64,000 nucleotides of DNA from Leifsonia aquatica (GTDB lineage: Bacteria; Actinomycetota; Actinomycetes; Actinomycetales; Microbacteriaceae). Location of the stretch: contig NZ_JACHVP010000002.1 in the NCBI RefSeq assembly GCF_014190775.1, positions 558,001 through 622,000 on the forward strand, written 5' to 3'. Numbering within the stretch: the stretch's first letter is position 1; every line of letters starts with the position of its first letter. The translations under genes and the position numbers were made by a program. Positions 1 through 64,000 of the stretch are shown one piece after another. The notes under the pieces were generated by a model. That model did not search any database and was not told the DNA's origin. It was given only the letters and a program-made list of their open reading frames with translations.

Positions 1-239
1 GTGCGTCGGGCGATCTCCAGTGCGCGTACGTCGTGCCGCGGCTGCGGGGCCGGGGGATCGGGGGCCGGCTCATCGACGCCGTCCTAACGCGCGCCGCGGA
101 GCACGGGCTCGAACGTGTCACCGTGCACTCGAGCCCGCGGGCCGTCGTCGTGTACGAGCGCCACGGCTTCGCGTCCGAGGGCCGGCTGCTCCACACCTCC
201 GTGTCGCATGAGGATCTCTTCAGCCGGAACGAACGGTAG
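1..239 (+). CDS. GNAT family N-acetyltransferase, C-terminal part (cut by left edge)
   Basis: The reading frame is open from the window edge to the TAG at 237-239, so only the C-terminal 78 or so residues are present. The segment RLRGRGIGGRLIDAVL is the acetyl-CoA pyrophosphate-binding loop (motif A, R/Q-x-x-G-x-G/A) of GNAT enzymes, and VVYERHGFASEGRLL is the usual motif B (Y-x-x-x-G-F). These enzymes transfer acetyl from acetyl-CoA to an amine; the substrate cannot be told from the fragment. The GTG at 33 is internal to the fold and is not the start. A perfect 8-bp inverted repeat just behind the stop probably ends the transcript. Confidence 0.8.
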   Translation, partial: ASGDLQCAYVVPRLRGRGIGGRLIDAVLTRAAEHGLERVTVHSSPRAVVVYERHGFASEGRLLHTSVSHEDLFSRNER

Positions 240-251
240 ACCGCGGGGTCC

Positions 252-270
252 ACCGTCAACCATTGACGGT
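252..270 (+). terminator. Hairpin behind the GNAT gene, probable terminator
   Basis: ACCGTCAA at 252-259 and TTGACGGT at 263-270 form a perfect 8-bp stem with a 3-base loop, followed by a T-rich stretch (ttctgtcc). It starts 13 bases after the GNAT stop codon. It could alternatively be a regulator-binding palindrome. Confidence 0.5.
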
Positions 271-655
271 TTCTGTCCTCCAGATTGAGGACACGGCCCG
301 CGAGGCCATAGCGTGGTCTCAGCCCGGGGATGCCGCCGCGATGTGGATACGAAATCCGAACAGCGATGACGTCTCAACCCGACACGGAGCAGTCGGCATC
401 CCCTGGGGGCTCTCTTCTTCCGGGTGGCCGAGGCGCGCAGCGCCCCCACCCGCCCCGGTTCCGCTCCGACAACCCGAATGCGGAGCGGCCGCCGTCGTCG
501 ACGGGCCGGCCCGTGGTCCCTCACGGAGCGCGGCCCGTCGCGACTGCCTCGCGCACGGCAGACGAACCGATTCGCTCGAGTTCGCGTCATGGATCGCCCG
601 AACCGTCGTCTCACCTCGTGGAGGGGTGCATCCCTCCGTCGAGAGAGGACGAGCC
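271..655. other. Gene-free stretch upstream of the small peptide gene
   Basis: I find no convincing gene in these 385 bases; the open frames present lack ribosome binding sites and have actinobacterial codon bias in no frame. The last part must hold the promoter and leader of the small peptide gene at 656. A GGAGGG/CCCTCC hairpin (620-625 with 632-637) lies just upstream of the ribosome binding site gagagga and could affect translation of that gene. Confidence 0.5.
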
Positions 656-832
656 ATGACGAAGACCGCGACGACCGGGCCGACCACCGCCGAGGAGGAG
701 CTGGGCAACCCGCTCGACTTCCACGTGGAGGTCTACGAGAGCACCCTCACGCACGAGGAGATCCTGGTCGGCTGCTGGTGCCCGATCGGCCGCACGCACA
801 CGTACGCCGAAGCGGTCGGCGCCGCCGCCTGA
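656..832 (+). CDS. 58-aa cysteine-containing small peptide, possible RiPP precursor
   Basis: Unrecognised small gene. The ATG at 656 follows a purine-rich ribosome binding site (gagaggacgagcc). The product has a Thr-rich start, an acidic leader-like centre (NPLDFHVEVYES, then THEEIL), then a sharp change at residues 39-42 to GCWC followed by PIGRTHTYAEAVGAAA. An acidic leader with a D/E-rich helix, a Gly junction and a short Cys/Ser/Thr-bearing tail is the layout of ribosomally made, modified peptides. No modification enzyme, protease or transporter lies in the visible flank; the left flank is cut off about 660 bases upstream. It may equally be an ordinary small protein of unknown role. Confidence 0.55.
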   Translation: MTKTATTGPTTAEEELGNPLDFHVEVYESTLTHEEILVGCWCPIGRTHTYAEAVGAAA

Positions 833-851
833 GTCGCCGGGAGAACCGTCG

Positions 852-1469
852 CTAGACGGCCGGTGACGAGGGGGTCGCGACCCCGCGGCCGAACGTGATC
901 GCCCGGATGATCTGGATGATGCCGAGCACGATCAGGCTGATGCCGGTGAGCACGAACAGCACCACGATCCCCCACAGCGGGGTGAAGAGCAGCACGATAC
1001 CGGCGATGATGCTCAGGATGCCGAAGAAAACCGCCCAGCCGCGCGACGGGGAGTCGCCGAGCTGAGCGAGGGTGACCGCGCCCTCCACGATCCACGCGAT
1101 GCCGACCAGGATGCCGATGAACACGGCCAGGAAGGCGGTCGTGCCGCTGAGGTTCGCGAAGGCGATGATCGCGCCGATCACGAGCAGCACGCCGAACACG
1201 ATGTCGAGCGCTCGCGAGCCTCCGCTGAGGCCCTTGGCGAAGATCCCGATGCTGAGGTACGCCAGGCCCGACACGAGCAGGGAGATGGCGATCAGGATGG
1301 TGAGGCCGACGGCGGCGGTCTTCGGCCAGAACACGATGATGACGCCGATGATCAGCGCCACCGTGCCGCTGATCCCGAGTGCGACCCGCACGCTGTTGAT
1401 CACCGAGCCGGTCATGTCCTTGCCGTTGAGCGAGAAGGCGGCGAAACCCGAAGGCTGAGAAGTGGACAT
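852..1469 (-). CDS. HdeD/DUF308 family multi-pass membrane protein
   Basis: The 205-residue product is almost entirely hydrophobic: about six membrane helices in three repeated pairs (for example ALIIGVIIVFWPKTAAVG and IIAGIVLLFTPLWGIVVL), the internal duplication typical of HdeD/DUF308 proteins, whose E. coli founder is linked to acid resistance. The real start is the ATG of MSTSQPS at 1469: the ribosome binding site ggaaagg lies nine bases before it but directly abuts the other in-frame ATG at 1478. It is a single-gene unit. Function beyond a membrane stress role is unknown. Confidence 0.85.
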   Translation of the reverse strand: MSTSQPSGFAAFSLNGKDMTGSVINSVRVALGISGTVALIIGVIIVFWPKTAAVGLTILIAISLLVSGLAYLSIGIFAKGLSGGSRALDIVFGVLLVIGAIIAFANLSGTTAFLAVFIGILVGIAWIVEGAVTLAQLGDSPSRGWAVFFGILSIIAGIVLLFTPLWGIVVLFVLTGISLIVLGIIQIIRAITFGRGVATPSSPAV

Positions 1470-1557
1470 CGCGAGCATCCTTTCCGTGGATGCTTCGGAC
1501 GCTAGCGCTCAGCGCACCCGCCTGTCTATGACCGGCGTCACACAGCAGTGGCGGGGG

Positions 1558-1662
1558 TCAGCGCAGGCGCTCCTCCTCTTCGCGCTCCAGGCGCTCCTTC
1601 TCGGCGACCTTCGCCTCTTCGGTCTTCTGGATCTCTTCTTCGCGCGGGGTCTTGTTCGTCAT
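1558..1662 (-). CDS. 34-aa highly charged small protein downstream of the ligase
   Basis: An ATG at 1662 opens a 34-residue frame ending with TGA at 1558-1560. The product is almost all Glu, Lys and Arg (MTNKTPREEEIQKTEEAK then alternating K/E/R) and should form a single charged alpha-helix or coiled coil. It starts ten bases after the ligase stop codon on the same strand, so the two are probably cotranscribed. The ribosome binding site is weak, suggesting translation follows from the ligase gene. I do not recognise the family; the consistent codon bias and operon position support a real gene. Confidence 0.55.
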   Translation of the reverse strand: MTNKTPREEEIQKTEEAKVAEKERLEREEEERLR

Positions 1663-1672
1663 GCCCGGGAGC

Positions 1673-3205
1673 CTACTCCGGAGTGCCGCGCAGGAGTCCG
1701 CGGAGGTTCGTTATCGTGTCGGCCTCGGCGGCCGTCTTGTCGTCGCGGTACCGCTTGACGCGCGCGAACCGCAGCGCGATGCCGCCGGGGTAGCGGCTGG
1801 AGCGCTGCACGCCGTCGATCGCGATCTCGACGACGGTCGTCGGCGCGACCCACACCGTGCCGGGGGTGCGCCGCACCTCGATCTCCTGGAACAGCTCGGT
1901 CTGCATCCGCAGCATCTCGTCGGTCAGGCCTTTGAAGGTCTTGCCGACCATGACGAAGCCGCCCGGCTCGCCGTACTCGCCGTCCGGGTCGAGCGCGCCG
2001 AGGTGGAGGTTGGAGAGCAGGCCCTGCCGCCGGCCCGATCCCCACTCGCAGGCGAGCACGACCAGGTCGTAGGTGTGCACCGGCTTGACCTTGATCCAGC
2101 TCGATCCGCGCCGTCCCGCGGCGTACGGCGAGCCCAGCGCCTTGACGACCACGCCCTCCTGCCCGGCCGCGAGGGCGTCGCGGGCGACCTGCTCGGCGAC
2201 CTCGGGGTCGTCGGTCACCCGGCCCGGGATGCGGTGCTCGCCCGCCACCCGCTCCAGCTCGGCGCGGCGCATCGAGAGCGGCTCGTCGAGCAGGTCGCGG
2301 CCGTCCACGTGCAGGATGTCGAAGAACCAGGGGTGCAGCACGGTCTCGCCGACCGACTCGGAGCCGAAGCGCGACATGGTCTCCTGGAACGGGCGCGGTC
2401 CGCCGTCCTCGTCGAGGGCGAGCGTCTCGCCGTCCAGGATGAGGTCGCGCGCCGGCATGGAGCGCACGACCTCCACGACCTCGGGCACCCGGTGGGTGAT
2501 GTCGGCGAGCGTGCGGGTGAAGACGCGCACCTCGTCACCGTTTCGGTGCACCTGGATGCGCGCCCCGTCGAGCTTGAACTCGACCGACGCCTCCCCGGTC
2601 GTCTCGAGCGCGGCGCTCGCGCTCGCGGCGGTCGCCGCCAGCATGGGCAGCACCGGTCGCCCGACGACGAGCCCGACGTCGTCGAGCTCGTCGGCCGTGC
2701 CGGTCAGTGCGAGGAGGGCGGTCTCGCCGAGATCGCCCGACAGCATCGCCGCCCGGCGGACGCTCGGGGCCGGCCGGTCGGAGGCGCGAGCGATGGCGTC
2801 GAGGAGCACCCCCTCCAGCGCGCCGGTGCGCATCTCGCCGAGCAGCACGCGACCGATGAAGTCCTGCTCGGCCGCGGTCGCGCGCCCGGTGAGGTCGCGC
2901 AGGGCGGCGGTGCGCTCGGCGGCCGAGCCCGCCCCGGAGAGGGTGAGCATCCGATCGAGGAACGCGTCCAGGTCGCCGACGGTGAGCGTGGCCTCTGCGG
3001 CCGGCTCACCCATCGCGGCGCCGAGCCCGCGCCAGCCCACGCCGACGCGGCCCTGTCGCGGGCGGCCCACGAGCATCCCGACGGCGGGCGCGACCTCATC
3101 GGGGGCGAGCCGGTTCAGCAGTTCGGCGAGGGCGTCGACCTTCGCCAGCCGCGACCGCGTGGCGGCGACGGTGTCTGCGGTGGTCACGAGCGCATCGAGG
3201 AGCAC
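1673..3205 (-). CDS. ligB: ATP-dependent DNA ligase (mycobacterial LigB type)
   Basis: The 510-residue product aligns by eye along its length with actinobacterial LigB: an N-terminal DNA-binding domain (from LLDALVTTADTVAATRSRL), the adenylation motif EFKLDGARIQ with the AMP-accepting lysine near residue 211, the nucleotidyltransferase motifs SRFGS, FFDILHVDG, EGVVVKA and SWIKVKP, then an OB-fold to the end (SSRYPGGIALRFARV). It seals nicks in DNA using ATP and is normally dispensable beside NAD-dependent LigA, acting in repair. The GTG at 3205 is preferred because GGGAG lies ten bases upstream; an in-frame GTG at 3241 would put that site inside the gene. The 34-aa gene follows in the same transcript. 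Confidence 0.9.
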   Translation of the reverse strand: MLLDALVTTADTVAATRSRLAKVDALAELLNRLAPDEVAPAVGMLVGRPRQGRVGVGWRGLGAAMGEPAAEATLTVGDLDAFLDRMLTLSGAGSAAERTAALRDLTGRATAAEQDFIGRVLLGEMRTGALEGVLLDAIARASDRPAPSVRRAAMLSGDLGETALLALTGTADELDDVGLVVGRPVLPMLAATAASASAALETTGEASVEFKLDGARIQVHRNGDEVRVFTRTLADITHRVPEVVEVVRSMPARDLILDGETLALDEDGGPRPFQETMSRFGSESVGETVLHPWFFDILHVDGRDLLDEPLSMRRAELERVAGEHRIPGRVTDDPEVAEQVARDALAAGQEGVVVKALGSPYAAGRRGSSWIKVKPVHTYDLVVLACEWGSGRRQGLLSNLHLGALDPDGEYGEPGGFVMVGKTFKGLTDEMLRMQTELFQEIEVRRTPGTVWVAPTTVVEIAIDGVQRSSRYPGGIALRFARVKRYRDDKTAAEADTITNLRGLLRGTPE

Positions 3206-3335
3206 GCCGCCCAGTCTCCCACCGCCCCCCGACAGCACCACCCCCGTCCGCGTGCCGGTCGAAGTTCACGAAGTGGCGCCCATTCTCGCCCTTTTGACCG
3301 CAACGACGTGAACCTCGGCGGCAAGCCCGATCGCG

Positions 3336-3527
3336 TCAGCGGGCGCCGAGGATGCGTTCGATGCGGTGCCACGTGCGCTGATCCACCCGGCGGCGGTCCT
3401 CGTCCACGGCGGACCGCAGGACGGTGTGCCGTGCGTCGCCCGCCTCGCTCGCGGCGATCTCGGTGACGCAGGTCACCAGACCGTAGCCCGGGACGAGAAG
3501 TGTGCAGGTCACGGATGGATCCGACAT
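3336..3527 (-). CDS. 63-aa hypothetical protein
   Basis: A clear AAGGAG six bases before the ATG at 3527 makes this a convincing gene. The product begins MSDPSVTCTLLVPGYGLVTCVTEIAASEAGDARHT (shown in part) and ends basic, with RRRVDQRTWHRIERILGAR. It has two cysteines in the first third and no membrane segment. No family is recognised. It lies between the ligase gene downstream and the AraC gene, from which it diverges across about 200 bases. Confidence 0.6.
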   Translation of the reverse strand: MSDPSVTCTLLVPGYGLVTCVTEIAASEAGDARHTVLRSAVDEDRRRVDQRTWHRIERILGAR

Positions 3528-3726
3528 GGGCTGCTCCTTCGCTGGATGGCCGACCGTGCGACCGAGTTTCGCCAGCGGCGCGTCGATGGAGAGGCCGGTT
3601 GCGCGTTCTGCGAGTCCGCTTGCGGTTTCTGCTCGCGTCGAGGACGGTTCGGCCTCTACGTCTCCGCATTTGCGAGCCGACCGTCCGGTGGTTCACTGGG
3701 ACCAGACCCGGGATCGGAGGAGCACG

Positions 3727-4671
3727 GTGACGTCGCGGCGGTCGAGGTGGGACGCAATGCCACCCGTTGAGGGACTGCGGCTCGCCGTCCGGGGCATCGC
3801 GGCGGTGGAGGCGAACCCGGCCCTGTCGGATTACCTGACGTCAGCCAACCTGAGGATCGTCCGGCTGGAGGAGTCCGACAGCCTGCGGATCCGGATGACG
3901 CGCTTCCCCGAGCTCACCTTCGCCCACGCGAACCTGCCGCGCGCACTCGTCGAATGGCCGCGCGACGCACTTTCGCTCACGCGCGCCGCCGTCATCCTGT
4001 GCATCAGCGGCCGGATCGCGGTGACCTCCACCTCGACGGTCATCGAGCGGCGCCCCGGGATGTACCTGGTGCCGCCGGGCGATGCTCCGCTCACGTTCGA
4101 GACGCTGGACGACCTCAACGAGGTGCTCTACATCAGCGCCCCGGCCTCCCTGGTGAGCGACATCGATGTGCGGCGGGGGCGCAGCTCCACGCGACCGGAG
4201 GTACCCGCGAACGTGCTCGCCCCGTTGCTCGCCTTCGCGACCTCCCTCAGCGCGGGATCCGTCGGCAACTCGCTCATCGTCGGCCCGCTGCGCTCGGTGG
4301 CGATGGAGGTGGGGCGTGCGCTCGCGCGGCTGATCGCCGAGGGCGACCCGAGCGAGCTCACCCTGTTCTCGCGGACGATGCGCCTCATCGTGGAGAACCA
4401 TGCGGACGCCCGGCTGTCGGTGCCACGCCTGGCCGAACTCGCGGAGGTGTCGCCGCGCAGCCTCCAGGCCGCCTTCGCGACGGAAGGCACGACGGTGGCG
4501 GGAGAGGTGCGGGCGACCCGCGCCCGGGAGGCGAGGGAGCTGCGTGACCGCAACCCGTCGATGCCGGCCGCGCAGATCGCCCGGAGCGTCGGCTTCGGCT
4601 CCGTGTCCTCGCTGTACCGGGCGCTGGAGGCGGAGGCCCGGCCGTCGGCTCCGGACGATCGGCCGTTCTGA
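3727..4671 (+). CDS. AraC family transcriptional regulator
   Basis: The 314-residue product has an N-terminal ligand/dimer domain (including the proline-rich MYLVPPGDAPLTFETL seen in AraC-binding-like domains) and two C-terminal helix-turn-helix units: LSVPRLAELAEVSPRSLQAAF and AAQIARSVGFGSVSSLYRAL. It should bind DNA as an activator responding to an unknown signal. The GTG at 3727 is chosen because GGAGG stands six bases upstream; an ATG at 3757 also exists. The divergent partner is the 63-aa hypothetical gene, and the next gene downstream is the membrane esterase, the best candidate target. Confidence 0.85.
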   Translation: MTSRRSRWDAMPPVEGLRLAVRGIAAVEANPALSDYLTSANLRIVRLEESDSLRIRMTRFPELTFAHANLPRALVEWPRDALSLTRAAVILCISGRIAVTSTSTVIERRPGMYLVPPGDAPLTFETLDDLNEVLYISAPASLVSDIDVRRGRSSTRPEVPANVLAPLLAFATSLSAGSVGNSLIVGPLRSVAMEVGRALARLIAEGDPSELTLFSRTMRLIVENHADARLSVPRLAELAEVSPRSLQAAFATEGTTVAGEVRATRAREARELRDRNPSMPAAQIARSVGFGSVSSLYRALEAEARPSAPDDRPF

Positions 4672-4803
4672 GCGGACGCGCAGATTCCGTCGGACGAATC
4701 TCAGCGATGGACGGCTGTCCATCCGCTTGAATGAGCGGGGGTCCGAAAGCGGATCCGAGGAGGGGCCGAGCATTCGCGGGGCCGGTCTGACGGGGGTCGT
4801 CGC

Positions 4804-6099
4804 GTGTTCGATGGGGTGCTGTCGCTCGATGTGCTGAGCGGCCCGTTTCCGGTGCTGCTGTTCGTGGCGGCCGCAGGCGTCCTGATCGCGCTCCTCGTGA
4901 GACGCCCGTCGGCACGCTGGCTGCGCAGGGTCGCGCTCGCCGCGGTCGGCGGACTCGCGGCGGCGATCGTGGTGTGGCTCGTCTGCGTCCGTTGGCTCAA
5001 CCTGTTCGGGGAGTCGCTCGGGGCGGGCAACTACGCCTGGCTCGCGGCAGCGTTCTGCGGAGTGGCTTTGTGCGCGGTGAGCATCGGGAGCCGGCCGCGC
5101 TGGCGGACCGTGGTCGCGATCGTGGGAATCCCCGTGTTCCTGGCCGCGGCCACCGTCGGGATCAACGCCAACTACGGCCTCAACCGCACGCTCGGCGGCC
5201 TGCTCGCCATCACCGTCCCCAAGCCCATCGCGCTGACGCCGCCGACCAGCGCCGCGCACCGCTACGACACCGAGCTGTGGAAGCACTGGCGTGCGCCGAG
5301 CGACATGCCGGCGCGCGGAGAGGTCGGCACCGTCCGCATCCCGCCCACCGCGAGCGGGTTCCGGGCGCGCGAGGCGGGCCTGTACCTGCCGCCCGCCGCC
5401 CGCGTCGCCCACCCGCCGACGCTGCCGCTCGTCGTGATGATGATGGGGCAGCCGGGAAACCCCGACCCTGAGCCGATCGCCGGGGTGCTGGACCGCTTCG
5501 CCGCCTCCCATCACGGATTGGCGCCGATCGTGATCGTCGCCGACCAACTCGGGGATCCGACGCACGACACCCTCTGCCGCGACACCAAGCGCTTCGGAGC
5601 CGTGGAGACCTACATCACGCGCGACGTTCCGGCGTGGGCCGAGAAGAACCTCGCCGTCACCCACGACCACCGCTTCTGGACCGTCGCGGGCTATTCCAAC
5701 GGCGGCCTGTGCGCGCTCTCCTTCGGCATCGGCCATCCCGACCTGTTCACGAACATCCTCGACATCTCTGGTGAGGAGTTCCCGGGTGCCGAGCATCCGG
5801 ATGCGACCCTCCACGACGAGTTCGGAGGCGACCAGGCGGCGTACGACCGCGCCAAGCCCTTCACCCGGCTGCGGGCGTCCTCGTTCCCGGGGACCACGGC
5901 GATCTTCACGGCGTGCGCCGACGACCCCGGTTACCACGCCGTCGCGCTGCGCGCCTCGCAGCTGGCTCGGGCGGCCGGCATCAACAGCGCGTTCGTCAGC
6001 CTCCCGACGGGCGGCCACGGGATCGGTGCGCTGGATGGCGGGCTGAACGGCGGCTTCGCGGACCTCTACCCCTTGCTGGGGCTCGAGGCGCCGCGCTGA
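4804..6099 (+). CDS. Membrane-anchored esterase-family alpha/beta hydrolase
   Basis: The first 120 or so residues hold four membrane helices (PVLLFVAAAGVLIALLV, ALAAVGGLAAAIVVWLVCV, WLAAAFCGVALCAVSIG, VVAIVGIPVFLAAATVG). The rest is an extracytoplasmic alpha/beta hydrolase of the esterase D/antigen 85 type: nucleophile elbow GYSNGG, likely Asp in TACADDPG and His in TGGHGIG. Actinobacterial proteins of this layout are often annotated putative esterases, and some act on aminoacylated lipids; the substrate here is unknown. The start is the GTG at 4804 behind a weak G-rich site. It ends one base before the convergent YceI gene. Confidence 0.8.
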   Translation: MFDGVLSLDVLSGPFPVLLFVAAAGVLIALLVRRPSARWLRRVALAAVGGLAAAIVVWLVCVRWLNLFGESLGAGNYAWLAAAFCGVALCAVSIGSRPRWRTVVAIVGIPVFLAAATVGINANYGLNRTLGGLLAITVPKPIALTPPTSAAHRYDTELWKHWRAPSDMPARGEVGTVRIPPTASGFRAREAGLYLPPAARVAHPPTLPLVVMMMGQPGNPDPEPIAGVLDRFAASHHGLAPIVIVADQLGDPTHDTLCRDTKRFGAVETYITRDVPAWAEKNLAVTHDHRFWTVAGYSNGGLCALSFGIGHPDLFTNILDISGEEFPGAEHPDATLHDEFGGDQAAYDRAKPFTRLRASSFPGTTAIFTACADDPGYHAVALRASQLARAAGINSAFVSLPTGGHGIGALDGGLNGGFADLYPLLGLEAPR

Positions 6100-6100
6100 G

Positions 6101-6811
6101 TCAGCCGGCCGCCTTCTCCAGGTTGAGCAGGAACTCCACCGATCCGGTCTTCTCGACCTTCACGAAGCCGAGGCTCGGCGCCGTCACGCCGTAGTCCGCG
6201 AAGGTGATCGGGATGCTGCCGCTCAACTGGCCGCCGTTGCCGTTCAGGCCCACCTGGAGGTCGGCCGTCACCGTCTTCGACACCCCGTGGAGGGTGAGCG
6301 TGCCGGTGGCCTTCACTGTCTGGGCCGCGCCCGACGCGGGAGTGCTGACCGTGACGGGCTGGGTGAGCTCGAAGGTCGCCTCGGGGTAGGTGTCGGTCTG
6401 GAGGGCGGTGGAGCGGAAGTAGTCGTCGCGGTTGGGCTCGTCGGTGGCGATCGTGGCGACCTTGACGGTGACGGTCGCCTTCGTGAGGGTGAGCTTGTCG
6501 ACGGTGAAGGATCCGGTGACGTCGGACGTGCGCCCGGTGACCGTGACGTTCACGCCGTTGAGCACCTCGTCCACCCGGTAGCCGGCGAACGACGACGCCC
6601 CGACCTGCCAGTCTCCACTGAGGTCGGAGGTGTCGATCGTCGTCTTCGCTTCCGGGTCCGTGGTGAGCGCGACCGTCGGCACCGCGTCCGCCGGACCCGC
6701 GATCAGGTCGCGATAGACGTACGGTGCGGCGATCGCACCGGCCACGCCGAGCACGACGACTCCCGCGGCGACGGAGATCCAGACCTTCGAGGACTTCTTC
6801 ATCGGGGACAT
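6101..6811 (-). CDS. YceI family protein with N-terminal membrane anchor
   Basis: The 236-residue product starts with a basic stretch and one hydrophobic helix (VWISVAAGVVVLGVAGAIAA), a signal anchor, followed by a YceI domain: a lipocalin-like beta barrel that binds isoprenoid-type molecules. Recognisable parts are the SDLSGDWQV opening, the core DDYFRSTALQTDTYPEATFE, and GTLTLHGVSKTV near the end. An outward-facing, membrane-tethered location is expected. The start is the ATG at 6811; an ATG three codons later (MKKSS) is equally possible because the ribosome binding site is weak. It stands alone between two genes on different units. Confidence 0.88.
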   Translation of the reverse strand: MSPMKKSSKVWISVAAGVVVLGVAGAIAAPYVYRDLIAGPADAVPTVALTTDPEAKTTIDTSDLSGDWQVGASSFAGYRVDEVLNGVNVTVTGRTSDVTGSFTVDKLTLTKATVTVKVATIATDEPNRDDYFRSTALQTDTYPEATFELTQPVTVSTPASGAAQTVKATGTLTLHGVSKTVTADLQVGLNGNGGQLSGSIPITFADYGVTAPSLGFVKVEKTGSVEFLLNLEKAAG

Positions 6812-6890
6812 GTCAACAAACCTACGGAGTCCCGCCCCGCGGGTGGCTGGGAGTCGTCGATGATCCGTCTGGGAGAGCCCTGGCCGTCCG

Positions 6891-7787
6891 TTACGGCGTC
6901 GGCATCCCTCCGTTGACCGAGAGCGTCTCGCCGATCACGTAGCTCGACTCGGGGGAGGCGAGGAAGACGTAGGCCGGAGCCAGCTCCGCGGGCTGCCCGG
7001 CGCGACCGATCGGGGTCTGGGATCCGAAGTCCGGCAGCTCCTCCGGCGGCTGGCCGGCGCTCGGCTGCAGCGGCGTCCAGATCGGCCCGGGCGCGACCGC
7101 GTTGACGCGGATGCCCTTCGGCGCGAGCTGCTGGGCGAGCGCCTTCGTGAACGCGTTGATGGCGGCCTTGGTCGTCGCGTAGTCGACGAGCTGCTCGCCC
7201 GGCGTGTACGCCTGCACCGAGGTCGTGTTGATGATGGTCGCGCCCGGCTTCAGGTGCGGGAGGGCGTCCTTGGTGAGCCAGAACATCGCGTAGACGTTCG
7301 TCTTCATCGTGAGGTCGAACTGGTCGTCGGGGAGCTCCGCGAGGTCGGTGCAGAAGATCTGCTTGCCCGCGTTGTTGACCAGGATGTCGAGCCCGCCGAA
7401 GGTGTCGACGACGCGTTCGACGACCTCAGCGGAGAAGGCGCGATCGGTCAGGTCGCCCGGGATCAGCAGCGCCTCCCGGTCGGCCGCGCGGATCTGCTCG
7501 GCGATCGCCTGGGCGTCCACCTCCTCGTCGGGCAGGTAGACGATGGCGACGTCGGCGCCCTCGCGGGCGAACGCGATGGCCGCAGCGGCGCCGATCCCGG
7601 AGTCGCCGCCGGTCACCAGCGCTTTGCGACCGGCGAGCCGGCCGCTGCCGACGTAGCTGGTCTCGCCGTGGTCGGCGGGCGGGTCGAGCTCGCTGTCGCG
7701 GCCGGGCTCGGAGACCTGCTTCTCGGGCGGCTCGATGTGCGGGTAGCGGTCGACGGGGTTGTCGAAGGTGTACTGGTTCTGAGGCAT
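6891..7787 (-). CDS. SDR family oxidoreductase (YhdF/YghA-type general stress reductase)
   Basis: The 298-residue product begins with a 45-residue lead (MPQNQYTFDNPVDRYPHIEPPEKQ shown in part) that is characteristic of the YghA/GsiB-associated SDR subgroup, then the classical Rossmann cofactor motif TGGDSGIGAAAA, NNAG, the catalytic Ser-Tyr-Lys (SVQ, then YATTKAA) and PGPIWTPL. It probably reduces an aldehyde or ketone with NAD(P)H. Proteins of this subgroup are usually induced by general stress. The gene lies behind the small hypothetical gene at 7859-8206 on the same strand with a 71-base gap. Confidence 0.88.
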   Translation of the reverse strand: MPQNQYTFDNPVDRYPHIEPPEKQVSEPGRDSELDPPADHGETSYVGSGRLAGRKALVTGGDSGIGAAAAIAFAREGADVAIVYLPDEEVDAQAIAEQIRAADREALLIPGDLTDRAFSAEVVERVVDTFGGLDILVNNAGKQIFCTDLAELPDDQFDLTMKTNVYAMFWLTKDALPHLKPGATIINTTSVQAYTPGEQLVDYATTKAAINAFTKALAQQLAPKGIRVNAVAPGPIWTPLQPSAGQPPEELPDFGSQTPIGRAGQPAELAPAYVFLASPESSYVIGETLSVNGGMPTP

Positions 7788-7858
7788 GGTCCCAGCGAAC
7801 CACCGCGTCGGCACGCTCCCCAGGGGGTTTCCTCCCGCGGCGAGAGGGGTACTTTGGC

Positions 7859-8206
7859 TCAGTCGCCGTCCAGCTCGTCGAGCAGCTTCTTCGCGGCGCG
7901 GGCGATCTCGTCGTGGTCGTTCTGGGCGGCGCGGCTCTCGAGGGAGATCACGGCGCAGCGGTGCAGGCGCGCGAAGTCGCCGAACGGGAACGTGTAGCGC
8001 CCCTTCGTCTCCTCCGACGCGTCCGGGTCCTCGCCCAGATGCCAGAGCGCGAACTCCGTCCAGCCGTGCTTGTCGATGAACGCGTTCTCGTCGTCGGCGC
8101 TCGGCGCGTGCTCGCTCCAGTCGTCGCGCTCGTCGCGCACGATCCGGCTCTTCGCGATCAGCTCCCGGGCGTGTTCGAGCGCGGCCCGGTTCAGTCTCGT
8201 CGTCAT
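7859..8206 (-). CDS. Conserved hypothetical protein, 115 aa
   Basis: The ATG at 8206 has a strong ribosome binding site (GGAGAGGA six bases upstream). The soluble product contains AFIDKHGWTEFALWHLG and ETKGRYTFPFGDFARLHRCAVISLESRAAQ (shown in part), a pattern I have seen in short actinobacterial proteins of unknown function. There are no membrane segments. The gene diverges from the alcohol dehydrogenase gene across 112 bases and may be transcribed with the SDR gene downstream. Confidence 0.7.
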   Translation of the reverse strand: MTTRLNRAALEHARELIAKSRIVRDERDDWSEHAPSADDENAFIDKHGWTEFALWHLGEDPDASEETKGRYTFPFGDFARLHRCAVISLESRAAQNDHDEIARAAKKLLDELDGD

Positions 8207-8318
8207 CGTCGGTCCTCTCCTGCCGGGTGCCGGATGCCCCTGGGCAATCATTGATCCACGGATGGCCCCGATTGTGAACCCCTGTCGGAGACCTGTACGA
8301 CGGCGTACTTGTCGAGTC

Positions 8319-9494
8319 ATGAGAGCACTCACCTGGCAGGGGAACAAGAAGCTCGCCGTCGTCGACGCCCCCGACCCGCGCATCCAGGAGCCGACGGACG
8401 TGATCGTGCGCATCACGTCGTCCGCGATCTGCGGCTCCGACCTCCACCTGTACGACGTCCTCGGGCCGTTCCTGAGCGCCGGCGACATCCTGGGCCACGA
8501 GCCGATGGGGATCGTGGAGGAGGTCGGCGCCGACGTGCGCGAGCTCGCGGTGGGCGACCGGGTGGTGATCCCGTTCGTCATCGCGTGCGGGCACTGCCAC
8601 ATGTGCCGGCTGGGCCTCACGACCCAGTGCGAGACGACGCAGAACTACGACCAGGGCACGGGTGCCGCGCTGTACGGCTACACCGAACTCTACGGCTCCG
8701 TGCCCGGCGGCCAGGCCGAGCGCCTGCGCGTGCCGCTCGCCGACTTCAACGCGCTCAAGGTGGGCACCGAACTGCCCGACGAGCGGTACCTCTTCCTCAG
8801 CGACATCCTCCCGACCGCCTGGCAGGGCGTGCAGTACGCGAACCTCCCGGAGCGCGGCGTGCTCGGCGTCATCGGCCTCGGGCCGGTCGGGCAGTTCGTG
8901 AGCCGGATCGGCGTGCACCTCGGTCACCGGGTCGTCGCCGTCGACCCCGTCCCCGAACGGCGCGCGATGGCCGAGCGGCACGGCGTCGACACCTTCGACC
9001 TCTCCGACGACGCGGCCTCGTGGCTGCGCGAGGCCACCGACGGCCGCGGTCCGGACGCGGTCGTGGACGCGGTCGGGATGGAGGCCCACGGCAATCCGAC
9101 GACCGCCCTCACGCAGTCGGCGGTCGGTCTGCTGCCCGACCCGGTCGCCAAGAAGCTCATGACGACCGTCGGCGTCGACCGGCTCGCCGCGATGATGCTC
9201 GCGATCGACTCGGTCCGGCGCGGGGGCACGGTCTCGCTGAGCGGCGTCTACTCCGGCGTCGCCGACCCCATGCCGCTCATGAAGATGTTCGACAAGCAGC
9301 TCTCGCTGCGGATGGGGCAGTGCAACGTCCACTCCTGGCGCGACACCCTGCTCCCGCTCGTCGACGACCCGTCGGATCCGCTCGGCACCGAGGACCTCGT
9401 CACGCATCACGCTTCGATCGACGACGCTCCGGGCATGTACGACCTGTTCCGCGACAAGAAGGACGGCTGTGTCAAGGTCGTACTCCATCCCTGA
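8319..9494 (+). CDS. Zinc-dependent alcohol dehydrogenase (formaldehyde/threonine dehydrogenase-like MDR)
   Basis: The 391-residue product is a medium-chain dehydrogenase: catalytic zinc residues C38 in ICGSDLHL and GHE in LGHEPMG, a structural zinc site CGHCHMCRLGLTTQC, and the NAD-binding motif GLGPVG. The insert around VGLLPDPVAKKLMTTVGVD is typical of the glutathione-independent formaldehyde dehydrogenase-like subgroup. It should oxidise an alcohol or aldehyde with NAD. The next gene starts inside its last 26 bases, so it is the first gene of a five-gene, translationally coupled run. Confidence 0.88.
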   Translation: MRALTWQGNKKLAVVDAPDPRIQEPTDVIVRITSSAICGSDLHLYDVLGPFLSAGDILGHEPMGIVEEVGADVRELAVGDRVVIPFVIACGHCHMCRLGLTTQCETTQNYDQGTGAALYGYTELYGSVPGGQAERLRVPLADFNALKVGTELPDERYLFLSDILPTAWQGVQYANLPERGVLGVIGLGPVGQFVSRIGVHLGHRVVAVDPVPERRAMAERHGVDTFDLSDDAASWLREATDGRGPDAVVDAVGMEAHGNPTTALTQSAVGLLPDPVAKKLMTTVGVDRLAAMMLAIDSVRRGGTVSLSGVYSGVADPMPLMKMFDKQLSLRMGQCNVHSWRDTLLPLVDDPSDPLGTEDLVTHHASIDDAPGMYDLFRDKKDGCVKVVLHP

Positions 9495-10521
9495 GGCGGC
9501 AGTGCAGCAGGCGGCCGTGACCACGGACGGCGCCTCGTTCGCGCGCTTCCTCTCCGCATCGTCGTCGTGGGGAGGCAGCGTGGCGCCGATGCTCGCCGTC
9601 CTCCGTGCCGTCGAGCCAGGGTCGCTGCTCCCGTCGCCGGGTGCGGGGCAGACGGACGAGCGCCTCCGCCGGTTGGCGCGCGTCGCTGAGAGCGACGTGA
9701 CCGCCGCCCGGGTCCTCGAGCCGCACGTGGACGCCGTGGCCATACTCGCGGAGGCCGGGGAGCCGGCGCCCGAGCGCGGCACGACCTGGGGCGTGTTCGC
9801 CGCCGAGGCTCCGGACGCGGTGGTGCAGGCGATCCCCACCGCCGACGGCTGGCTGCTGCGCGGGCGCAAGGCGTGGTGCTCGCTCGCCGGCGAGCTGACC
9901 AATGCGCTCGTCACCGCGACGACCCTGACCGGCGAACGGCGGATGTTCGCGGTCGACCTCACGGCCGCCGAGGTCACCGCGGAGCCGGCCCACTGGGTCG
10001 CCCGCGGCCTGGCTGAGGTGGTGAGCGGCCCCGTCCGGTTCGACGGAGCGCTCGCGACGCCCGTGGGCGGCGACGGGTGGTACCTGGATCGTCCCGGCTT
10101 CCGCTGGGGCGCCGTCGGGGTCGCCGCCTGCTGGTGGGGCGGCTGCCTCCCGATCGCGGAGGCGCTGGCGGCGCGGGTGCGCCGTCGCCCCGACGATGAA
10201 CTCGGCGCGGCTCGCGCCGGCGAGCTGCACCGCGCGCTCGACGCCGGACGGCTCGCCCTCCGCGACGCCGCCGCGCGCATCGACAGCGGAGCGGTCGACG
10301 ACGCGGCTTTGCTCGCGCACGGCGTGCGCGGCACCGTGGCGGACGCCGTCGTGCTCGCCCTCGCCGCCGCCCGCGACGTGCTCGGACCGGCCGCCCTCGC
10401 CTTCGACGAGAGCCTCGCCCGGCGCTGCGCCGACCTCGAGCTGTACGTCGCCCAGTACCACCGGGGCCGCGACGACGCCTCCCTCGCCCGTCACCTGCCC
10501 GAAGCCGGGCTCGCGTGGTGA
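9469..10521 (+). CDS. Acyl-CoA dehydrogenase-like flavoprotein
   Basis: The GTG at 9469 has AAGGA five bases upstream and overlaps the dehydrogenase gene by 26 bases. The 350-residue product keeps the acyl-CoA dehydrogenase plan but is short and divergent: a helical N-terminal part, the middle-domain element WLLRGRKAWCSLAGELTNALV (the GxKxWCSGA-type flavin/substrate loop) and a helical C-terminal part. I cannot find a clear catalytic glutamate, so the reaction is uncertain. It is followed by a GTGA overlap with the PIG-L/methyltransferase gene, and probably modifies an intermediate of the same pathway. Confidence 0.75.
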   Translation: MSRSYSIPEAAVQQAAVTTDGASFARFLSASSSWGGSVAPMLAVLRAVEPGSLLPSPGAGQTDERLRRLARVAESDVTAARVLEPHVDAVAILAEAGEPAPERGTTWGVFAAEAPDAVVQAIPTADGWLLRGRKAWCSLAGELTNALVTATTLTGERRMFAVDLTAAEVTAEPAHWVARGLAEVVSGPVRFDGALATPVGGDGWYLDRPGFRWGAVGVAACWWGGCLPIAEALAARVRRRPDDELGAARAGELHRALDAGRLALRDAAARIDSGAVDDAALLAHGVRGTVADAVVLALAAARDVLGPAALAFDESLARRCADLELYVAQYHRGRDDASLARHLPEAGLAW

Positions 10522-11777
10522 GCTTCGACCCGCTCGTGACGGTGACGCCGCACGAGGAGTGGGAGGAGGAGGCGCGTCGCCGGGAGGTCCCGCGCCGGAC
10601 GGCCGAGTGGCTGGCCGGGTTCGACGCGGTCACCGTGCTCGCCGCGCATCCCGATGACGAGACCCTGGGCGCCGGCGGTCTGATCGCCTCGTGCGCGGAG
10701 GCGGGCATCCCCGTGTCCGTGGTGGTCGCCACGGTCGCCGAGCCGGCCCGGGCCGCGGAACTGGCCGAAGCGCTCGACCGCCTCGGCGTCACGACCGGAC
10801 CCGTCCTGCTGGGCCTGACCGACGGCCGGCTCAAGCACGAGGCCGACGCCCTGCGGAGCGGCCTGGAGCAGGTCCTCCGTGCCGACGGCACCCGGCGGCT
10901 CGTGCTCGCGCCCTGGCCCGGCGACCGCCACGGAGACCACCGCACACTCGGCCGGGAGACCGCCGAGGTGTGCGCGGCGGCCGGTCACACCCTCCGCTAC
11001 TACCCGATCTGGCTCTGGCAGTGGGGGACGCCCGACGACCTCCCCTGGTCGCGCGCGTCGGAGGTGGAGCTGACCGGGGAGGCCCGCAAACGCAAGGGGG
11101 CGGCGCTCGCCGCGTTCCCGTCGCAGGTGCATTCGTCCGCCAACCCGTCCGGCGTCCTCCCCGCGGGTCTCCTCGAGCGTGCGGCCGCGGGGCGGGAGCT
11201 GCTGATCGAGCCGCAGGAGGATCCGCTCGGCGAGCACTTCGAGCGGCTGCACCGCGCCAGCGCGGACCCCTGGTCGGTGCGCACCCGCTGGTACGAGCGG
11301 CGCAAGCGCGCACTGACGCTCGCGTCCCTGCCGGCGGAACGCTACGGCCGTGCCCTCGAGCTCGGCTGCTCCAACGGCGAGCTCTCGGCCGCGCTCGCCC
11401 AGCGGTGCGATTCCGTGCTGGGGATCGACGCCTCCGCAGCCGCCGTCGAGCTCGCCACCCGTCGCACGGCGGAACTCCCCACCGTCCGCGTCGAGCGGAT
11501 GCGGGTGCCCGGCGAGTGGCCTGGCGGGGCCTTCGACCTGGTGGTCGTCTCCGAACTGGCCTACTACCTCGCGGCCGACCAGTGGAAAGCGACGATCGAC
11601 CGGATCGTGACCTGCCTCGCCCCGGGCGGCGCGGTGCTGCTGTGCCACTGGTCCGGCATCGCGGACGACTTCGCGCAGACGGGTGCGGAGGCGCATGAGC
11701 GTTTCGCCGCACAGTCGGGCCTGCGCCGGCTCGTCGGCCATGTCGACGAGTCGTTCCGGCTGGAGGTCTACCGATGA
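10518..11777 (+). CDS. Bifunctional PIG-L deacetylase / class I SAM-dependent methyltransferase
   Basis: Two enzymes are fused in about 419 residues. Residues 38-215 are a PIG-L/LmbE zinc deacetylase, with the metal motif AAHPDDETLG at about 43-51 and the second site DRHGDH; family members remove N-acetyl groups from amino sugars (MshB is one). Residues 255-415 are a Rossmann methyltransferase of the NodS-like kind, with SAM motif ALELGCSNGELSAAL and the post-motif FDLVVVSELAYYL. The GTG at 10518 overlaps the previous stop as GTGA. Together with the adjacent glycosyltransferase it points to deacetylation and methylation of a sugar-bearing molecule; the product is unknown. Confidence 0.85.
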   Translation: MSFDPLVTVTPHEEWEEEARRREVPRRTAEWLAGFDAVTVLAAHPDDETLGAGGLIASCAEAGIPVSVVVATVAEPARAAELAEALDRLGVTTGPVLLGLTDGRLKHEADALRSGLEQVLRADGTRRLVLAPWPGDRHGDHRTLGRETAEVCAAAGHTLRYYPIWLWQWGTPDDLPWSRASEVELTGEARKRKGAALAAFPSQVHSSANPSGVLPAGLLERAAAGRELLIEPQEDPLGEHFERLHRASADPWSVRTRWYERRKRALTLASLPAERYGRALELGCSNGELSAALAQRCDSVLGIDASAAAVELATRRTAELPTVRVERMRVPGEWPGGAFDLVVVSELAYYLAADQWKATIDRIVTCLAPGGAVLLCHWSGIADDFAQTGAEAHERFAAQSGLRRLVGHVDESFRLEVYR

Positions 11778-12448
11778 CCGTCGAGCATGTGATCGTCGCC
11801 GTGCCCGCGCGCGACGAGGAGGAGACGCTGGCGGCCTGCCTCGAGTCGGTGCTCGTCGCCTCCGCGCACGTGGAGGTGCCGGTGACCGTGGTGGTCGTCC
11901 TCGACGGCTGCGTGGACGCCTCGGCCGAGATCGCCCGGGGCTTCGCCGGAGTGCTGATCGTCGAGCGCGACCACGGCAACGTCGGCCGAGCGCGGCAGGA
12001 CGGCGTCGCGGCCGGCCTGGCCCAGGCCGCGTCCGCGCCGGAGCGGACCTGGATCGCCTTCACCGACGCCGACACCGTGGTCCCGCGCATGTGGCTGCAG
12101 GCGCATCTGGCGGCCGCCGAGAGCGCGGACCTCTTCGTCGGCGCGGTCGTTCCGCGCCTGGACGACCTGGATGCGGCCCGACGCCACGCCTGGACGCGCA
12201 GCCATCCGCCGGGCGCGACCCTGGGGCACGTCCACGGCGCCAACCTCGGGGTGCGCGCCAGCGCCTACGCGGAGGCGGGCGGTGTCCTTCCGCTCGTGGT
12301 GGGCGAAGACGTCGATCTCGTGGCACGGGTGAGGGCGTCCGGTCGCCCGGTCGTCGAGAGCGAGCAGCATCCCGTCCTCACCTCGGCACGTCTCGATGGC
12401 CGGGCGCCGGACGGGTACGCGGCCCACTTGCGCGCCCTGGTCTCGTGA
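11774..12448 (+). CDS. Family 2 glycosyltransferase
   Basis: The 224-residue product is a GT-A fold inverting glycosyltransferase: start VIVAVPARDEEETLAACLES, nucleotide-sugar loop VVLDGCVDAS, and the metal-binding FTDADTVVP. It lacks membrane helices, so it is a soluble or peripheral enzyme, shorter than polymerising GT2 enzymes and suited to adding one sugar. ATGA overlap with the deacetylase/methyltransferase upstream and GTGA overlap with the AraC gene downstream show a single translational unit. Donor and acceptor cannot be read from the sequence. Confidence 0.85.
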   Translation: MTVEHVIVAVPARDEEETLAACLESVLVASAHVEVPVTVVVVLDGCVDASAEIARGFAGVLIVERDHGNVGRARQDGVAAGLAQAASAPERTWIAFTDADTVVPRMWLQAHLAAAESADLFVGAVVPRLDDLDAARRHAWTRSHPPGATLGHVHGANLGVRASAYAEAGGVLPLVVGEDVDLVARVRASGRPVVESEQHPVLTSARLDGRAPDGYAAHLRALVS

Positions 12449-13386
12449 CGACCCGCGAGGAGCTGCGGACGTCGGACCCTGATGTCGCCCTCGACCTGCT
12501 CCGCGGGGTCTACCGCGGGGTCGAGCTGACCGTCCCGGCGAGCAGGCGGTTCAGCTGCGACCTCTCGGTCGTGGGCGACGAGCGCTTCTCCCTCGTGAGC
12601 GTCGACTTACGCTCGTCGGGCCGAGCCGCCATGGAAGCCCAGACCGCCTTCGTCGTCGGCGAGTCCGAGCTCCCGGTGCAGGTGTCGGCGGGCCGGCGCG
12701 TTCTCGACACGACGCAGCCGTACCTTCATCCGGTCGCGCCCGCGGAGGCGGAGTGGGAGGCGCACCTGCTGCTGAACGCGACCCAGCTCGAGGAGCGTCC
12801 GGTGCGGGAGCTGCTCGCCCAGCACTACGGGCGGGACGATCTCCCGGTGCGCTTCGCCGACGCTGCGCCCGTCTCTCCGGAGCGCGCCCGGCTCTGGTCG
12901 GCCGCCACCGCGCATGCCCGCGCCGTCGCGGCCGATCCCGAGGTGTTCTCGAGCGAGCTGGTGCGGGATGCGCTCTTCCGCAGTCTCACCGCCGCTCTGG
13001 TGTCCGTCTTCCCCAGCGACCTGCTCGACCTGCCCGCTGCGCGCGACGGGGCGACCGCGACCCCCGCGGCCGTGCGGCGGGCGATCGCGTACATGGAGGA
13101 GAACGTCGCGGACCCCATCAGCGTCGCCGACATCGCGAAGGCCGCGCGCCTGTCGGCCCGCGGGCTGCAGGAGGCGTTCCGCCGCGTGTTCGGCGACACC
13201 CCCACCCGCTACCTGCGCCGGATGCGGCTGGAGGCGGCCCGCGCCGACCTCCAGCGCCGCGAGCGGACGGACGGCGCGACGGTGGCGCAGATCGCGAGGC
13301 GGTGGGGCTTCAGCCATCTCCCGCGGTTCGCGACCTACTACCGCGAGACGTTCGGCGAGAGCCCGCGGGACACCCTCGACACGTGA
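12445..13386 (+). CDS. AraC family transcriptional regulator, last gene of the glycosyltransferase operon
   Basis: The GTG at 12445 overlaps the glycosyltransferase stop as GTGA. The 313-residue product has a beta-rich N-terminal sensing domain and a C-terminal AraC DNA-binding domain with both helix-turn-helix units: DPISVADIAKAARLSARGLQEAF and VAQIARRWGFSHLPRFATYYRETFG (shown in part). Having the regulator in the same transcript as the biosynthetic genes suggests autogenous control of that pathway. It is convergent with dps, 24 bases away. Confidence 0.85.
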   Translation: MTTREELRTSDPDVALDLLRGVYRGVELTVPASRRFSCDLSVVGDERFSLVSVDLRSSGRAAMEAQTAFVVGESELPVQVSAGRRVLDTTQPYLHPVAPAEAEWEAHLLLNATQLEERPVRELLAQHYGRDDLPVRFADAAPVSPERARLWSAATAHARAVAADPEVFSSELVRDALFRSLTAALVSVFPSDLLDLPAARDGATATPAAVRRAIAYMEENVADPISVADIAKAARLSARGLQEAFRRVFGDTPTRYLRRMRLEAARADLQRRERTDGATVAQIARRWGFSHLPRFATYYRETFGESPRDTLDT

Positions 13387-13410
13387 TCGAGGGGCCCGCG
13401 GGCGGCCGGC

Positions 13411-13989
13411 TCAGGCCTTGGCCGGCGTGCGGTTCTCGGCGCTGACCATCCAGGCGAGCTGCTCGAGGCGCTCGATGATCGCGTGGAGCTGGTCGGCAGA
13501 CGTCGGGTCGGCCTCGTCGACGTCGTCGTGCACCGAGCGCATCGTGCGGACCACGGCCTCCAGACGCGCGGTGATGAGGTCGATGGCGACGGCCGTGTCG
13601 ATCTCGCCGTTCGGGAAGTCGTCGAGCGTGGTGGACTCGGCGACCGTGCGGGAGCGGCCGTCCGGCGTGGCGTGGAGGGCGCGCATGCGCTCGGCGATGT
13701 CGTCGCTGAACTCGCGTGCCGCCTCGACGATCTCGTCGAGCTGGAGGTGCAGGTCGCGGAAGTTGTGCCCGACGATGTTCCAGTGCGCCTGCTTGCCCTG
13801 CAGGTGCAGTTCGATCAGGTCGACGAGCACGCGCTGCAGGTCGGCGGCCAGGGACGCGGGTGCGACGAAGCCGTGCTCCGCGTTCTCGCGACGGGTGGTG
13901 TGCTCGCCGGCCGCTTCGCCGCGCGGGCGAGAGGTGCGGGGCGCGGCGGCCGCGGTGGTCTTGGTGGTCTTCTTGGCGGTGGTGGCCAT
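13411..13989 (-). CDS. dps: Dps family DNA-protecting ferritin-like protein
   Basis: The 192-residue product has a Lys/Ala-rich N-terminal tail (about 45 residues) that in Dps proteins binds DNA, then the four-helix ferritin fold. The inter-subunit ferroxidase site is visible as QGKQAHWNIVG and HLQLDEIVEAAREFSDD. Dps dodecamers oxidise and store iron with peroxide and compact DNA in starvation or stress. The ATG at 13989 has GGAG eight bases upstream. It is a single-gene unit facing the AraC gene. Confidence 0.92.
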   Translation of the reverse strand: MATTAKKTTKTTAAAAPRTSRPRGEAAGEHTTRRENAEHGFVAPASLAADLQRVLVDLIELHLQGKQAHWNIVGHNFRDLHLQLDEIVEAAREFSDDIAERMRALHATPDGRSRTVAESTTLDDFPNGEIDTAVAIDLITARLEAVVRTMRSVHDDVDEADPTSADQLHAIIERLEQLAWMVSAENRTPAKA

Positions 13990-14092
13990 CGGTATCGCTC
14001 CTTGGACTCGATTCCCCACGGACGGTAGGCCGGTCGACCGGGCTTGTGAACGGGGTTGACGGGTCGGAATCGACCGTCCGGCCGCCGGATTG

Positions 14093-14104
14093 GTACATGT
14101 GTAC
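14093..14104. promoter_or_regulatory. Predicted TetR operator, GTAC-N4-GTAC, copy 1
   Basis: GTAC-ATGT-GTAC lies nine bases before the TetR start codon. The same GTAC-N4-GTAC layout occurs directly before the acetyltransferase gene at 14722-14733, so both genes are probably repressed by this TetR protein. Confidence 0.55.
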
Positions 14105-14113
14105 GCTGGCGGG

Positions 14114-14689
14114 ATGGCCGACAGCTCCCCTGCCGAGGCGCGCAGACCGCGGCGCCACGACCCCGCCCGGCGCGACCGGATCATCGACGCCTGCCTCGAT
14201 GTGATCGCCGAGCGCGGGGTCGCGGGCACGACGCATCGCCGGGTGGCGGAGGCCGCCGACGTCTCCCTGGGCTCGATGACCTACCACTTCACCGGCATGG
14301 ATGCCCTGCTCGGCGAGGCGTTCGACCGGTTCGCGCGCACCTTCAGCGCCGGGTTCGACGCGAGCATGGCGGCGTGCACGTCGGCCGCCGAGGCGCGGGA
14401 GGCGCTCGCCCGCCACATCCTGCACGAGGTCTTCGGCACCCCGCGGGAGCTCGTGCTGACGCAGGAGCTGTACACGCTGGCGGCACGGGACCCGCGCTAC
14501 CGGACCATCACGAACGCCTGGATGGGTCGGAGCCGCGCCGTGCTCGAGCGGCTCTTCGACCCGGTGACGGCGGGCATCCTGGACGCACTCGTCGAGGGGA
14601 TGACGCTGCACCGGGCGCTGGACGTCGAGCCGTACGACGCCTCGGCGGTGCGCGCCGCGATCGACCGGGTCGCGGGCGGGGCGGCCTGA
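14114..14689 (+). CDS. TetR family transcriptional regulator
   Basis: The 191-residue product has the TetR helix-turn-helix at residues 15-60 (RIIDACLDVIAERGVAGTT, HRRVAEAADVSLGSMTYHF) and a helical ligand domain of the type often named TetR_C for YieF-like regulators. The ATG at 14114 is chosen; the upstream GTG at 14090 would place the operator inside the gene. The downstream sugar O-acetyltransferase gene, 46 bases on, carries the same operator, so local and self-repression are likely. Confidence 0.87.
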   Translation: MADSSPAEARRPRRHDPARRDRIIDACLDVIAERGVAGTTHRRVAEAADVSLGSMTYHFTGMDALLGEAFDRFARTFSAGFDASMAACTSAAEAREALARHILHEVFGTPRELVLTQELYTLAARDPRYRTITNAWMGRSRAVLERLFDPVTAGILDALVEGMTLHRALDVEPYDASAVRAAIDRVAGGAA

Positions 14690-14721
14690 GCATTCGCTGC
14701 ATGCACGGGTTCACCCGCAAT

Positions 14722-14733
14722 GTACGATCGTAC
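14722..14733. promoter_or_regulatory. Predicted TetR operator, GTAC-GATC-GTAC, copy 2
   Basis: A perfect palindrome TGTACGATCGTACA (14721-14734) ends one base before the ATG at 14736. Its position over the start suggests it covers the transcription start of a leaderless or nearly leaderless transcript. It matches copy 1 in front of the TetR gene. Confidence 0.6.
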
Positions 14734-14735
14734 AC

Positions 14736-15317
14736 ATGAGTCACGACTACTTCGCCGGCGACCCCCGCACCAACCGTGAGCGCATGCTCGCCGGTGACCT
14801 CTACATCTCGGACGACCCGGAGAGCGAGCGCCTAGCCCTCCACGGGGCGCAGCTCGCCGACGCCTACCACCGCGCCTACATCGCCGGTGACGACGGGGCC
14901 CGCGCGATCCTCGAGGACCTCCTCGGAGCTTTGGGCGAGGATGCGTTCGTCAAGCCTCCGCTGTTCGTCGACTACGGCGCGCACATCACCGTCGGCGCCC
15001 GCACCTTCGTCAACTACAACCTCGTCGCGCTCGACGTGGCGAGCATCACGATCGGCGAGGACTGCCAGATCGGCCCCAACGTCCAGCTGCTGACCCCCAC
15101 CCACCCGGTCGACCCGCAACCGCGCCGCGACAAGCTGGAGGCGGCGGAGCCGATCGTCATCGGCGACAACGTCTGGTTGGGCGGCGGTGCGATCGTCTGC
15201 CCCGGCGTCACGATCGGCGACAACAGTGTGATCGGGGCCGGCTCGGTCGTCACCCGTGACGTCCCGGCGAACGTGGTCGCGGTCGGCAACCCCGCGAGAG
15301 TCCTCCGCGAGATCTGA
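14736..15317 (+). CDS. Sugar O-acetyltransferase (maltose/galactoside acetyltransferase-like)
   Basis: The 193-residue product has the Mac N-terminal segment (NRERMLAGDLYISDDPES) and a left-handed beta-helix of hexapeptide repeats (ITIGEDCQIGPNVQLLTP, VIVIGDNVWLGGGAIVCPG shown in part), with the catalytic His in TPTHPVD. Such enzymes acetylate the 6-OH of sugars with acetyl-CoA, usually to detoxify unmetabolised sugar. There is no ribosome binding site between the operator and the ATG, in keeping with leaderless translation. Confidence 0.92.
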   Translation: MSHDYFAGDPRTNRERMLAGDLYISDDPESERLALHGAQLADAYHRAYIAGDDGARAILEDLLGALGEDAFVKPPLFVDYGAHITVGARTFVNYNLVALDVASITIGEDCQIGPNVQLLTPTHPVDPQPRRDKLEAAEPIVIGDNVWLGGGAIVCPGVTIGDNSVIGAGSVVTRDVPANVVAVGNPARVLREI

Positions 15318-15391
15318 GTGTCGTGCCCGGAGGTACTTAACTTGGCGACGATTCCACTGCCCGCGGCTCGCCGCCGTGCGAGCCTGGCGGT

Positions 15392-15595
15392 ATGGCTGCC
15401 GGTTCCGAATCCATCATCGTCGGGTCCCTCTGGGAGCGGAGGAGCGATCACCGCCGGGTCGTGGTGACCGGGCACGTCGAGCTGGGCTACGGCATGTCCG
15501 ACGTCTACTGGGCGGGGACGGGCGGCTACATCGGCACCGGCCGGTGCGGCTCGCACGTCTGGCTGTCCCGCTACCGTCCGGTCGAAGCCGCCTAG
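15392..15595 (+). CDS. 67-aa hypothetical protein
   Basis: A short frame with good codon bias. The product contains SEDHRRV-like basic residues then VVVTGHVELGYGMSDVYW and ends GSHVWLSRYRPVEAA, rich in Gly, Tyr and Trp, suggesting a small beta-rich fold. Nothing recognised. The hydrolase gene starts ten bases after its stop, so the two are likely cotranscribed. Confidence 0.5.
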   Translation: MAAGSESIIVGSLWERRSDHRRVVVTGHVELGYGMSDVYWAGTGGYIGTGRCGSHVWLSRYRPVEAA

Positions 15596-15604
15596 GCTGG
15601 GGCG

Positions 15605-16417
15605 ATGCCGCACCTTCGCATCGCCGACATCGACGTCTACGAGGAGGTCGCCGGCGCCGGCGACCCCGTCGTCCTGCTGCACGGCGGGTTCTGCTCGCTC
15701 GAATCGTTGCGGGCGCAGAGCGACGCGCTCGTCGCCGACCACCGCGTCTTCGCCTTCGAGCGGCCGGGCCACGGTCGCTCGGCGGACGTGGAGGGCGAGT
15801 ACAGCTACGAGCGCGGGCTCGCCGAGACGGTCGCGTACCTCGACGCGAAGGGGATCGAGCGGGCCGACATCATCGGGTACAGCGACGGCGCCATCCTCGG
15901 CCTGCTGCTCGCGCTGGAGCATCCCGAACGGGTGCGGTCGCTCGTCGCGATCAGCGCCAACCTCGACCCGTCGGCATTCACGCACTCGCCCGAGGCGGCC
16001 GACGCCGTGGTGCTCGAGCCGCTCGGGCTGCCCGCGCACGTCGCGGACGCCGGGGAGCCGGAGCCCGACACGGAGCGCATGCACTACGACCGGCTCTCGC
16101 CCGACGGGCCCGAGCACGCGGACGTCGTCCTGGCGAAGCTGTTCCGCCTGTGGACGTCCGAACCGCGCATCGATCCGGCCGACCTCGGCCGCATCACCGC
16201 GCGCACGCTCGTCATGTCGGGCGACCGCGACACCATCCGGCCCGACCACAGCCTCCTGATCGCCTCGTCGATCCCGGGCGCGCAGCTGGCGATCGTGCCG
16301 GGTGCGACGCACGGTCTCGTGGCCGAACGGCCCGAGCTGATCGCGACGATCGTGCGCGCCTTCCTCGATGACGTGCGGCTCGACGAGGCGCAGACGGCCG
16401 GGCGCCCGTCGAGCTGA
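15605..16417 (+). CDS. Alpha/beta hydrolase
   Basis: The 270-residue product has the full alpha/beta hydrolase set: oxyanion-hole HGG (VVLLHGGFCS), nucleophile elbow GYSDGA, acid in MSGDRDTI and His in PGATHGLV near the C-terminus. It begins IADIDVYEEVAGAGDPVVLLH, the usual N-terminal strand pair. Substrate unknown. It follows the 67-aa gene by ten bases and ends 34 bases before the convergent VOC gene. Confidence 0.88.
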   Translation: MPHLRIADIDVYEEVAGAGDPVVLLHGGFCSLESLRAQSDALVADHRVFAFERPGHGRSADVEGEYSYERGLAETVAYLDAKGIERADIIGYSDGAILGLLLALEHPERVRSLVAISANLDPSAFTHSPEAADAVVLEPLGLPAHVADAGEPEPDTERMHYDRLSPDGPEHADVVLAKLFRLWTSEPRIDPADLGRITARTLVMSGDRDTIRPDHSLLIASSIPGAQLAIVPGATHGLVAERPELIATIVRAFLDDVRLDEAQTAGRPSS

Positions 16418-16451
16418 GCGCCTGTCGAGCCCAGTACCCGGACGCGCCCGG

Positions 16452-16904
16452 TCAGCCCGCCGCCGGTGCCTCGACGTCGACGACCCAGGTGACGCCGAAC
16501 CGGTCGGTCAGCATCCCGAAGCCGGCGCTCCAGGCGGAGGCCGCGAGGGGCTCGACGATGCTCGCGCCCTCCGCCAGCCCGTCCCAGTAGCCGGTCGCCT
16601 CGTCGAGGCTGCCGGCGCGGACGGAGACGAAGAACGGCTGGTCCGTGATCGTGGCACCGTTCTCGCGCCCCGTCCTGCCTGCGAAGGCGTCGGTGCGGCC
16701 CGGGATGTCGTACGCCATGACGCGGAAGCCGTTCTCCGACTGCAGCGCGCCGAACACGACCTTGCCGGCGTCGGGGAGCTCGGCCGGCATCCCGAGCTCG
16801 CCGTAGGTCGTGGCGAAGACGTCGCCGCCGAAGACACCCTGGTAGAAGTCGAGAGCGGCCCGCGCCGTTCCGGGGAAGTTGAGGTGGGTGGTGGTCGTGA
16901 GCAT
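16452..16904 (-). CDS. VOC family protein (PhnB-like glyoxalase/bleomycin-resistance fold)
   Basis: The 150-residue product has the paired beta-alpha-beta-beta-beta modules of the VOC superfamily in the PhnB arrangement: HLNFPGTARAALDFYQGVFGG at the start, DQPFFVSVRAGSLDEATGYWDGL in the middle and DRFGVTWVVDV at the end. AGGAGG stands four bases before the ATG at 16904. PhnB-like proteins in actinobacteria are usually of unknown function. It is divergent from a YafY regulator with an inverted repeat between, so that regulator is the likely controller. Confidence 0.85.
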   Translation of the reverse strand: MLTTTTHLNFPGTARAALDFYQGVFGGDVFATTYGELGMPAELPDAGKVVFGALQSENGFRVMAYDIPGRTDAFAGRTGRENGATITDQPFFVSVRAGSLDEATGYWDGLAEGASIVEPLAASAWSAGFGMLTDRFGVTWVVDVEAPAAG

Positions 16905-16966
16905 GAGTCCTCCTGGTCGGTGTGATCGCGGCGCCATCGGCCGCAGAACCGATGGTCACAGGAGTG

Positions 16967-16985
16967 GAGGACAGTTGGAGTCCTC
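16967..16985. promoter_or_regulatory. Inverted repeat between VOC and YafY genes, probable operator
   Basis: GAGGAC at 16967-16972 and GTCCTC at 16980-16985 are perfect inverted arms around AGTTGGA, 21 bases upstream of the YafY start and in the shared promoter region of the divergent VOC gene. Confidence 0.45.
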
Positions 16986-17006
16986 GACTGCGAGCAGAAT
17001 GGACGC

Positions 17007-17957
17007 ATGATCGAGACCTCGTCACGGCTGCTCGCGCTGCTGTCGCTGCTGCAGACGCGCCGCGACTGGCCGGGCGGCGCCCTCGCCGAACGGCTCGACG
17101 TCACCACGCGGACCGTCCGTCGCGATATCGATCGACTGCGGGAGCTGGGCTACCACATCGATGCCGTCATGGGTCCGGACGGTGGCTACCGACTCGCCGC
17201 CGGCTCGGAGCTCCCGCCGCTGCTGCTCGACGACGAGCAGGCCGTCGCGATCGCCGTCGCCCTGCAGAACGCGCCCGCGAGCGGCGCCGACATCGCTGAG
17301 GCCGCCGAGCGGGCCCTGCTCACGGTGCGGCAGGTGATGCCGTCGCGGCTGCGGCACCGGATCGACGGCGTGCGCTTCACCGGCGCGAGCGCCGCGGTGC
17401 GGGTCGACCCCGCCGTGCTCGAGACGGTCAGCGAGCACGTGCGTCTGCACCGCACCCTCCGCTTCGACTACGGCGACGGGCATCGGGAGGCTCCGCCGCG
17501 CCGGGCGGAACCGCACGGCCTGGTCGCCCGCGACGGCTTCTGGTACCTCGTCGCCTGGGACGTCGACCGTGACGACTGGCGGATCTTCCGCCTAGACCGG
17601 CTGACCCCGCGCATCCCGCCGGGCCCGTCGTTCGCGCCGCGACCCGTGCCGACCGGCGACGTCGACACCTTCCTCTCGGCCCGGTTCAAGGGCTCGACGG
17701 ACGCGGACCGCTGGCCCTGCGTCGGCCGCGTCGAGCTCGACCTGCCGCTGCGGGAGGTCGTGCCCTGGGTCGGCGACGGTGAGGCCGCGGCGCTGTCGGA
17801 GCGGACGACGCTCGTCACGCTCGGGTCGTGGTCGTGGACCGGCCTGCTGGCGTCGGTGCTGCGGTTCGACGCGCCGTTCCGTATCGTCGGACCGGAGGAG
17901 CTGGTCTCCGCCGCCGACGAGCTGGCCCGGCGACTGGTCGCGTCGCACACCGCGTGA
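17007..17957 (+). CDS. YafY family regulator (HTH_11 plus WYL domain)
   Basis: The 316-residue product has a DeoR-like winged helix at the N-terminus (TSSRLLALLSLLQTRRDWPG, LAERLDVTTRTVRRDIDRLRELGY) and a WYL domain around residues 140-200 (LVARDGFWYLVAWD, FRLDRL) followed by the WCX C-terminal extension. WYL regulators sense small molecules or nucleic acids. It is divergent from the VOC gene and probably controls it and itself through the palindrome at 16967-16985. Confidence 0.9.
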   Translation: MIETSSRLLALLSLLQTRRDWPGGALAERLDVTTRTVRRDIDRLRELGYHIDAVMGPDGGYRLAAGSELPPLLLDDEQAVAIAVALQNAPASGADIAEAAERALLTVRQVMPSRLRHRIDGVRFTGASAAVRVDPAVLETVSEHVRLHRTLRFDYGDGHREAPPRRAEPHGLVARDGFWYLVAWDVDRDDWRIFRLDRLTPRIPPGPSFAPRPVPTGDVDTFLSARFKGSTDADRWPCVGRVELDLPLREVVPWVGDGEAAALSERTTLVTLGSWSWTGLLASVLRFDAPFRIVGPEELVSAADELARRLVASHTA

Positions 17958-18056
17958 ACGCGGTCGAATCGCCCCTGATTGCGGGCTTGTCCCGCCGTCT
18001 GCCATGCACGGAAACTATACGAATGCATGGGGATGGAAGGGCGGGGGTGCGTTTCG

Positions 18057-18242
18057 ATGCCGTTCGAACGAGTCGCTGAGGAGATGCGCGACATCTACGC
18101 GAACGCGATCGCTCGAGCGGTCCACGACGGAGACAGCCCGCCCGACGACATCGTCGCCTCCTGGGCGTTCTACGATGCGGCACTGCGGGAGGGCCGGACG
18201 GCGGTCGTCCTCCGGGACCGGCCGGCTCCGGACCACACCTGA
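18057..18242 (+). CDS. 61-aa hypothetical protein
   Basis: The segment MPFERVAEEMRDIYANAIARAV followed by HDGDSPPDDIVASWAFYDAALREGRTAVVL (shown in part) reads as a small helical protein with good codon bias. The start at 18057 is a guess; ATGs at 18027 and 18033 are in frame and a TATACG box lies just upstream of them, so a leaderless start there is possible. Nothing recognised. A large inverted repeat follows the stop codon. Confidence 0.5.
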   Translation: MPFERVAEEMRDIYANAIARAVHDGDSPPDDIVASWAFYDAALREGRTAVVLRDRPAPDHT

Positions 18243-18246
18243 TCTC

Positions 18247-18298
18247 TTCCGGAGTTCTGCACGGTGCCGCTCGGCGTGTTGCGTACAGAAGTCCGGAA
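18247..18298. terminator. Large inverted repeat, probable bidirectional terminator
   Basis: TTCCGGAGTTCTG (18247-18259) pairs with CAGAAGTCCGGAA (18286-18298), 12 of 13 bases, around a loop that itself holds GCCG-CT-CGGC. It sits exactly between the convergent 61-aa gene and the iron-transport permease gene. Confidence 0.6.
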
Positions 18299-18309
18299 CG
18301 GTTGGGGGG

Positions 18310-20412
18310 CTACGCCCGTGACCGCCGCAGCAGCCAGACGAAGTAGGGTGCCCCGACGAGGGCGATCATCAGGCCGGCGGGCAGCTGCGACGGTGCGATG
18401 AGGGTGCGGCCGAGGGTGTCGGCGACGCAGACGAGCAGCGCTCCGAGCAGCATGGCGACCGGGATGGTGCGGCCGTGGCGCGCTCCGACCAGCCCGCGCG
18501 CGAGGTGCGGGGCGATCAGGCCGACGAAGCCGACCACGCCGACCGCCACGACGCTCACGGCGGCGAGCACGGCGGCGACGGCGAGGACCGTCACGCGGGT
18601 GCGCTCCAGGCGGAGGCCGAGGATGCGCGGGGTGTCCTCGTCGACGGCGAGCAGGTCGAGGCGGCGCCGCATCCCGAACAGCACGGGAACGGCGATCAGG
18701 AGCGCGATGGCGACCGGCGCCACATCGGGCAGGGTGCGGCCGTAGGTCGTGCCCGAGAGCCACGTGAGGATGCGCGGAGTCTGCCACGGATCGGCGCGCA
18801 GCAGCAGGAACGCGGTGATGGCGGTGAGGCCGTAGCCGCAGCCGATGCCGACCAGGACGAAGCGGTCGGGCAGGAGGCCGCCGCGCCAGGCGAGCAGGGC
18901 GATCAGCCCGAAGGTGGCCAGGCCCATCACGACGGCCATGACGATGAGCAGGGGGCGGCCGCCGGCCATCCCGGACGTCACGACGATGACCGCGCCGAGC
19001 CCCGCCCCGGCGGTGATGCCGAGGATGCCGGGTTCGGCCAGCGGGTTGCGCACGGTGCTCTGCACGACGCAGCCGGCCAGGGCGAGGGCGGCTCCGGCGA
19101 GGGCGGCGGCCAGGATGCGCGGGAGGCGCTCGTCCAGCGCGCGGGCCACGAGGTCGGGGGCTCCGCCCTGCAGCCAGAGCGCGATGTCGCCGGTGCGCAG
19201 CCAGAGACTCCCGGCCAGCATCCCGACCACGGCCGCGGCGACGAGCAGCACGCCGGCGACCACGAGCACGATGACGAACCGGCGGCGGGAGCGCACGGCG
19301 ATGCGCGCGCCGGGCGGCTGGCGCACCGATCCCGAGTCGCGCAGCCGCATCGCCAGCGCCACGATGATCACCGCGCCGAGGACGGCGGTCGGGATGCCCG
19401 TGGGGATGGCGGCGGCGGCCTCGGCGCCGAGGATCGCACGCAGGGTGGCGTCGGCGAGGAGGATGAGCAGCGCACCCATCAGGCCGGAGGCGGGGATGAG
19501 CAGCACGTGCCGGTTGAGCGACGGCACCCGCGCGGCGATGAGACGGGTCAGCACCGGGGCGCCGAGCCCGACGAAGGCGATCGGGCCGGCGACGGTCACG
19601 GCGACGGCCGTCAGCAGCACCGCGCTCACGACAGCGAGTAGGCGGGTCGAGCGGATGGGCACGCCGAGGGAGGCGGCGGTGTCGTCCCCGAGCCGCAGCA
19701 CATCGAGCCGGCGGGAGAGCAGCATGACGAGGGCGACGACCGCGACGATCAGCGGGATGGCGCGCGTCGACGCGTCGAGGTTGAGCTGGGCGAGGGAGCC
19801 GCTGCCCCAGGCGAACAGCCCGGTGGTGCGCTCCTTGAACAGGATGAGGAGCATCGCCGTCGCCGCATCGAGCGCCATCGCGATGGCCGAGCCGGCGAGG
19901 ATGAGCCGGGTGGTGCCCGTCCCGGCACCGCGACCCGCCACCCCGAGCACGAGCGCGGCCGCGGCCAGCCCGCCGACGAAGGCGACGCCTCCCGACGCCC
20001 AGAGCGGCACGGAGAGCCCGAACGCGGCGACCGCCGAAAGAGCGAAGTACGAGCCCGCGCTGACGGCCAGCGTGTCCGGCGAGGCGAGCACGTTGCGCGT
20101 CACCGACTGCAGCAGCGCACCGGCCGCGCCGAGCGCGATGCCGACCGCGATGCCTGCGAGCAGCCGGGGGAGGCGGGAGCCGGTCAGCACGTCGGCGACC
20201 GGCACGCCGCCGACCGTCTCGCGCGCGCCGGCGGCGTAGCGCAGGAGGTCCCACATCCCGATCCCCGACGTGCCCTGCGTCACGTGCCACATCCCGACCA
20301 GGACGACGGCGACGAGCAGCGCGACCAGCACGGCCGCCCCGCCCGCCCCGCCGCGGAGCCCGGTATCGGCGATCGGGCGCGGCCCGGTCGCTGCGATCCG
20401 GGAGGTGCTCAC
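18310..20412 (-). CDS. Iron-siderophore ABC transporter permease, fused double FecCD protein
   Basis: The 700-residue product contains two complete FecCD permease halves in tandem, about residues 30-345 and 375-700, each with nine to ten helices and the conserved SRLPRLLAGIAVG/ERLPRILAAALAG and GPIAFVGL/GVVGFVGLIAPHL motifs that contact the ATPase. This is the FhuB-like arrangement in which one polypeptide forms the whole channel; most actinobacterial systems use two genes. The start is the GTG at 20412, 18 bases after the binding-protein stop. It is the last gene of the importer operon. It moves an Fe(III)-siderophore across the membrane. Confidence 0.93.
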   Translation of the reverse strand: MSTSRIAATGPRPIADTGLRGGAGGAAVLVALLVAVVLVGMWHVTQGTSGIGMWDLLRYAAGARETVGGVPVADVLTGSRLPRLLAGIAVGIALGAAGALLQSVTRNVLASPDTLAVSAGSYFALSAVAAFGLSVPLWASGGVAFVGGLAAAALVLGVAGRGAGTGTTRLILAGSAIAMALDAATAMLLILFKERTTGLFAWGSGSLAQLNLDASTRAIPLIVAVVALVMLLSRRLDVLRLGDDTAASLGVPIRSTRLLAVVSAVLLTAVAVTVAGPIAFVGLGAPVLTRLIAARVPSLNRHVLLIPASGLMGALLILLADATLRAILGAEAAAAIPTGIPTAVLGAVIIVALAMRLRDSGSVRQPPGARIAVRSRRRFVIVLVVAGVLLVAAAVVGMLAGSLWLRTGDIALWLQGGAPDLVARALDERLPRILAAALAGAALALAGCVVQSTVRNPLAEPGILGITAGAGLGAVIVVTSGMAGGRPLLIVMAVVMGLATFGLIALLAWRGGLLPDRFVLVGIGCGYGLTAITAFLLLRADPWQTPRILTWLSGTTYGRTLPDVAPVAIALLIAVPVLFGMRRRLDLLAVDEDTPRILGLRLERTRVTVLAVAAVLAAVSVVAVGVVGFVGLIAPHLARGLVGARHGRTIPVAMLLGALLVCVADTLGRTLIAPSQLPAGLMIALVGAPYFVWLLRRSRA

Positions 20413-20430
20413 TGTGCGGTCACCGCGCGG

Positions 20431-21489
20431 TCAGCTCGCGGTGAGCGCGTCGACGTAAGCGTCGATCGCCTGCTCGTTCGAGAGCGGGCCGCCCGCGCCC
20501 CACACGCCGGAGGGGAACGCGTGCGCGCGCCCCTCCTTCACGGCGGGGAGGGAGGTCCAGATCGCGCTCTTGTCGAGTTCGGTCACGTAGCTGTCGGGCG
20601 TCTTGTCGTCCGAGTAGAACAGGTTCGCGTCACCGACCGCGGTGAGACCCTCGATGTCGGTCTGGGCGAGGCCGTACGCCGGGTCGACGCCGCCGTTGCC
20701 ATACGCCTTGTCGATCTCGTCGGTCCAGGCCGAGGTCATCCCGAGCTGCTCGCCGAGCGCGGTGAAGAGGGCGCCCTTGCCGTAGGGGCGGATCGCGACG
20801 TTGCCGCTCTCGATCCAGCCGTCGAAGAAGAGGAAGCTCTTCGTCGGGAGGTCGACGTTCTCGACCTTCTTCTTGGCTGCGGCGAGGTGCTCGTCGAACT
20901 GCTTCAGGACGACGTCGGCGCGCTGGGTGCGGCCGGTCGCCTTCGCGATCATCGTGAAGACGCTCTTCATGTTGCCGATCGGGTCGGCGGCGTTCGCGCC
21001 CAGGGTGACGAGCACCGGCACGTCGCGCTTCTCGAGCTGAGTCACGATCTCGTCGTCCGCCTTGAAGCCCTCGACGATGATGAGGTCCGGCTTGGCGCCG
21101 TAGAGGGCGTCGAGGTCGGGCTCGCCACGCTCGCCGGCGTTGACGACGCCCTTCGGCAGCTTCTCGGCGCTCACGTAGGTGGTGTAGCCGTCGGGGTCGG
21201 CGACCGCGACCGGGCCGACGCACAGGGTGAGAGCGTCCTCGATCTGCTGCCACTCGAGCACCGCGACGCGCTTGGCCGGTGCGTCCAGCTTCACCGTGCG
21301 GCCGACGCCGTCGGTGATGGTCACCGGGCCGGTGGAGGTGGCGGTCGTGTCGTCGGCGCACGCCTGCGAGGTCGCCTTCGGGGCGGCGGTGCTCGCGTCG
21401 CTGACGGCCGTGGTGCCGCAGGCGGTGAGGGTGAGTGCGACGGCGGCGACGGTGGCCGCGACGGTCGCGAGTCGGTGGGCTCGGATCAT
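20431..21489 (-). CDS. Iron-siderophore ABC transporter substrate-binding lipoprotein
   Basis: The 352-residue product has a lipoprotein signal peptide with lipobox LTACG, a Thr/Ser/Ala linker, then a periplasmic-binding-protein fold of the FhuD/FecB class: ITDGVGRTVKLDAPAKRVAVLEW, KPDLIIVEGFKADDE and the long connecting helix. It captures the ferric siderophore outside the membrane. The start overlaps the ATPase stop as ATGA, so the three importer genes are coupled. Confidence 0.93.
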   Translation of the reverse strand: MIRAHRLATVAATVAAVALTLTACGTTAVSDASTAAPKATSQACADDTTATSTGPVTITDGVGRTVKLDAPAKRVAVLEWQQIEDALTLCVGPVAVADPDGYTTYVSAEKLPKGVVNAGERGEPDLDALYGAKPDLIIVEGFKADDEIVTQLEKRDVPVLVTLGANAADPIGNMKSVFTMIAKATGRTQRADVVLKQFDEHLAAAKKKVENVDLPTKSFLFFDGWIESGNVAIRPYGKGALFTALGEQLGMTSAWTDEIDKAYGNGGVDPAYGLAQTDIEGLTAVGDANLFYSDDKTPDSYVTELDKSAIWTSLPAVKEGRAHAFPSGVWGAGGPLSNEQAIDAYVDALTAS

Positions 21490-22370
21490 GGGTGGTCCTC
21501 TCTGATGGGGGATGCGGGGGACGGTGCGGGGCGGGCCGGTCGCGCGGCGTGGCGACCGACCGGGTCGATGCGCAGGCGGCCCGACCGCGGGTCGACCTCC
21601 ACCTCGACGCGCAGGTCGTAGACCTCGCCGATGTTCTCCGCGGTGAGGACGTCGTGCGGGTGGCCGGCGGCGTGGATGCGGCCGTGGCGCATGAGGAGCA
21701 GCGAGTCGGCGATGCGGGCGGCATGGTCGAGGTCGTGCAGCACGATCCCGACGGCGGCACCGTGCTCGTCGGCCAGGTCGCGCACGAGGTCGAGCGTCTC
21801 GATCTGGTAGCGCAGGTCCAAGTGGTTGGTGGGTTCGTCGAGCAGCACCACGCCGGTCTCCTGGGCGAGGCAGGCCGCGAGCCAGACGCGCTGCACCTCA
21901 CCGCCGGAGAGCTCGCCGGCGGCACGGCCGGCCATGTCGGTCACGCCGGTCGCGTGCATCGCGTGGTCGATGGCGCGGCGGTCGTCGGCGGACAGACCGG
22001 AGAAACCGCGGCGGTAGGGGTGCCGCCCGAAGGCCACGACCTCCTGCACGGTGAGTCCCTGCGGCGCCGGCCGGGACTGCGAGAAGAGGGTGACCTCCCG
22101 GGCGAACTGGCGGGGGCTGAGGAGGGCGGCGCGGCGATCGGTGCCGGCGGTGTCGCGCAGGTTGACGGCACCCTCCGCGGCACGATGCAGGCGCGCGAGC
22201 GAGCGCAGCAGGGTCGACTTGCCGCTGCCGTTGGGCCCGACGAGCGCGGTGACCCGGCCCGGCTCGAGGGTGATCGACACCCCGTCGACGACCGTGGTCG
22301 CGCCGAACCGCAGGACGAGCCGCTCCCCGCTGAGGCCGGTGGCGGCGCGCGGGGGAGGTGTGCTGGGCAT
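21486..22370 (-). CDS. Iron-siderophore ABC transporter ATP-binding protein
   Basis: The 294-residue product has all ABC ATPase motifs: Walker A GPNGSGKS, Q-loop in TLFSQSRPAP, signature LSGGE, Walker B VVLLDEP, D-loop HLD and switch histidine IVLHD. It resembles FepC/FhuC. It is the first gene of the importer operon; an iron box lies 56-74 bases upstream of its ATG. Confidence 0.93.
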   Translation of the reverse strand: MPSTPPPRAATGLSGERLVLRFGATTVVDGVSITLEPGRVTALVGPNGSGKSTLLRSLARLHRAAEGAVNLRDTAGTDRRAALLSPRQFAREVTLFSQSRPAPQGLTVQEVVAFGRHPYRRGFSGLSADDRRAIDHAMHATGVTDMAGRAAGELSGGEVQRVWLAACLAQETGVVLLDEPTNHLDLRYQIETLDLVRDLADEHGAAVGIVLHDLDHAARIADSLLLMRHGRIHAAGHPHDVLTAENIGEVYDLRVEVEVDPRSGRLRIDPVGRHAARPARPAPSPASPIREDHP

Positions 22371-22425
22371 AGGGGATCTCGTCCGGGTGGAGTGGGGGCG
22401 TCGGTGCGGAATCCTCGGGGGGAGG

Positions 22426-22444
22426 TTAGGTAAGGATTGCCTAA
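22426..22444. promoter_or_regulatory. DtxR/IdeR-type iron box
   Basis: TTAGGTAAGGATTGCCTAA matches the 19-bp DtxR/IdeR consensus TTAGGTTAGSCTAACCTAA at 15 positions, with both TTAGG/CCTAA ends intact. It lies directly upstream of the iron importer operon, so iron-loaded DtxR/IdeR is expected to repress it. Confidence 0.8.
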
Positions 22445-22522
22445 GTCAGAATATGTTCGACCGGGACTGTCTGCAATCCAGACTTAAGGACAGTGGATAC
22501 GGGTTTCCGGACAGGGATCCGG

Positions 22523-23428
22523 CTACGGTGTCCCCGCGTACGCGCCGGGGGTGGTGCCCATCACGCGGCGGAAAGCGGCGATGAACGTGCTGGGCTGGGC
22601 GTACCCCAGACGCTCGGAGGTCTGCTGCACGTCCCATCCCTCCGCCAGCAGCGCGAGCGCTTGGTGCACCCGCAGCGCCTGCCGCCACTGCACGAACGAG
22701 AGGCCGGTGGTCTGGCGGAACGCACGCGTGATCGTCCGCTCGCTCAGGCCCAGCTGCCGTGCCCACTCCTCGAGTCCGCGGTCGTCGGCCGGATCGGCGA
22801 GCAGGGCCTCGGCGATGGCGTCGATGCGGGAGTCCCCGGGGACCCGCAGGGCCAGCGGCTGCTCGGCGGGTGCGAGCACGTCGAAGACGACCGCCTCGGC
22901 CCGCGCGCGAGCCGCCGCGTCGAGGTCGGTGCGCGCCAGGTGGGTGAGCAGTGACTCCAACAGCGGCGACATCGCGATGACCGTCGGGCCGTCGAACGCG
23001 ACCGGGGTGCGCTCGGGGGCGAAGAAGGCGTCGAAGAACTCCACCCCGGCGGTGAGCCGGCCGGCGTGCTCCGCGCCCGCGGGCAGCCAGAGTCCGGAGC
23101 CCTCCGACACCGTGAAGACCCGGCCTCCGACGCGCGTGGTCATCGTGCCGCCGCGCACCCAGACGAGCTCGTGCAGGGGATGCGCGTGCGACTCCCACTC
23201 CAGGGGGCCCGGGGGTACTTCGGACTCGGCGCGGATGATCGAGCCCTCCGCCGCACCGGCCGGCATCCGGCCCGTGCGGCGGACGACGGTGTCGGGTTCG
23301 CGGCGCCACGACCCGGAACCCGCGGAGTGCTCGGGCGCGACCGTCGCGCCGGGCCACGCGGGTGTCGCGTCGGGCTCGGCGGCGCCGGCGTCGGCGGCGG
23401 GGTCGGGGGTGGGAGGGAGTGCGGGCAT
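22523..23428 (-). CDS. AraC family regulator with cupin ligand domain
   Basis: The 301-residue product has a cupin-like sensing domain (ESHAHPLHELVWVRGGTMTTRVGGRVF, shown in part, with the His pair) and a C-terminal AraC domain: GLEEWARQLGLSERTITRAF and QQTSERLGYAQPSTFIAAFRRVMG. The first 60 residues are Ala/Pro/Asp-rich and probably disordered, so a later start is possible. It lies directly upstream of the iron importer operon on the same strand, with the iron box in the gap, which makes the importer a candidate target as in siderophore-sensing AraC regulators. Confidence 0.87.
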   Translation of the reverse strand: MPALPPTPDPAADAGAAEPDATPAWPGATVAPEHSAGSGSWRREPDTVVRRTGRMPAGAAEGSIIRAESEVPPGPLEWESHAHPLHELVWVRGGTMTTRVGGRVFTVSEGSGLWLPAGAEHAGRLTAGVEFFDAFFAPERTPVAFDGPTVIAMSPLLESLLTHLARTDLDAAARARAEAVVFDVLAPAEQPLALRVPGDSRIDAIAEALLADPADDRGLEEWARQLGLSERTITRAFRQTTGLSFVQWRQALRVHQALALLAEGWDVQQTSERLGYAQPSTFIAAFRRVMGTTPGAYAGTP

Positions 23429-23445
23429 CCCGACCAGCCTATGAC

Positions 23446-23473
23446 TATGATTTACCGATGCGACAGCGCTGTC
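23446..23473 (+). promoter_or_regulatory. Promoter -10 and LacI-type operator of the ROK kinase gene
   Basis: TATGAT at 23446-23451 is a good -10 element; eleven bases on lies GACAGCGCTGTC (23462-23473), a perfect 12-bp palindrome that would cover the transcription start. The same palindrome, extended to 14 bp, is found at 26007-26020 in front of the mannosidase gene. Confidence 0.65.
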
Positions 23474-23508
23474 ACCCCAGAGCTGGCCGCGATTCGAGGA
23501 GGTAGCCG

Positions 23509-24465
23509 GTGGTCGCGCAGGGCGGACAACACATGGTGGTCGACGTCGGCGGGAGCCATGTCACCGCCGCCGCCGTCAGCACCGCGGCGCCCGGCGGCGC
23601 GGCCCTGCTGAGCCGGATCGAGCGGTCCGTCGACTCCCACGCTTCCAGCGCCGTCGTGCTCGACTCCTGGGCCGCCGCGTGCGTCGACGCCGCCGAGGGC
23701 GCGGGCATCGATCCGGGAGGTCGCGACTGGGGCCTCGCGATGCCCGGCCCCTTCGACTACGACCAGGGCATCGGCCACTACGCCCGCGTCGGCAAGTTCG
23801 AGCGCCTCGCGGGGGTCGACATCCGCTCGGGCCTCGCCGATCGTCTGGGCGTGGACCCGGCGCGGGTGCGGTTCGTGCACGACGCCGGCGCGTACGGCAT
23901 CGGCGAGTGGAGGTACGGCTCGCCGACCCGTCATGCGCGCTTCGTCTGCGTGACGCTCGGCACCGGCGTCGGCTCGGCCTTCGTCGACGACGGTGCGCTG
24001 GTGTTCGATCGTGCGGACGTCCCGCCCGGCGGCGAGGTGCACCGGCTGCCGTTCGACGGCCGCGATCTGGAGGACACGATCTCGACCCGCGCCCTCCTCG
24101 CCCGCTACGCGTCTCCCGATCCCGGGCTCAGCGTGAAAGAGCTCGCGTCGCGCGCCCGTTCCGGGGACGAGCGCGCCCAGGGTGCTTTCGACACCGGGAT
24201 GGAGGCGCTCGCGCTGGCCGTCGGGCCGTGGCTCGCCGCCTTCGGCGCCACCGCACTGGTCGTCGGCGGCTCCATCTCGCGCTCATGGGACGTGCTCGAG
24301 CGCGGCTTCCGCACCGGCCTCGAAACCAGCGCGCCCGAGCTGGCCGTGACGCTCGACATCGCGCCGTCCCGCCTGCTCGCCGATGCACCGTTGTACGGTG
24401 TGGCGCACCTCTTGGAGCGGTCGGCCGCCGGCGCCCGCTGCGTCACGGCGCCAGCGCTGCCGTAG
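23509..24465 (+). CDS. ROK family sugar kinase
   Basis: The 318-residue product starts with the ROK ATP-binding loop (VVDVGGSHVTAAAVS) and has LAMPGPFDYDQGIG, VHDAGAYGIGEW and the second phosphate loop VTLGTGVGSAFVDDG, ending with a VVGGSISRSWDV segment. It probably phosphorylates a sugar such as glucose, mannose or an amino sugar with ATP. The GTG at 23509 has GGAGG six bases upstream. The LacI-type operator shared with the GH92 mannosidase gene suggests it handles sugar released by that enzyme. Confidence 0.85.
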   Translation: MVAQGGQHMVVDVGGSHVTAAAVSTAAPGGAALLSRIERSVDSHASSAVVLDSWAAACVDAAEGAGIDPGGRDWGLAMPGPFDYDQGIGHYARVGKFERLAGVDIRSGLADRLGVDPARVRFVHDAGAYGIGEWRYGSPTRHARFVCVTLGTGVGSAFVDDGALVFDRADVPPGGEVHRLPFDGRDLEDTISTRALLARYASPDPGLSVKELASRARSGDERAQGAFDTGMEALALAVGPWLAAFGATALVVGGSISRSWDVLERGFRTGLETSAPELAVTLDIAPSRLLADAPLYGVAHLLERSAAGARCVTAPALP

Positions 24466-24489
24466 GCGCGGGCCGCATCCACTCGTCGC

Positions 24490-24757
24490 AACACGCCGTC
24501 TGAGCGCGTGCGCTGGCGGCGTGTTGTGTCGACTGGATGGAGCGGGCAGATCCAGTTGGCGAGACACGCCGTCTGAGCGGCCACGCTGGCGGCGTGTTGC
24601 GACCACTGGATGGGTGCGGTGACCACTGGATGGGGGCCCACACCTAGTTGGCGAGACGCGCCGTCGGGGCAGGTGCGCAAACGGCGTGTTGCGACCACTG
24701 GATGCGTGCGGTGACCACTGGGTGAGGGGGTGGCGGCATGTCGTGACCACTAGATGG
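24490..24757. repeat. Cluster of REP-like palindromic units with GACCACTGGATG tails
   Basis: Three palindromic units repeat: AACACGCCG/CGGCGTGTT (24490-24525), ACACGCCG/CGGCGTGT (24564-24597) and ACGCGCCGT/ACGGCGTGT (24656-24690). Units 1 and 2 also share the inner TCTGAGCG and CGCTGGCGG. Each is followed by a GACCACTGGATG-type tail, present five to six times up to about 24757, with degenerate copies at the right end. There is no gene here. This is the pattern of intergenic REP/BIME elements. Confidence 0.75.
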
Positions 24758-24813
24758 CTAGCCCTAGCGTGTCAGCCCGCCCACCCGCGCACCCGCGCAC
24801 CCGCACTCACGCG

Positions 24814-24868
24814 CCTCAGCCGCGCCTCAGCCGCGCCTCAGCCGCGCCTCAGCCGCGCCTCAGCCGCG
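24814..24868. repeat. Five tandem copies of an 11-bp unit running into the lacI stop codon
   Basis: CCTCAGCCGCG occurs five times without gaps. The last copy contains the lacI stop codon (TCA at 24860-24862 on this strand) and its last two sense codons. Imperfect CACCCGCG repeats precede it at about 24782-24808. Confidence 0.85.
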
Positions 24869-25909
24869 CGGCAACCGCTCGCCCGAGCCGCGCTGCACCA
24901 GGCGCGTCGGCAGCACGATGCCGGACGGCCCCTCGTGGCGCCGGTCCATCGCACCGAGCGCGAGCCGCGCGGCCGTGCGCCCCATCTCCACCGGGTCGTG
25001 CGCGACGACGGTGACGCCCAGCACGTCGGCGAGCTCGAAGTCGTCGAAGCCGACCAGTGCGGGCCACGCGTCGAGCTCGATCATGGCGCGCAGGGCGCCG
25101 ATCGTGATGCGGTTGTTGCTGGTGAAGAGCGCGGTCGGCGCGTCGGGCTGTGTGAGCAGGTCGCGCGCCTCGTCCAGGGCGGCCTGCACGTCGTGGGCGT
25201 CGTGGCGCACCCAGCGTCCGGGGTCGAGGGAGGCGGCGCGCATGGCGTCCTCGAAGCCCGCGAAGCGCTCGCGGTGCGTGTCGAGGCGTGAGAGGTCGCC
25301 GATGAAGCCGATGGAGGTGTGGCCGGCGGCGAGGAGGTGCTCCACCGCATCCCGCGCCCCGCGCCGGTTGTCGAGCAGCACCGAGTCGGCGTCGATGCCG
25401 ACGCCCGGGCGGTCGACGAAAACGACGGGGATGCCGCGGGACTGCACGCTCGACAGATCGCTGTGGTCGGTGATGGTGGAGACGAGGATGAGCGCGCGCA
25501 CCTGACGGTCGACGAACTCCCCGATCAGACCGCGTTCGCGCGCCGGCTCCTCGTCCGAGCTGGCGACGGTGAGTTGCATCCCGTGCGAGCGCAGTTCCTG
25601 CTCGACGCCCTTCGCCACGGCCGAGTAGAACGGGTTGGCGAGGTCGCCGGTGATGAGCCCGACGAGGTTCGAGGTGAGGCCGCGGGCCAGGAGGCTGGCC
25701 GCGCGGTTGAGCTGGAAGCCGAGCTGGTGCGCGGCGTCGAGCACGCGCTCGCGGGTGGCCTCGGCGACGCGCGGCTCGCCGTTGACGGCACGGGAGGCGG
25801 TCTTGAGGCTGACGCCGGCGCGCTCGGCCACCTGGGCCAGCGTGGGCGCGGAATGCGGGCGGTCGGGATGCGGCTGCGGAGAGGTCGCGCCGGAGGGATC
25901 CGTGGCCAT
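24860..25909 (-). CDS. LacI family transcriptional regulator
   Basis: The 349-residue product has the LacI helix-turn-helix and hinge (TLAQVAERAGVSLKTASRAVNGEPRV, shown in part, then RAASLLARGLTSNLVGLI) and a periplasmic-binding-protein-like sugar domain. The ATG at 25909 is preferred, with AGGAAGG eight bases upstream. It is divergent from the GH92 mannosidase gene; the TGACAGCGCTGTCA palindrome between them has the CG-centred symmetry expected of a LacI operator, so it should repress mannosidase, ROK kinase and probably itself. The C-terminus runs into an 11-bp tandem repeat. Confidence 0.92.
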   Translation of the reverse strand: MATDPSGATSPQPHPDRPHSAPTLAQVAERAGVSLKTASRAVNGEPRVAEATRERVLDAAHQLGFQLNRAASLLARGLTSNLVGLITGDLANPFYSAVAKGVEQELRSHGMQLTVASSDEEPARERGLIGEFVDRQVRALILVSTITDHSDLSSVQSRGIPVVFVDRPGVGIDADSVLLDNRRGARDAVEHLLAAGHTSIGFIGDLSRLDTHRERFAGFEDAMRAASLDPGRWVRHDAHDVQAALDEARDLLTQPDAPTALFTSNNRITIGALRAMIELDAWPALVGFDDFELADVLGVTVVAHDPVEMGRTAARLALGAMDRRHEGPSGIVLPTRLVQRGSGERLPRG

Positions 25910-25970
25910 GGGCGTCGCCTTCCTCGTCCAGCTGGACCCGCCGCGCCGACCGGGTGTCGGAAATTCGTGC

Positions 25971-26020
25971 TTGACCGCGGTGACAGCGTAGGACAAAATC
26001 TACCAGTGACAGCGCTGTCA
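25971..26020 (+). promoter_or_regulatory. GH92 promoter with LacI-type operator
   Basis: TTGACC (25971-25976), a 17-base spacer and CAAAAT (25994-25999) form a sigma-A type promoter. The perfect 14-bp palindrome TGACAGCGCTGTCA at 26007-26020 covers the expected start of transcription, and an extra half-site TGACAGCG lies at 25981-25988 inside the spacer. The same palindrome core precedes the ROK gene. Confidence 0.7.
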
Positions 26021-26075
26021 CATGCGGGGTCACCAGAGTTCGATATTTCCTTCACCAGCCAGGAGTTCAGCCAGA

Positions 26076-29000
26076 ATGCTCCGCATTTCGCACTACCGGT
26101 CCGCGCATCGCGCCCGCCGCTCCCTCCTCCGCACCGCCGCCGTCGCGGCCGCCGTCGCCCTCGTGGGCTCCGGCGCCGGCCTCGCGGCGCTGCCCGCCGC
26201 GGCCGCCTCGACGCCGTTCCTGTCGTCGTTCGAGACGGCGGACCCGCAGCCGCTCGCGAGCACGCCGTTCGGCACGCAGACCAACGTGACGGGCAAGGTC
26301 CCGCCGGGCAGCCTGTCGGCGTACATCGGCAACGTCACCGCCTCCGCCGAGAACGCGCCGGGGGAGACCGCGGTCAAGCTGACCGACAACAACTCCAGCA
26401 CCAAGTGGCTCACCAAGGCGGCGACCGGCTGGGTGATCTACACGTTCGCGAAGCCGACGCTGGTCACCGACTACGCGCTGACCTCCGGCAACGACTCCGC
26501 CGGCCGCGACCCCAAGAACTTCACCATCGAGGGCTCGAACGACGGCAGCACCTGGAGCCCGGTCGACACCCAGACCGGCCAGACCTTCAGCAACCGCCAG
26601 ACGACGAACGCGTACCACCTGGCGACGCCGGTCACGTTCTCGCAGTACCGGTTCACGGTCACCCAGAACAGCGGTGACGCGTACCTCCAGCTCGCCGACT
26701 GGGACCTCCGCGACGCCACCCCGGGCGCGACCCCGATGCTCTCGGTCGTCGGCGCGGGCCCGACCAACGGCTACAACGCCAAGGCGGGCGCCGGCTTCAG
26801 CGGCACCCACGCGCTCCGCTACGGCGGAAAGCACCTCGCCGACGGCGCGGCCGCGGCGACGAACGTGCTCTACGACGGTGTCGGCGCGACGATCGGCACG
26901 AAGACCGAGCTCTCGTACAAGGTCTTCCCCGACCGCGGCACCGACCTCGCCGTGCCGTCGTCGTGGGTCGCCGTCGACCTCGTGCTGGATGACGGCACGA
27001 CCCTGTCGAGCAAGCAGAACCTCACCGACGCCAACGGCTTCGGCGTGACCGCCCGTGCCCACGGCGAGCAGAAGTCGCTCTTCGAGAACGAGTGGAACAA
27101 CATCCAGATCGACCTCTCGAGTCTCGCCGGACGCACGGTGCAGAAGGTGCTCCTCAGCTACGACTACCCGACCGGCAGCGCGAGCACCGTCTTCTCGGGC
27201 TGGATCGACGACGTGCGCATCGGCGACGCCGCACCGGCCGCCGACGCGTCCAGCAAGGTGAAGCTCGTCGACACCCGCCGCGGCACGCTCTCGAGCTCGT
27301 CCTTCTCGCGCGGCACGAACATCCCCGCGACCGCGTGGCCCAACGGCTTCAACTTCTTCACGCCGTTCACCAACGGCGGCAGCCAGGGGACGCTGTACGA
27401 GTACCAGCGTGCCAACAACGCCGACAACCTGCCCACGCTGCAGGCCATCGGCATCTCGCACGAGCCGAGCATCTGGATGGGCGACCGCGACCAGCTCGGC
27501 ATCATGCCGTCGACCTCGGGCACCCCGAACGGCGACCTGACCACGCGTGCCCTGGCGTTCAGCCACTCCGACGAGATCGCGCGCCCGGACCTCTACAGCG
27601 TCAAGTTCCAGAACAACCTCGTCACCGAGGTCACGCCGACCGACCACGGCGGCATCTTCCGCTTCCAGTTCCCCGGCACGACCGGCAGCGTGATCGTCGA
27701 CCGGGTCGGCGGATCCTCCTCGCTCAGCGTCGCGGCCGACGGCACCGTCTCGGGCTGGACCGACGGGGGCAGCGGCAGCGGCGTGAGCCGGATGTTCATC
27801 TCCGGCGCGTTCGACAAGACCCCGAGCGCGGTCGGCACCGCCGCGGGCAGCCGTACCGGTGCCCGCTACGCGGCCTTCTCGACCACCGCGGGCGAGACGG
27901 TGCAGCTGCGCCTCGCCACCTCCTTCATCTCGGCCGCGCAGGCCAAGAAGAACCTCGACCTGGAGGTCACCGGCAAGAGCTTCGACGACGTCAACACGGC
28001 GGCGGCGAACGCCTGGAACGACCGCCTCGGTGTGATCGACGTGGAGGGTGCCACGGCCAACCAGCTGACCACCCTGTACTCGAACCTCTACCGCATGAAC
28101 CTCTACCCGAACTCGCAGTTCGAGAACACGGGTACCGCGGGCGCCCCGGTCTACAAGCACGCCAGCCCGGTCGCCCCGCAGACGGGATCCGCGACGGACA
28201 CGGCCACGAACGCCAAGGTCGTCGACGGCAAGATCTACGTCAACAACGGGTTCTGGGACACGTACCGCACTGTCTGGCCGCTGTACTCCCTGCTGTACCC
28301 GAAGCTCACTGACGAGCTGGTCGACGGTTTCGTGCAGCAGTACCGCGAGGGCGGCTGGGTCTCCCGCTGGTCGTCGCCGGGCTACTCCGACATCATGACC
28401 GGCACCAGCTCGGACGTCGCGTTCGCCGACGCCTACATCAACGGGTCGGTCTCCACGGCGGTCGCGCTCGACGCGTACGACGCGGCGGTCAAGAACGCGA
28501 CCGTGCTCGCGCCGTCGAACAACGTCGGCCGCAAGTCACTCGACACGTCGATCTTCCTCGGCTACACGCCCGACTCGCAGGGCGAGAGCGTCTCGTGGGG
28601 GCTCGAGGGCTACATCAACGACCACGGCATCGGCCAGATGGCGGCGAAGCTCGCGGAGGACCCGGCCACGCCGGACGCCCGCCGCGCGCAGCTGAAGGAG
28701 GAGTCCGCGTACTTCCTCGACCGCGCCACCAACTACGTGCAGATGTTCGACCCGGCGACCGGGTTCTTCCGGCCGAAGACCGCGTCGGGCGCCGTCTCGG
28801 GCGACGCGAGCTTCGACCCGAAGACCTGGTGGGGCCCGTACACCGAGACGAACGCCTGGAACTTCGCGTTCCACGCGCCCTTCGACGTCGACGGCCTCGC
28901 CTCCCTCTACGGCGGATCGCAGGGCCTCGTCGACAAGCTCGACCAGTTCTTCGCGACGCCGGAGGACGGCGGCGGCGGGACGATCCACGAGATGATCGAG

Positions 29001-31853
29001 GCCCGCGCGGTGCGGATGGGTCAGCTCGGCATGAGCAACCAGCCCTCGCACCACATCCCGTACCTCTACGCCGCGGCCGGTGCGCCGAGCAAGACGCAGG
29101 CCGTCGTGCGCGAGGTGCAGAAGCGCCTCTTCGTGGGCAGCGAGATCGGACAGGGCTACCTGGGCGACGAGGACAACGGCGAGATGTCGTCGTGGTACAT
29201 CTTCTCGGCGCTCGGCTTCTACCCGCTCCAGCTCGGCAGCGGCGACTACACGATCGGCTCCCCGCTCTTCACGAAGACGACCGTGCACCTCGCCGGCGGC
29301 AAGTCCCTCGTGGTCAACGCGCCGAACAACAGCGACAAGAACGTCTACATCGCCTCGGCGAAGCTGAACGGGCAGGCGCTCGACACCGCGGCTCTCCCGC
29401 ACGACATCCTGAGCACGGGAGGCACGGTCGACTTCACGATGAGCGCCACCCCGACGTCGTGGGGCGCGCACACCAGCTCGACGCCCGTCCCGACCCCGGC
29501 GACGGACGTCACGAAGGCCGGCTACGGCACGACGACGGTCTCCGACGGCAGCCAGATCGGCTCCCTGACCGACGACAACTCGCGCAACGTGGCCACCTTC
29601 GCGACCGCGACACCGGCCATCAGCTGGACGTCGTCGAGCGGTGCCGTCTCGGTGAACAGCTACACGCTCACCTCGCCGGCCACGGGCGCCGTCCCGACCG
29701 CCTGGCACCTGGAGGGTTCCGCCGACGGCACGAGCTGGATGCCGCTGGACACCCGCACGGGCCAGACGTTCACCTGGGCGACCCAGACGCGTCCGTTCGA
29801 GCTCGCGCATCCCGGATCGTTCACGCACTACCGCCTGACGATCGATGCGACCACGACCGGTGACCCCGCGTCGCTGGCCGAGCTCGAGCTGCTCGCCACC
29901 CCGGGCACCGTCGGCGACCTGGCCATCACCCCGGCCGAGGGCGTGAAGGCGGCCGTCGGAGCGTCCGTCGGCGCGACCCTCGCTACCGTCTCCGGTGGCG
30001 ACGCGAAGACCGCGGACGACCTGACGGTCACGGCCGACTTCCACGACGGCGCCGGCCCGAAGCCGGCCGCCGTCTCGAAGACGCCGCTCGGCACCTGGGC
30101 GATCACCGCACCGCACGCGTTCGACGCGGTCGGCGAGTACGCCGTGACCATCACGGCGGGTGACGGCACCTCGCAGGTCAGCGCGGACGTGCCCGTCTCG
30201 ATCAGTCGCGACAACACGCTCGCCGGATCGTTCGACAGCACCTGCATCGGAGACGCCGGAGTCGGCGCCAACTGCGACGCGAAGGCGTGGGCGTTCAACC
30301 GCGCCCTGCTGAAGAACACCGGCTTCGTGCAGGGGACGACGGTGGCGGTGCCCGGCACCGCGCTCACCTTCGACCTCCCCGCGGCCGTCGCCGGCCAGCC
30401 GGACAACGCGACCGGCAACGGCCAGACCATCCGGTTCGACGCGGGCCAGGGCGCCACGAAGCTGTCCGTGATCGGCACGGCCACGCAGACCGCGCAGCAC
30501 GTCACCGCCACGATCACCTTCACGGACGGCAGCACCGCGCCGCTGGCGATCGATTACGGCGACTGGGTGGGCGCGGCGAACAGCCCGATCAACGGCGGCA
30601 TCTCCGTCGGCACGTCCGCGGGCCGCCTGAGCGGATCGAGCGCTGCGGACGGCCAGACCGCCGGCATCTTCTCGACCGCGCCGTACGCGATCCCCGCGGG
30701 CAAGACCGTCCAGTCGATCACGCTGCCGGTGCAGACCGGCGACCCGGGATCGGCGGGCCGCATCCACGTGTTCGCCTTCGCCTCCGACGGTGCGCGCACC
30801 GCTCTGCCGGCGCTGACGGCCACGGGCACGGCTCTGGATGCGCAGAAGACGGGCGTCGAGTTCACCGCGCCGCTCGCCACCGCGACGGGCGGAGCCCCGA
30901 GCACGCCGGGCGCCTACGCCGCCCGCGTCAACTGGGGCGACGGCTCGCCGGTCGCCGATGCGACGGTCACCCCGGGCACGGGAACGGACCCGGCGACCGT
31001 CGCCGGTACCCACACCTACACGACCGCCGGCGACTTCACGGTCTCGGTCACGGTGGACGACGGGCTGAAGAGCACCGCCGTCACCACCACGGTCCACGTC
31101 GAGCGGGCCTACCAGCCGAAGCTCGATGCGGTGGCGGGGACGTTCCTCCCCGGCGCGGACGCGACCATCACCGGGCACGGGTTCGCCGCGGGCGAGCCGG
31201 TGACGGTCACCCTGGGCACCACGCCGGCCACGCCGGTCTCGACGACGGCCGACGGCTCCGGTGCGATCAGCACCACGGTGACGATCCCGGCCGGCACCGC
31301 CGACGCCACCTACACGGTGACGGCGCGCGGTGACACGTCGCAGACCGACGCGACGACCTCGGTCGTCGTGAAGGCTCCGGTCGCGCCGGGTGCGGACGCC
31401 ACGCTGAGCCTCTCCGCCGGGTCCGCCGTGCGCGGCGCGACGGTGGTGGCCTACGGCGACCACTTCCCGGCCGGCGAGACGGTGGCCTTCACGCTCCACT
31501 CCGACCCGATCGCGCTCGGGACGGCGACGGTCAACGCGCAGGGCGTCTTCGCGGCGCCGCTGGTGGTGCCTGCGGGAGCGGCCACCGGAGCGCACGAGAT
31601 CGAGGCGACCGCCGGCGGTGTGACCGTCCGGGTGGCGTTCACGGTGCTCGACGCCGCACCGGTCGACCACGGCACCGCGCCCACGCAGGGCGGCGCCTGG
31701 ACGGGACTGGCCGACACCGGCTCGAACGCGCAGGGTGCGCAATCGGCCGCGGCGATGGGCGCATGGCTCGTCCTCGCGGGCGCACTGCTCGCGGGCGCCG
31801 GGTACCTGCTGAACCGCCGCATCCGCCGCACCCGCGGAGGATCGGCCGAGTGA
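26076..31853 (+). CDS. Cell-wall anchored GH92 family alpha-mannosidase, 1925 aa
   Basis: A signal peptide (basic start, then AAVAAAVALVGSGAGLAALPAAAAS) leads into an F5/8-type C carbohydrate-binding domain (about residues 65-218), a linker/beta-sandwich, the GH92 beta-domain and (alpha/alpha)6 catalytic core (about 395-1135; NGFWDTYRTVWPLYSLLYP and GYLGDEDNGEMSSWYIFSA carry the calcium and catalytic acids), a second F5/8-type domain (about 1142-1275), several Ig/PKD-like beta domains, then LADTG at residue 1878, a hydrophobic helix and an RRIRRTRGG tail. The end is an LAxTG signal for class E sortase. GH92 enzymes are calcium-dependent exo-alpha-mannosidases, here probably for fungal or plant mannans or glycans. 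Expression should be under the adjacent LacI regulator. Confidence 0.92.
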   Translation: MLRISHYRSAHRARRSLLRTAAVAAAVALVGSGAGLAALPAAAASTPFLSSFETADPQPLASTPFGTQTNVTGKVPPGSLSAYIGNVTASAENAPGETAVKLTDNNSSTKWLTKAATGWVIYTFAKPTLVTDYALTSGNDSAGRDPKNFTIEGSNDGSTWSPVDTQTGQTFSNRQTTNAYHLATPVTFSQYRFTVTQNSGDAYLQLADWDLRDATPGATPMLSVVGAGPTNGYNAKAGAGFSGTHALRYGGKHLADGAAAATNVLYDGVGATIGTKTELSYKVFPDRGTDLAVPSSWVAVDLVLDDGTTLSSKQNLTDANGFGVTARAHGEQKSLFENEWNNIQIDLSSLAGRTVQKVLLSYDYPTGSASTVFSGWIDDVRIGDAAPAADASSKVKLVDTRRGTLSSSSFSRGTNIPATAWPNGFNFFTPFTNGGSQGTLYEYQRANNADNLPTLQAIGISHEPSIWMGDRDQLGIMPSTSGTPNGDLTTRALAFSHSDEIARPDLYSVKFQNNLVTEVTPTDHGGIFRFQFPGTTGSVIVDRVGGSSSLSVAADGTVSGWTDGGSGSGVSRMFISGAFDKTPSAVGTAAGSRTGARYAAFSTTAGETVQLRLATSFISAAQAKKNLDLEVTGKSFDDVNTAAANAWNDRLGVIDVEGATANQLTTLYSNLYRMNLYPNSQFENTGTAGAPVYKHASPVAPQTGSATDTATNAKVVDGKIYVNNGFWDTYRTVWPLYSLLYPKLTDELVDGFVQQYREGGWVSRWSSPGYSDIMTGTSSDVAFADAYINGSVSTAVALDAYDAAVKNATVLAPSNNVGRKSLDTSIFLGYTPDSQGESVSWGLEGYINDHGIGQMAAKLAEDPATPDARRAQLKEESAYFLDRATNYVQMFDPATGFFRPKTASGAVSGDASFDPKTWWGPYTETNAWNFAFHAPFDVDGLASLYGGSQGLVDKLDQFFATPEDGGGGTIHEMIEARAVRMGQLGMSNQPSHHIPYLYAAAGAPSKTQAVVREVQKRLFVGSEIGQGYLGDEDNGEMSSWYIFSALGFYPLQLGSGDYTIGSPLFTKTTVHLAGGKSLVVNAPNNSDKNVYIASAKLNGQALDTAALPHDILSTGGTVDFTMSATPTSWGAHTSSTPVPTPATDVTKAGYGTTTVSDGSQIGSLTDDNSRNVATFATATPAISWTSSSGAVSVNSYTLTSPATGAVPTAWHLEGSADGTSWMPLDTRTGQTFTWATQTRPFELAHPGSFTHYRLTIDATTTGDPASLAELELLATPGTVGDLAITPAEGVKAAVGASVGATLATVSGGDAKTADDLTVTADFHDGAGPKPAAVSKTPLGTWAITAPHAFDAVGEYAVTITAGDGTSQVSADVPVSISRDNTLAGSFDSTCIGDAGVGANCDAKAWAFNRALLKNTGFVQGTTVAVPGTALTFDLPAAVAGQPDNATGNGQTIRFDAGQGATKLSVIGTATQTAQHVTATITFTDGSTAPLAIDYGDWVGAANSPINGGISVGTSAGRLSGSSAADGQTAGIFSTAPYAIPAGKTVQSITLPVQTGDPGSAGRIHVFAFASDGARTALPALTATGTALDAQKTGVEFTAPLATATGGAPSTPGAYAARVNWGDGSPVADATVTPGTGTDPATVAGTHTYTTAGDFTVSVTVDDGLKSTAVTTTVHVERAYQPKLDAVAGTFLPGADATITGHGFAAGEPVTVTLGTTPATPVSTTADGSGAISTTVTIPAGTADATYTVTARGDTSQTDATTSVVVKAPVAPGADATLSLSAGSAVRGATVVAYGDHFPAGETVAFTLHSDPIALGTATVNAQGVFAAPLVVPAGAATGAHEIEATAGGVTVRVAFTVLDAAPVDHGTAPTQGGAWTGLADTGSNAQGAQSAAAMGAWLVLAGALLAGAGYLLNRRIRRTRGGSAE

Positions 31854-32215
31854 TGGAGGCGACGATCGCGCAGGCGCATGCCGCGGCCGAGGAGGAAGGG
31901 GAGAGCGAGCGCCCGTATGCCTGGGTGCTCCCCGCCCTCCCTGCCGAGGCCGAGCGCGTCGTCGTCGCCCTCCAGCAGCGGCAGTGGGAGCGCAGCCGGA
32001 GCACGTGGTGGCGTCGGGCCGCCCCGCGCCGGCTCGCCCCGCTCGACCGCGAGATGGCCGCCGTGCGCGAGCTCCGCGAGCTCGCCACGGCGGTCCTGGA
32101 CCGCCGTGGCGGCAACCGCTACGGCGCGATCGTCCCGGTCTCCGAAGTGCTCCTGCTCCTGTCCGACCCGATCGCCTGGGGCGAGCTCCTCAGCCTGAGC
32201 GGGCTCGACCGCTAG
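31853..32215 (+). CDS. Hypothetical protein, 120 aa
   Basis: The ATG at 31853 shares its A with the mannosidase TGA; the GTG at 31850 would give a GTGA overlap. The soluble product is rich in Glu, Arg and Ala (MEATIAQAHAAAEEEGESER, then RRAAPRRLAPLDREMAAVRELREL) and looks mostly helical. Nothing recognised. Coupling to the mannosidase suggests it is made with it, but no functional link can be read. Confidence 0.6.
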   Translation: MEATIAQAHAAAEEEGESERPYAWVLPALPAEAERVVVALQQRQWERSRSTWWRRAAPRRLAPLDREMAAVRELRELATAVLDRRGGNRYGAIVPVSEVLLLLSDPIAWGELLSLSGLDR

Positions 32216-32227
32216 CAGAGCGTCGGT

Positions 32228-33931
32228 TTATCCGAAGGTGAAGGAGTAGGCGGTCACGCCCTGCGGCACGGTCACGGTCAGGGTCCCGCTCCCGGTGTCC
32301 TTGGTCGAGAGCAGCTGCCGCGCGTTCGGGACTCCCGAGACGTGCACCGTCTGCTTCTTGCCGTCGCGCTCGACCGTGACGTCACCGGTGCCCGAGAGCA
32401 CCATCTGCACGACCTTCGCCGTGTACGAGAGGCGGATGGTCGCGGGCCCGGCCGACGGGGTGATGGACTGGGTGCCCACGTTCCAGCCGCCCTCGAGCGC
32501 GAAGGAGTTCGCCGCCTGCTTCTCCGGCAGGCTGAACGTCTGCGTGCCGCTCGTGTACTTCTCGGGGCCGTCGTAGTTGCGGACCTTGGTGTAGCCGAGG
32601 TAGGTCTCCGGGGTGATCTTGCTCACCTGCGGTGTCGCGTCGGCGACCTCGGTCGGGGCGGGCAGCTTCACCGACGGGTTGGCCTGCTGCAGCAGCTGGC
32701 GGATGAGCGACTCGGTCTGGGCGTAGTTGCCCTCACCGAACTGCACGTTGCGCACGGTGCCCTTCGCGTCGATCAGGTAGTGGGCCGGCCAGTAGCGGTT
32801 GCGGTAGTTGGTCCAGGTCGACAGGTTGTTGTCGATCGCGACGGGGTAGGTGATCCCGAAGCCCTTCGCGGCCGACTCGACGTTCGCCGGCACCTTCTCG
32901 AACGCGTACTCGGGCGAGTGGACGCCGATGATCTGCAGCCCGGCCGCCTTGTACGCCTTCTCCCACGCGACGACGTGCGGGATGGAGCGTTCGCAGTTGA
33001 TGCAGGAGTAGGCCCAGAAGTCGATGAGGACGACCTTGCCCTTCTCCTGGTCCAGCGCGATCGGCTTGTTCCCGGGGGTGTTGAACCACTGCTGGATGCC
33101 TGTGATGTCCGGGGCCGTGCCGCACGACTGGAGTTTGTCGGCGTCGTTGCTGCACTTCGAGAGGTTCTTGTTCTGGTCGTTGACCAGGCCGCCGAGGTTG
33201 AGGGCCTGGCTCACCTGGTCGGAGGACGAGAAGTTGTCCTGCAACGCCGACGTGTAGTCGGGGATGAGTCGCTGCAGCGCCTGCGGGATGTTGAAGAAGA
33301 GCCCGACGGCCAGCGCCACCATCAGCACGCCGCCCGTGATGCGGATGCCCTTCTGGTGCTTGCGGAACCCCTTCACCCGCTCGGAGACCCGCCGGCCCGC
33401 GAGCGCGAAGATCAGCAACGGGATGGCCGCGCCGATCGCGAACGACAGCGTCAGCACGATCGTCTCCACGCCGATCTTGCCGGTCGAGCCCGCGACCGTG
33501 ATCGCCGCCAGCACCGGCCCCGCGCACGGCACGTAGACCGCCCCGAGCGCGATGCCGAGCACGAAGCCGCCGCGGTCGGTGCCCACGTTGCGCTGCGGGA
33601 TCCACGAGAACGGCTTCTCCAGGATCTCCTCGAACTTCGGCACGATCAGGCCGATGCCGATCAGCACCAGCACGACGATGCCCGCGTACCGGAGCACGTC
33701 CTGCGGCAGGTGCAGCAGCGCGAGGAGGAGCGAGCCGAGCAGGGTGAACACGCTGAACGACACCACCAGACCCAGGATCACCTGGTACGGCCGCCACCGG
33801 GAGGCGCCGGAGGCGCGGTCGCTCTGCGCGCCGCCGGAGAAGAAGATCACCGGCAGCACGGGGAGGATGCACGGGGAGATGCCCGTGATGAGGCCGCCGA
33901 GGAATCCGATCAGCGCGAGTGTCAGGTACAT
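32228..33931 (-). CDS. dipZ: DipZ: CcdA-type thiol transporter fused to thioredoxin-like domain
   Basis: Residues 1-240 are a six-helix CcdA/DsbD membrane domain with the paired cysteines in SPCILPV and VPCAGPV. The rest is outside: a thioredoxin/TlpA-like domain with the redox motif YSCINCE (CxxC) and [12 protein letters not shown], then a C-terminal beta-rich carbohydrate-module-like domain. This is the layout of mycobacterial DipZ, which moves reducing power from the cytoplasm to extracytoplasmic thiols. The ATG of MYLTLALIG at 33931 is chosen, because upstream sequence is not membrane-like. It converges with the 120-aa gene, 12 bases apart. Confidence 0.92.
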
Positions 33932-34073
33932 GCCCTGCGTTCGGCGGCGGCATCCCGATCGGATTGGCCGGAAGACGTTCCAATCCGATCGTGAGCGACG
34001 CTCCGAAGCCCCGTCGTAGCAAGCACGTCGAAGCATGTCACATCACTGCATGAACGCACGAAGGAGTCTCACA

Positions 34074-34736
34074 ATGCGCACTTCCAAGATCTCGCTCGCG
34101 GTCGCCGGAACGGTCGCGGCCCTCGCCCTCGCCCTCACCGGTTGTTCGTCCGGCTCGGGCACGGGGTCGTCCTCGACCTCCTCCTCGGGCTCGTCGATGA
34201 CGACGCCGTCATCCTCCGCCATGGCCGACCCGGCCGCCGACCTCGTCGGCCCCGGCTGCGCCGCCTACGCCAAGCAGGTCCCGTCGGGCGCCGGCTCCGT
34301 CGCCGGCATGTCGCAGGACCCGGTGGCGACCGCCGCCTCCAACAACCCGCTGCTGACCACGCTGGTCGCCGCGGTCTCCGGCAAGCTCAACCCGAAGGTC
34401 AACCTCGTCGACACCCTCAACGGTGGCGAGTTCACCGTCTTCGCCCCGGTCGACAGCGCCTTCGCGAAGATCGACGCGGCCACCCTCGACACCCTGAAGA
34501 CCGACGCGGGCGCCGACACGCTCAGCAAGATCCTCACCTACCACGTCGTCCAGGGTCAGATCGCCCCGACCGACATCGACGGCACCCACAAGACCGTCGA
34601 GGGCGGCGACCTCACGGTGACCGGCTCCGGTGACTCGATGAAGGTCAACGACGCCTCCGTCATCTGCGGCGGCGTCCACACCGCCAACGCCACGGTGTAC
34701 CTGATCGACTCCGTCCTGATGCCGCCGGCCATGTGA
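34074..34736 (+). CDS. Fasciclin-domain lipoprotein (MPT70/MPT83-like)
   Basis: AAGGAG stands seven bases before the ATG at 34074. The 220-residue product has a lipoprotein signal with lipobox LTGCS, a Ser/Thr/Gly linker, then one fasciclin domain: [17 protein letters not shown], the H1 motif [14 protein letters not shown] and the H2 motif [14 protein letters not shown], with YHVVQG between. Such proteins (MPT70/83 in mycobacteria) are surface adhesins. It is divergent from dipZ, and MPT70/83 and dipZ are neighbours in mycobacteria too, so they may act together on surface disulfides. Confidence 0.92.
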
Positions 34737-34755
34737 TCCTGAGCCGACGAACGAC

Positions 34756-34786
34756 CGAAGCGCCCGGACTCGAACCGGGCGCTTCG
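34756..34786 (+). terminator. Rho-independent-type terminator after the fasciclin gene
   Basis: CGAAGCGCCCGG (34756-34767) pairs perfectly with CCGGGCGCTTCG (34775-34786) around a 7-base loop, 20 bases after the stop codon. The 12-bp GC-rich stem is the form common in high-GC actinobacteria, which usually lack a long T run. Confidence 0.8.
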
Positions 34787-34840
34787 TCGTGCGCGCGGGA
34801 GTGCCGCTTTGTTCCGGTGTTCGCCCGCCCGCGTGGCCGC

Positions 34841-34859
34841 CGCCGCGGATTGACTGGTC
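34841..34859 (+). promoter_or_regulatory. 19-base block shared with the dedA promoter
   Basis: CGCCGCGGATTGACTGGTC occurs here and at 39572-39590, in both cases ending two bases before the start codon. The position suggests a promoter -10 region of a leaderless transcript. Confidence 0.6.
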
Positions 34860-34861
34860 CC

Positions 34862-35515
34862 GTGACGCGAACCATCCCCCTCCCCTCGCCCGACCTCTAC
34901 TACCCGGCGTCGGGAGTCAGCGCCGTCACCGCGCTGCGCGAGCGCCGGTCGCAGCACGAGTTCGCGGCCGAGCCCCTCTCGCTCACGACGCTCGCCACCC
35001 TGCTCAACGAGTCGGCAGGCATCACGGAGCTCTTCGGTCGTGGGACGCCGTCGCCCGGCCGGGCGTACCCGGTCGCCTGCGTCGTGGCAGCCTGCGCCGT
35101 CGACGGGCTGCCCGCCGCCTTCTACCGGTACGACCCGCGCGCACACACGCTGTCTCCGCTCGCGACCGAGGCCGATCCGCGCGAGTGGGTGCTCGGGGCG
35201 CTCGCCAACCGGGCCATCGCCGAGACGGAGGCCGCGCACGTCTTCGCGGTCGGCGACGCCGACTCCGCGCAGCAGCACTTCGGGGAGAACGCCGACCGCT
35301 TCCTCCTGCTCGAGGCCGGCCACCTCATCCAGAGCATGCTCCTGGTGGCGCAGCACCAGAAGATCGGCGCATGCGCGATCGGGAAGTTCGATCGCGCGGC
35401 GGCCGAGGCTCTCCTCGGCACGGCGACGGGCGGCGGGCTCGTGCTGCACAGCGCGGCCTTCGGCCACTACTCCGAGGCGCGGGTGCAGGCGCCGGCTCAC
35501 CGGACGGCGGCCTGA
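34862..35515 (+). CDS. SagB-type nitroreductase/dehydrogenase
   Basis: The 217-residue product is in the nitroreductase fold, SagB/ThcOx subgroup: ALRERRSQHEFAAEPLSLTTLATLLNESAG (in part), SPGRAYPVACVVAACAV and the C-terminal EAGHLIQSMLLVAQHQKIGACAIG. SagB homologues oxidise azolines in peptides or act on other substrates with FMN; no peptide or cyclodehydratase gene is next to it, so the role is open. The start is the GTG at 34862, two bases beyond a 19-base block identical to one before dedA, which suggests leaderless translation. Confidence 0.8.
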   Translation: MTRTIPLPSPDLYYPASGVSAVTALRERRSQHEFAAEPLSLTTLATLLNESAGITELFGRGTPSPGRAYPVACVVAACAVDGLPAAFYRYDPRAHTLSPLATEADPREWVLGALANRAIAETEAAHVFAVGDADSAQQHFGENADRFLLLEAGHLIQSMLLVAQHQKIGACAIGKFDRAAAEALLGTATGGGLVLHSAAFGHYSEARVQAPAHRTAA

Positions 35516-35541
35516 CCGTTCCCGCGCCTCGGGAGGCCGCC
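35506..35541. terminator. Inverted repeat between convergent genes, possible terminator
   Basis: GGCGGCCT (35506-35513) and AGGCCGCC (35534-35541) are perfect 8-bp arms around a 20-base loop, spanning the stop codon of the nitroreductase gene and the gap before the convergent E2 stop. Low certainty. Confidence 0.35.
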
Positions 35542-35545
35542 GCCG

Positions 35546-36718
35546 TCAGGCGATGACCCGCAGCGGGTGCTCCAGGAGGCTCACCAGCGTCGCGAGGAAC
35601 CGCGCGGCGAGCGCCCCGTCGATGATGCGATGGTCGGCGGTGATCGTGAGCCGCATGCGCGTGCGGCTCACGATCTCCCCGTCGACGAGGGCGAGCTCGT
35701 CGCGCCCAGCGCCCACCGCGAGGATGGCGCCCTGCGGCGGGTTGATGATCGCCGTGAAGTGCTCGACGCCGTACATCCCGAGGTTGCTGACGGTGAAGGT
35801 GCCCTCGGCCATCTCGGCGGCGGAGAGCGTGCGATCGGCGGCCTTCGCGACCAGCGCGCGGGTGATGCCGGAGATCGTGGAGACGGAGGCGCGGTCGGCG
35901 TCGGGCACGACCGGTACGACCAGCCCGGCCGGGGAGGCGACGGCGATCCCCACGTTCACCCGCCGGTGCAGCAGGGTCGCGCCGCCGTCCTCCGCCGAGT
36001 AGGACGCGTTCACGCCCGGGTGCTCGCGCAGGGCGAGGGCGACGGCACGCACGAGGAGGTCGTTCACGCTGATCCGCGGGTTGTCGCCGACGGCGGTGTT
36101 GAGTTCGGCGCGCAGCGCCAGCACGGCCCCGACGTCGGCGGAGGCCGTGGCCGTGAAGGTCGGGATTGTCGTGGCGCTCTCGGTGAGCCGCGCGGCGATC
36201 GCCCGCCGGATGCCGTCGAAGGGAATCCGATCGGCCGAGGGCTCGGCGGGAGGCTGCTCCTGCATCCGGACGGGTTCGACCGCCGGCGCGACCGGCACCG
36301 TGTCCAGGTCGGCGCGGACGATCCGGCCGCCCGGCCCGGTGCCGGGGATCGCGGCCAGATCGAGGCCGCGCTCGCGGGCGATCTTGCGGACGAGCGGCGA
36401 CGCGGGCCGCCGATCCGGGGACGCGGAGGCCGGGGCGGGAGCGGACGTGGAAGCGGCAGCCACGGCGGGCGCCTCCTCCCCGCTCCCGTCGTCGAGCCGG
36501 GCGATCGGCGTGCCGATCGCGACATTCTCGCCCTCGGCGACGAGGATCTCGGCCAGCACGCCCGCCTCGTACGCCTCCTGCTCCATCAGCGCCTTGTCCG
36601 TCTCGATCTCGACGAGCACGTCGCCGGGTGCGACGGCGTCTCCCGGCTTCTTGTGCCACGCGGCGATCGCCCCCTCGGTCATGGTGTCGGACAAGCGGGG
36701 CATGAGGATGTCGATCAT
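35546..36718 (-). CDS. Dihydrolipoamide acyltransferase (E2 of a 2-oxo-acid or acetoin dehydrogenase complex)
   Basis: The 390-residue product has one lipoyl domain (residues 1-78, lipoylation lysine K42 in EIETDKALM), an Ala/Pro linker, the E1/E3-binding domain (about 106-138, SPLVRKIARERGLDLAAIPG) and the catalytic domain with DHRIIDG near residue 363. It transfers the acyl group from E1 to CoA. It is the third gene of an E1alpha-E1beta-E2 operon, 36 bases after E1beta. No E3 gene is present. Whether the substrate is pyruvate, acetoin or branched-chain oxo acids cannot be told. Confidence 0.9.
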   Translation of the reverse strand: MIDILMPRLSDTMTEGAIAAWHKKPGDAVAPGDVLVEIETDKALMEQEAYEAGVLAEILVAEGENVAIGTPIARLDDGSGEEAPAVAAASTSAPAPASASPDRRPASPLVRKIARERGLDLAAIPGTGPGGRIVRADLDTVPVAPAVEPVRMQEQPPAEPSADRIPFDGIRRAIAARLTESATTIPTFTATASADVGAVLALRAELNTAVGDNPRISVNDLLVRAVALALREHPGVNASYSAEDGGATLLHRRVNVGIAVASPAGLVVPVVPDADRASVSTISGITRALVAKAADRTLSAAEMAEGTFTVSNLGMYGVEHFTAIINPPQGAILAVGAGRDELALVDGEIVSRTRMRLTITADHRIIDGALAARFLATLVSLLEHPLRVIA

Positions 36719-36754
36719 GGTGTTCTCTTCTCGGTACGGGGGCCGGTGGCCGGC

Positions 36755-37747
36755 TCAGCGGCGGCGCGCGACGGCGTCGAGGGTCTCGCGGATGGCGGTG
36801 ATCGCGTCGTCCGCCGAGGGCAGGGCGGCCGTCTCCAGCGGTTTGGCGTAGGGCAGCGGCACCTCCGCCATCGCGACGCGGCGCACGGGGGCGTCGAGCC
36901 AGTCGAAGGCGCCGTCGGAGATCGTCGCTGCGATCTCCGCTCCGATGCCGTAGGTGAGCCAGTCGTCTTCGAGCACGACCGCGCAGTTCGTCTTCCGCAC
37001 CGACGCGATCACGGTGTCGCGGTCGAGCGGGCGGAGGCTGCGCAGGTCGACGACCTCCACGTCGATGCCCTCCCCGGCCAGCCGCTCGGCGACCTCCAGG
37101 GCGACCGTCGCCATGCGCGAATACGCGACGACCGTGATGTCCGCGCCCGCGCGGGTGACCGCGGCCCGGCCGATCTCGGCGGGCTCGTCCTCGTCGGGCA
37201 CCTCGCCGACGGTGTTGTAGAGGGCGAGGTTCTCCAGCACGAGCACCGGGTCGTCGTCGCGGATCGCCGCGAGCATGAGCGCCTTCGCGTCGGCGGGGGT
37301 GGAGGGGGCGACCACCTTCATCCCGGGCACGAACGCGTAGTAGAGCTCGATGTTCTGGGAGTGGGTGGCGCCGAGCTGCTGGCCGCCGCCGCCCGGGGTG
37401 CGGATGACGAGCGGCACGCGCGTCTGCCCGCCGAACATCCCGAAGATCTTCGCCGCGTGGTTGACGATCTGGTCGAGGGCGAGCAGTGAGAAGTTGATCG
37501 TCATGATCTCGACCACCGGCCGTAGGCCGAGCATGGCCGCACCGATCGCCGCGCCGGTGAAGCCCTCCTCGGCGATCGGGGTGTCCCGCACGCGCTTCGG
37601 CCCGAACTCGTCGAGCATCCCCGCGGTGATCTTGTACGAGCCCTCGAACAGCCCGATCTCCTCGCCGATCAGGAAGACGTCCTCGTCGCGGAGCATCTCG
37701 CTGCGCAGGGCGTCGTGCAGCGCCTGCCGGTAGCTGATCCGGCTCAT
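36755..37747 (-). CDS. Thiamine-diphosphate dependent dehydrogenase E1 beta subunit
   Basis: The 330-residue product is a transketolase-like E1 beta subunit: SYRQALHDALRSEMLRDEDVFLIGEEIG (in part), DTPIAEEGFTGAAIGAAM, the conserved RTPGGGGQQLGATHSQ and DDDPVLVLENLALY, ending with a transketolase C-terminal domain. It pairs with the E1 alpha subunit upstream, whose stop overlaps its start as ATGA, to form the decarboxylating E1 heterotetramer. Confidence 0.92.
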   Translation of the reverse strand: MSRISYRQALHDALRSEMLRDEDVFLIGEEIGLFEGSYKITAGMLDEFGPKRVRDTPIAEEGFTGAAIGAAMLGLRPVVEIMTINFSLLALDQIVNHAAKIFGMFGGQTRVPLVIRTPGGGGQQLGATHSQNIELYYAFVPGMKVVAPSTPADAKALMLAAIRDDDPVLVLENLALYNTVGEVPDEDEPAEIGRAAVTRAGADITVVAYSRMATVALEVAERLAGEGIDVEVVDLRSLRPLDRDTVIASVRKTNCAVVLEDDWLTYGIGAEIAATISDGAFDWLDAPVRRVAMAEVPLPYAKPLETAALPSADDAITAIRETLDAVARRR

Positions 37748-38856
37748 GCGCGCACCCCCGCCCGCGACGGCACGACGGGACGCGGTGGTTGCGGGAACAG
37801 CGCCTCGCCCGGCAGGCGCCGCGAGTCGTTCGGGACCGGCGTCGCGTACGTGTAGTCGAAGAGGGTCGAGACATCGGGATGCGGGCTCGCCTCGGCGAAC
37901 GCCGCGGCGTCGGTCACCTGCGCCACGACCTCCGCCTCCAGCTCCGCGAGGAGCTCGCCGGTCACAGCGCCGTCGGCCAGCAGGCGCGCGGCGAGGGCGG
38001 CGACCGGATCGGCCGCGCGCAGCACCTCCACCTCGTCGCCCGCGCGGTACCGGGCCGGGTCGACCACCGAGTGGCCCTTCAGCCGTCCGGAGGTCGCCTC
38101 CAGCAGGAACGGCCGTCCCGCGCGTGCACCGGCGATCGCCGCCTGCGCGGCTGCGAACACGGCCGCAGGATCGTTGCCGTCGACACGCGCGGAGTCCATC
38201 CGGTACGCCGCCGCCCGCTTGTAGAGCTCGGGCTCGGCCGACGACTGGTCCACCGTGGTGCCCATCCCGAGGCCGTTGTTGACGACCACGTAGACGATCG
38301 GCAGCCCCCACAGGGCGGCGAGGTTGAGCGACTCGTGGAAGGCGCCGATGTTCGTCGTGCCGTCGCCCATCAGGCAGAGCACGACCTCGTCCCCGCCGCG
38401 GTAGTCGATCGCGAGAGCGGCGCCGGTGGCGAGGGGGAGCTGGCCGCCGACGATCCCGTAGCCGCCCATGAAGCGGGCCGCGACGTCGAACATGTGCATG
38501 GAGCCGCCCCAGCCGCGCGAGACGCCGTCGGTGCGGCCGTAGAGCTCCGCCATCACGCGGCGGGGCTCGATGCCGCGGGCGATGGCGTAGCCGTGCTCGC
38601 GGTAGTTCGTGAAGACGTAGTCGGTCGGCTCGAGGGCCGACATCAGGCCGACGACGGTCGCCTCCTCGCCGAGGTTGAGGTGGCAGTACCCGCCGATCCG
38701 GGCCTCGGTGTAGGCGCGGGCGGTGCGCTCCTCGAAGCGTCGAATCAGCAGCATCCGGCGGTAGAAGGCCAGCAGCTGGGCGGCGTCGGCGGCCGGGCGC
38801 GCGGGGGTGGTGCGCGTGGCGGGCCGCTTGCGAGTGGATGCGGTGGATGGGGGCAT
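37744..38856 (-). CDS. Thiamine-diphosphate dependent dehydrogenase E1 alpha subunit
   Basis: The 370-residue product has the E1 alpha pattern LLIRRFEERTARAYTEARIGG, YREHGYAIARG, GGSMHMFD and the ThDP motif GDG (164-166) ... NN (LMGDGTTNIGAFHESLNLAA, then VVVNN). The start at 38856 has GAGGAG seven bases upstream. The similarity is about equal to pyruvate and acetoin dehydrogenase subunits. It is the first gene of the operon; a TetR gene diverges from it with a GAAAC-N2-GTTTC palindrome between. Confidence 0.92.
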   Translation of the reverse strand: MPPSTASTRKRPATRTTPARPAADAAQLLAFYRRMLLIRRFEERTARAYTEARIGGYCHLNLGEEATVVGLMSALEPTDYVFTNYREHGYAIARGIEPRRVMAELYGRTDGVSRGWGGSMHMFDVAARFMGGYGIVGGQLPLATGAALAIDYRGGDEVVLCLMGDGTTNIGAFHESLNLAALWGLPIVYVVVNNGLGMGTTVDQSSAEPELYKRAAAYRMDSARVDGNDPAAVFAAAQAAIAGARAGRPFLLEATSGRLKGHSVVDPARYRAGDEVEVLRAADPVAALAARLLADGAVTGELLAELEAEVVAQVTDAAAFAEASPHPDVSTLFDYTYATPVPNDSRRLPGEALFPQPPRPVVPSRAGVRA

Positions 38857-38887
38857 GCGGGTTCTCCTCGTCGTCCCATAATGATAC

Positions 38888-38899
38888 GAAACTCGTTTC
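38888..38899. promoter_or_regulatory. Predicted TetR operator in front of the E1/E2 operon
   Basis: GAAAC-TC-GTTTC is a 5+5 inverted repeat in the 89-base gap between the divergent E1 alpha and TetR genes. A TAGAAT -10 element for the TetR gene lies at 38904-38909 and TATCAT on the other strand at 38881-38886, so the palindrome lies between two promoters. Confidence 0.55.
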
Positions 38900-38945
38900 A
38901 TTGTAGAATGGGAGTCGCACCCGCGACGACCACGAAGGAGGCGCG

Positions 38946-39542
38946 ATGGCCTCCCGAGGCGCACCGGCGGCCGAGCGAGCCCCGCGCAAGAAGGGCCGCC
39001 CCACCGAGCAGGAGCGCGCCCAGCGCCGCGACGACATCCTCGACGCCGCTGTGCGCCTCCTCATCGCCGACGGGTTCCACCAGGTGACGCTCGACACCAT
39101 CGCGGCCGAGGCGCACGTCACCAAGCGCACCATCTACAGCTACTTCGGCGACCGCACGGACATCGGCATCGCCGCCGTCGACCGGCTGCGCGAGCGCGTG
39201 CTCGGCGCACCGGACGACGCGCACGATCTGGCCGAGCTCGCGGCCGCCATCGTCTTCACCCTCCACTCCGACGAAGCGGTCGGCCTGCACCGGCTCATGA
39301 TCGCCGAGGCGGGCACCCTCCCCGGGCTGGCCGAGCGCTTCTACGCCGACGGCCCGCGGTCCTACATCGCCGCCCTCGACCGGAGGCTGCCTGACTCCGA
39401 CCCGGAACGCGCGACCGCTCTCTTCGCCCTCCTGCTCGGCGAGCCGCACCGCCAGCGCCTGCTCGGCCTGCGGGAGGCGCCGACGCGGCGGGAGGCCGCC
39501 GGGCACGCCGCGTCCGCGCTGCGATTGCTCGGGCTGGACTGA
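38946..39542 (+). CDS. TetR family regulator, divergent from the E1/E2 operon
   Basis: The 198-residue product has a basic N-terminal arm (RAPRKKGRPTEQERAQRRDD), the TetR helix-turn-helix at about 29-75 (LIADGFHQVTLDTIAAEAHVTKRTIYSYF, in part) and a helical C-terminal domain of the AcrR-like type (AefR). AAGGAGG lies four bases before the ATG. It probably represses the dehydrogenase operon and itself through the GAAAC-N2-GTTTC site. Confidence 0.88.
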   Translation: MASRGAPAAERAPRKKGRPTEQERAQRRDDILDAAVRLLIADGFHQVTLDTIAAEAHVTKRTIYSYFGDRTDIGIAAVDRLRERVLGAPDDAHDLAELAAAIVFTLHSDEAVGLHRLMIAEAGTLPGLAERFYADGPRSYIAALDRRLPDSDPERATALFALLLGEPHRQRLLGLREAPTRREAAGHAASALRLLGLD

Positions 39543-39553
39543 GGCGCAACGTC

Positions 39554-39569
39554 CTTGGAGGTTTCTGAG
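39554..39569. promoter_or_regulatory. Predicted response-regulator site, CTTGG-N6-CTGAG
   Basis: One of three 11-bp-spaced direct repeats (CTNAG-N6-CTNAG like) in front of the dedA, COG4705 and PAP2 genes that flank a two-component system. It ends 23 bases before the dedA ATG. Confidence 0.55.
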
Positions 39570-39592
39570 GGCGCCGCGGATTGACTGGTCGC

Positions 39593-40249
39593 ATGACCAG
39601 CAGCGGACTCCTCGCCACCGGCCTCATCGACCCGCAGGGCATCATCCAGGCCGCCGGCCCGTGGGCCCTTCTCGGCGTGTGCGCGATCGTGTTCGTCGAG
39701 ACCGGCCTGCTCGTCGGGTTCTTCCTCCCCGGCGACACGCTCCTCTTCTTCACCGGGGTGCTCGTTCTCACGGGCCACTTCGCCGAGCCGTTGTGGGTGA
39801 TCATCATCGCGGTGATCGTCGCGGCGGCGCTGGGCGACCAGGTCGGCTACGCGATCGGCCGGCGCACCGGTCCGGCGGTCTTCGAGCGCAGGGAGTCCGG
39901 CTTCTTCAGCCGCGCGAGCGTGGACCGTACGCAGCAGTTCTTCGACCGGTTCGGCGGCGCAGCCGTCACGGTCGCGCGATTCGTGCCCGTCGTGCGCACG
40001 TTCGCCCCGGTCGCCGCGGGAGTCGGACGAATGCGCTGGCCGCTGTTCACCGTCTACAACGTCGTCGGTGCTGCCATCTGGGCGACGGCCGTCATCCTCC
40101 TCGGCTACGGGCTCGGGCACATCCCGGGCGTCGCCGACTTCGTCGCGCAGTACCTCGACCTGGTGCTGATCGGCATCGTCGTGATCTCGGTCGTGCCGGT
40201 GCTCGTCCGGGTGCTCACACTGCGTCGCCGGTCGCGCGCGGACTCGTAG
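39593..40249 (+). CDS. DedA family membrane protein
   Basis: The 218-residue product has the DedA/SNARE-associated core: FVETGLLVGFFLPGDTLLFFTG, ALGDQVGYAIGRRTG, then FFDRFGGAAVTVARFVPVVRTFAPVAAGVG and C-terminal helices. DedA proteins help maintain membrane potential and flip or recycle lipid carriers such as undecaprenyl phosphate. The ATG is two bases after a block shared with the nitroreductase promoter. Its 3' end overlaps the convergent histidine kinase gene by 35 bases. A response-regulator-type direct repeat lies upstream. Confidence 0.92.
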   Translation: MTSSGLLATGLIDPQGIIQAAGPWALLGVCAIVFVETGLLVGFFLPGDTLLFFTGVLVLTGHFAEPLWVIIIAVIVAAALGDQVGYAIGRRTGPAVFERRESGFFSRASVDRTQQFFDRFGGAAVTVARFVPVVRTFAPVAAGVGRMRWPLFTVYNVVGAAIWATAVILLGYGLGHIPGVADFVAQYLDLVLIGIVVISVVPVLVRVLTLRRRSRADS

Positions 40250-41225
40250 CCGCCGGGACCCGCATCGCCAGGACCGTCCCGCTCGGCCCGGTCGCCGTCA
40301 CGGCGACACTGCCGCCGTGACGGCCCGCGATCTCGCGCACGAGGGCGAGACCGATGCCGAACCCGGCGCCCGCGCGGCGCGGGACGTCCGGCTGCGCCCG
40401 GGCGAAGCGGTCGAAGATGCGCGACGGGTCGATGCCGGTGATCCCGGCGCCCTGGTCGGCGACGGTCAGCACGGCGTCCGCGCCGTCGCGGGCGACGCCG
40501 ATGGTCACGCGGCTGCCGGCCGGGGAGTGAGCGAGCGCGTTGTCGATGAGGGCCGTGGCGCAGCGCTGCAGGCTCGCCGGAGGGACGGTCGTGCGCACCT
40601 CCGGGTCGGCCTCGAGCAGCAGCTCGACCCCGGCATCCCGCGCGAGCACGCCGAGGGACTCGACGGCGCGGCCGACCGGTCCGGCCATCGGTGACGGCGC
40701 GACCGCGGCCTCCCGCTCGGGGTCGGCGGCGAGCAGCAGGTCGTTCACCACGTCGATCAGGGTGCGGGTGTCGGCACGCAGCTCGGCGACGGTCGCGGTT
40801 GAGGGGTCGCCGTCGGGCAGGCCGCGCTGCAGCACCTGGAGGCGGGCGTCGAGCACGGCGAGCGGGGTCCGCAGCTCGTGGCTGGCGTCGGCGACGAAGT
40901 CCCGTTGCACCTGCAGCGCGCGACCCAGCGGGCGCACCGCGCGACGGGTCACGATCATGCTGAGCACGCCGGCGATCGCGACGGCCAGCACCCCCACGAC
41001 GACGAACGCGATCATCGCCTCCACGGTGTCGATGTAGATCTTGTGCTCGCCTGGTTTCGGCGGTTCGTCCACCTCCGACGGCCGCAGCTGGTCGAGCACG
41101 AAGAAGAACGCCACCCCGATCGCGGCGACGACCAGCGCGCCCGACGCGATCGCGAGCTGCAGTCCGACCGAGCGGGAGGCGGCGCGCACCTCGCGCAGGT
41201 CGGCGTCCTGCGCCTGCCGCCTCAC
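40215..41225 (-). CDS. Two-component sensor histidine kinase
   Basis: The 336-residue product has two membrane helices (about 22-45 and 70-92) around a short 25-residue outside loop, a HAMP-like linker, the H-box DFVADASHELRTPLAVL with phospho-accepting His at about 116, and an HATPase domain (DNALAHSP, DQGAGI, GFGIGLALV). The very small sensing loop suggests it feels membrane or envelope stress rather than a solute. The GTG start at 41225 overlaps the response regulator stop as GTGA. Confidence 0.92.
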   Translation of the reverse strand: MRRQAQDADLREVRAASRSVGLQLAIASGALVVAAIGVAFFFVLDQLRPSEVDEPPKPGEHKIYIDTVEAMIAFVVVGVLAVAIAGVLSMIVTRRAVRPLGRALQVQRDFVADASHELRTPLAVLDARLQVLQRGLPDGDPSTATVAELRADTRTLIDVVNDLLLAADPEREAAVAPSPMAGPVGRAVESLGVLARDAGVELLLEADPEVRTTVPPASLQRCATALIDNALAHSPAGSRVTIGVARDGADAVLTVADQGAGITGIDPSRIFDRFARAQPDVPRRAGAGFGIGLALVREIAGRHGGSVAVTATGPSGTVLAMRVPAATSPRATGDAV

Positions 41226-41887
41226 AGCTGCCCCAGCCGGTAGCCCTGACCGCGAACGGTCGAGATGATGTCGGGGTCCGTCTTGCGCCGCACGTAGTGC
41301 ACGTAGGTGTCGACGGTGCCGTCCTGCTCGTCCGCCGCGAAGACCGCCTCGAGGATCTGCCGCCGTGAGAAGGTGCGCAGCGGATTCTCCGCCAGCAGGC
41401 GCAGCAGCGCGTTCTCCCGGTCGGTCAGCAGGATGCGCCCGTCGTACGGAGAGTAGATGGCCCGGCTCTCGGGGTGGAACCGCCACTCGCCGATCGCGAG
41501 CTCCGTGCCCTCGCCCGTGAAGACGCGCGTCAGCGCGCGCAGCCGGGCGAGCAGCTCGTCGAACTCGAACGGCTTGACCAGGTAGTCGTTCGCTCCGGCA
41601 TCCAGACCGTCCACGCGGTCGCGCACGGTGCCGAGCGCGGTGAGCATCAGGATGGGCGCCACGACCCGCCGCTCGCGCAGCGCGGTCACGACCTCCGCGC
41701 CGTCGAGCCCCGGCAGGCGCCGGTCGACCACCAGCGCGTCGAAGTCCCCGGCCAGCCCGACGGCCAGACCGGCCTCGCCGTCCTCCACGCGCGTGACGTC
41801 GTAGACCTCGGCGAGGACCTGCTCGATCAGCGGGCCGAGCCGCGGATCGTCCTCGATCAGGAGCACGCGCAGTCTGTCCGTCGCCAC
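41222..41887 (-). CDS. OmpR/PhoB family response regulator
   Basis: The 221-residue product has a receiver domain (VLLIEDDPRL, phospho-acceptor D55 in VVDRRLPG, LTALG and YLVKPFEFDEL) and an OmpR-type winged helix (LLTDRENALLRLLAENPLRTFSR, VDTYVHYVRRK, TVRGQGYRL). The GTG at 41887 has GGAGG six bases upstream. OmpR-family regulators bind direct repeats about 11 bp apart; three such repeats stand before the adjacent dedA, COG4705 and PAP2 genes. Confidence 0.92.
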   Translation of the reverse strand: MATDRLRVLLIEDDPRLGPLIEQVLAEVYDVTRVEDGEAGLAVGLAGDFDALVVDRRLPGLDGAEVVTALRERRVVAPILMLTALGTVRDRVDGLDAGANDYLVKPFEFDELLARLRALTRVFTGEGTELAIGEWRFHPESRAIYSPYDGRILLTDRENALLRLLAENPLRTFSRRQILEAVFAADEQDGTVDTYVHYVRRKTDPDIISTVRGQGYRLGQL

Positions 41888-41956
41888 TCGCCACCTCCAC
41901 TCGCCGGCCCCAGCTTGCCGGACGGGCTCCCAGACGGCACTAAGAAGCGCCACCGT

Positions 41957-41972
41957 CTCAGAGATTTCTGGG
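41957..41972. promoter_or_regulatory. Predicted response-regulator site, CTCAG-N6-CTGGG
   Basis: It lies in the gap between the response regulator gene and the divergent COG4705 gene, so it could serve both directions. A further CTAAG half-site stands at 41940-41944. See the copies at 39554 and 42742. Confidence 0.5.
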
Positions 41973-41995
41973 AGCCGTCCGCCGATGCTGTCCCC

Positions 41996-42772
41996 ATGCT
42001 GCGCAACACGGTGCCCGAGGTGACCGCCCTCTTCTGGGCGACAAAGCTGCTCACCACAGCGATGGGCGAGACGGCCTCCGACTTCCTGGTGAAGACCTTC
42101 GATCCGTATCTCGCGGTCGGCGTGACCTTCGTCGTCTTCGCCGGAGCGCTCGCCCTGCAGTTCGCGGTGCGCCGGTACATCCCGTGGGTCTACTGGCTGG
42201 CCGTGCTCATGGTCGCGGTGTTCGGCACGATGGTCGCGGACGTGCTGCACGTGCAGTTCGGCGTGCCCTACCTCGTGTCGACCGTCGGGTTCGCGGTCGT
42301 GCTCGCGGCGGTGTTCTCGCTGTGGTGGGGCACGCAGCGCACGCTCTCGGTGCACCGCATCGACACCCGCCCGCGCGAACTCTTCTACTGGTGCGCGGTG
42401 CTCGCGACCTTCGCGCTCGGCACGGCGATCGGCGATCTCACGGCCATCACGTTCGGCCTCGGCTATCTCGCCGCCGGCATCCTGTTCGGCGCACTGTTCG
42501 GGATCCCGGGTGCCGCCTACCGGTGGTGGGGGATGGGGGCCACGGCCGCCTTCTGGACCTCGTACGTGCTCACCCGTCCGTTCGGCGCCTCCCTCGCCGA
42601 CTGGTTCTCGCGCTCCCACGCGCTCGGCGGCCTGGGTCTCGGCACGGGACCGGTCAGCCTCGTGCTGCTCGCGGCGATCGTCGTCTGCGTGGCGGCGCTG
42701 TCGGCGCGTCCTCGCGGATCCTCAGGGTCGGGTGCGGCGTCCTTAGAAGTTCCTCAGGGGCGCTCCGCTTGA
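41996..42772 (+). CDS. COG4705-type multi-pass membrane protein
   Basis: The 258-residue product has about seven membrane helices and the conserved pieces of COG4705 membrane proteins: LLTTAMGETASDFLV, RRYIPWVYWLAVLMVAVFGT, RPRELFYWCAVLATFALGTAIGDL and YVLTRPFGASLADW. The function of this family is unknown. No ribosome binding site is evident before the ATG at 41996. The gene diverges from the two-component system with a predicted regulator site between them. Confidence 0.8.
   Translation: MLRNTVPEVTALFWATKLLTTAMGETASDFLVKTFDPYLAVGVTFVVFAGALALQFAVRRYIPWVYWLAVLMVAVFGTMVADVLHVQFGVPYLVSTVGFAVVLAAVFSLWWGTQRTLSVHRIDTRPRELFYWCAVLATFALGTAIGDLTAITFGLGYLAAGILFGALFGIPGAAYRWWGMGATAAFWTSYVLTRPFGASLADWFSRSHALGGLGLGTGPVSLVLLAAIVVCVAALSARPRGSSGSGAASLEVPQGRSA
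42742..42757. promoter_or_regulatory. Predicted response-regulator site, CTTAG-N6-CTCAG
   Basis: It overlaps the last codons of the COG4705 gene, 51 bases before the PAP2 GTG. The sequence after it (GGGGCGCTCCGCTTGACTG) resembles the stretch after the dedA site, so both could be one promoter class. Confidence 0.55.
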
Positions 42773-42807
42773 CTGTCCTGGTCGACCGAACCGAAGGGAC
42801 ACCCTGC

Positions 42808-43482
42808 GTGAACTCCGCCCTCCTGCGCATCCCGCGCCACTGGATCGTCTGGACCGTCGTGCTCTTCGCCGTGACGTTCGTGCTCGGTTTCGCAGCCAAG
42901 GCCGCTCCGGTGCTGCGGTTCGCCGGGCTCGACGACACGATCAACCGGGCGCATTCGCCGTTCGCCGATGGGATCGTGCTGGTGCTCGACGAGCTCGACC
43001 GGCCGGTCGTCGTCGCGGGGATCCTGGTGGTCGTCTTCGTCGTCCTGCTGTTCGTGCGCGGGTGGAGGCTCGCTCTCGGCGCCTGCGCCGTCACCGGTCT
43101 CGGCTGGCTCACCACGCTCGTCGTCAAGACGGTCGTCGCGCAGCCGCGCCCCACGACCGGCGGCCTCGTGCACACCCTCCATGTGAGTCCCGCGACGCTG
43201 AGCTACCCGAGCGGGCACGTCGTGTTCGCGACCGCTTTGGTGACTGCGCTGGTCATGGTCTGCCGGGGCCCCGCCTCCCGCGCGGTGGTCGTCGTGCTCG
43301 GCGTCGTCTTCGTGCTGGTGGTCGGCTGGTCGCGGCTGTACCTCGGCGTCCACTTCGCGACCGACGTCGTCGGCGCGGTGCTCAACGGGGTCGCCGGCGT
43401 CCTGCTGTTCGCGGGGCTGTGGAACCTCGCCGCGTCGCGCGTCTTCGCCGAACAGCGGGAGACGGCGCGCGTCACGGTCTGA
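42808..43482 (+). CDS. PAP2 family phosphatase
   Basis: The 224-residue product is a six-helix PAP2 lipid phosphatase with the three signature motifs: KTVVAQPRP, YPSGH and SRLYLGVHFATDV. Members dephosphorylate undecaprenyl pyrophosphate, phosphatidic acid or phosphatidylglycerol phosphate on the outer membrane face. The GTG at 42808 has GAAGGGA eight bases upstream. DedA and PAP2 proteins can both act in undecaprenyl-lipid recycling, which fits a common envelope-stress regulation by the neighbouring two-component system. Confidence 0.92.
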   Translation: MNSALLRIPRHWIVWTVVLFAVTFVLGFAAKAAPVLRFAGLDDTINRAHSPFADGIVLVLDELDRPVVVAGILVVVFVVLLFVRGWRLALGACAVTGLGWLTTLVVKTVVAQPRPTTGGLVHTLHVSPATLSYPSGHVVFATALVTALVMVCRGPASRAVVVVLGVVFVLVVGWSRLYLGVHFATDVVGAVLNGVAGVLLFAGLWNLAASRVFAEQRETARVTV

Positions 43483-43523
43483 GGTCCTCGACTGGCCCGA
43501 GCGACCGCTCTGGGCGAACTGGA

Positions 43524-44018
43524 TCAGGGGCCGAGGACACCGGTCGGCCACCCGTGGCGGCCGAAGTAGTCGCGAAGGCGTTCCAGCACCTCGCTGTCCG
43601 TGGCGTTGGGGTCCCTCAACCAGCGCCGACGGGCCATGTCGATGTGTTGTGCGTCGAGGAGGTGCCTTCGGTTGACCTCGTTGTGAAGGTCCTCATCCTC
43701 GGTCAGGAGGACATCGGCATGGCCCCAGAGCGCCGCGGCCACCACATGACGGTCCTACTCATTCACGTCCAGGCGGACCTCGATATCGACCGCGCCGGGC
43801 CATTCCACCAGAGCCTCAGGGAATGCCCCATTCATAGCCCCGAACAGGACGGCGCGGGCTTCGGCGTCCATACCGGCGGGAAGGTGTCGATCGACTTCCT
43901 CCAGCACGAGAGGGCTCCAGAGGATTTCGAACAGGTCGGCCTCGGCGAGGGTCAAGACGATGTCGCGCCAACGCCCCGGGACGAGGACGTTGGCGTCGAC
44001 GAACACTCGAAACGGCAC
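43524..44018 (-). pseudogene. PIN-domain toxin gene broken by an in-frame amber codon
   Basis: The two parts are in the same frame: residues 1-87 (VFVDANVL, with first acidic Asp, and LVLEEVDRHL) and, after a TAG at 43755-43757, the rest DRHVVAAALWGHADVLLTEDEDLHNEV with the third and fourth acidic residues. All four expected PIN residues are thus present but separated by the stop, so a full-length nuclease is not made unless the codon is suppressed or reads as a sequencing error. The GTG start is one base after the antitoxin stop. PIN toxins cleave RNA. Confidence 0.75.
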
Positions 44019-44019
44019 G

Positions 44020-44472
44020 TCAGAACGGGTCTCCGTCGTAGCCGCCGGTCTCGGCCGTCACCTCGGCGATCGCGTCGAGCTTGGCTCGACGCTCCCGCTT
44101 GGACTCCTCGAGGTAGCGGACGGTCTCGGTCAACGACACCCGGCGGTGCGTCCCGCGGAATTCGTAGTCGAGCTGTCCGTCGTCGATCAGATGGACCACG
44201 AACGACCGCGATACCCCGAGAAGGTCTGCGACCTGCGAGGTCGTCAGCAGAGTGCGCGCGGAGCCGATGACGACACTGTCGCCGTTCGCGAATCGTGTCA
44301 GTAGGTCCTGAACGGCGTCGACGACTTCGCTGGGAAGGGTGATGACCTCCTCGCCGACCAGGATCCGGGGAGGAATGACGGAGTCGTTCACTCGGGCCGC
44401 GGCTGACTTCAGCGCGCTCAACTCCGACGCATCCACGACCGCCTCTGTCGCGTGCGGGCTCAAGAGCGTCAT
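44020..44472 (-). CDS. Helix-turn-helix (excisionase-type) antitoxin
   Basis: The 150-residue product has a central DNA-binding domain of the excisionase/MerR-like kind (LLTTSQVADLLGVSRSFVVHLIDDGQL, in part, then FRGTHRRVSL) and a C-terminal arm (LEESKRERRAKLDAIAEVT) expected to bind the toxin. GGAGG lies five bases before the ATG at 44472. It precedes the PIN toxin gene by one base, the normal antitoxin-first order. Two CGCCATAA direct repeats (44522-44529 and 44531-44538) upstream are candidate binding sites. Confidence 0.8.
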   Translation of the reverse strand: MTLLSPHATEAVVDASELSALKSAAARVNDSVIPPRILVGEEVITLPSEVVDAVQDLLTRFANGDSVVIGSARTLLTTSQVADLLGVSRSFVVHLIDDGQLDYEFRGTHRRVSLTETVRYLEESKRERRAKLDAIAEVTAETGGYDGDPF

Positions 44473-44521
44473 CTCAACCTCCAACCGGTCCGACGTGAGA
44501 CACCAGAATAACCGACACTAC

Positions 44522-44538
44522 CGCCATAAACGCCATAA
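44522..44538. promoter_or_regulatory. CGCCATAA direct repeats upstream of the antitoxin gene
   Basis: CGCCATAA occurs twice, 9 bases apart, in an AT-rich gap 50 bases before the antitoxin start. This position fits an autoregulatory operator; the family is not established. Confidence 0.35.
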
Positions 44539-44548
44539 CTCACTTAAC

Positions 44549-45115
44549 TCATACCAAGTGCTGACGGTCGTCCCCAGAGGCCGGGCTGTCGATCCCCGCC
44601 TGCAGCCGCCGAATGGCGGGGCCGAGCACGCCCCGCGCGAGGAGGCCTGGGCCGAGGGGGCCCGCCGTGTCCTCCCCGAGCGGCGGCAGCTGTGCGAGGG
44701 CCACCCGCGCCTCCGGGGTCAGGCGGTCGAGTTGCCAGCGGATCTCGTCGTCCATCGCGTCGGGTCGGTCGGGGGCCGCGAGACCCGCGGCGTCGGCCGC
44801 GTAGGCGGCGGCGCCGAGCGCGTGCGCGCCCATGTGGGCGACGCCGGCGGCCTGCGCGGCGGAGCGGGCGGCGGCGATGGCGGCCCGTCCGGTCACGGCG
44901 TGCGCCGCATGGCCGGCGACGAATCGACGCCGGATCTCCCCGGCGGCGTCGAGTTCGCCGCGGGCGAAGGCGCGGGTGCGCGCGATCGCGTCGCGCGGCC
45001 GGTCGTCGTCCGGGGCCTCCGCCTCGAACAGCCCGAGTGCCCGCTCGGCGCAGTCCGCCGCCCAGGCGGCGACGATGCGCCGATCCTGCTCGCTCAACGA
45101 CTGCGAAGATGCCAC
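44549..45115 (-). CDS. Imm-5-like putative immunity protein
   Basis: The 188-residue product is all-helical: LSEQDRRIVAAWAADCAERALGLFE at the start, AIARTRAFARGELDAAGEIRRRF (in part), then Ala-rich helices with GHAAHAVTG, AHMGAHALGAAAYAADAAG and DEIRWQLDRLTPEAR. This matches the Imm-5-like family named as putative immunity proteins, found mostly in actinobacteria. No toxin gene lies next to it apart from the broken PIN system, so it may be an orphan or have another role. Start is the GTG at 45115. Confidence 0.7.
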   Translation of the reverse strand: MASSQSLSEQDRRIVAAWAADCAERALGLFEAEAPDDDRPRDAIARTRAFARGELDAAGEIRRRFVAGHAAHAVTGRAAIAAARSAAQAAGVAHMGAHALGAAAYAADAAGLAAPDRPDAMDDEIRWQLDRLTPEARVALAQLPPLGEDTAGPLGPGLLARGVLGPAIRRLQAGIDSPASGDDRQHLV

Positions 45116-45205
45116 CCGAGCACACTCTCATACCGCGTCCGCAGCGTGCACGTCATCCGCAGCTGGGCCCTCGATTCCCGGCGTAAGGTGCAGGGGAGGA
45201 GGCAC

Positions 45206-46174
45206 ATGATCGTCGACAATGCCGTGTACGTGAACGGCGAACGCACCCCGACGGTGTCGCTGGAGGACACCTGCGAGACCGTCCGCGACCGCGGAGGATT
45301 CGCCTGGATCGGCCTCTACCGGCCGACGGAGCAGGAGCTCGGCGCCGTCGCCACCGAGTTCGGCCTCCCATCGCTCGCCGTGGAGGACGCGCTCGCCGGC
45401 CACCAGCGGGCCAAGATCGAGAAGTACAGCAGCACCTCCTTCGTCGTGCTGCGCCCGGCGAACTACGTCGACGAGACCGAGAAGGTCGAGTTCGGCGAGG
45501 TCCACGTCTTCCTCGGCTCCGACTTCCTCATCACGGTCCGGCACTTCGACTCGCCCGACCTCGGCGCGGTCCGCCACCGGCTGGAGGCCGAACCCGAGCT
45601 CCTGGACCACGGGCCCATGGCCGCGCTCTACGGCATCCTCGACCAGGTCGTCGACGAGTACGCGCCGGTCATCGCCGGCCTGGAGAACGACATCGACGAG
45701 ATCGAGGACCAGCTCTTCAACGGCGACCGCGGCGTCTCGCGGCGCATCTACGAGCTGTCCACCGAGGTGATGATGTTCCAGCGAGCGGTCAACCCGCTCC
45801 GGGATGTGCTGCAGTCGTTGCGGGAGACCCTCGCCGCGGGAGGGGCGGACGACGTGCTCCTCGACGGGATCCGGGATGTGCAGGACCACGCCATCCGCGT
45901 CATCGAGCGGGCCGACGGCTTCCGGCAGATCCTCCAGAACGCCCTCACCGTGCACACGACCCTCGTCGGGCAGTCGCAGAACGACGAGGTCAAGAAGGTC
46001 TCCGGCTGGGCGGCCATCCTCTTCACACCGACCCTGGTCGCCTCGGTCTACGGCATGAACTTCCGCATCATGCCCGAACTGCACTGGGCGCTCGGCTACC
46101 CGTTCGCCATCCTGCTGATGCTGGCCATGGGCTTCGGCCTCTACGCGGTCTTCAAGCGCAAGAACTGGATCTGA
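45206..46174 (+). CDS. corA: CorA-type magnesium/cobalt transporter
   Basis: The 322-residue product is a CorA/MIT channel: a cytoplasmic alpha/beta domain, the long stalk helix (ALTVHTTLVGQSQNDEVKKV), two C-terminal membrane helices and the signature YGMNF loop between them, with KRKNWI at the end. GGAGG lies six bases before the ATG. It forms pentamers carrying Mg2+ and sometimes Co2+/Ni2+. It is followed by a strong terminator. Confidence 0.93.
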   Translation: MIVDNAVYVNGERTPTVSLEDTCETVRDRGGFAWIGLYRPTEQELGAVATEFGLPSLAVEDALAGHQRAKIEKYSSTSFVVLRPANYVDETEKVEFGEVHVFLGSDFLITVRHFDSPDLGAVRHRLEAEPELLDHGPMAALYGILDQVVDEYAPVIAGLENDIDEIEDQLFNGDRGVSRRIYELSTEVMMFQRAVNPLRDVLQSLRETLAAGGADDVLLDGIRDVQDHAIRVIERADGFRQILQNALTVHTTLVGQSQNDEVKKVSGWAAILFTPTLVASVYGMNFRIMPELHWALGYPFAILLMLAMGFGLYAVFKRKNWI

Positions 46175-46182
46175 CGACGGTG

Positions 46183-46214
46183 CTGCGGGCCGATCCCCCC
46201 GGATCGGCCCGCAG
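46183..46214 (+). terminator. Strong terminator after corA
   Basis: CTGCGGGCCGATCC (46183-46196) pairs perfectly with GGATCGGCCCGCAG (46201-46214) around CCCC, nine bases after the corA stop. Confidence 0.85.
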
Positions 46215-46403
46215 CCACTCGGCGATGCCCGGGCCGCGTGCGGCCCGACCCCCTGTCGCGGGCGTCGCGGGTGAGATCGGCGTCCCCCTGAACGTTTCGC
46301 TCTCATAGGGGAATGTCCGGATGGCGGCAGGGGTTCCCTCGCGCTGCATCCCGGGCGTGTCGCGCGTGCTCGTCGCGCCGGCCTCGGGAGTAGCGTCCTG
46401 ACC

Positions 46404-47165
46404 ATGAGCGCCTCCTCCGACGGCGAGGTCGTCGTCACCGACGGCCCGTCCTCCCGCTACTCGCGGCTGTACCACTGGGTGCTGGACCACCTCGCGAAGT
46501 TCCCCGGGCGGGTCACCGTCGTCACGTTCGTCGCGGGTGTGGTCGTGACGGTCGTCGTCGTGCTGCTCGGCGGCGACGGGAGCCCGACGTCGGTCGTCGG
46601 GCTGGTGGCGACCCTCTGGGCGCTCTTCTTCGGCGTCATGATCTACCTGCTCACCGCGCGCGACACGGACACCGTGCTGGAACAGATCGCCGACCTGCAC
46701 GAGCAGCTCTCCACGGCGCTGGCGTCGCCCGACGATGCGGGTGAGGGAGGCGACGGCACGCAGCCGTCGGAGGAGGCGCCGCCGACGACTCCCGCGCCGA
46801 CGACTCCCGCACCGCGCCTTCCCGCGCCGACGACTCCGGCGCCCGCCACGCCCGGACGCACCCGCCAACCGGGTGGACCGCGCGGCGAGACCCGCGTCCT
46901 GACCGGCGCGGCCGACATCGCCGCCGGCGTGCCGCCGGAGCTGCTCGCCGCGTGGACGTCGGCGACGGGCGGCGCCACCGCCGACCTCGCACGGGTCTGG
47001 ACCCGCGACCCCCGCTCGGAGCGTCAGTGGGTGTTCGAGGCGACGGACGGCGAGCGCTGGGTCGTCTTCAGCCGCGGTGCTCAGGGGGCGGGCGTCATCT
47101 CGCTCTCGCACCCGCCCACCGGGCAGCGCCGTCGCCCGGCGCGCGTGCAGCGGGGGAACCGCTAG
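46404..47165 (+). CDS. Membrane protein with Pro/Thr-rich linker, unknown function
   Basis: The 253-residue product has a soluble start, two membrane helices at about 37-57 and 65-83 (VTVVTFVAGVVVTVVVVLLG, VVGLVATLWALFFGVMIYLL), then a short coiled stretch (TVLEQIADLHEQLSTAL), a Thr/Pro-rich linker with repeats of APTTPAP, and a C-terminal soluble domain (RVWTRDPRSERQWVFEATDGERWVVFSRG). I do not recognise the family. It ends in a 4-base overlap with the convergent dGTPase gene. Confidence 0.75.
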   Translation: MSASSDGEVVVTDGPSSRYSRLYHWVLDHLAKFPGRVTVVTFVAGVVVTVVVVLLGGDGSPTSVVGLVATLWALFFGVMIYLLTARDTDTVLEQIADLHEQLSTALASPDDAGEGGDGTQPSEEAPPTTPAPTTPAPRLPAPTTPAPATPGRTRQPGGPRGETRVLTGAADIAAGVPPELLAAWTSATGGATADLARVWTRDPRSERQWVFEATDGERWVVFSRGAQGAGVISLSHPPTGQRRRPARVQRGNR

Positions 47166-48694
47166 ACGCGGTGCCCGAGCGACCAGATGCGGTCACCACG
47201 GCCCGACAGCGCGTCGGAGAGGTCGGCCGCCTGCGCGTCGGAGAGCGACGCCACGTAGTCGATCACGCCGCGGCCGCGGGCGAGGTCGTCGACGGGCCGC
47301 CAGGCGGCGATCGCACGGTAGCGCGCCTGGTCCATCGCGGAGTAGTCCTCACGGGCGAGTTCGATCAGCTCGCGCAGGCGCCGTGGCACCCGCTGCCGGT
47401 CGTGCTCGTCCTCCATCCATTCGATCAGCGAGCGGACCGTGCGGGAGATGACGGTGCTGAGCCCGCGCTGCTGGATGGCGAGATCGGGCCGGCTGAGCAC
47501 GAACTGCCGGTGCAGGAACTTGAGGATCTCGACCCGGTGCCAGGCGGCTGTGCCGAGGCTGATCGGACCGGTGCGCAGCGACTCCACCTGCGTGATGCCC
47601 ACCGAGTCGACGAACCCGCGGATCCAGCGGCCCGTGAAGGCGGCCAGCTCGCGCTCGAGCCCGAGCGAGCCGTCGAAGGGGCGGATGAGGAGCGCGTCGA
47701 CCAGCTCGGCGTTGACCGCCCAGACCGCGTCGTAGAAGGCGTCGTCCGTCGCGATCCAGGGATCGTCTCGGTCGATCTTGCGGCGCAGGCGCTCGAGGGC
47801 GGCGCCCGGCGCGTTGCTCGCGGCGAGGTCGCGGGCGTCCGCGATCGCCCAGGTCGGCACGGCGTCGAGCCAGCCGTGGAACTCGGCGGTGACCGACGCG
47901 TGGTCGAGGATCCCGGCCCGGTAGAAGTCGTCGATGTCGTGCACCGAGTAGGCGATGTCGTCGGCGATGTCCATGATCGCGCCCTCGACCGTCTGCCGCA
48001 GCGGCCGCGCCTCCACCTCCCGCCGCGCCTCGTCGAGGTCGGCCTCGTCGACGAAGTAGGTGGAGTACTTGAACACGTCGTAGTCGGCGCCGGCCCGATG
48101 GATGCCGCGCGGCACCCCGTCCGCGTGGTGCAGCTCGCGCGCGTCCACCCGCGGCGACCACGGGTACTTCGCGATGGCGGCGCGCGTGGCGGCGGTGAGG
48201 TCGAGCCCGCTCGGGGCGTGCTCCACCACGTCGAGCGACGCGATGATCCGGTAGGTCTGCGCGTTGCCCTCGAAGCCGTCCGTCAGCCCGAGCTCGTCGC
48301 GCGCGATGCGGTTCAGCACGGACTCGCCGAGGTGCCCGAACGGTGGATGCCCGAGGTCGTGCGCGTTCGCGGCGGCCTCCACGACGGTCGGGTCGCAGGG
48401 TCCGGCGGCGCTCGTCCCGATGCCGTCGGCGATGGAGCGAGCGACCGACGCGACCTTCAGCGTGTGGGTGAGCCTGTTGTGCACCGGTGCCCCGGCCGTC
48501 GACGGCGACACCACCTGCGTGACGGCCGACAGCCGCGAGAAGTACGGCGAGAACTGCACCCGCTCGAGGTCGACGATGAAGGGGCTCTGCTCGGGCTCGG
48601 CATCGCGCTCGGCGAACCGGCGGGTCTCTCTGGGCACGGCGTATCCGATCTGTGGTCTTCCCGTAGATGTACCACGATCCGACGAGGGGCGCAT
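47162..48694 (-). CDS. dgt: Deoxyguanosinetriphosphate triphosphohydrolase-like protein
   Basis: The 510-residue product has the HD-domain arrangement of dNTPases: RLTHTLKV, metal-binding AHDLGHPPFGH, and later DIADDIAYSVHDIDDF with the second metal ligand Asp. It hydrolyses dNTPs to nucleoside and triphosphate and helps control nucleotide pools. It is long compared with many Dgt proteins (about 430-500). The ATG at 48694 is used; a GTG at the VPRETRRFAERD segment is an alternative. It stands alone, convergent with the membrane protein gene. Confidence 0.9.
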   Translation of the reverse strand: MRPSSDRGTSTGRPQIGYAVPRETRRFAERDAEPEQSPFIVDLERVQFSPYFSRLSAVTQVVSPSTAGAPVHNRLTHTLKVASVARSIADGIGTSAAGPCDPTVVEAAANAHDLGHPPFGHLGESVLNRIARDELGLTDGFEGNAQTYRIIASLDVVEHAPSGLDLTAATRAAIAKYPWSPRVDARELHHADGVPRGIHRAGADYDVFKYSTYFVDEADLDEARREVEARPLRQTVEGAIMDIADDIAYSVHDIDDFYRAGILDHASVTAEFHGWLDAVPTWAIADARDLAASNAPGAALERLRRKIDRDDPWIATDDAFYDAVWAVNAELVDALLIRPFDGSLGLERELAAFTGRWIRGFVDSVGITQVESLRTGPISLGTAAWHRVEILKFLHRQFVLSRPDLAIQQRGLSTVISRTVRSLIEWMEDEHDRQRVPRRLRELIELAREDYSAMDQARYRAIAAWRPVDDLARGRGVIDYVASLSDAQAADLSDALSGRGDRIWSLGHRV

Positions 48695-48771
48695 CGGGAG
48701 CCGTCGGTCGGGACGCGACAGCCGCCCGGCTCCGGCACTAGCCTGAGGGCACCCTCAGATCGGAGGATCCC

Positions 48772-48951
48772 ATGGAACAGGCGCGACGGCGTTCGGTCCT
48801 CGTCCGCATCGGACGGGTGGTCGGAGCCGTGATCAGCCGCATCGTCGGAGCGCTCATGATCGTGGGCAGCTCGCTCGGCGATGCCCGCGGCGCCGGCGAT
48901 CCGCAGGCCAGGAAGGGCTACGAGCCGCCTCCGCCCGAGTACCGTCCCTGA
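48772..48951 (+). CDS. 59-aa membrane-associated hypothetical protein
   Basis: GGAGG lies five bases before the ATG, a strong site. The product is a basic start (MEQARRRSVLVRIG), one amphipathic/hydrophobic stretch (VVGAVISRIVGALMIVG), a short DARGAGDPQARKGY segment and a proline-rich end PPPPEYRP. It looks like a small membrane peptide. Nothing recognised. It lies between dgt and a convergent SDR gene. Confidence 0.65.
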   Translation: MEQARRRSVLVRIGRVVGAVISRIVGALMIVGSSLGDARGAGDPQARKGYEPPPPEYRP

Positions 48952-48998
48952 GCGACGGAGCGAAGGCAGGACTCGCGACGCCCGCGGCCGCTGCGCGG

Positions 48999-49787
48999 TC
49001 AGCGCGCCGTCCAGCCTCCGTCGATCGCGAGGGTCTGGCCGGTGACGAGGGAGGCCGCGGGCGACGCCAGGAACGCCACCGCACCCGACACCTCGGCGGG
49101 CACCCCGATGCGGTGCAGGGCGGCGATCCGGTCGATCGTGTCGGCGCGGAAGGCGTCGTCCGAGAGAGCCGCAGCGGTCCCGTCCGTCTCGATGAAGGTC
49201 GGCGCGACGGCGTTGACGCGGATGCCGTACTCGCCCCACTCGACCGCCAGGCAACGGGTGAGGTGGACGACCGCGGCTTTGGCGGCGCAGTAGGACGCCT
49301 CGCCGGGAAGAGCGACGAGCCCGGCCTGCGAGGCGACGTTCACAATCGCTCCCCCACCGTTCGCCAGCATGCTCTTCGCGACGTGCTGGGAGAGGAAGAA
49401 GGTCGACCGGGTGTTGAGCTGCCAGACGCGGTCGAAGTCCTCCTCGGTGATCTCGAGGGCGGGGGCGTCGACACCACCGCCGGCGTTGTTGACCAGGATG
49501 TCGAACGGTCCGAACTCCGCGGTGGCCGCATCGATGGCGGCGCGGCTCGCGGCAAGGTCGAGGACGTCCAGGCGGATCGCCGCCGCGCGCACCCCGAAGG
49601 CGGTGAGCTCGTCGACGAGCCCCGCGGACCCGTCCGGGTCGCGCACGCCGATCACGACATCCGCCCCCTGCCCCGCGAGCTCGAGCGCGATCTCCCGGCC
49701 GAGGCCGCGGCTCGCAGCCGTGACGAGGGCGCGCGAGCCGGTCAGATCGAAGGGGGTGCGGGTCGTGGAGGCCGAAACGAAGCTCAT
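48999..49787 (-). CDS. SDR family oxidoreductase (FabG-like)
   Basis: The 262-residue product has the classical SDR motifs: TAASRGLGREIA for the cofactor (the second base is a TxxxGxG variant), NNAGGG, catalytic Ser in VASQAG, YCAAKAA and TGQTLAIDGG near the C-terminus. Substrate unknown. It stands next to the divergent DUF5684 gene. The usual length (about 250) is kept. Confidence 0.88.
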   Translation of the reverse strand: MSFVSASTTRTPFDLTGSRALVTAASRGLGREIALELAGQGADVVIGVRDPDGSAGLVDELTAFGVRAAAIRLDVLDLAASRAAIDAATAEFGPFDILVNNAGGGVDAPALEITEEDFDRVWQLNTRSTFFLSQHVAKSMLANGGGAIVNVASQAGLVALPGEASYCAAKAAVVHLTRCLAVEWGEYGIRVNAVAPTFIETDGTAAALSDDAFRADTIDRIAALHRIGVPAEVSGAVAFLASPAASLVTGQTLAIDGGWTAR

Positions 49788-49858
49788 GCTGCGACCATAC
49801 TTCGCGGCATACTGGTCGCGAGTGCGCGCACGGGGCGCGCCCGGGTTGGGGGAACACG

Positions 49859-50308
49859 GTGGATGCGTCGACGACGGCGGACATGACGATGGCGTACTCG
49901 TGGTCGGCGGTGAGCGGCCTCGTCGCCTACCTCTTCTACGGCTTCGCGCTGATGGGGATCTTCCGCAAGGCGGGCCTGAAGGCGTGGCCCGCGTGGGTGC
50001 CGCTTTTCAACATGTGGAGGCTGCTGCAGCTGGGCGGCCAGCGCGGCTGGCTGGTGCTCATCGGGTTGATCCCGATCGTCGGCACGCTGATCTACCTGGT
50101 GTTCCTCATCATCGCCGGGGTCAGGATCCAGACCGGCTTCGGCAAGCCCGGTGTCTTCTACCTGCTCGCGATCCTCCTCACGCCGGTCTGGTACGGGATC
50201 CTCGCCTGGGACGGCTCGCGCTGGAACCCGAAGCACACGCCGATCGTGCCGCCGTCCGGCTACGCGGCGCCGGCCTCCCCGAGCGCGCCCACGGCGCCCG
50301 CGGTCTGA
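49859..50308 (+). CDS. DUF5684-type small membrane protein
   Basis: The 149-residue product has three to four membrane helices (AVSGLVAYLFYGFALMGIF, WLVLIGLIPIVGTLIYLVFLI, VFYLLAILLTPVWYGILAW) with a conserved AGLKAWPAWVPLFNMWRLLQLGG loop (in part), and a Pro/Ala-rich tail. This pattern matches the DUF5684 membrane proteins, function unknown. The GTG at 49859 follows a G-rich site. The DUF998 gene starts seven bases after its stop, so they share a transcript. Confidence 0.75.
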   Translation: MDASTTADMTMAYSWSAVSGLVAYLFYGFALMGIFRKAGLKAWPAWVPLFNMWRLLQLGGQRGWLVLIGLIPIVGTLIYLVFLIIAGVRIQTGFGKPGVFYLLAILLTPVWYGILAWDGSRWNPKHTPIVPPSGYAAPASPSAPTAPAV

Positions 50309-50315
50309 GGCGGCG

Positions 50316-50912
50316 GTGCTCGCCGTCCTCTGCGTCGTCGCGCTCGCCGCAGTCGCGGTCACGCTCGGCGCCCTCGTGGTCCTGCACCTCGCCCCGAGCG
50401 GGCTGTCGCCCCTGCGCGATCCGGTCAGTGCGTACGGGATCTCGCGCTTCAGCCTCCTCTACCGCGCGCAGACCCTGGGCACGGCCGTCTCCGCGGCTGC
50501 GCTCGCCGTCGCGCTGCCCGTCGCCGGGGTCGGCGCAGTGACGGCCGCGGTGATCGCGCTCATCGTGCTGGCCGTGACGCGCGGCGTCATCAGCTGGGTG
50601 CCGATGGATGCGGAAGGGGCGCCTCGCACCTCCACCGGCCGCACCCACAACCTGCTCGCGTTCGGCGCGTTCGCCGCGGCCTCGGTCGGCGGCTTCATGG
50701 TCGGGATCGCGTTCGGCTCCACCGGCGGCCTCGCCGTGGCCGCACCGCTCGCGACGACGTTCGGCTGGATCATGTCGGTGGCGAGCGCGCTCACCATCCT
50801 CGCGTCCCTGATCGGCGCTCTGCGTCCGATCTTCGGCCTCGCCGAGCGTCTCATCTATGTCGGGATGCTCGCCTGGCTCGCCACTACGGCTGTCGCCCTG
50901 ATGGGTCGCTGA
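50316..50912 (+). CDS. DUF998 family membrane protein
   Basis: The 198-residue product has about six membrane helices with the DUF998 signature DPVSAYGI after the first helix and GRTHNLLAFGAFA (a conserved His) in the middle. Function is unknown. The start is taken as the GTG at 50316 with a GAGG site, seven bases after the previous stop. Confidence 0.82.
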   Translation: MLAVLCVVALAAVAVTLGALVVLHLAPSGLSPLRDPVSAYGISRFSLLYRAQTLGTAVSAAALAVALPVAGVGAVTAAVIALIVLAVTRGVISWVPMDAEGAPRTSTGRTHNLLAFGAFAAASVGGFMVGIAFGSTGGLAVAAPLATTFGWIMSVASALTILASLIGALRPIFGLAERLIYVGMLAWLATTAVALMGR

Positions 50913-50998
50913 CGGCGACCAGTGACCGGGAGAACGATGCGCGAACTTGACGATTGCGGAGCCGACCGCCACGCTCTAGTCATGAGCCGTGAGCTGCC

Positions 50999-52441
50999 AT
51001 GTCGTTGAGCGACATCGACGTCGACATCGACTTCGGCGAAGTCGCGCGCATGCAACCCTTCCCGCGAGCCCTGATCGACCGGTCGCACGTCGTGCTGGAT
51101 GCCAACGTGGCGTTGGAGGTGTGGGCTGCGCGCCCCGCTGCCGAGCTGGTCGGCACGCCGCTCGCGACCGTCCTCGGCGTCGACGAGGGGGGGCTGTCTG
51201 CCGCGCTGGCGACGGGCAACCCCGGGGGCATCCGCCTGGGCACCACCGCCCACGGGTACCAGGGGACGCGGAGCTCGGTGGTGATCCGGGCCGTGCGGGT
51301 GTCGGGCGGTCGCACCATCGTCGCCTTCGATCCTGAGCTGGCCGCCGTCGGCGAGTGGACGCAGGCCCTCGGCCGACGGGAGAGCGACCGGCTGCAGTTG
51401 CTGCTCTCCGCATCCGTCGCGTTCGCCAAGACCCGCTCCGAGCTCGAGCTCGGCGAGCTCCTCTCGGAGACCGCGCGGCGCGCGTTCAACGCGACCGCCT
51501 GCAGCGTGCACACCGGCGCACCCGGGAGCTACGAACTCGTCGCCGGGGAGAACCTGCTCGCGTCCGAGTGGCCGGCTGACGCTCCGCCCCGAGCGGGGTT
51601 GACGGTCGAGCTCGGTCGGGTGGTGACGATCGAATCCCCCGACGAGGGCGATCTGGTCGTGCCCGGCATGGGGTTGAGCGATGTCTTCCGGCGAGCGGGT
51701 GTGTTCTCCGTCATCGGCGCCCCGATCATCGAAGACGGGACACCCTTCGGCGCCTTCGCGTGCTACTTCGACCAGCCCCGGACCTTCGACGACCAGGCGG
51801 TGCCACTGGCCGAGGCACTGGCCGAACTCGCCGGGCAGGTCCTGGTGCGGTTGCGACTGGAGGAGCGGTTGCGCCGTGCCGCGATGCTCGACGAGGTCAC
51901 GGGACTGTCGAACAGGCGGCTCTTCGACCAGAACCTGCAGCGAAGGGAGCGCGCGCAGGCCGATCAGGTCGCCGTGCTCTTCGTCGACCTCGACGGGTTC
52001 AAGGCCGTCAACGACTCGCTGGGGCACGCGGCGGGGGATGAGGTCCTCAGGGTGGTGGCGGAGCGTCTGACGCGCGTCTTCCGCGCGGAGGACGAGATCG
52101 CCCGCTACGGCGGCGACGAATTCGTGGTCGCCCTCCACGTCGCCGACACCTCCGACGCCCTCGAGCTCGCCGACCGCGCCCGAGCCGCCATCGCCGAACC
52201 GATCGACGGCATCCCCGCCGGGCTGACGATCACGGCGAGCGTCGGCATCGCGATCACCGAGGGTCCCGCGGCCGACCAGCCGGTCGACTACCTCATCCGC
52301 CTGGCGGACCAGGCGATGTACGCGGCGAAGCGCAGCGGCGGCGACCAGGCGGTCGTCTACCACGGCCACCAGCACTCCCAGCGGCTCGACGTCGTCGACC
52401 CGGCCGCGATCTCCCGGAGGGAACGGGTCTCGGAGAGCTGA
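50999..52441 (+). CDS. PAS/GAF-GGDEF diguanylate cyclase
   Basis: The 480-residue product has a PAS-like N-terminal domain (to about residue 115), a GAF domain (about 130-290) and a GGDEF domain with ARYGGDEFVVAL as the active site and LFVDLDGFKAVNDSLGHAAGDEVL (in part) as the metal and substrate loops. It makes cyclic di-GMP from GTP. No RxxD inhibitory site is seen five residues before the GGDEF; the segment there is EDEIARYGGDEF. It is convergent with the thiamine operon, two bases apart. Confidence 0.92.
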   Translation: MSLSDIDVDIDFGEVARMQPFPRALIDRSHVVLDANVALEVWAARPAAELVGTPLATVLGVDEGGLSAALATGNPGGIRLGTTAHGYQGTRSSVVIRAVRVSGGRTIVAFDPELAAVGEWTQALGRRESDRLQLLLSASVAFAKTRSELELGELLSETARRAFNATACSVHTGAPGSYELVAGENLLASEWPADAPPRAGLTVELGRVVTIESPDEGDLVVPGMGLSDVFRRAGVFSVIGAPIIEDGTPFGAFACYFDQPRTFDDQAVPLAEALAELAGQVLVRLRLEERLRRAAMLDEVTGLSNRRLFDQNLQRRERAQADQVAVLFVDLDGFKAVNDSLGHAAGDEVLRVVAERLTRVFRAEDEIARYGGDEFVVALHVADTSDALELADRARAAIAEPIDGIPAGLTITASVGIAITEGPAADQPVDYLIRLADQAMYAAKRSGGDQAVVYHGHQHSQRLDVVDPAAISRRERVSES

Positions 52442-52443
52442 CG

Positions 52444-54612
52444 TCAGCCCTCGCGATCCAGCGGCGCCCGAAAGAACGCATCCTCGAGTTCGGCTGACGC
52501 CCGGAAGGCGTCCCACGCGCGGGAGCGGGTGCTCGCGTCCGCCGAGTTCCACGCCGAGGCCACATACCCGATCGCGCGACGAGTGCTGTCGTGGAACGCC
52601 GCCGCGCCATACGCCTCCAGCCACTCCCGATACGGGTGACCGGTCGGCGCGGGGGATCGCCCCGCCCCGACGTCCGCGTAGATCCAGAAGCAGGGCAGCA
52701 CTGCTGCGATCAGCACCGCATGCTCCGCGTGTGAGGCCGCTGCCCGCAGATGACCGAGGTAGGCGGCGGTGACGGGTGAGAGGGAGTGCGCCTCGTCGCC
52801 GAGCTCGTCGCGGTGGAGGCGCAGCTCCTCCTCCCGGCACGCACGGGCCGCCTCCGCCCAGAAGGTGGACTCGTCCACCGTCGGGGCGGACGCGGAGGCG
52901 CGATCGAGCAGGTCGGCGTATCCGGCCAGGTAGAGGGCATCCTGCCCGAGGTACCAGCGGTAGGCGGACCGCTCCAGGCGTCCGTCGATGAGCCCGCGGA
53001 CGAAAGGGGAGGAGTGGATGCGGTCGCGCACGTCCGCGATCCCCGGCCACCAGGATTCGCGCGGCGAGGTCGGTGTCGCAACGGCCGTCGCCTGACCCCA
53101 GAGTCGTGCGAAGTGATGGATGGGGCCGGCGCCGCCTCCCACCTGCAGGTCGTCCGCCGCTGCGAGGCTCTCCGTCAGCCATGCTTTCGCGTCGGAGATC
53201 GGCTGCTCCCAGTCGTCGGCGCCCGCGAGCCGGGTGGCGACGGCGGAGGAGAGCGAGCAGCCGGTCCCGTGGGTGCTGGTGGTCACGACCCGGGCCGTCC
53301 GGAACTCCCGAATGTCCGGGTGACCGGGCTCGGCGCCCGCGGCGTCGACCAGCGCGTCCGGGGCGTCGGTGTCGCGCAGATGGCCGCCCTTCGCCAGCAC
53401 CCGGACGCCCAGCTCGCGGGAGACCTGCTCGGCCTGTCCGAGCGCCTCCGTCCAGTCGCGGGCGATCGACGTGCCCGCGAGGACGGCCAGCTCCGGGATG
53501 TTCGGCGTGATCAGATCCACCCGGCGGGCCAGACGACGCACCGCGTCGACCGCGTCCTGTTCCAGCAGCCGGTCGCCGCTGGTCGCGACCATCACCGGGT
53601 CGAGGACCGTCAGCGGCGGCCGGACGCGGCCGAGCCATTCGTCGACGACGTCGGCGATCTCCGCCGTGGCGAGCATGCCGATCTTGACGGCGTCGATCAC
53701 CACATCGTCCGAGACGGCATCCAGCTGCTCCCGGAGGAAGCCCGCCGGCGGCACGTGGACGGACCGCACACCACGCGTGTTCTGGGCGACCAGGGCGGTG
53801 ACGACGGCCATCCCGTAGCCGCCGTTCGCCGCGATCGACTTCAGATCGGCCTGGATGCCCGCGCCTCCGGTCGGGTCGGTGCCCGCGACCGCGAGCACGC
53901 GCGGCGGACGGGGAGAGAACGGCGCCCTGCCCGGTTCGGCGCCGAGGGAACGGCGCGCAGGGGCCGTGCCGGCCCACGCCGCCGCCAGCTCGGCCGCAGC
54001 GTCCTGCGGATCGGGCGCCGCGCACACCGCCGACACGACGGCGGCCCCCGCCGCTCCGGCCGTCCGCAGTCGCGGCAGGTCCGCCGCCGTCACGCCCCCG
54101 ATCGCCACGGCGGGGAGGGCGCTCACCGCGCACAGCTCCGCGAAGCGCTCGATCCCGAGCGGCTCGGGGGCGTCCTTCTTCGTCGCCGTCGGATGCAGTG
54201 CGCCGATGCCGACGTACGCGACGCCGGCCGGATCGGCCGCGGCCGCGGCGAGTTGCGCCGGCGTGGACGCGCTCAGGCCGATCACGGCCTCCGGCCCCGC
54301 GATGGCGCGCACGGTCGACACCGGGAGGTCGGACTGGCCGACGTGGATGCCGGTGACGCGCACCCCGCGGGCTCGGGCCGCCGCGTACACGTCGACGCGA
54401 TCGTTCACGAACAGGGCGACGTGCTCGGGCAGGACCGCCGACACCGCCGTCACCAGTTGCAGGAACGCGCGCGTCGAGCTGTCCTTCTCGCGCAGCTGCA
54501 CGGCGGTCGCGCCTCCGGCGGCGGCGGCGGCGACGGTCTCGACCACGCTGCGTCCGGCACTCCGACAGATGTCGGTGTCCGTCACGAGACAGACGGAGAG
54601 GTCGAGGGTCAT
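52444..54612 (-). CDS. thiED-tenA: Trifunctional thiamine protein ThiE-ThiD-TenA
   Basis: Three enzymes are fused in 722 residues. ThiE (1-220): thiamine-phosphate synthase, with QLREKDSS and [13 protein letters not shown]. ThiD (238-495): HMP/HMP-P kinase, with [18 protein letters not shown] and THGTGC. TenA (about 520-722): thiaminase II-like, with [16 protein letters not shown] and CREEE, which salvages thiamine breakdown products. Most organisms have separate or two-domain proteins. The start overlaps thiM as ATGA, so both are under the TPP riboswitch. Confidence 0.93.
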
Positions 54613-55379
54613 CGTCCCGTCACCGCCAGCTCATCGAGGAAACGCGCCGCGAACGTGCCGGGCCCGCTCGCGGCGGCGGCTGCCCGTTCTGCCGCGGCCG
54701 AGTAGACGGCGTGGGCCGTGGCCACAGCCTCGAGGTCGTCCACTCCGCGCGCGCGGCCTGTCGCGACGAACGCGGCGACGACGGCTCCGAGCGCGCATCC
54801 ACCACCCGTCACCCGCGTGAGGAGCTCGTCCCCGCCGGGGACCCGCACAGTCGAACTGCCGTCCGTGATGAGGTCGACGGCCCCGGAGACCGCGACGATG
54901 CCTCCCGAGCGCCGGGCCAGGGCGGCGGCGGCCCCGCCGGCCGACTCCACGTCATCCACGGCGTCCACACCGCGACCGCCTGCACCCGCTCCCGCGAGTG
55001 CTCGGATCTCGCTCGCGTTGCCGCGGATCACGGTGGGTCGCAGTGCGAGCAGCTCCTCGGCGAGAGCCGTCCGGACGCTCAGAACCCCGATCGCGACCGG
55101 GTCGAGCACCCAGGGTGTGCTGGCGGCGGACACGGCCTCCCGCATCGCGACGCGCTGCTCCTCCCGCGGCGTGCCGAGGTTGATCAGCACGGCCCCGGCG
55201 ACGCGGGCGAATGTGCCGGCTTCGCCCGGGATGTCGACCATCGCCGGCGCCGCTCCGACGGCGAGCAGGACGTTGGCGGTGAAGTTGGAGACGACCGCAT
55301 TCGTGAGGCACTGCACGAGCGGAGTGCTCTGGCGGAGCGCCGCGTGCAGGCGTGGAGGTTCGACAATGGTGCGCGACAT
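54609..55379 (-). CDS. thiM: Hydroxyethylthiazole kinase
   Basis: The 256-residue product has ThiM features: [30 protein letters not shown] (in part), IRGNASEI and the anion hole GGGCALGA. It phosphorylates the thiazole moiety for coupling by ThiE. It is the first gene of the salvage operon, immediately downstream of a TPP riboswitch. Confidence 0.93.
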
Positions 55380-55387
55380 GGCGCGAC

Positions 55388-55458
55388 ATCCCTTCGCTAG
55401 TCCGAACTAGATCAGGTTCGACGGGTGTGATCTCAGCCCTCGCGGGCACCCCGTGTCA
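55388..55458 (-). promoter_or_regulatory. TPP (THI-box) riboswitch
   Basis: Reading the minus strand, GGGGTGCCC, GGGCTGAGA and ACCCGTCGAACCTGATC followed by GCGAAGGGA reproduce the conserved core of thiamine-pyrophosphate riboswitches. The terminal GAAGGGA is also the ribosome binding site of thiM, nine bases before its ATG, so ligand binding probably hides that site and controls translation of thiM and the thiE-thiD-tenA fusion. Confidence 0.92.
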
Positions 55459-55518
55459 CGTGTTGAGGTCAGCGTAGCAGCGACGCAGCGACGACGTCGT
55501 GCGCGGTCAGGCGGCGCC

Positions 55519-56286
55519 CTACCGCCCCCTGACCGCCTCGAGATCCCGGCGGACGGCCTCGGGTTCGTGGTCGAGCGGGAGGACGGAGGCGTCCTTCGCT
55601 CCGTCGAGGGAGTCGGGCGCATCGTGCGCCAGGGCGGCGAAGAGTGGAGTCAGGTCCTCCTGCTCCTGGCCCTTCTCGGCGACGAGCTCGAAGGTGGTGT
55701 GATCGGCGGCGTCGATGCGGAGAGCGTCGATCAGCACGCGCGCGATCTCGTCGCGGGCGATCACGCCGTCCCGGGGAGTGCCGGACTGCCGGGTGTCGCC
55801 CTGCAGCAGGTGGATGGCGCGCTGGTCGTCGTCGTTGTAGTCGAACCAGCCGGGGCGGACGATCGTGTACGAGTTGCCGCTGGCGCGGACGAGGCGCTCG
55901 GCGCGCAGCTTCCACTGCGCGTACGGGGCGCCGGGCCGGGTGGTGCCGATCGCGGTCATCAGGGCGATGCGCACGCGGCGACCGCCGAGGGCTTCGAGGA
56001 CGTTCGTGACGCCGGCGTAGTCGATGGCGCGCACGTCGCGCTCGTCGGTGGTGGAGCCGTGGACGAACACGACGGCGTCGACACCGTCGACGGCGGGCGG
56101 CAGGGTGGCGGGCTGCGTCAGGTCGCCGATCACGACCTCCACCTCCTCGGGCAGGCGGCGCGCTCGCTCGGCATCGCGAGCCAGCGCGCGCACGCGGTAG
56201 CCCTGACGGAGGGCTTCCGCGACGGCATGGGTGCCGATGCTGCCGGTGGCGCCGACGACGAGGACGGTGGCGGGACGGTCGGTCAT
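55519..56286 (-). CDS. NAD(P)-binding (NmrA/SDR-like) oxidoreductase
   Basis: The 255-residue product begins with the Rossmann motif VLVVGATGSIGTHAVAEAL, typical of atypical SDRs of the NmrA/YtfG kind, with TIVRPGWFDYNDDD and a C-terminal domain of mixed helices. No catalytic Tyr-Lys pair is obvious, so it may be a reductase of quinones or a redox sensor. Its ATG overlaps the XRE regulator stop as ATGA, making one transcript. Confidence 0.82.
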   Translation of the reverse strand: MTDRPATVLVVGATGSIGTHAVAEALRQGYRVRALARDAERARRLPEEVEVVIGDLTQPATLPPAVDGVDAVVFVHGSTTDERDVRAIDYAGVTNVLEALGGRRVRIALMTAIGTTRPGAPYAQWKLRAERLVRASGNSYTIVRPGWFDYNDDDQRAIHLLQGDTRQSGTPRDGVIARDEIARVLIDALRIDAADHTTFELVAEKGQEQEDLTPLFAALAHDAPDSLDGAKDASVLPLDHEPEAVRRDLEAVRGR

Positions 56287-57203
56287 TTCTTCTCCACGGT
56301 GGTCGGGTCGGCATCCCGCGCAGCCTGATCCTGGGCGGCCTGATCCCGGGCGGCCTGCTCCTGGGTCGCCGCCCAGCTGGCGAGGACCTTGAGCGCGTCC
56401 TCGGACGGGGTGCCGGGGTCGGCGGTGTAGACGTTCACGCGCAGCCCGGGGTCGCCGGGCAGCTCGAACGCCTCGAACGCGAGGTCGAGGTCGCCGACGA
56501 TCGGGTGGTGGACGCGTTTGCGCCCGGTCCGGTGGTGGCGCACGTCATGCCGCGCCCAACGCGTGCGGAACTCCTCGCTGCGGGTGCTCAGCTCGCCGAT
56601 GAGGTCGGTGAGGTCCTTGTCGAACGGGTTGCGGCCCGCGGCCGAGCGCAGGATGGCGACGATGTCGTCGGCCGCCTGCTCCCAGTCGACGTAGAACTCG
56701 CGGGCCTTCGGGTTGAGGAAGGTGAAGCGGGAGTTGTTCGGCGGCTGGACGGTCTCGGCCAGCAGATCGACGTAGAGGGCGCGCCCGAGCTGGTTGGCGG
56801 CGAGCACGTCACCGCGGTCGTTGCGGATCCAGGCGGGAGCGGACTCGATCGCGTCGATGACGCGCTGCAGGCCCGGCCGGACGGTCTGCGGGCTGCGCTT
56901 GCGCCGCACCCGCGGGGCGACGGAGGCGGCGCGCGCCAGATCGTAGAGGTGCGCGGTCTCGGCGTCGTCCAGCTGCAGGGCGCGGGCGAGTGCTTCGAGC
57001 ACGCTGTCGGAGGCGCCGGAGAGGTTCCCGCGCTCGATGCGCGTGTAGTAGTCGACGCTCATCCCGGCGAGCATCGCGACCTCCTCCCGGCGCAGCCCCG
57101 CGACGCGGCGGTTGCCGCCGTACGCGGGCAGGCCGGCCTGCTCGGGGGTGATCTTCGCGCGACGGGAGGTGAGGAACTCCCGCACGTCGTCGGTGTGGGT
57201 CAT
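56283..57203 (-). CDS. XRE family regulator with MmyB-like ligand domain
   Basis: The 306-residue product has an N-terminal helix-turn-helix (VAGLRREEVAMLAGMSVDYYTRIERG, in part) and the MmyB/MLTR C-terminal ligand domain (PGLQRVIDAIESAPAWIRN, WEQAADDIVAILR). Regulators of this kind commonly control an adjacent oxidoreductase. The C-terminus has a repeated QAARDQAAQDQAARDAD tail. The ATG at 57203 is chosen. It diverges from the aldo/keto reductase gene and is cotranscribed with the NAD(P)-binding gene. Confidence 0.88.
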   Translation of the reverse strand: MTHTDDVREFLTSRRAKITPEQAGLPAYGGNRRVAGLRREEVAMLAGMSVDYYTRIERGNLSGASDSVLEALARALQLDDAETAHLYDLARAASVAPRVRRKRSPQTVRPGLQRVIDAIESAPAWIRNDRGDVLAANQLGRALYVDLLAETVQPPNNSRFTFLNPKAREFYVDWEQAADDIVAILRSAAGRNPFDKDLTDLIGELSTRSEEFRTRWARHDVRHHRTGRKRVHHPIVGDLDLAFEAFELPGDPGLRVNVYTADPGTPSEDALKVLASWAATQEQAARDQAAQDQAARDADPTTVEKK

Positions 57204-57322
57204 GGCCCCGACCCTACGCTGCGCGCCGCTGGGCAGGGAGGCACTGACAGCACCTCCCACCGGGGCGGACGGGCTCCTAGCGTGAGAGGACAGTGAGCCC
57301 GTCCAGAGAGAAGGAACCACCC

Positions 57323-58345
57323 ATGCAGTACCGCACCCTCGGCCGCACCGGCGTGCAGGTCAGCCCGCTCTGCCTCGGCGCGATGATGTTCGGCCCGTGG
57401 GGCAACGACGATCGCGCCGACGCGATCCGCATCATCCACCGGGCGCTGGATGCCGGCATCAACTTCATCGACACCGCCGACGTGTACTCGGGCGGGGTGT
57501 CGGAGGAGATCGTCGGCGAGGCTCTCGCCGGCCGACGCGACGACGTGTTCCTCGCCACGAAGTTCTTCATGCCGATGGATGCCGACGACCCCAACCAGCG
57601 CGGTGGATCCCGTCGGTGGATCATGCGCGAGGTCGAGAACTCGCTGCGACGCCTGAACACCGACCACATCGACCTGTACCAGGTGCATCGTCCCAGCCCC
57701 GACACCGACGTGGAGGAGACCCTCGGCGCCCTGACCGACCTCGTGCGCCAGGGCAAGGTGCGGTACCTCGGCTCGTCGTCGTACTCCGGGTCGCAGATCG
57801 TGGAGGCGCAGTGGGCGTCGCGTTCGCGCAACCTCGAGCGATTCGTGACCGAGCAGCCGCCGTACTCGATCCTCGTGCGCGGCATCGAGGAGGACGTGCT
57901 GCCGACCCTGCAGCGGCACGGGATGGGGTCCCTCACCTACAGCCCGCTCTCCGGCGGCTGGCTCTCCGGGCGCTGGCGCAAGGATGCGGCGGCCGCGCCG
58001 ACCTCCTCCGCCCGTCCGAGCGCGCGGTTCGACATGAGCAGCCCGGCCAACCAGCGCAAGCTCGACATCGTGGAGGAGCTCGCCCTCCTCGCCGAGCAGG
58101 CGGGGCTCACACTCATCGAGCTGGCGATCGCCTTCGTCATCCGGCATCCCGGCGTCACGTCGGCGATCGTCGGCCCGCGCACGATGGAGCAGCTGGAGTC
58201 GTACCTCCCGGCCGCGGAGGTGGTGCTGACGGCGGACGTGCTCGACCGCATCGACGAGCTCGTCGCCCCGGGCGTCACCCTCAACCCCGACGACAACAGC
58301 TACGGCGCCGCCGAGCTGGTCCCGTCGGCGCGACGTCGGCCGTGA
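57323..58345 (+). CDS. Aldo/keto reductase
   Basis: The 340-residue product is a complete AKR: YRTLGRTGVQVSPLCLGAMMFG, the catalytic Asp-Tyr pair in FIDTADVYSGG and Lys in LATKFF, His in YQVHRP, and the cofactor site IVGPRTMEQLES. AAGGA lies seven bases before the ATG. Many such reductases act on aldehydes or ketones with NADPH. It is divergent from the XRE regulator gene across 120 bases and is the likely target. Confidence 0.92.
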   Translation: MQYRTLGRTGVQVSPLCLGAMMFGPWGNDDRADAIRIIHRALDAGINFIDTADVYSGGVSEEIVGEALAGRRDDVFLATKFFMPMDADDPNQRGGSRRWIMREVENSLRRLNTDHIDLYQVHRPSPDTDVEETLGALTDLVRQGKVRYLGSSSYSGSQIVEAQWASRSRNLERFVTEQPPYSILVRGIEEDVLPTLQRHGMGSLTYSPLSGGWLSGRWRKDAAAAPTSSARPSARFDMSSPANQRKLDIVEELALLAEQAGLTLIELAIAFVIRHPGVTSAIVGPRTMEQLESYLPAAEVVLTADVLDRIDELVAPGVTLNPDDNSYGAAELVPSARRRP

Positions 58346-58354
58346 GGGTAGCGG

Positions 58355-58696
58355 TCAGGCGTCCCTGGTCGCCGCGAGGTTGGCCGACGCCCAGTCGCCC
58401 AGCTGCTGCAGCACGGGGAGGAGCCGCTCACCGGCTGTGGTGAGCGCGTAGGTGACGGCGACCGGAGGGCCCGGGTCGACGGTGCGCGTCACGAGCAGTG
58501 CCTCGGCCAGCTCGGAGAGCCGGTCGGCGAGCACGGCATCGCTGATGCCGGTGACCGTGCGGCTCAGGCCGGTGAAGGTCGTCGGGCCGCCGCCGAGCGC
58601 GTCGATGATCATCCCGTTCCAGCGCTTGCCCAGGATCGTGAAGGCGAGGCTGACGGCGGCATCGCACTGATGCAGTCCGTGGGGCTCGGGATCCAT
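58355..58696 (-). CDS. HxlR family transcriptional regulator
   Basis: The 113-residue product is a single winged-helix domain of the HxlR kind: CDAAVSLAFTILGKRWNGMIIDAL (in part), GLSRTVTGISDAVLADRLSEL and YALTTAGERLLPVLQQLGDW. HxlR proteins often regulate redox enzymes in response to electrophiles. It is divergent from an azoreductase-like gene with a 13-bp inverted repeat between. Confidence 0.92.
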   Translation of the reverse strand: MDPEPHGLHQCDAAVSLAFTILGKRWNGMIIDALGGGPTTFTGLSRTVTGISDAVLADRLSELAEALLVTRTVDPGPPVAVTYALTTAGERLLPVLQQLGDWASANLAATRDA

Positions 58697-58723
58697 CCCA
58701 CGATTCTATCGTGCTAGTGTTCG

Positions 58724-58754
58724 CGTAGTCACTCTGAAAAACAGAGTGACTACG
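58724..58754. promoter_or_regulatory. 13-bp inverted repeat operator between hxlR and the reductase gene
   Basis: CGTAGTCACTCTG (58724-58736) and CAGAGTGACTACG (58742-58754) are perfect inverted arms around AAAAA. It lies 20 bases before the reductase start and 28 before the HxlR start, so HxlR probably represses both from here. Confidence 0.75.
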
Positions 58755-58774
58755 AAAAGACGATTGGAGCCCCC

Positions 58775-59434
58775 GTGTCGCTGTTCCGTCTGGATGCCAG
58801 CCTTTTCCCCGCCACCTCCGCCAGCCGCGCCCTCGCCGACCTCGTCGAGGAGCAGTGGGTGACCGCCCACCCGGACGCCGGTGTCGTGCGCCGCGACCTG
58901 ACCGCGGACCCCATCCCCGCGACCGCGTGGCAGAACGCCGTGACCGGAGGCTTCACCCCCGAGGCCGACCGCACGGACGACCAGCGCGCCGCGATCGCGC
59001 TCGCCACCGCGCTCTCCGACGAGCTGGTGGAGGCGGAGGCGCTGCTCTTCGCGGTCCCGCTCTACAACTACGGCGTCTCGCAGCACTTCAAGACCTGGTT
59101 CGACCTGGCCTACACCGACCCGCGCACCAACCCCCAGGGCACGGCGCTCCAGGGCAAGCCCGCCACTCTCGTCACCGTGCTCGGCGGCAACTACAACCCC
59201 GGAAGCCCCAAGGAGGGCTGGGACCACTCGACGCCGTGGCTGCGCCGCGTACTGGCGGACGTGTGGGGGCTCGACCTGCGCGTGGTGGAGCGCCCCTTCA
59301 CGCTGGTCGGCGTGAACCCGGCGCTCGACGCCTTCACCGAGACGGCCGAGGCGATGAAGGCCGAGGCCGAGACGGGCGCCCGCCGCTCGGGACGCGAGAT
59401 CGCCGAGCTGCGCGGCAAGCACTCCGCCGCCTGA
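58775..59434 (+). CDS. FMN-dependent NADH azoreductase-like flavodoxin-fold oxidoreductase
   Basis: The 219-residue product follows the AzoR pattern: LFRLDASLFPATSASRALADLV, then LFAVPLYNYGVSQHFKTWFD (the flavin-binding PMYNF-like loop) and LGGNYNPGSPKEGWDH. It reduces quinones or azo compounds with NAD(P)H and FMN. The GTG at 58775 has GGAG five bases upstream. It is under the divergent HxlR regulator. A short intergenic piece to 59572 carries no gene that I trust. Confidence 0.88.
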   Translation: MSLFRLDASLFPATSASRALADLVEEQWVTAHPDAGVVRRDLTADPIPATAWQNAVTGGFTPEADRTDDQRAAIALATALSDELVEAEALLFAVPLYNYGVSQHFKTWFDLAYTDPRTNPQGTALQGKPATLVTVLGGNYNPGSPKEGWDHSTPWLRRVLADVWGLDLRVVERPFTLVGVNPALDAFTETAEAMKAEAETGARRSGREIAELRGKHSAA

Positions 59435-59572
59435 GGCGACGGAGGCAGGGAACCGAACGCCTCCTGGCGGCCCTTCTTCGGCGCGCAGCTGCTGTGCATA
59501 CCGAACGGCGCGTCGCTCGGGTCGCTGAACGACCGGGTGCTCTCACTGGTGTTCCGCCCGGCGAGCTGACGG

Positions 59573-60094
59573 CTACCGTTGCGGGGCGAGCCCTGCCGCC
59601 TGGCAGATCCCGGGCCGTCCCGGGACGACGGCAGGGCTTCCGTCATCCATCACGCACACCTGAAGGTGCGCGGGGACGGCGTGCACGCCCGGTGTCGCCG
59701 CGAGCTGGTCGGTGTTCTCGTCCAGCGCGCCGCGGCGCCACATGTCCTGGCAGACGCCGATCGGGTCGGCGACCGCTCCCGAGTCGGTCGCCTCGTTGTG
59801 GAGGGTCGCGGCCGCATACCTGAACTGTCCGTCCGCGCCGCGGTGCGCCGAGGCGAGGCAGTAGACGATGTCGGAGTTCGTGACCCGCTGGGCCTGGACG
59901 ATCGCGGTGGCCGCGGTGGCGGCACCGCCGATGACCAGGACGCCGATGCCGCCCCAGATCGCGAGCCGACGTCGCAGGGTGAGCCGGCGGCGGCTCGGCT
60001 CGGTGCGGGCATGGTCCAGCAGCGTGTCCCGGATCGCGTCGGTGCGGGCGTCCGTCATCGCGGGCATGTCGTCGTTGTCGTAGAGAGGCGTCAC
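59573..60094 (-). CDS. Membrane protein downstream of the ECF sigma gene, possible anti-sigma factor
   Basis: The GTG at 60094 overlaps the sigma factor stop as GTGA. The 173-residue product has a cytoplasmic start of about 44 residues, one membrane helix (LAIWGGIGVLVIGGAATAATAI) and an outside domain with four Cys (VYCLAS, VCQDM, VCVMDD, ICQAAG) that could form disulfides. The arrangement of sigma gene and membrane protein suggests an anti-sigma factor, but no zinc-finger motif is present, so this is inference. Confidence 0.7.
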   Translation of the reverse strand: MTPLYDNDDMPAMTDARTDAIRDTLLDHARTEPSRRRLTLRRRLAIWGGIGVLVIGGAATAATAIVQAQRVTNSDIVYCLASAHRGADGQFRYAAATLHNEATDSGAVADPIGVCQDMWRRGALDENTDQLAATPGVHAVPAHLQVCVMDDGSPAVVPGRPGICQAAGLAPQR

Positions 60095-60699
60095 TGGGAT
60101 GCTCCGTCCAGTCGGGCGGTGAGCTCGCTGCGCCCTTCGGGCATCAGGTGGCTGGGGATGCGCCGACGGATCTTCTCGCGGGCGCGGTGCAGTTTCGATT
60201 TCACCGTTCCTACGGGTATGTCCAGCACGGCCGCGACGGTTGCGGCGGAAAGCTCTTCGACCACGCACAGGTCGATGATCGAGCGCTCCTGACGGCTCAG
60301 CGCGGACATCGCCTCGTAGACGGCCTGCAGCCTGGCGCTGTGGTCGAACCGATCGAGCACCTCGTCGGCATGGTCGGACTGCTGTTCCGGCTCCGGGAGT
60401 GCGGCGAGGAGCCGACGCCAGCGGCGCGTGCTCCGGTCGTGGTTCAGGAGCACGTTGCTCGTGACGCTGAGCAGCCACGGAAGCACCGAGCCGTCGACGA
60501 TACGGACCGTGTCGCGCTGTCGCCAGGCCTCGAGGAACACCATCGCGACGACGTCTTCGGCGTCGGGAACGCTCGTCAGCCGGGAGTACGCCTTGCGGAA
60601 GACGCGCGTCCGGTAACGGTCGAAGATCACCGCGAACGAGCGCTCGGTTCCCGCCGTCGCCTCCAACCAGAGGGCGGCGTCATCTCGCTCGTCGACCAC
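60091..60699 (-). CDS. ECF-type RNA polymerase sigma factor (module 1)
   Basis: The 202-residue product has sigma region 2 (FAVIFDRYRTRVFRKAYSRL, AEDVVAMVFLEAWRQRD) and region 4 (LSRQERSIIDLCVVEELSAATVAAVLDIPVGTVKSKLHRAREKIRRR, in part). It redirects RNA polymerase to a stress promoter. The start is uncertain: GTG at 60699 (GGGGG eight bases upstream) is preferred over 60738. A CTGTCC-AGAAC-GGACAG inverted repeat lies just upstream at 60712-60728. Confidence 0.87.
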   Translation of the reverse strand: MVDERDDAALWLEATAGTERSFAVIFDRYRTRVFRKAYSRLTSVPDAEDVVAMVFLEAWRQRDTVRIVDGSVLPWLLSVTSNVLLNHDRSTRRWRRLLAALPEPEQQSDHADEVLDRFDHSARLQAVYEAMSALSRQERSIIDLCVVEELSAATVAAVLDIPVGTVKSKLHRAREKIRRRIPSHLMPEGRSELTARLDGASQ

Positions 60700-60711
60700 C
60701 CGCGGAACCCC

Positions 60712-60728
60712 CTGTCCAGAACGGACAG
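60712..60728. promoter_or_regulatory. Inverted repeat upstream of the sigma factor gene
   Basis: CTGTCC (60712-60717) and GGACAG (60723-60728) are perfect arms around AGAAC, 13 bases before the chosen start of the sigma gene and 44 before the divergent small membrane protein gene. It may be an operator in the shared promoter region. Confidence 0.4.
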
Positions 60729-60771
60729 AGGCTAACACGAAGAGCGGGGGTCACCCGGACGGGCTGTTAGC

Positions 60772-60996
60772 GTGCACGGGGTGTACACCGATTCCTCCTC
60801 TCTCATCGGCCTCGTGTCGGCACTCTGGTTCACCGTCGCCATCCTCGCCGGCGGCTACGCCCGCACGCGCAACCGCTCCGCATGGACCTGGTTCCTGCTG
60901 GTCCTCTTCTTCGGTCCGTTCGCGGCCGCTCTGCTGGTGAGCTGGCCGCCGCGCGTCGTGAGCGGCGCCACCTCCCCGGACGCGCCGTCGTCCTGA
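60772..60996 (+). CDS. 74-aa small membrane protein
   Basis: The product has two membrane helices (LIGLVSALWFTVAILAGGYA and AWTWFLLVLFFGPFAAALLVS) separated by ARTRNRS, with a Ser/Pro-rich end. The start is a GTG at 60772, with another at 60781. Nothing recognised; it is divergent from the sigma factor gene and may be part of that regulon. Confidence 0.6.
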   Translation: MHGVYTDSSSLIGLVSALWFTVAILAGGYARTRNRSAWTWFLLVLFFGPFAAALLVSWPPRVVSGATSPDAPSS

Positions 60997-61064
60997 CGCG
61001 CAACGCTCCGACGCCTCTCGCACAGGTCTTGCCCCGCCGAGCGCGACGGGGTGAGGATGGCGGC

Positions 61065-61463
61065 ATGCCACTCAGCGATTTCCCGATGCGTGCCTCCATC
61101 GCGGTCTCCGATATCGGCCGGGCCGTCGAGTTCTACGAGGGGAGGCTCGGTCTGCCCCTGGAGCACGCCGCCCCTAGCGCGACGATCGCCGACGGGTCCC
61201 GCATCTACCGGTCGGGCGGCGACGTCGCGCTGAACGTGTTCCAGTCCGGCACCGCCGGCTCCTCGGAGGCCACCATGGCGACCTGGTACGTCGACGACCT
61301 CGACGCGATCGTCGACGAGCTCACGTCGGCCGGCGTCCGCTTCGCCCGGTACGACGGGCTCGTCCACGACGCCCGCGGCATCACCGAGCGAGCCGGCGGC
61401 GGCCGGATCGCCTGGTTCCGCGACCCGGACGGCAACACGTTCGCGATCGAGTCGGACGTCTGA
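61065..61463 (+). CDS. VOC family protein (glyoxalase-like)
   Basis: The 132-residue product has the VOC pattern of two beta-alpha-beta-beta-beta units: MRASIAVSDIGRAVEFYEGRLGLPLE in the first and TWYVDDLDAIVDELTSAGVRFARYDG with AWFRDPDGNTFAIE in the second. The PDGN motif is the C-terminal metal/ligand region of glyoxalase-type proteins. Substrate unknown. A terminator follows the stop. Confidence 0.88.
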   Translation: MPLSDFPMRASIAVSDIGRAVEFYEGRLGLPLEHAAPSATIADGSRIYRSGGDVALNVFQSGTAGSSEATMATWYVDDLDAIVDELTSAGVRFARYDGLVHDARGITERAGGGRIAWFRDPDGNTFAIESDV

Positions 61464-61478
61464 CCCCGGAGGGTCAGA
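61459..61478. terminator. Hairpin between convergent genes, probable bidirectional terminator
   Basis: TCTGACCC pairs perfectly with GGGTCAGA around CGGA, overlapping the VOC stop codon and 23 bases before the convergent membrane-protein stop. Confidence 0.6.
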
Positions 61479-61500
61479 GGGCCTCCTGCCGTCAGCCGCC

Positions 61501-62820
61501 CTACTCGACCGCGAAGTCGAGTTTCGCGTCGGCGACGGCGATGACCGACCAGGTCCCGCCGTCGGAGTCGGTGAGCTCGTAGGCCGGCAGGACGAGGACG
61601 CTGCCGTCCGGCTGCCACTGGCTGGCGAGGCCGAGACGGGCGCTGACGATGTGCACGTCGTTCACCGGCCACGACGGCGAGACCCCGGAGCCGGGGAGTG
61701 CGGGAGGCTGCGTCGGAGCGTCCGTGGGTGCCGGAGCCGTGGACTGCTCCTCGGCGCGGAGTGCGAGCGGCATGGCGGTCTGCTGGGCGCCGAAGCGCGG
61801 GTCGGAGAGACGCTCGAACGCCGTCTGCGCGCTCACGACGGGGTACTCACCCATGCTGACGAGCGGCGCCAGCGAGCCGGACGCGCTGAAGACGCCGTCC
61901 GCCGTGAACTCGACGGTCCAGGGCTGGTCGACGCGCTGGCCGTCGATGACGGGCCACGCCTGGGCCGTCATCGCGTGAACGCCGCTCGAAGGGTCGGAGG
62001 CGTACTCGAAGGCATCCGGATCGCGTCCCGCCGAGGAGATGATCGCTCGCAGCTCCGCAACGGCGGCGTCTGCTGACGGAACCGCGGGAGGCGCACCACA
62101 TGCATGGGCGGAGTCGCCGTCACAGACCATCGGGTCGATGGCGGAGTCGTAATAGGAGAAGCTCAGCGTCCCGTCCAGTCCGACGGTGAGGGAGGGGGCG
62201 GTGCCGTCTTGGGGCCCGGCCTGCCAGCTGCCGTCCTTCAGCGCGGGTGCCATATCGATCCCGAGTGCCTTCGCGAGCGCGCCCACCGTCTTCGCATCGG
62301 AGGCGGCGCGCGCGTCGAAACCGTACGCGCGCGCGGTGCCCGCCGACGTGGAGAGGCCGGAGGCCGTGAAGCTGTTGCGGCCGTAGCCGGAGCGGTAGAC
62401 CTGATCGAACGCCCCGGGGGCCGCGATCTTCTGCCCGGCGGTGGGCCCCGAGGCGGCACTCCGCCCTTCCGCCGTCTGGGCACCGCCGCCCTCGAGCGAG
62501 ATCGGCGCCGCCGCACCTCCAGCGACGCTCGACGCCGTGGTGACCGAGCCGACCGCGAAGCCGGCACCGCCGAAGACGACCACGGAGGCCGCGACCGCCG
62601 CGATCGGCAGCCAGAGGCGGCGGCGTCGCGTACGCGCCGAGGTGATCTCCGTGACAGTCGCCTCCTGCTCCGGCGCCTCCTGCTCCGTCGATTCGCGCCC
62701 GGCGTCCGCTGTCGCCTCGGCCACGACCCGTGCCGCGAACCCGTCGGGTGCCTCCACCTCCGCGGCAGGGTCGGCGGCGCGCAGTCGCGCCAGCGGGTCG
62801 AGCTCGTTGTCGTCGGTCAT
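61501..62820 (-). CDS. Membrane protein downstream of ECF sigma gene (module 2), anti-sigma-like
   Basis: The 439-residue product has an acidic cytoplasmic start (MTDDNELDPLARLRAADPAAE), a basic stop RTRRRRLW and one membrane helix (about 70-95), then a long outside domain of about 340 residues with a Thr/Ala/Gly-rich region and a mostly beta C-terminal part (VNDVHIVSARLGLASQWQPDGS, in part). The layout is that of large anti-sigma-type sensors. It follows the sigma gene by 70 bases on the same strand. The start at 62820 (GGAGG nine bases upstream) is preferred. Confidence 0.7.
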   Translation of the reverse strand: MTDDNELDPLARLRAADPAAEVEAPDGFAARVVAEATADAGRESTEQEAPEQEATVTEITSARTRRRRLWLPIAAVAASVVVFGGAGFAVGSVTTASSVAGGAAAPISLEGGGAQTAEGRSAASGPTAGQKIAAPGAFDQVYRSGYGRNSFTASGLSTSAGTARAYGFDARAASDAKTVGALAKALGIDMAPALKDGSWQAGPQDGTAPSLTVGLDGTLSFSYYDSAIDPMVCDGDSAHACGAPPAVPSADAAVAELRAIISSAGRDPDAFEYASDPSSGVHAMTAQAWPVIDGQRVDQPWTVEFTADGVFSASGSLAPLVSMGEYPVVSAQTAFERLSDPRFGAQQTAMPLALRAEEQSTAPAPTDAPTQPPALPGSGVSPSWPVNDVHIVSARLGLASQWQPDGSVLVLPAYELTDSDGGTWSVIAVADAKLDFAVE

Positions 62821-62890
62821 GTCCATCACCCTCCGTGGGAACGCTTCATCAACGCTTATGTCCGGCGCGCCGGTGACCTTGCAGGGCTGG

Positions 62891-63412
62891 TCAGAACGAC
62901 AGCCGCGCACCCCAGGCGTCTCGCAGCCGCTTGCGGGCGCGCGAGAGGGCGGCGTCGGCTCCGGACCGCGAGATGCCGAGCGCGGCGGCCAGCTCCTCTC
63001 CGCTCAGCCCCTCCCAGGCGTGCAGCAGCAGGATGTCGCGGTCGCGCTCGCCGACGCTCGCCAGCGCCCCGCGCAGCTCGGCGTCGAACAGCGCCTTCAG
63101 CTCGGGGTCGTCGGCCACCCGGGTCGTGCCCGCCTCCGGCACCTCCTCGACGGGGAGGTCGACCGTCTTGCGGCGGTGGTTGGCGAGGGTGAATCCGGCG
63201 GTGCGGTACAGCCACGGGAGCACGGCTTCGTCGGGGACGTCGGCCCGGCGGCGCCAGGCCGTGGTGAAGACCTCGGCGGCGAGATCCTCCGCATCCTGAC
63301 GGGGGCCGCGGCGGGCGAAGTACCGCACGAGGGCCGTGGAATGCTCCTCGACGACCGCGGTGAACCAGGCCACATCGTGCTCGGGGGCGTGCGGGAGGTC
63401 GTCGTCGGGCAT
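62891..63412 (-). CDS. ECF-type RNA polymerase sigma factor (module 2)
   Basis: The 173-residue product has sigma region 2 (FTAVVEEHSTALVRYFARRG, AEDLAAEVFTTAWRRRADVP) and region 4 (VGERDRDILLLHAWEGLSGEELAAALGISRSGADAALSRARKRLRDA, in part). The ATG at 63412 has GAGGGGGA four bases upstream. With the 439-aa membrane protein it forms a second sigma/sensor pair in the window, separate from the one at 60 kb. Confidence 0.88.
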   Translation of the reverse strand: MPDDDLPHAPEHDVAWFTAVVEEHSTALVRYFARRGPRQDAEDLAAEVFTTAWRRRADVPDEAVLPWLYRTAGFTLANHRRKTVDLPVEEVPEAGTTRVADDPELKALFDAELRGALASVGERDRDILLLHAWEGLSGEELAAALGISRSGADAALSRARKRLRDAWGARLSF

Positions 63413-63519
63413 CCCGTCCCCCTCGGTCGTCTCGGCGTCGGCTGCGGTCCTGGCGATCCTCACACCCTGGCTGTGTCGAGTATCCCGCGGATCTTGCAGG
63501 CGGCGTCGACGAGCCGGCG

Positions 63520-64000
63520 CTACGCGGGGGTGTTCCGCGCCCCGACCGTGATGCCGAGCGCCCGCAGCAGGTAGGCCATGTGGGCGCGCAGGTCGATGGA
63601 CCTGTCGTACATCCACTGGATGCGCAGCCCGTCCCAGCTGGCGTAGACGAGGGCGGCCACGGCGTCGGGATCGATGTCGGGGGCGAGCCGCTCCTCGGTC
63701 TGGAGCTGGACGATCGCGTCGCGCACGACGACGCGCACCAGCTCGTAGCGGTGGCGGATGAACTCGTGCGCGAGATGGTCGGGCTCGGTCGCCTCGCCGG
63801 TGACGCGCAGAGCGAGCTGAGCGAGGCCGGGGGAGGAGGTCTCGGCGTCGAGCGCGCTCAGCAGGGCCTCGACCATGTTCTCGGCGAAGCCCTCTCGCTG
63901 CACGTCGATCTCGATCTCGGAGAGCTCGTCGCGGCGCCGGAGGATCTCGGCGAACAGCGCGTCCTTCGAGCCGAAGTAGTGCAGGAGGCCGTTCTGGCTG
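63520..64000 (-). CDS. TetR family regulator, C-terminal part (cut by right edge)
   Basis: The frame is open from the right edge: the first residues SQNGLLHYFGSKDALFAEIL are the end of a TetR helix-turn-helix and its following helix, and the rest (GLAQLALRVTGEATEPDHL and AALVYASWDGLRIQWMYD) is a TetR_C ligand domain. The N-terminal part lies beyond the window. It is on the same strand as the sigma factor gene, 107 bases upstream of it. Confidence 0.85.
   Translation of the reverse strand, partial: SQNGLLHYFGSKDALFAEILRRRDELSEIEIDVQREGFAENMVEALLSALDAETSSPGLAQLALRVTGEATEPDHLAHEFIRHRYELVRVVVRDAIVQLQTEERLAPDIDPDAVAALVYASWDGLRIQWMYDRSIDLRAHMAYLLRALGITVGARNTPA

Follow-up and report, generated by a model that had tools for sequence, protein, structure and literature searches.

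A conserved four-activity gene core at a Leifsonia aquatica locus, with a proposed amino-sugar pathway linked to stress

Five overlapping genes in a 64,000 nt window of Leifsonia aquatica (the whole stretch of DNA analysed, with positions counted from its first letter) bring together a zinc dehydrogenase, an ACAD-fold flavoprotein, a PIG-L/methyltransferase fusion, a GT2 glycosyltransferase and an AraC-family regulator. Which of these genes belong together, and what might they make? Here we establish a module, its conservation, its active-site motifs and its neighbourhood. The true unit consists of four activities (ACAD-fold flavoprotein, PIG-L, NodS-like methyltransferase and small GT2), a core that is narrower and far older than a preliminary description of the locus supposed.

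Results

Gene layout

The coordinates bear out the overlaps claimed for the five genes (Table 1): the 3' end of the zinc dehydrogenase gene and the 5' end of the ACAD-like gene share 26 bases, and the following junctions are GTGA (ACAD-like/fusion), ATGA (fusion/GT2) and GTGA (GT2/AraC), with TGA as the stop codon of all five genes. Pfam likewise confirmed the protein families assigned to them. Near the start of the fusion, position 10515 holds a further in-frame GTG. The ACAD-like start at 9469 is a weak point, since outside the nearest relative most orthologue matches begin further in, at residue 14-55 and often at 22-27; alternative GTG codons stand at 9502 and 9517, and either would remove the overlap with the dehydrogenase gene. 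We favour the overlapping start because AAGGA precedes 9469.

Table 1. Features of the locus, by position in the window
Feature	Position	Strand	Basis or remark
Short-chain dehydrogenase (SDR), neighbour	6891..7772	-	Pfam; start estimated
Zinc-dependent alcohol dehydrogenase, 391 aa	8319..9494	+	Pfam ADH_N/ADH_zinc_N; associated gene, outside core
ACAD-fold flavoprotein, 350 aa, core	9469..10521	+	Pfam Acyl-CoA_dh_1; GTG start
PIG-L deacetylase/NodS-like methyltransferase fusion, 419 aa, core	10518..11777	+	Pfam; 17-orthologue alignment
PIG-L domain, residues 40-151 of fusion	10635..10970	+	Pfam; orthologue alignment
NodS-like SAM methyltransferase domain, residues ~240-419 of fusion	11235..11774	+	Pfam; 4isc, NodS 3ofj
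GT-A fold GT2 glycosyltransferase, 224 aa, core	11774..12448	+	Pfam Glycos_transf_2; predicted model
AraC-family regulator, 313 aa, local addition	12445..13386	+	Pfam HTH_18
Dps/ferritin-like protein, stress neighbour	13411..13992	-	Pfam and curated-family matches

Conservation of the core

An order-level search gave 60 genomes with a hit; left aside were the window's own and, for their very short contigs, G236 and G253. Another hit list supplied three further regions for the test set, G124, G140 and G189 from that list being left out. Controls, drawn at random from the contigs that carry the test regions, cover 45 of the 60: 12 regions lack one because their contigs are short, and L090, L091 and L093 were omitted without a set rule. 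The core is incomplete in L091 and L093.

All four families were found together in 56/60 of these actinobacterial regions, which had been chosen by their ACAD hit, and on a single strand in 55 of those 56, whereas 0/45 controls held any of the four above thresholds; the core genes therefore keep together beyond chance. PIG-L and methyltransferase lie within one open frame in 43/60 regions. Across 70 loci the distance matrices of the four core proteins correlate with r of 0.66-0.81, against a highest value of 0.26 in 500 permutations. Within the genus, the three core genes are present in 15/28 genomes, and a family-level survey gave a match in 70/199 genomes and 36/85 genera, almost all positive genomes having a single match. 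Conservation of the neighbourhood outside this strain had been set beforehand as a refutation test, and the core passed it. Complete or partial cores also occur in Pseudomonadota and Deinococcota replicons. The annotated plasmid stretches, 16 in all, were taken from hit lists for organism spread, as a sample with no control set. This spread to other phyla, the stress-gene neighbours and the atypical features of the ACAD-like protein lay outside the preliminary description.

The five-protein neighbourhood proposed for actinobacteria stood for the core and failed for its two flanking genes. Relatives of the zinc dehydrogenase (34-68% identical) were found in 11/60 test regions, 0/45 controls and 2/14 genus regions, with a 97% identical protein adjoining the core in L018; this gene is an occasional neighbour. 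Outside the genus 0/60 regions have an AraC relative close to the core, against 1/14 within it, and the nearest relative alone shares an AraC gene beside the core. On these counts we reject the AraC protein as a pathway member, and find no support for a single five-gene pathway with AraC as its autogenous regulator.

Active sites of the core enzymes

The PIG-L domain scores 62.8 bits in Pfam (cut-off 28.2) and carries the motifs AHPDDE and HGDH. H44, D46, D47, E48, H138, D140 and H141 are invariant in 17 orthologues, and H44, D46, D47, H138, D140 and H141 also in 9 distant, diverse members. In Rubrobacter, where the stretch around the core gave no PIG-L match, the ACAD gene is preceded, at a distance of 44 bases, by a NodB-superfamily polysaccharide deacetylase (PF01522) and followed by the methyltransferase and GT2; the presence of a NodB-type deacetylase where PIG-L is absent supports a deacetylase role for PIG-L. 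No relative of the Rubrobacter deacetylase was found in the two PIG-L-less regions, where the four frames inspected, two per region, comprised one without a family, one with a weak GT7C match and two SDRs, and its sole other match among the compared loci lies in a control region. The methyltransferase matches Pfam NodS (47 bits, cut-off 24) and falls far below the cut-off of the NodS equivalog NF041650 (59.9 vs 300). In a tree with very long outgroup branches, four NodS proteins separate from the methyltransferases of the core (support 84/61), in a weakly resolved topology that places one outgroup among the core rows.

For the GT2, which scores 57.8 bits with Glycos_transf_2 and has invariant TDAD and ED motifs, the predicted model (pLDDT 96.0) has a GT-A fold whose matches include fucosyl-, mannosyl- and GlcNAc-transferases among others. 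The closest curated families are MftF (mycofactocin; 46.0 vs 280 bits) and TIGR04283 (arsenosugar; 48.3 vs 182 bits), yet both scores are below cut-off, so the GT2 belongs to neither, and we reject a mycofactocin or arsenosugar glycosyltransferase.

The flavoprotein model (pLDDT 92.9) has the ACAD fold, and its top Foldseek rows mix monooxygenases (TdsC, KijD3, DszC) with dehydrogenases, DnmZ also being among the rows. In Pfam the C-terminal ACAD domain is over its cut-off (25.7 vs 22.4), the middle domain under it (24.8 vs 33.3), and the N-terminal domain gave no match. Like DszC, the protein contains a GxKxxCS segment, whose Ser aligns to DszC Ser163; Ser138 is kept in 82/82 and 17/17 sequences, and Cys137 in 82/82 and 15/17. 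Where MCAD-type enzymes have their catalytic Glu, a site placed by ungapped extension from an aligned Asp, Glu stands in 3/82 and 0/17 sequences and Tyr or His in 76/82; the site of the IVD-type Glu presumably corresponds to an invariant Gly. The flavin monooxygenases KijD3/DnmZ and DszC/TdsC share its fold but are only ~16-20% identical to it. Judged by sequence, the flavoprotein appears to be without the usual dehydrogenase base and is more likely a DszC/KijD3-like flavin monooxygenase than an acyl-CoA dehydrogenase.

Association with stress genes

Catalase, Dps or trehalose genes are often close to the core. Among matched regions, the zinc dehydrogenase occurs in 11/45 and KatE in 9/45, vs 0/45 controls for each; counted by genus, the figures are 5/26 and 7/26, vs 0/26. 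KatE reaches 10/60 in the full set but 9/45 in the matched one because L093 holds KatE yet has no control. A Dps relative was found in 6/14 genus, 5/60 test and 1/45 control regions, and a short-chain dehydrogenase relative, searched with a crudely cut query, in 4/14, 6/60 and 2/45. Two Comamonas plasmids carry an otsA-core-otsB arrangement.

In Acinetobacter baumannii, genes of the core's names and order fall 31-62-fold together with trehalose and catalase genes (PMC5660220). There ACICU_02432-02435 are listed as one operon of a glycosyltransferase, a SAM methyltransferase, LmbE and an ACAD-related protein, and the passages listing them give no function; the same four gene names adjoin blsA (PMC6240043). 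These genes resemble the core in names and order, on which the match was judged rather than on sequence, but unlike the Leifsonia core they are separate, with no fusion. One A. baumannii record has the core in ACICU_02432-02435 order. A stress-linked role is our best reading of the neighbourhood together with this published co-expression. Within the open-licence literature we found no paper describing the module, its genes being listed in PMC5660220 and PMC6240043; PMC7143919 is unrelated, since the LmbE named there is a tunicamycin gene.

Discussion

We propose, with moderate confidence, that the core is one biosynthetic module, used under stress, that makes a small intracellular amino-sugar compound. 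The GT2 would attach an N-acetylated sugar to an acceptor, with UDP-GlcNAc as the probable donor of a GlcNAc unit; the PIG-L domain would then take off the N-acetyl group, and the NodS-like domain would methylate the freed amine, a NodB-then-NodS logic within one polypeptide. Oxidation of the product would fall to the flavoprotein, for which DszC/KijD3-like flavin monooxygenase activity is likelier than acyl-CoA dehydrogenation, and the compound may help cells through drying or oxidative stress. Donor, acceptor, step order, product and role are inferences, and so is the "glycoconjugate" label for the product; at that level, a pathway dedicated to a sugar and including deacetylation, methylation and redox chemistry is supported.

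Were the GT2 instead to decorate a surface glycan or glycolipid that is then deacetylated and methylated, the core would serve envelope modification. Its fold relatives do include the surface-glycan enzymes WrtF, TarP and TarS, and near the core there is a GT7C-type glycosyltransferase in 9/60 regions and an NAD-dependent epimerase in 8/60, each vs 0/45 controls and with queries picked post hoc. We nevertheless consider this unlikely: no flippase or polymerase occurs within the ten commoner neighbour groups that were annotated out of 45 listed, and the GT2 and flavoprotein are modelled as globular proteins whose hydropathy maxima, 2.0 and 1.7 respectively, belong to a helix or strand of the folded interior.

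Less likely again is an antibiotic or signal made from an amino sugar, N-methylated or N-oxidised and locally switched by the AraC protein. The core is too widespread in the family, at about one match per positive genome, to fit this comfortably, AraC relatives are all but absent near the core elsewhere, and the ten annotated groups hold no scaffold-building enzyme; on the other side, KijD3 and DnmZ, which are amino-sugar N-oxygenases of antibiotic pathways, resemble the flavoprotein in fold, and some core-bearing stretches contain transporter genes. Finally, genuine acyl-CoA or acyl-ACP dehydrogenase activity of the flavoprotein, with a product that carries an unsaturated acyl group like that of certain Nod factors, is improbable given the protein's Pfam profile, the Tyr or His at the catalytic Glu position and the lack of a Pfam acyltransferase among the five window proteins.

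If the proposed amino-sugar pathway is right, NodB-then-NodS-like chemistry operates outside nodulation, and its presence in Actinomycetota, Pseudomonadota and Deinococcota suggests that many environmental bacteria may make the metabolite under stress. More tentatively, at least three phyla might share an undescribed stress metabolite, a short GlcNAc compound made by the GT2, deacetylated by a PIG-L/NodB-type enzyme, methylated by a NodS-superfamily enzyme and oxidised by an ACAD-fold monooxygenase, from or alongside trehalose in some Proteobacteria, and perhaps a general desiccation protectant. The core is small and can be expressed or deleted in one step, so its product could be found directly.

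Among known pathways, those of mycothiol (MshA-MshB) and bacillithiol (BshA-BshB) transfer GlcNAc and then deacetylate it with a PIG-L enzyme, a logic like that of the core, but the core's transferase is a GT2 and it has no cysteine ligase. Core scores fall below the MshB (24.8 vs 224.35 bits) and BshB1 (52.4 vs 182.5) cut-offs, as do the best scores in this genome for MshA (143.8 vs 462.5), MshB (22.6 vs 224.35) and MshC (241.3 vs 485.1), and we reject synthesis of either thiol. The NodB-NodC-NodS system of Nod factor synthesis differs in having NodB where the core has PIG-L (Rubrobacter excepted) and an acyltransferase step with no counterpart among the five window proteins; the core has a small GT2 and an extra flavoprotein. 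Both nonetheless combine a GT2, a sugar N-deacetylase and a NodS-superfamily methyltransferase, and in two rhizobial records nodC immediately precedes nodS.

Conservation of the gene set in Actinomycetota

The preliminary description had read five overlapping genes as a single sugar pathway under autogenous AraC control, and both the gene positions and overlaps hold on the window sequence, while Pfam confirmed all of the assigned protein families. The sole uncertain point in this layout is the start of the ACAD-like gene: its 26-base overlap with the upstream dehydrogenase depends on a GTG start at 9469, which is preceded by AAGGA; further GTG codons downstream would be possible alternative starts, and most of the fetched orthologues align from residue 14-55 onwards, often from 22-27. 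Just past the Dps gene, the window also encodes a TetR-family regulator and, after it, a hexapeptide-repeat transferase bearing a maltose-acetyltransferase cap (14090-15317).

Of 28 genomes in the genus, 15 hold the ACAD-like, PIG-L/methyltransferase and GT2 genes together and 13 are without them; one carrier (G010) has the fusion split over two overlapping frames. Leifsonia sp. Leaf336 (L024:8001-9264; L017 is the same contig) encodes PIG-L and the methyltransferase in two overlapping frames, not one. An ACAD-like profile matched 70/199 genomes of the family (36/85 genera) and 60/198 of the order (28/73 genera); a narrower profile, applied under a stricter limit, matched 10/198 across the phylum. 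Sixty 20-kb regions were fetched around ACAD hits outside the genus (57 from the order search, 3 from the phylum search) and scanned with profiles of the ACAD, PIG-L, methyltransferase and GT2 families. All four lay within 6 kb in 56 regions, on the same strand in 55 of these, and PIG-L and methyltransferase shared a single open frame in 43 of the 60. The exceptions were L088 and L089 (without PIG-L), L093 (methyltransferase and GT2 missing) and L091 (a divergent ACAD match alone, in three pieces). None of 45 random regions of the same contigs contained any of the four families above thresholds. Pairwise distances of the four core proteins across 70 loci were correlated at 0.66-0.81, with at most 0.26 in 500 permutations. 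The four activities almost certainly constitute one module.

The conserved set is narrower than the five genes originally proposed, retaining neither the AraC nor the dehydrogenase gene. AraC relatives were found near the core in 0/60 regions outside the genus and in 1/14 within it. Genes related to the zinc dehydrogenase, at 34-68% identity, were present in 11/60 regions, spanning 5 genera, and in 2/14 genus regions; where controls were available the count was 11/45 versus 0/45 (p = 0.00024; per genus 5/26 versus 0/26, p = 0.025). These counts mark the dehydrogenase as a recurring neighbour of the core and AraC as a local addition.

Stress genes near the core and on plasmids

Neighbouring genes were grouped, and the ten annotated groups include long catalases, the zinc dehydrogenase family, GAF-ANTAR proteins, an epimerase and a GT7C protein. 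Across 45 matched pairs of core and control regions, KatE was found in 9 versus 0 and ANTAR in 8 versus 0 (per genus, KatE 7/26 versus 0/26, p = 0.005; KatE, dehydrogenase or Dps combined 11/26 versus 1/26, p = 0.001), the p-values for KatE, ANTAR, epimerase and GT7C being optimistic because these queries were picked after viewing the test set. Among the queries taken from the window (dehydrogenase, Dps, SDR, TetR, AraC), the dehydrogenase alone was individually significant (Dps 3 versus 1; SDR 5 versus 2). Genus regions had Dps near the core in 6/14 and KatE in 0/14, and OtsA/OtsB relatives were found in 0/60 actinobacterial regions.

Other phyla were surveyed through annotated plasmid records and family-profile matches. 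There the set is encoded as separate genes, with a catalase, trehalose-synthesis or ferritin-like gene in 9 of 16 annotated stretches and absent from 7, a count that has no control set.

Plasmid stretches carrying core genes; the last column gives presence of a catalase, trehalose-synthesis or ferritin-like gene
Host	Coordinates	Gene content	Stress gene
Kitasatospora		Separate genes	Yes
Pandoraea (two)		Separate genes; P. vervacti GT2 in two pieces	No
Acinetobacter (two)		Separate genes	Yes
Cupriavidus		The sole PIG-L is a distant one, lying apart	Yes
Sulfitobacter		Separate genes	Yes
Legionella lytica		ACAD gene in last position	Yes
Comamonas (two)	L034:3610-8578; L160:4565-9561	Separate genes: otsA, ACAD, PIG-L, methyltransferase, GT2, otsB	Yes
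Deinococcus (three)		D. radiodurans without GT2; D. proteolyticus methyltransferase and GT2 only	No
Paraburkholderia		Methyltransferase and GT2 only	Yes
Roseomonas		GT2 absent	No
Rubrobacter indicoceani	L158:3951-8602	NodB-superfamily deacetylase, ACAD, NodS-like methyltransferase, Pyr_redox_2, GT2	No

In both Comamonas plasmids the gene ends overlap or nearly touch. The Rubrobacter stretch gives no match to the PIG-L profile, but 44 bases upstream of ACAD it encodes a polysaccharide deacetylase (PF01522), and between methyltransferase and GT2 a pyridine-nucleotide oxidoreductase. This single case is consistent with one step of deacetylation and one of redox chemistry. In D. radiodurans, the ACAD-family protein (L155:175-2514) has 779 residues, the first 427 without a Pfam match, and an opposite-strand helicase gene lies between PIG-L and methyltransferase. 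A Legionella lytica 'hypothetical protein' (L033:7864-8796) is Pfam-negative, yet scores 219 bits against the core flavoprotein profile.

In an A. baumannii record the core genes stand in the order of ACICU_02432-02435, tags to which they are linked by gene names and order. Table 2 of PMC5660220 lists these as one operon of a glycosyltransferase, SAM-dependent methyltransferase, LmbE protein and acyl-CoA dehydrogenase-related protein, 31-62-fold down in two colistin-dependent mutants in which trehalose-6-phosphate synthase (27-50-fold), its phosphatase (12-35) and catalase (22-31) also fell. The same four names adjoin blsA (PMC6240043); the passages that list the genes give them no function. 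A stress role for the module is probable.

Novelty and proposed chemistry

Each enzyme family is already known. No description of the module was found in the open-licence literature searched, within which the combination, its cross-phylum reach and the stress genes that accompany it seem to be undescribed; we file it under amino-sugar conjugate biosynthesis.

There is about an even chance that this is a stress-linked pathway that transfers, deacetylates, N-methylates and oxidises an amino sugar. G000, the window's own genome, may lack mycothiol; MshA, MshB and MshC each score under the curated cut-off there. The lack of transporters among the ten annotated neighbour groups suggests that the product is retained inside the cell, although some plasmid stretches (Acinetobacter, Deinococcus, Sulfitobacter, Comamonas, Roseomonas) carry MFS or RND genes.

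In the proposed scheme GT2 would supply an N-acetyl sugar, and the flavoprotein would perform an oxidation, with a monooxygenase slightly favoured over a dehydrogenase. The PIG-L domain would deacetylate the sugar and the fused NodS-like domain would then methylate the freed amine, an order suggested by the fusion itself and, by analogy, the likelier one. In Nod-factor synthesis NodB frees the amine that NodS methylates, and the fusion described here would follow the same logic.
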